Shown: positions 1 through 8,072 of the stretch, piece after piece
Numbering within the stretch: the stretch's first letter is position 1
How the letters are laid out: the number at the start of each line of letters is the position of its first letter
Assembly (NCBI GenBank): GCA_023143935.1
Contig: JAGLGQ010000043.1
Location: 1-8,072, forward strand
Direction of reading: 5' to 3'
DNA from: Minisyncoccota bacterium
GTDB lineage: Bacteria; Patescibacteriota; Minisyncoccia; Phycocordibacterales; GCA-2747955
Length of the DNA stretch: 8,072 nt
Notes under the pieces: model-generated
What the model was told of the DNA's origin: nothing
Seen by the model: the letters and a program-made list of their open reading frames with translations, nothing else
The model's database searches: none
Made by a program: the position numbers and the translations under genes

Positions 1-701
1 ATAAGTTGTATTGGGTTTTCTGTATTATTTTTAAATTTGAAATCAATTGAAGAGCTATTAGATATGGTTGCATCAAATCCAAATCCGCCATAGAGTTTTA
101 TGTTTTTTGAGTGATATTGTTTTTGTTTTATTTCTAATCCCGCGTTGTAAATTGTTCTAAATAAAGTGGTGGACGTTTGACATATTCCTCCACCGATACC
201 ATTTACAATTTTTCCGTTATTTATAACTTTGCTTTCTACAAAACCAGTTTTTGAAGTAATTGGTCCGATGGTATCTAAAAAAGAAAAGATTTCGTTTGGT
301 TGAATAATTGTTCTGTTTAATTTTTTTATGGCGGTTAATATATTTTCTTTTCTATTTTTAGAAGAATTTTTGTAGTTTGATATTCCTATTGATAATAAAT
401 TTGGATATTTGGGATTATTTGTGTTGTTTTCGAAAAGAGGTATTAATTTTTCGTTTTTATAAATTGCATTTCCTAAAATTGTTTTTGTTTTTTTGTCCCA
501 ATTTTTTGGGTTTAGAATTTGATTTATAAGGGTTTCGGGTATTTTTATATTTTTATTAGTTTTTTCTGGAGTTAAAATATTGGAGGGTAAATGTAAACAC
601 GAACTAGTTAAACCCATTAAAACAAAAACACCAGCAAATTGTAAAAAATTTCTTCTGGTGATTTGATTTAAAAGAAAGTTTGGTTTTTCTTTAGAATTCA
701 T
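1..701 (-). CDS. VanW family protein, C-terminus cut off by the window edge
   Basis: The frame opens at ATG (699-701) and stays open to the window edge, giving 233 codons. The N-terminus has a twin-arginine-like motif (T15-R16-R17-N-F-L-Q), a hydrophobic stretch at about residues 21-33 and then C35 in the context LTSSC. This suggests export, possibly as a Tat-dependent lipoprotein, although Thr at -3 is a poor lipobox residue. The VanW domain covers roughly residues 135-233. It shows FLDTIGPITSKTGF, the family hallmark GGGICQTSTTL (170-180) with N-A-G-L-E just after, then a conserved YHS and GFGFDATIS, and KFKNNTENP near the break. VanW proteins occur in vancomycin-resistance clusters and widely elsewhere. 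They are envelope-associated with no settled enzymatic role. The gene follows a small lipoprotein gene on the same strand, separated by a 34-bp palindrome. No clear ribosome binding site or promoter is visible. Family call is firm; the localisation is inferred. Confidence 0.88.
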   Translation of the reverse strand, partial: MNSKEKPNFLLNQITRRNFLQFAGVFVLMGLTSSCLHLPSNILTPEKTNKNIKIPETLINQILNPKNWDKKTKTILGNAIYKNEKLIPLFENNTNNPKYPNLLSIGISNYKNSSKNRKENILTAIKKLNRTIIQPNEIFSFLDTIGPITSKTGFVESKVINNGKIVNGIGGGICQTSTTLFRTIYNAGLEIKQKQYHSKNIKLYGGFGFDATISNSSSIDFKFKNNTENPIQL

Positions 702-738
702 GGTTTTTTATAATAATTGATATTATTATGTGTTTTTT

Positions 739-772
739 TGAATAAAAAAATAATTAATTATTTTTTTATTCA
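739..772. repeat. 34-bp perfect A/T-rich palindrome, possible terminator
   Basis: TGAATAAAAAAATAATT is followed directly by its exact reverse complement, so the element has 17-bp arms and no spacer. It begins one base after the stop codon of the small lipoprotein gene on the minus strand and lies upstream of the VanW-family gene. With only one G-C pair per arm it is a weak hairpin, but its place after a stop codon fits a transcription end or mRNA 3' stabiliser. Both strands read identically, so direction cannot be told. Confidence 0.5.
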
Positions 773-773
773 T

Positions 774-998
774 CTAGTTTCCCATTAATTTATCTACGCA
801 GGATGGTATTTTATTTGAAAATGATCCTCCATAATAGTCGAGACACATGTCAGTTGCTTGTGAACGAGTCATGTCTTTATCGCATGCAGATAAAACAGGT
901 GTTGTTGCGAGAAGTGATAATATAATAAAAATTTTTTGAAGGTGTTTTTGGTAATTTGGTGTATTTTCTTTTGGTTGTTTGTTTATTGTTGATTTCAT
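774..998 (-). CDS. small putative lipoprotein, 74 residues
   Basis: I do not recognise a family. The protein has a polar, basic N-region of about 22 residues, a hydrophobic core (I23-P34) and a good lipobox, V-L-S-A-C39, so export and lipidation at C39 are likely. The mature part is only about 36 residues. It holds two further cysteines (C52, C67) that could form a disulfide, and a Y-Y-G-G turn (55-58). The start is supported by a strong promoter (-35 TTGACA at 1045-1050, -10 TACAAT at 1022-1027), which would give a 5' leader of roughly 17 bases. No Shine-Dalgarno sequence is seen. The gene sits between a cell-wall hydrolase and a VanW-family gene, all on one strand, which suggests an envelope role. 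The coding call rests on signal, promoter and position rather than homology. Confidence 0.72.
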   Translation of the reverse strand: MKSTINKQPKENTPNYQKHLQKIFIILSLLATTPVLSACDKDMTRSQATDMCLDYYGGSFSNKIPSCVDKLMGN

Positions 999-1021
999 AT
1001 TTTTTGTTTTAATGTTTTAGT

Positions 1022-1050
1022 ATTGTATACTAATTTTATGTATTTGTCAA
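1022..1050 (-). promoter_or_regulatory. sigma70-type promoter of the small lipoprotein gene
   Basis: On the minus strand the sequence reads TTGACA (1050-1045), a 17-base spacer, then TACAAT (1027-1022). That is a perfect -35 box and a -10 box with one mismatch. Transcription should start near 1015, about 17 bases before the ATG at 998. Confidence 0.8.
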
Positions 1051-1063
1051 GCTTTTTTGTTTG

Positions 1064-1132
1064 TATTTTTCAACAAATCCGATTTGTACGGTAACTGTAA
1101 GTTACCGTACAAATCGGATTTGTTGAAAAATA
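1064..1132. repeat. long perfect inverted repeat (33-bp arms, 3-base loop)
   Basis: The left arm (1064-1096) starts TATTTTTCAACA and the right arm (1100-1132) is its exact reverse complement, with loop GTA. It lies nine bases after the stop of the cell-wall hydrolase gene and 14 bases before the -35 box of the lipoprotein promoter (minus-strand order). It probably ends or insulates the hydrolase transcript, but no U tract follows the stem on the minus strand, so it is not a canonical intrinsic terminator. Its ends (TTTTCAACA ... TGTTGAAAA) are shared with the hairpin at 4451-4513. Confidence 0.85.
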
Positions 1133-1141
1133 ATGATAAAT

Positions 1142-1948
1142 TTAAACTTTCTTTTCGTAAGAAGCTAAACCTTCTTTGGCAATTTTTATTTTTTGATTTT
1201 CAAAACTTGTTGAAGCGATTAATATTTTATCTTTGTTGTGAAAATAAAAAAGCAAGTCTTTGTTTAGGGGATTTTTAAAATTCCCGTTTATTAATTGTTT
1301 AATAATATATTCAGCACATTTTGCTTTCTTGTCTTCTAAAGAGTTTGGTTTAAAAGTATGTCTTTTTGTGGCGAATGCTTTATATTGAATACTAGGATTA
1401 TATTTATGGTATGCTTGGAATTGATTTGGTTGTGTAGCTATTCTCATAATAGTGTTATTCCATTTTTTAGATCGATTTATTATAAAACCAAGTATTTCAG
1501 ACATTTCTTCTGCTGTTTTCTCGGTATTTTTAAAAGGACTACTTTCTCCATATAAAATTGCAGCTAAAATTTTTTGTTCTTTTTCGTTTAAATTATATTT
1601 ATTTTCTTTTTCTGCTTGTTTTTCGGTAATTTCTGTAATAAGTTGATTAAATGATTTTTTATCAGTATTTAATAAAGTAGATATTTTAATTGTTGATTTT
1701 TGAGTTGTATTTTTTTCAAGAATATTTGCAATAAGTTGGTCAAATGAGTCTATGCCTGTGTTCAGTGCATTTAATGGTTTAATTGTTGGATTTAGTATAT
1801 AAGTTGTTTCTTTTTCTGGAGTAATAGTTACTGCTGTCGTAGAAGAAATGACACCAAAAAATAATACAATAAAGGTTAAATACCTTAATTTTAAACGAAA
1901 TGGTTGTTTTTCTGTTCTTAAATAAATTGATGAATTTTTGTTTTTCAT
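1142..1948 (-). CDS. SleB-like cell-wall hydrolase, membrane-anchored
   Basis: Read from ATG 1946-1948, this gives 268 residues. Residues 19-40 are a basic then hydrophobic signal or anchor segment, so the protein acts outside the membrane. Residues 41-120 are a polar linker with two copies of an SFxQLIxxIxEK pattern (68-80, 99-111). Residues 121-245 resemble the SleB/CwlJ hydrolase fold. The visible marks are L-Y-G-E135 (the usual catalytic Glu context), G-F-I-I-N-R (154-159), T-Q-P-N-Q-F (172-177) and F-Y-F-H-N (234-238). Such enzymes cleave peptidoglycan. The frame extends upstream to an ATG at 1981, but those 11 codons include the -10 box of the gene's own promoter, so the start at 1948 is preferred. 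A roughly 18-base leader without a Shine-Dalgarno sequence results. The family call is by motif and is divergent from the classic enzymes. Confidence 0.75.
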   Translation of the reverse strand: MKNKNSSIYLRTEKQPFRLKLRYLTFIVLFFGVISSTTAVTITPEKETTYILNPTIKPLNALNTGIDSFDQLIANILEKNTTQKSTIKISTLLNTDKKSFNQLITEITEKQAEKENKYNLNEKEQKILAAILYGESSPFKNTEKTAEEMSEILGFIINRSKKWNNTIMRIATQPNQFQAYHKYNPSIQYKAFATKRHTFKPNSLEDKKAKCAEYIIKQLINGNFKNPLNKDLLFYFHNKDKILIASTSFENQKIKIAKEGLASYEKKV

Positions 1949-1972
1949 GGTAATTTGTTTTTTAAAGTGCAT

Positions 1973-2000
1973 ATTGTACATTAAATAAAAAATATGTCAA
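1973..2000 (-). promoter_or_regulatory. sigma70-type promoter of the cell-wall hydrolase gene
   Basis: On the minus strand the sequence reads TTGACA (2000-1995), a 16-base spacer, then TACAAT (1978-1973). Transcription should start near 1966. This places the first ATG of the open frame (1979-1981) upstream of the transcript and points to the ATG at 1948 as the real start. Confidence 0.78.
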
Positions 2001-2009
2001 GCGTTTGGT

Positions 2010-2070
2010 ATTTATTTTTGGGTTTTTGGGGGTTTTGCTTCGCAAAACCCCCAAAAACCCAAAAGTAAAT
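2010..2070. repeat. long hairpin between divergent promoters
   Basis: Arms of 29 bases (2010-2038 and 2042-2070) pair around the loop TTC, with one T/G mismatch (2015/2065). The stem carries alternating G and T runs (GGGTTTTTGGGGG). It lies almost centrally between the two divergent -35 boxes, 9 bases from the minus-strand TTGACA and 10 from the plus-strand TTGACT. Neither promoter should transcribe it, so a terminator role for these genes is unlikely. It may act as a DNA cruciform or insulator, or be an inserted repeat. Confidence 0.8.
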
Positions 2071-2080
2071 ATTGGGAGGC

Positions 2081-2108
2081 TTGACTTTTTTCTTTATACA
2101 TATAATAT
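2081..2108 (+). promoter_or_regulatory. promoter of the leader peptide and thrS
   Basis: The -35 box TTGACT lies at 2081-2086. The -10 is ambiguous: a perfect TATAAT at 2101-2106 has only a 14-base spacer, while TAATAT at 2103-2108 has a 16-base spacer. Either choice puts the transcription start at about 2113-2116, at or just before the leader-peptide ATG, so the leader peptide would be read from a leaderless or almost leaderless mRNA. Confidence 0.6.
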
Positions 2109-2115
2109 AAATAAT

Positions 2116-2157
2116 ATGTTAGCAATAACTACAACAACAACCACTACGACTGCATAA
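2116..2157 (+). CDS. threonine-rich leader peptide of thrS (13 residues)
   Basis: ATG at 2116-2118 opens a 13-codon frame, MLAITTTTTTTTA, ending at TAA 2155-2157. Eight consecutive threonine codons (ACT, ACA x3, ACC, ACT, ACG, ACT) use all four synonymous codons, which is notable in an AT-rich genome. The peptide lies between a promoter and an intrinsic terminator in front of thrS. Its job is inferred to be sensing charged threonyl-tRNA by ribosome stalling, as in the thr operon leader of enterobacteria and the phenylalanine-rich leader of pheST. The start has no Shine-Dalgarno sequence and lies at or within a few bases of the predicted +1, which suits leaderless initiation. The product itself probably has no function beyond being translated. 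Confidence 0.85.
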   Translation: MLAITTTTTTTTA

Positions 2158-2218
2158 AGCAGAGGTTTTGTTGAAGTTAAAAATAAAATCTCTTTAAAGT
2201 AATTTAAAGGGGTTTTTT
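2132..2218 (+). promoter_or_regulatory. transcription attenuator: segments 1:2, 2:3 and 3:4
   Basis: Three competing helices can be read from the sequence. Helix 1:2 pairs CAACAACAACC (2132-2142, inside the Thr codons) with GGTTTTGTTG (2164-2173): ten pairs with one bulged C at 2138. Helix 2:3, the antiterminator, pairs AGAGGTTTTG (2161-2170) with TAAAATCTCT (2184-2193): ten pairs including two G-U wobbles, with a 13-base loop. Helix 3:4 is the terminator. A ribosome stalled on Thr codons covers segment 1 and frees 2 for 3, giving read-through. A ribosome reaching the stop at 2155 covers part of 2, so 3:4 forms. Without translation, 1:2 forms and termination follows. The pairings are seen; the mechanism is inferred from classical attenuation. 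Confidence 0.82.
2185..2218 (+). terminator. attenuator terminator upstream of thrS
   Basis: TCTCTTTAAA (2189-2198) pairs with TTTAAAGGGG (2203-2212) through ten pairs, two of them U-G, around the loop GTAA. Six T residues follow (2213-2218), and up to four flanking A residues can extend the stem into the T run. It ends 19 bases before the thrS ATG, so termination here would block thrS expression. Its left arm overlaps the antiterminator half-helix. Confidence 0.82.
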
Positions 2219-2237
2219 AAAAAATAATTAAATAAAT

Positions 2238-3995
2238 ATGTTAGAAAAAAAAGAAAATTCGCAATTGTTTAAAATTAGACATTCACTGGCTCATATATTA
2301 GCGATGTCTATTTTAGATAAATATAAAAATGCAAAACTTGCTATTGGTCCAGTGGTGGATAATGGTTTTTATTATGATATTGATTTTAGAAGTGAAAAAA
2401 TTACGGATGCAGATTTAAAAGATTTTCAAAAAAAGATGAAAAAAATCATTTCTCAGAAATATGATTTTAAAAAAATAGATGTTTCAAGAGATGAAGCGTT
2501 GGAAAAAGTTAAGGGAAATGAATATAAAGAGGAGTTAATAAATGAGTTTGTTAATGCGGGAGAAAATATTACTTTTTATAAAACTGGTGATGAATTTGAA
2601 GATTTATGTGAGGGTGTTCATGTAGAAAATACATCTGAAATTTCCACTGATGCTTTTAAGCTTGTAAAAGTAGCTGGTGCATATTGGAGGGGGGATGAAG
2701 AAAATAAGATGTTAACTCGGATTTATGGGGTGGCGTTTGAAACAAAGGAGAAATTGGAAGAATATGAAAATATGATGAGAGAGGCTGAAAAGAGAGATCA
2801 TAGAAAACTTGGAAAAGAATTAGGTTTATTTACTTTTTCTGAATATGTGGGAGCAGGTTTGCCATTATTTACACCAAAAGGTACTTTAATTCGTGATTTA
2901 ATAATAGGACGAATTGCAAAATTACAAGAAAAGTTGGGTTGGCAAAAAGTAACTATTCCACATATTACAAAGTCTGATTTATATAAGATTTCGGGACATT
3001 GGGATAAATTTAAAGATGATTTGTTTTTTGTGAAAGGGAAGTCTGATACAGAATTTGTGATGAAACCTATGAATTGTCCACATCATACTCAAATATATGC
3101 AGCTTATCCAAAATCTTATAAAGATTTACCAGTAAGATTTACAGAAATTACTACTGTATATCGTGATGAACAGGCGGGGGAATTAATGGGGCTTTCGCGA
3201 GTAAGGTCTATTACTCAAGATGATGGGCATTCTTTTTGTACAGAAGAGCAAATTGAACAAGAGGTAAAAAATATTGTTTCAATTATTAAAGATTTTTATA
3301 CGGATTTAGGAATGTTTGAAGATGGAAAGTATTGGGTTTCACTTTCAGTGATGGATCCAGAACATCCAGAAAAATATTTAAATGAAAATGGACTTTTTGA
3401 AAAAGCGGAGGTAATTTTAGAGAAAATTGCCAAAGAAGAAAATTTACCATACAAAAGAATAGAGGGGGAAGCGGCTTTTTATGGTCCAAAGCTTGATTTT
3501 CAGTTTATGGATGCGATTGGTAGGGAGTGGCAGTTGGGAACTGTACAATTAGATTTTTCAATGCCAGAAAGATTTAATCTTGAATATACAGATGAAAATG
3601 GAGAAAAGAAAGTTCCGGTGATGATTCATAGGGCAATTGCTGGGTCGCTTGAAAGATTTATGTCGTTAATGGTTGAGCATTTTGCTGGGGAATTTCCATT
3701 TTGGCTTTCTCCTGTACAGGCAAAAATTATTCCTGTGGGAGATTTTGCAAATGAATATGCGGGGAATATTTTTAATGAATTAAAAGAAAAGGGGTTTAGG
3801 GTGGAATTTGATGATTCTGATAATGGTTTTGGTAAAAAAGTTAGGTTGGCAAAAAAAGAAAAATTACCATTTTTTATTATTGTTGGAGATAAAGATATTG
3901 AGGCAAAAAAAGTAACTTTGGAAAGTATGAGTGGGGAGAGTGAGCAAATTTCTTTAGAAGAATTAATTGATAAATTCAAAAAAGAAAATAAATAA
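2238..3995 (+). CDS. thrS: threonyl-tRNA synthetase lacking the TGS domain
   Basis: This class II enzyme charges tRNA-Thr with threonine in the cytoplasm. The 585-residue protein begins almost directly in the editing (N2) domain, with H15-S-L-A-H19 and C124-E-G-V-H128, the four metal or catalytic ligands expected there. The roughly 60-residue TGS (N1) domain of typical 640-residue enzymes is absent. The catalytic core has zinc ligands C280 (MNCPHH), H331 (DDGHSF) and H464 (MIHRA). Motif 2 is around FTEITTVYRDEQAGEL (301-316) and motif 3 is G469-S-L-E-R473. The anticodon-binding domain fills about 490-585. No Shine-Dalgarno sequence precedes the ATG, and no upstream in-frame TGS coding is possible because the attenuator terminator lies there. 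Expression is probably controlled by the threonine leader peptide. The gene ends at its own intrinsic terminator. Confidence 0.97.
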   Translation: MLEKKENSQLFKIRHSLAHILAMSILDKYKNAKLAIGPVVDNGFYYDIDFRSEKITDADLKDFQKKMKKIISQKYDFKKIDVSRDEALEKVKGNEYKEELINEFVNAGENITFYKTGDEFEDLCEGVHVENTSEISTDAFKLVKVAGAYWRGDEENKMLTRIYGVAFETKEKLEEYENMMREAEKRDHRKLGKELGLFTFSEYVGAGLPLFTPKGTLIRDLIIGRIAKLQEKLGWQKVTIPHITKSDLYKISGHWDKFKDDLFFVKGKSDTEFVMKPMNCPHHTQIYAAYPKSYKDLPVRFTEITTVYRDEQAGELMGLSRVRSITQDDGHSFCTEEQIEQEVKNIVSIIKDFYTDLGMFEDGKYWVSLSVMDPEHPEKYLNENGLFEKAEVILEKIAKEENLPYKRIEGEAAFYGPKLDFQFMDAIGREWQLGTVQLDFSMPERFNLEYTDENGEKKVPVMIHRAIAGSLERFMSLMVEHFAGEFPFWLSPVQAKIIPVGDFANEYAGNIFNELKEKGFRVEFDDSDNGFGKKVRLAKKEKLPFFIIVGDKDIEAKKVTLESMSGESEQISLEELIDKFKKENK

Positions 3996-4008
3996 TTTTA
4001 AATTTTAT

Positions 4009-4055
4009 AAAAAAACAAACAAAAATTCTTTTGGAATTTTTGTTTGTGTTTTTTT
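4009..4055 (+). terminator. intrinsic terminator of thrS
   Basis: ACAAACAAAAATTC (4015-4028) pairs perfectly with GAATTTTTGTTTGT (4034-4047) around a five-base loop. Seven T residues follow (4049-4055), matched by an A run before the stem. It starts about 13 bases after the thrS stop codon. Confidence 0.9.
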
Positions 4056-4070
4056 GTAATATTTTTGGAA

Positions 4071-4098
4071 TTGACAAATTGTTATTTTATTTTACAAT
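4071..4098 (+). promoter_or_regulatory. promoter of the first small paralog
   Basis: TTGACA (4071-4076), a 16-base spacer and TACAAT (4093-4098) predict a start near 4105. The surrounding 44 bases (4061-4104) match 4526-4569 with only two differences, so this promoter has been duplicated together with the downstream gene. Confidence 0.82.
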
Positions 4099-4118
4099 TA
4101 TTTTTAGTATTAATTAAT

Positions 4119-4123
4119 AAGGA
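4119..4123 (+). promoter_or_regulatory. possible Shine-Dalgarno site, first small paralog
   Basis: AAGGA lies eight bases before the ATG at 4132. It is the most plausible ribosome binding site in the window, where most starts have none, and supports this start. Confidence 0.5.
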
Positions 4124-4131
4124 ATAGATAT

Positions 4132-4428
4132 ATGTGTTCATTAGAAAAAAAGTGGGGAATAATTTTAAGTAATAAATTAAGTGAGTGTGAGGGGAAAGTA
4201 ATTTCTTTAGATAAAGTAAGAGAAAAAATTCGGGAAAATATTGAGAAAGATGGTTTACGATTGATATATAATTTTAAAAAGAATCCTTTTTTGTTATTAG
4301 AAGAATTTCTTTTTTTGAAAAAAAGAATTATCGAAGCTCAAAAAAAAGGAATAAAAATTTCCCGTAAGATTATTAATGGTTTATCAAATGTTGACAAAAA
4401 AATAGATTTAATAAAAAGAGTGTGGTAA
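4132..4428 (+). CDS. small basic protein of unknown function, paralog 1 of 3
   Basis: I do not recognise this 98-residue, lysine-rich protein. It has no signal peptide or clear membrane segment and looks cytoplasmic and largely helical. Its C-terminal part, KRIIEAQKKGIKIS (64-77) followed by a spaced I/L pattern ending in I-D-L-I (91-94), recurs in the next two genes as a x-K-K/R-G-I-x-x-S/P motif with a trailing amphipathic helix. The middle also aligns with paralog 3 (SECEGKVISLDKV here, SECREKVILMGEV there). The N-terminus matches the other two at the DNA level (ATGxGTTCAT ... GGGGAATA). It has its own promoter and a possible ribosome binding site, and its stop is immediately followed by hairpins. 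Paralogy and a dedicated promoter make it a real gene; function is open. Confidence 0.8.
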   Translation: MCSLEKKWGIILSNKLSECEGKVISLDKVREKIRENIEKDGLRLIYNFKKNPFLLLEEFLFLKKRIIEAQKKGIKISRKIINGLSNVDKKIDLIKRVW

Positions 4429-4454
4429 ATGTAAAAAAATAGTTTTTTACATTT
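4427..4454 (+). terminator. A/T-rich hairpin at the stop of paralog 1
   Basis: AAATGTAAAAAA (4427-4438) pairs perfectly with TTTTTTACATTT (4443-4454) around the loop ATAG. The stem starts inside the stop codon and overlaps the first bases of the larger hairpin at 4451-4513. It is a weak candidate for transcription termination or mRNA end protection. Confidence 0.5.
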
Positions 4455-4513
4455 TCAACAGGTTCGGCCTCTGACAAGGTTGAACCTTGTCAGAGGCCGG
4501 ACCTGTTGAAAAT
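4451..4513. repeat. long GC-rich inverted repeat (31-base arms)
   Basis: The left arm starts ATTTTCAACAGGTTCGGCC (4451 onward) and pairs with 4483-4513. The only imperfection is T4464 opposite G4500, a U-G wobble if read as plus-strand RNA and an A/C mismatch on the other strand. The formal loop is one base (G4482), so in practice it is a few bases. It separates paralog 1 from the promoter of paralog 2. No T run follows directly. It is much richer in G+C than its surroundings, and its TTTTCAACA ends match those of the repeat at 1064-1132. Confidence 0.85.
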
Positions 4514-4524
4514 CTGTTGAAAAT
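4503..4524 (+). repeat. tandem direct repeat CTGTTGAAAAT x2
   Basis: The 11-base end of the preceding hairpin (4503-4513) is repeated exactly at 4514-4524. Either copy could pair with the left arm, which suggests slippage or a remnant of an element end. Confidence 0.85.
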
Positions 4525-4535
4525 AATTTTTGGAA

Positions 4536-4563
4536 TTGACAAATTTTTATTATATTTTACAAT
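4536..4563 (+). promoter_or_regulatory. promoter of the second and third small paralogs
   Basis: TTGACA (4536-4541), a 16-base spacer and TACAAT (4558-4563) form a near copy of the promoter of paralog 1. The predicted start is near 4570, leaving a leader of about 32 bases. Paralog 3 has no promoter of its own, so this one should drive both genes. Confidence 0.82.
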
Positions 4564-4593
4564 TATTTTGAATTTTAATAAAGAGTAAATAAT

Positions 4594-4629
4594 ATAAATT
4601 TATGAGTTCATCAAAAATAGAGCGGGGAA
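4594..4629 (+). repeat. 36-bp direct repeat, copy 1 (start of paralog 2)
   Basis: The 36 bases around the start codon of paralog 2, coding for MSSSKIERG, are identical to 4872-4907 at the start of paralog 3. The copies lie 278 bases apart, which marks a fairly recent tandem duplication. Confidence 0.9.
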
Positions 4630-4883
4630 TATTTTTAAGTGAAGGGGAAAAAGAGAGGATGCGATTAGAATTTATAACAAGTTGTTTTAGGGTTTGGCGT
4701 GAATTTAAAGGAGATACGGATTTAGCGATAAAAGGTTTTGGTGTTTTAATGGAAAGGAAATTGGAGATTGAAAAAAAGGGAATTGTGATACCTAGTCAAG
4801 CTTTAAGAGTTTTATCATTAATTACGGAAAGAATGGGATTAATTAGAAAAGGTAGAAAGGGGGATAATAGAATAAATTTATGA
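4602..4883 (+). CDS. small basic protein of unknown function, paralog 2 of 3
   Basis: This 93-residue protein has no family I can name. Its first nine residues (MSSSKIERG) are identical to paralog 3, and its C-terminal ERKLEIEKKGIVIP (51-64), followed by spaced L and I up to M-G-L-I (78-81), matches the motif of both neighbours. The middle (20-50) is the most divergent part, with C28, W32 and a hydrophobic I-K-G-F-G-V-L-M stretch. The C-terminal tail is basic. A duplicated TTGACA/TACAAT promoter lies 39 bases upstream, with no good Shine-Dalgarno sequence. The stop codon overlaps the start of paralog 3 (ATGA, 4880-4883), so the two are probably co-transcribed and translationally coupled. The coding call is supported by paralogy; function is unknown. 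Confidence 0.8.
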   Translation: MSSSKIERGIFLSEGEKERMRLEFITSCFRVWREFKGDTDLAIKGFGVLMERKLEIEKKGIVIPSQALRVLSLITERMGLIRKGRKGDNRINL

Positions 4884-4907
4884 GTTCATCAAAAATAGAG
4901 CGGGGAA
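4872..4907 (+). repeat. 36-bp direct repeat, copy 2 (start of paralog 3)
   Basis: This exact copy of 4594-4629 spans the end of paralog 2 and the first codons of paralog 3. Paralog 2 therefore ends inside sequence that in the other copy is its own 5' untranslated region and start, which explains the ATGA overlap. Confidence 0.9.
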
Positions 4908-5212
4908 AATTTTTGAAAAGTGAGTGTAGGGAAAAGGTAATTTTGATGGGTGAAGTAAAGGGGGGAATTCAAAAACAAATTAGAATGGATTATTTTCTTC
5001 TTCCGTGTAATTTTTTGAATTCTACTTTATTAAATAAAACTAATGATTTGCTAAAAAGGATTGATGATGCTAAAAAAAGGGGAATAGAAACATCGGGATA
5101 TATTAGAAAGAATTTATTGCGAATTAGGAAGGAAATAAATTTAATTCAGGGGGGTGGTGACGATAAAAAAGGGGGTAGGAACAGGGGTGTTGATGATGGT
5201 TGGCATTATTAA
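4880..5212 (+). CDS. small basic protein of unknown function, paralog 3 of 3
   Basis: This protein of 110 residues is the longest of the three. MSSSKIERG at the N-terminus is shared with paralog 2, and KSECREKVILMGEV (13-26) aligns with paralog 1. LKRIDDAKKRGIETS (58-72), then I/L-spaced helix residues ending in I-N-L-I (86-89), is the common C-terminal motif. A glycine- and charge-rich tail (about 90-110, ending G-W-H-Y) is unique to it and probably disordered. The start overlaps the stop of paralog 2 by four bases, and no separate promoter or ribosome binding site is visible. A strong terminator follows the stop by five bases. Function is unknown; the array as a whole looks like a fast-evolving lineage-specific family. 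Confidence 0.78.
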   Translation: MSSSKIERGKFLKSECREKVILMGEVKGGIQKQIRMDYFLLPCNFLNSTLLNKTNDLLKRIDDAKKRGIETSGYIRKNLLRIRKEINLIQGGGDDKKGGRNRGVDDGWHY

Positions 5213-5217
5213 TTTTA

Positions 5218-5262
5218 AAAAAAACGAGCGAAAATTCCTTCGGAATTTTCGCTCGTTTTTTT
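5218..5262. terminator. bidirectional intrinsic terminator between convergent genes
   Basis: CGAGCGAAAATTCC (5225-5238) pairs perfectly with GGAATTTTCGCTCG (5242-5255) around the loop TTC. It is flanked by an A run before and seven T residues after (5256-5262), so both strands show stem plus U tract. It follows the stop of paralog 3 by five bases and can also back up termination of recG from the other side. Confidence 0.92.
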
Positions 5263-5271
5263 ATTTTAAAT

Positions 5272-5313
5272 AAATAGTGTCCCCTATAGAGTACTCTATA
5301 GGGGACACTATTT
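5272..5313. terminator. 42-bp perfect palindrome after recG
   Basis: The 21 bases 5272-5292 (core AGTGTCCCCTATAGAGT) are followed directly by their exact reverse complement (5293-5313). The element sits two bases beyond the recG stop codon. A T run (5311-5317) follows on the plus strand; the minus side has only a broken T/A tract. It probably ends recG transcription together with the neighbouring hairpin at 5218-5262. Confidence 0.75.
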
Positions 5314-5315
5314 TT

Positions 5316-7568
5316 TTATTCCAAATAAATTTTTTCCCGTATATCTTCTAATTTAGTTAAAAGATTTTTTTCTTTTTTATATAAATTATTTTTAATTAAA
5401 TTTTGAGCTTCGTTTCGTGCCGCTTCTACTAATTTTAGATTTTTTATAGCTTCCATAGCTAAATCACTAATACCAGATTGTTTGTTTCCTAAAATTTCTC
5501 CTGCCCCCCTTGTTTGTAAATCATGTTCCGCAAGTTCAAATCCATCACTTACCGTTTTAAATATTTTTAATCTTTTTAAGCTATCTTCATTTTTAGTATT
5601 TGCAAAAGCAAAACAGTATGGTTGAAACGAGCTTCTGGCAATACGACCTCTAAATTGATGAAGTTGAGATAAACCAAATCTTTCTGCCCCTTCTATAATT
5701 ATAACAGTTGCATTTTTAACAGACACACCCACTTCTATAACAGAAGTTGAAACAAGTATTTGAATTTTATTATCTAAAAAATTTTGCATTATCTGTATTT
5801 TTTCTTCTTTTTTTAATTTTGAATGTAATAGTCCGATTTTATAATTTTTAAAATATGGATTTTTTTTAGTTTCTTCCGTTACGGAAATTGCTGATTTTAC
5901 ATTTAAAGCTCTTTCTTTGTTTGGGTCTGGGTCAGAAATTCTTGGACAAATTATAAACATTTGTCTTCCTTCGTCTAATTTTTCTTTAGCTTTTTTGTAA
6001 ACATCTTTTCTTGATGTTTCATTATCTATAAAAACTTCAGTATTTACTTTTTTTCTTCCTTTTGGGAGTTCATCTATTATGGTTAAATTTAAATCGCCAT
6101 AAATAGAAAGGGCTAAAGTTCTGGGAATGGGGGTGGCAGTCATAGAGATTAAATGTGGTAAAATATCTTCATTTTCCGCAAGACCTTTTTTTATTATTTT
6201 TTCTGATTTTTTTAAACCTCCACTTTTTATTTTTTCTTTTTTTTCTTTTGGTTTGGCTCGTAGTTTTGCTCTTTGGTTTTTTCCAAATCTATGTTGTTCG
6301 TCTATAATAACTAATCCTAAATTTTCAAAAAATACATTTTTTGAAATTAAGGCATGAGTACCAATTAAAATCTGTATTTCCCCGTTCAAAGTCCATTCCA
6401 AAAGTTTTTTTTTTGAAATTTTTGTACTTTCATTTTTGTTTGTTTTTGAGGGAAATTTTTGTGTATTTTTTGAAGTGAGAAGTCCAATATTTATATTTTG
6501 ATTTTTAAATATTTTTGAAAATTCATTAAAAATTTGAATTGCTAAAATTTCGGTCGGAGCCATATATGCAACTTGTAATTTTCCGAAAGATTGATTTTTT
6601 GGTTTTGTTTTTACTGTGAAATATGATGCCGCCATAGCTACAACAGTTTTTCCTGATCCAACATCTCCTTCAATAAGCCTGCTTTCTGGTTCTCCAGATT
6701 TAAAATCATTTTCAATATCTTTTATGGCATCTTTTTGTTTATCGGTAAATTCAAAATCAAAAAACTTTTTAAATTTTTCTTTTGTTTCTTTTGTGGGTTT
6801 TATCGTAAAAGCTCCTGATTTTCTATATTTTTGTCTTTCAATATTTTTTACAATTTGAATAAAAAATATTTCTTCAAAAGCAAATCTTTTTTTTGCAACT
6901 TCTGATTGTTTATATTCTTTGGGTAAGTGTAAATAAAAAAAAGAATTTTTTAAGGAGGGGAGGCTGTACTTTTTTAAAATTTTTTCTGGAATTGGGTCAT
7001 TTAGGTTTTTTAAGAAATTTTTATTGGAAAGAATTTTTTTTATTTTGTGAAAAATCCATTTTGAAGTTATGTATTTTGTTTCTCTGTAAACTGGAAATAT
7101 TGTGAGTTCTTGGTCTTTTGATTTTTCTTCAAAAAGTGAACCAGTTTTTTCAATAGGAATTCCTTTTTTTTCAAATTCTGGATTGGTTATGTATATTCCT
7201 TGTGAATTTTCAGAAATCATACCAGAAAATTTAGCTGATGTTCCAATTTTAAGCATTTTTGAAATATATGGTTGAGAAAACCAGATTGCTTTTATTTTAT
7301 CTCCTGTGGTTTCTTCCAATATGGCTTCGGTCATTGTAAGTTTTGCGCGAAAAGATTCTTTGGTTTTTATACTTTTAACTACTGCATAAATATTCACCGC
7401 ATCGCCTTTTTTTATGTTTCGGATATATGAAATTCGGTTAAAATCTCCATATCTTATGGGAAAATAATAAAGTAAATCAGATATTGTAAAAATTTGGAGT
7501 TTTTTAAGTCCTAATTTTTGGTTTGAATTGATTTCAAAAATTCGTTCTAGGGGAGTTTGCAAATCCAT
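5316..7568 (-). CDS. recG: ATP-dependent DNA helicase RecG
   Basis: RecG remodels stalled replication forks and branched recombination intermediates. The 750-residue protein has an N-terminal wedge region beginning with D-L-L-Y-Y-F-P-I-R-Y (31-40) and an OB-like part at about 55-135. The helicase core contains Walker A G-D-V-G-S-G-K-T (301-308), D-E-Q-H (423-426) and TATPIPRTL (477-485). Further on are GLLHSKL (579-585), motif V around STSVIEVGVS (607-616) and motif VI H-Q-F-R-G-R-I-A-R (637-645), where A644 replaces the usual Gly. The C-terminal R-G-A-G-E-I-L-G-N-K-Q-S-G block (687-699) is typical. Common RecG proteins are about 680-700 residues; extra length comes partly from a lysine-rich insertion (about 438-468) between DEQH and TATP. 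The gene diverges from ruvX across 33 bp. A TATAAT on the minus strand (7596-7591) would give a leader of about 16 bases. Confidence 0.97.
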   Translation of the reverse strand: MDLQTPLERIFEINSNQKLGLKKLQIFTISDLLYYFPIRYGDFNRISYIRNIKKGDAVNIYAVVKSIKTKESFRAKLTMTEAILEETTGDKIKAIWFSQPYISKMLKIGTSAKFSGMISENSQGIYITNPEFEKKGIPIEKTGSLFEEKSKDQELTIFPVYRETKYITSKWIFHKIKKILSNKNFLKNLNDPIPEKILKKYSLPSLKNSFFYLHLPKEYKQSEVAKKRFAFEEIFFIQIVKNIERQKYRKSGAFTIKPTKETKEKFKKFFDFEFTDKQKDAIKDIENDFKSGEPESRLIEGDVGSGKTVVAMAASYFTVKTKPKNQSFGKLQVAYMAPTEILAIQIFNEFSKIFKNQNINIGLLTSKNTQKFPSKTNKNESTKISKKKLLEWTLNGEIQILIGTHALISKNVFFENLGLVIIDEQHRFGKNQRAKLRAKPKEKKEKIKSGGLKKSEKIIKKGLAENEDILPHLISMTATPIPRTLALSIYGDLNLTIIDELPKGRKKVNTEVFIDNETSRKDVYKKAKEKLDEGRQMFIICPRISDPDPNKERALNVKSAISVTEETKKNPYFKNYKIGLLHSKLKKEEKIQIMQNFLDNKIQILVSTSVIEVGVSVKNATVIIIEGAERFGLSQLHQFRGRIARSSFQPYCFAFANTKNEDSLKRLKIFKTVSDGFELAEHDLQTRGAGEILGNKQSGISDLAMEAIKNLKLVEAARNEAQNLIKNNLYKKEKNLLTKLEDIREKIYLE

Positions 7569-7578
7569 TTTTTAATTT

Positions 7579-7598
7579 TAACATGTTATCATTATAAT
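7579..7598. promoter_or_regulatory. divergent recG / ruvX promoter region
   Basis: The 33-bp gap between the two start codons holds TATAAT on the minus strand (7596-7591, recG) and overlapping candidates for ruvX on the plus strand: TATAAT at 7593-7598, or TATCAT at 7587-7592 preceded by TGT (extended -10). A 10-bp palindrome, TAACATGTTA (7579-7588), could be an operator. No convincing -35 box is seen on either side. For ruvX these positions imply a leaderless or nearly leaderless mRNA. Confidence 0.42.
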
Positions 7599-7601
7599 AA
7601 T

Positions 7602-8039
7602 ATGAAATATTTAGGAATTGATTATGGGAGTAAAAATATTGGGTTGGCTATTTCGGATTCTTCTGGTGTGGTAGCAATGCCTTATTTAATTTTAAATAAT
7701 AATAGGGATTTTTTAGGTGAAATTGCAAAAATTGTTGAAAAAGAGAAAATTGAAGCTTTTGTTTTTGGGGAGTCTAAAAATTTTAAAGGGGAAGATAATA
7801 GAATAAATATTGAAATAAAAAAGGTTGCAAAAGAGTTTGAAGAAAAATTTAAATTACCAGTTTATTTTGTTAATGAGATTTTTTCATCTATGGAATCGAA
7901 ATGGGGGGTGGAGAAGAGTATAAGGAGGGGGGAGAAGAAAAGTAGGAAGAGTAGGGGGGAGGGAAAGGTTGATGATAAAGCGGCAGTTATGATTTTGAAA
8001 TTATTTTTGGAAAAAAAATTATTGAACGATAGAGTTTGA
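7602..8039 (+). CDS. ruvX: RuvX/YqgF family RNase H-fold nuclease
   Basis: YqgF-family proteins are RNase H-like nucleases linked to pre-16S rRNA 5' processing and to Holliday junction resolution. The 145-residue product has M-K-Y-L-G-I-D7-Y-G-S opening the fold, F-G-E-S-K-N-F-K-G (55-63) in place of the usual GLP-x-N-x-x-G loop, N-E92-I-F-S-S (91-96) at the usual DERLTT site and V-D124-D-K-A-A (123-128) near the end. The acidic residues D7, E92 and D124 are kept, while the Asp before Glu has become Asn. A basic Arg/Lys/Gly loop (105-122) is encoded by a G- and purine-rich tract. The frame is open upstream to 7557, but that ATG lies inside recG; the conserved N-terminus fixes the start at 7602. 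Stop is TGA. Confidence 0.92.
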   Translation: MKYLGIDYGSKNIGLAISDSSGVVAMPYLILNNNRDFLGEIAKIVEKEKIEAFVFGESKNFKGEDNRINIEIKKVAKEFEEKFKLPVYFVNEIFSSMESKWGVEKSIRRGEKKSRKSRGEGKVDDKAAVMILKLFLEKKLLNDRV

Positions 8040-8072
8040 TTCTGTAATGAATAAATAATAAAAAAATACTAA
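8040..8072. other. short A/T-rich tail without recognised features
   Basis: The 33 bases after the ruvX stop contain no hairpin or start of a frame that I can support before the window ends. Confidence 0.6.

Follow-up and report, generated by a model that had tools for sequence, protein, structure and literature searches.

How does a bacterium of reduced genome, probably one of the Patescibacteria, a group believed to rely on other organisms for its amino acids, match the output of a tRNA synthetase gene to the supply of its amino acid? The question is raised by a short threonine-rich open reading frame (ORF) in front of thrS, the gene for threonyl-tRNA synthetase, on contig 68 of the assembly G000 (630 kb, 129 contigs, 88% complete). 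The whole stretch analysed, 8,072 nucleotides, is called the window below. Within it, thrS is identified with certainty (TIGR00418, 670 bits, cutoff 384), and the domain search gave no match to the TGS domain in the 585-residue protein. A previous, sequence-only reading had proposed attenuation of the kind known from the trp and thr operons. This proposal is supported by the anatomy of the leader, by a thrS leader in a second species of the genus (G002) and by a copy in front of an ABC-F gene (abcF) of G000 that keeps the helices. We put the probability at about 85% that the thrS leader is a ribosome-mediated transcription attenuator of this type, with a leader ORF that is probably leaderless.

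Anatomy of the thrS leader

The leader ORF (Table 1) reads ATG TTA GCA ATA ACT ACA ACA ACA ACC ACT ACG ACT GCA TAA. It is short and carries eight consecutive threonine codons, cognate to the enzyme encoded downstream, with all four synonyms in use; the 13-codon frame described beforehand was thus recovered. Runs of this length did not arise by shuffling: in 20,000 dinucleotide-preserving shuffles of positions 1982-2237 the longest threonine run was four (14 shuffles), and the maximum was likewise four, in 2 shuffles, when the whole window was shuffled 300 times. The order of the synonymous codons does not significantly improve helix 1:2, since permuted orders were as good in 213 of 2,000 cases for G000 and in 318 of 2,000 for G002.

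Table 1. Features of the thrS leader region, in window positions.
Feature	Position	Strand	Basis or remark
Predicted promoter, -35 TTGACT, 16-nt spacer, -10 TAATAT	2081-2086 and 2103-2108	+	Consensus scan, 9/12
Alternative -10, TATAAT, overlapping	2101-2106	+	Perfect match, 9 nt before leader ATG
Leader ORF, MLAITTTTTTTTA and stop, probably leaderless	2116-2157	+	Between promoter-like sequence and predicted 14-bp terminator
Segment 1, 5' arm of helix 1:2	2126-2142	+	Folds; within Ile and first Thr codons
Small hairpin CTGC-ATAAA-GCAG	2150-2153 with 2159-2162	+	Folds; stop codon in loop
Segment 2, 3' arm of 1:2 (2164-2173, 2175-2179) and 5' arm of 2:3 (2161-2172)	2161-2179	+	
Segment 3, 3' arm of antiterminator 2:3 (2182-2193) and 5' arm of 3:4 (2185-2198)	2182-2198	+	
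Segment 4 (2203-2216) and U-tract (2213-2218, six U)	2203-2218	+	Folds; predicted intrinsic terminator
thrS, threonyl-tRNA synthetase, 585 aa	2238-3995	+	SAD, class II core and anticodon domains found

The RNA of positions 2116-2240 folds at -27.2 kcal/mol (z = -4.75), a value that none of 200 shuffles equalled. Three helices can be formed: 1:2 (2126-2142 with 2164-2179, interrupted by a bulge and a mismatch), 2:3 (2161-2172 with 2182-2193, 12 bp) and 3:4 (2185-2198 with 2203-2216, 14 bp, U-tract to 2218). As segments 2 and 3 are each common to two helices, the helices are mutually exclusive. The four segments and three competing pairings of the sequence-only reading are therefore upheld by folding, with small corrections of coordinates and with a helix 1:2 longer than had been given. 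Helix 3:4, predicted at -11.8 kcal/mol with the loop GUAA, would be an intrinsic terminator lying between the leader ORF and thrS; it is absent from the listing of the consensus scan, which requires at least three G-C pairs.

In the mechanism that we propose, the AUG would lie at or near the transcript start, and the leader would be read in the manner of a leaderless mRNA. Should a ribosome be delayed on one of the eight threonine codons, segment 2 would remain available for pairing with segment 3; this pairing would block the terminator, so that RNA polymerase would continue into thrS. With plentiful Thr-tRNA, the ribosome would reach UAA and cover the start of segment 2, and segment 3 would join the terminator. 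If no ribosome is loaded, segment 2 would be sequestered in helix 1:2, again with termination as the outcome. The anatomy places the element with the ribosome-mediated attenuators, and its dependence on translation and on charged tRNA-Thr is a prediction of the model.

Distribution at thrS of relatives

A total of 41 genomes were searched with ThrS, and the upstream DNA was read for 28 relatives and G000 (29 loci), leaving out L032 (the match starts inside the gene), nine thrS places without a locus, and G006 and G010 (no good match). In the congener G002, whose ThrS is 81% identical, the gene is preceded by the leader MFKRTTTTTITTETA, which again has eight threonine codons and is followed by its own helices 1:2, 2:3 and 3:4 with a terminator. 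The element is absent upstream of thrS in the congeners G001 (226 nt upstream only, ThrS 54% identical), G003 and G004, as well as in all 24 other relatives read; three of the other relatives have a run of three threonine codons, no longer. In addition, none of 80 thrS loci of named genomes has, in the 400 nt upstream, a stretch of ten codons free of stops with five threonines. These loci are 45-58% identical, the best being Kaiserbacteria and other Parcubacteria, and some of their contigs end sooner (15 nt in L096).

The sequence-only reading had asked for this comparison and had named thrS relatives lacking the run or terminator as evidence against it. Such relatives are the rule outside the G000/G002 pair, but within the pair both the run and the helices are retained. 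Judging from the upstream sequences, we read the absence elsewhere as lineage restriction rather than refutation. Comparable leaders with cognate codon runs were not seen at other tRNA-synthetase genes of the genus among 46 loci, many of which have little upstream DNA (contig ends) and several of which were represented by a neighbouring ORF.

A copy of the module in front of an ABC-F gene

A covariance model (R1) was built from the two thrS leaders and searched against 397 genomes of the order. Ten genomes matched at an E-value of 0.05, the strong matches being the two thrS leaders and a second site in G000 (72 bits, E 1.2e-10). The gene behind this site encodes an ABC-F ATPase (best NCBIfam model ribo_prot_ABC_F, 307 bits, below the cutoff of 380). 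From the -35 region to the gene start, the thrS and abcF modules are identical at 137 of 163 aligned bases, with an alignment score of 144 as compared with at most 36 in 300 random pairs. In the copy, the leader is MLEMTTTISTAATTV followed by a stop: the codons are rewritten and all three helices are retained. The stop hairpin, at seven pairs, is longer than in thrS and shows one two-sided change; the fold has a z of -3.4.

Since the stop hairpin, in the middle of the MAFFT alignments (A4, A5), was misaligned, the helices were read by folding each sequence separately. All three exclusive helices form in thrS of G000, thrS of G002 and abcF of G000. In that order, the folds with 1:2 have energies of -15.4, -16.8 and -23.3 kcal/mol, helix 2:3 of -10.7, -14.3 and -12.2 kcal/mol, and helix 3:4 of -11.8, -10.2 and -8.5 kcal/mol. 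Pair-preserving changes seen by eye are U-G/C-G and C-G/U-G in 3:4 and G-U/G-C in 2:3, and the closing pair of the stop hairpin, C-G in thrS, is U-A in the copy before abcF. The changes are mostly one-sided (wobble), with a single clear two-sided change among the three sequences compared, which represent one of four congeners besides G000 and one homologous copy.

In the genus, the ABC-F gene occurs only in G000 and G002 (77% identical; two of five genomes at E 1e-60), and by eye no leader precedes the G002 gene. It is thus probable that the thrS module, with promoter, leader and terminator, was copied to the ABC-F gene in the G000 lineage, and the simplest order suggested by the sequences is that the thrS module came first. 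A loss of the abcF leader in G002 is a possible alternative.

Weaker candidates were not retained. R1 gave matches of 28-40 bits in eight other genomes of the order. A repeat search over nine of their loci gave 14 matches, and the nine alignments examined (L120, L121, L122 and G241:C21 left out) cover mainly the terminator part. At L116 (positions 1520-1685; G189, a different family of the order), a 38-codon ORF beginning MSDETTTTTTTVTP has seven threonine codons in a row and a terminator-like hairpin behind it. Another ORF follows about 140 nt on; the locus is not at thrS, helices 1:2 and 2:3 were not seen in it, and it was set aside with the others. With a wider model, R2, no further strong match emerged from 10 genomes of the family or 383 of the class; the G002 leader matches at 3e-18 in the family search and is missing from the class search, for which it was probably not drawn. 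Four weak R2 matches in the family (E 0.04-0.4) were also set aside; the DNA around three of them, all but L128, has hairpins and, by eye, no codon-run leader.

The ABC-F copy bears on what the thrS leader would sense. The part of its leader predicted to do the sensing is the second half, I-S-T-A-A-T-T, and the leader contains MTTTISTAATTV. Some peptidyl-transferase drugs arrest ribosomes when certain residues are in the nascent chain, namely Ala, Ser or Thr for chloramphenicol and linezolid. Context-specific arrest by both drugs is described in the available part of PMC13410324, where the residues are not given; the same paper describes borrelidin as an inhibitor of threonyl-tRNA synthetase that halts ribosomes on Thr codons. 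The ABC-F family moreover has members that are induced when a drug stalls ribosomes on a short ORF upstream, VmlR of B. subtilis being a worked case of such attenuation (PMC9226507, available part). The thrS leader might sense slow or drug-blocked translation in general and not the threonine supply. We consider this improbable, given that in the thrS copy the match between codons and gene is exact in two species, with eight threonine codons each in front of the threonine enzyme.

Folding of the growing transcript with a ribosome

The attenuator reading was modelled by folding growing transcripts, with the last 10 nt hidden by RNA polymerase and the 5' part by a ribosome whose edge was set at +9, +12, +14 or +16; the model is one of equilibrium and not of kinetics. 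For thrS of G000 with the edge at +12, helix 1:2 is predicted when no ribosome is present, 2:3 when the A site holds any one of the eight threonine codons, and neither of them when the ribosome stands at the stop codon, where segment 2 is hidden. At +9 and +14, 2:3 is likewise retained at all eight threonine codons, and at +16 the eighth is lost; release of the stop state is seen with every one of these edges except +9. Ribosomes at the codons before the run (Leu, Ala, Ile, depending on the setting) also give 2:3, as does one at the Ala codon with edges +9 and +12. The model therefore sets the stalling window, and the codons inside it set the amino acid.

In these G000 models, the antiterminator excludes the terminator and 1:2 excludes 2:3. 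When the full-length G000 RNA is folded with the ribosome masked and polymerase ignored, all eight stalled states give the terminator. Given this, and that 3:4 is slightly more stable than 2:3 (-11.8 versus -10.7 kcal/mol), kinetics must matter. For the abcF copy, the stop state is released from an edge of +14 on. The states of G002 are not separated: 2:3 forms in nearly every ribosome state and is released only at the stop with the edge at +16, so that equilibrium folding does not explain the off-state there.

Promoter and leaderless start

The promoter proposed upstream of the leader stands on weaker ground than the other parts. As a scan result it carries little weight, since promoter-like matches are no commoner in the window than expected by chance (39, versus 42.0 in shuffles, sd 6.3) and TAATAT fits the -10 consensus at just four of six positions. 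What lasts of the proposal is that the same arrangement recurs in all three copies of the module (thrS of G000 and G002, abcF of G000), which is better evidence than the scan. TAATAT ends 7 nt before the ATG in both G000 copies and 6 nt before it in G002 thrS, and TATAAT lies 9 nt before the ATG in both G000 copies.

If these are promoters, the -10 element is too near the ATG for a ribosome-binding site. With 7-9 nt between the leader ATG and the possible -10 elements, the leader ORF is probably leaderless, a point absent from the sequence-only reading, with transcription likely starting at the AUG or a few bases from it as judged by promoter spacing. The spacing was also counted in the genus, for 102 genes of G000, G002, G003 and G004 with free upstream DNA, with the first ATG taken mechanically as the start and a hexamer fitting at least 5/6. 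The distance from the end of a -10-like hexamer to the first ATG is 6 nt in 20 of these genes and 7 nt in 10, as compared with 0-7 genes at each other distance, and a Shine-Dalgarno-like motif occurs in four. From these counts, leaderless mRNA looks common in the genus; no paper on the subject in Patescibacteria was found, judged by title. Neither a Shine-Dalgarno sequence nor a well-spaced -10 was found before the ATG of thrS (window 2219-2237) or of abcF (L123, 1624-1652). In the lack of a Shine-Dalgarno sequence there, a read-through mRNA must begin translation by another route.

The commonness of leaderless genes and the chance-level promoter count also leave room for a different account, in which an ordinary terminator or hairpin lies beside a chance threonine-rich ORF and thrS has a promoter of its own, located after the terminator and ahead of the thrS ATG. 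There is an AATAAT 9 nt upstream of the thrS ATG, and the L116 locus shows that a small ORF with seven threonines and a terminator-like hairpin can occur in an unrelated genome away from thrS. However, on the + strand the scan lists nothing promoter-like from 2108 to 2436, and the threonine run was not produced by shuffles and recurs in G002 together with the helices. We therefore hold this account to be less probable still than sensing of drug-blocked translation, and retain attenuation by the leader peptide.

T-box leaders in the same lineage

At the window thrS, a T-box was rejected after the search with RF00230, which gave no match in the window even at E-values up to 1; the T-box core sequence is likewise absent from 2101-2237. 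Elsewhere, a T-box-like core was found upstream in 8 of 80 thrS loci of named genomes. Rfam was run on seven core-bearing loci and gave T-box matches at E < 0.01 for two of them; thrS of G036 gave one as well. T-box-like thrS leaders are those of L010 (E 2e-8), L044 (2e-4) and L101 (3e-4), all below the Rfam gathering score. T-box-like leaders were also found at serS in G000, G002 and G004, and these carry the core sequence too. In G000, the one before serS lies at C59:757-921 (L213; E 3e-10), and another at C57:2069-2200 (L219; E 3e-6) precedes an ORF followed, by eye, by an AspRS-like ORF; both score below gathering. A genome-wide T-box search at E 0.01 also matched 6 of 14 control genomes, including an archaeon, and with this and the sub-gathering scores single T-box calls are tentative.

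That a T-box, possibly degenerate, binds uncharged tRNA-Thr to control thrS, the threonine codons being a remnant specifier, is an account to which we give next to no credence despite the T-box-like leaders at these three thrS loci and at two sites in G000, as the window has neither match nor core and T-boxes need no start codon, reading frame or eight-codon run.

With T-box-like serS leaders in three genomes of the genus, attenuation of tRNA synthetases is probably at home in the lineage, and T-boxes probably occur side by side with leader-peptide attenuation in a single reduced genome. A broader scenario, on which we are evenly divided, is that the control region from promoter through leaderless leader ORF to terminator is a movable cassette. 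It would have been built for thrS, where it stands in for the T-boxes of other Patescibacteria, and copied whole to the ABC-F gene, with codons rewritten for a new specificity while the RNA pairings were conserved. The thrS locus would record two unrelated solutions, T-box and leader peptide, for one regulatory problem.

Further features of the window and the genus

Long near-perfect palindromes lie between the genes of the window (1060-1138, 2016-2068, 4446-4513, 5219-5261 and 5272-5313), one of them separating the thrS promoter from the divergent gene at 1142-1981. Rfam returned only sub-threshold hairpins on these palindromes, mostly microRNA-like; the microRNA matches, all below gathering score, are taken as chance. 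Between 4132 and 5212 there are three small ORFs without a Pfam match, two of which share the N-terminus MSSSKIERG and the first two of which have upstream promoter-like sites TTGACA-16-TACAAT (4071, 4536); they are perhaps a small paralogous cluster.

In-frame TGA codons were found at tryptophan positions of the window ThrS in the congeners G002 (L004, 4/4), G003 (L005, 5/6) and G001 (L020, 2/4), as well as inside many other synthetase matches of the same three genomes. In part of this Parcubacteria-like genus, TGA is thus probably read as Trp. The available part of a 2026 review (PMC13293708) names only TGA-to-Gly recoding, in Gracilibacteria. G000 itself looks intermediate in its TGA use: among 73 long ORFs from a sample of about 88 kb that takes in the window, five have TGA as their stop, and in three of these, RuvX (TGA at 8037) among them, another stop follows one to four codons on. 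The prfB model gave one match each (about 220 bits, RF1-like) in G000, G001 and G002, none in G003 and two each in G004-G009, with none of the 10 genomes reaching the model cutoff; since G000 is only 88% complete, a loss of RF2 is not proven.

Comparison with known systems

The enterobacterial trp and thr attenuators, trpL and thrL, have the same layout as the thrS leader: a short ORF with a run of regulatory codons, the alternative helices 1:2, 2:3 and 3:4, and a terminator before the gene, with the stop codon placed such that a finishing ribosome covers segment 2. In contrast to them, the target here is a tRNA-synthetase gene and not biosynthesis, almost no 5' UTR is predicted, and the lineage is unrelated. 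If the reading is true, such a cell would have tight coupling of transcription and translation, on a leaderless RNA, and the leader would be a built-in reporter of threonine supply.

The sequence-only reading had called such an attenuator for thrS new. Our literature search found no report of leader-peptide attenuation of thrS; Lopatovskaya et al. 2010, the title of which names attenuation of aminoacyl-tRNA operons across bacteria, may list one. Likewise, nothing was found on Patescibacteria sensing amino-acid shortage by leader peptides, judged by title among the matches listed. In the available part of PMC7143001, "leader peptide" refers to bacteriocins, and the main text of PMC1262725 and PMC4833913, as far as available, does not mention thrS. 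Leader-peptide attenuators are, however, known for pheST of gamma-proteobacteria and for trpS and leuS of Streptomyces (PMC1262725, available part). These are alike in that a leader peptide with cognate codons controls a tRNA-synthetase gene, and differ in amino acid, enzyme and phylum, the likeness being one of architecture. Attenuators at other tRNA-synthetase genes, as well as leaderless leaders of attenuators, were thus already known. Undescribed within our searches are such an element at thrS, one in this lineage, and the copying of one, with changed codons, to an ABC-F gene.

As to the leaderless start, the trpL leader of S. meliloti is leaderless (PMC7298713, available part) and transcription of the ilvBNC leader of C. 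glutamicum starts one base from the ATG (PMC11857589, available part). Both have the leader AUG at the 5' end of the RNA and no ribosome-binding site, as proposed here; their transcript starts are reported, whereas that of the thrS leader is deduced from promoter spacing.

T-boxes (RF00230) resemble the element proposed for thrS in that the charging of a tRNA decides between termination and read-through ahead of a tRNA-synthetase gene, but they bind the tRNA directly and have no leader peptide. The abcF copy, finally, is comparable to vmlR and to msrD, reportedly another ABC-F gene under attenuation by an upstream ORF, in that ribosome arrest on a short ORF would permit expression of an ABC-F gene. 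In vmlR, the arrest does so by preventing an anti-antiterminator (PMC9226507, available part). The abcF copy differs from both in being homologous to the thrS attenuator and in its longer, threonine-rich leader, and it would offer a rare view of an attenuator that moved to a new gene and gained a new trigger.
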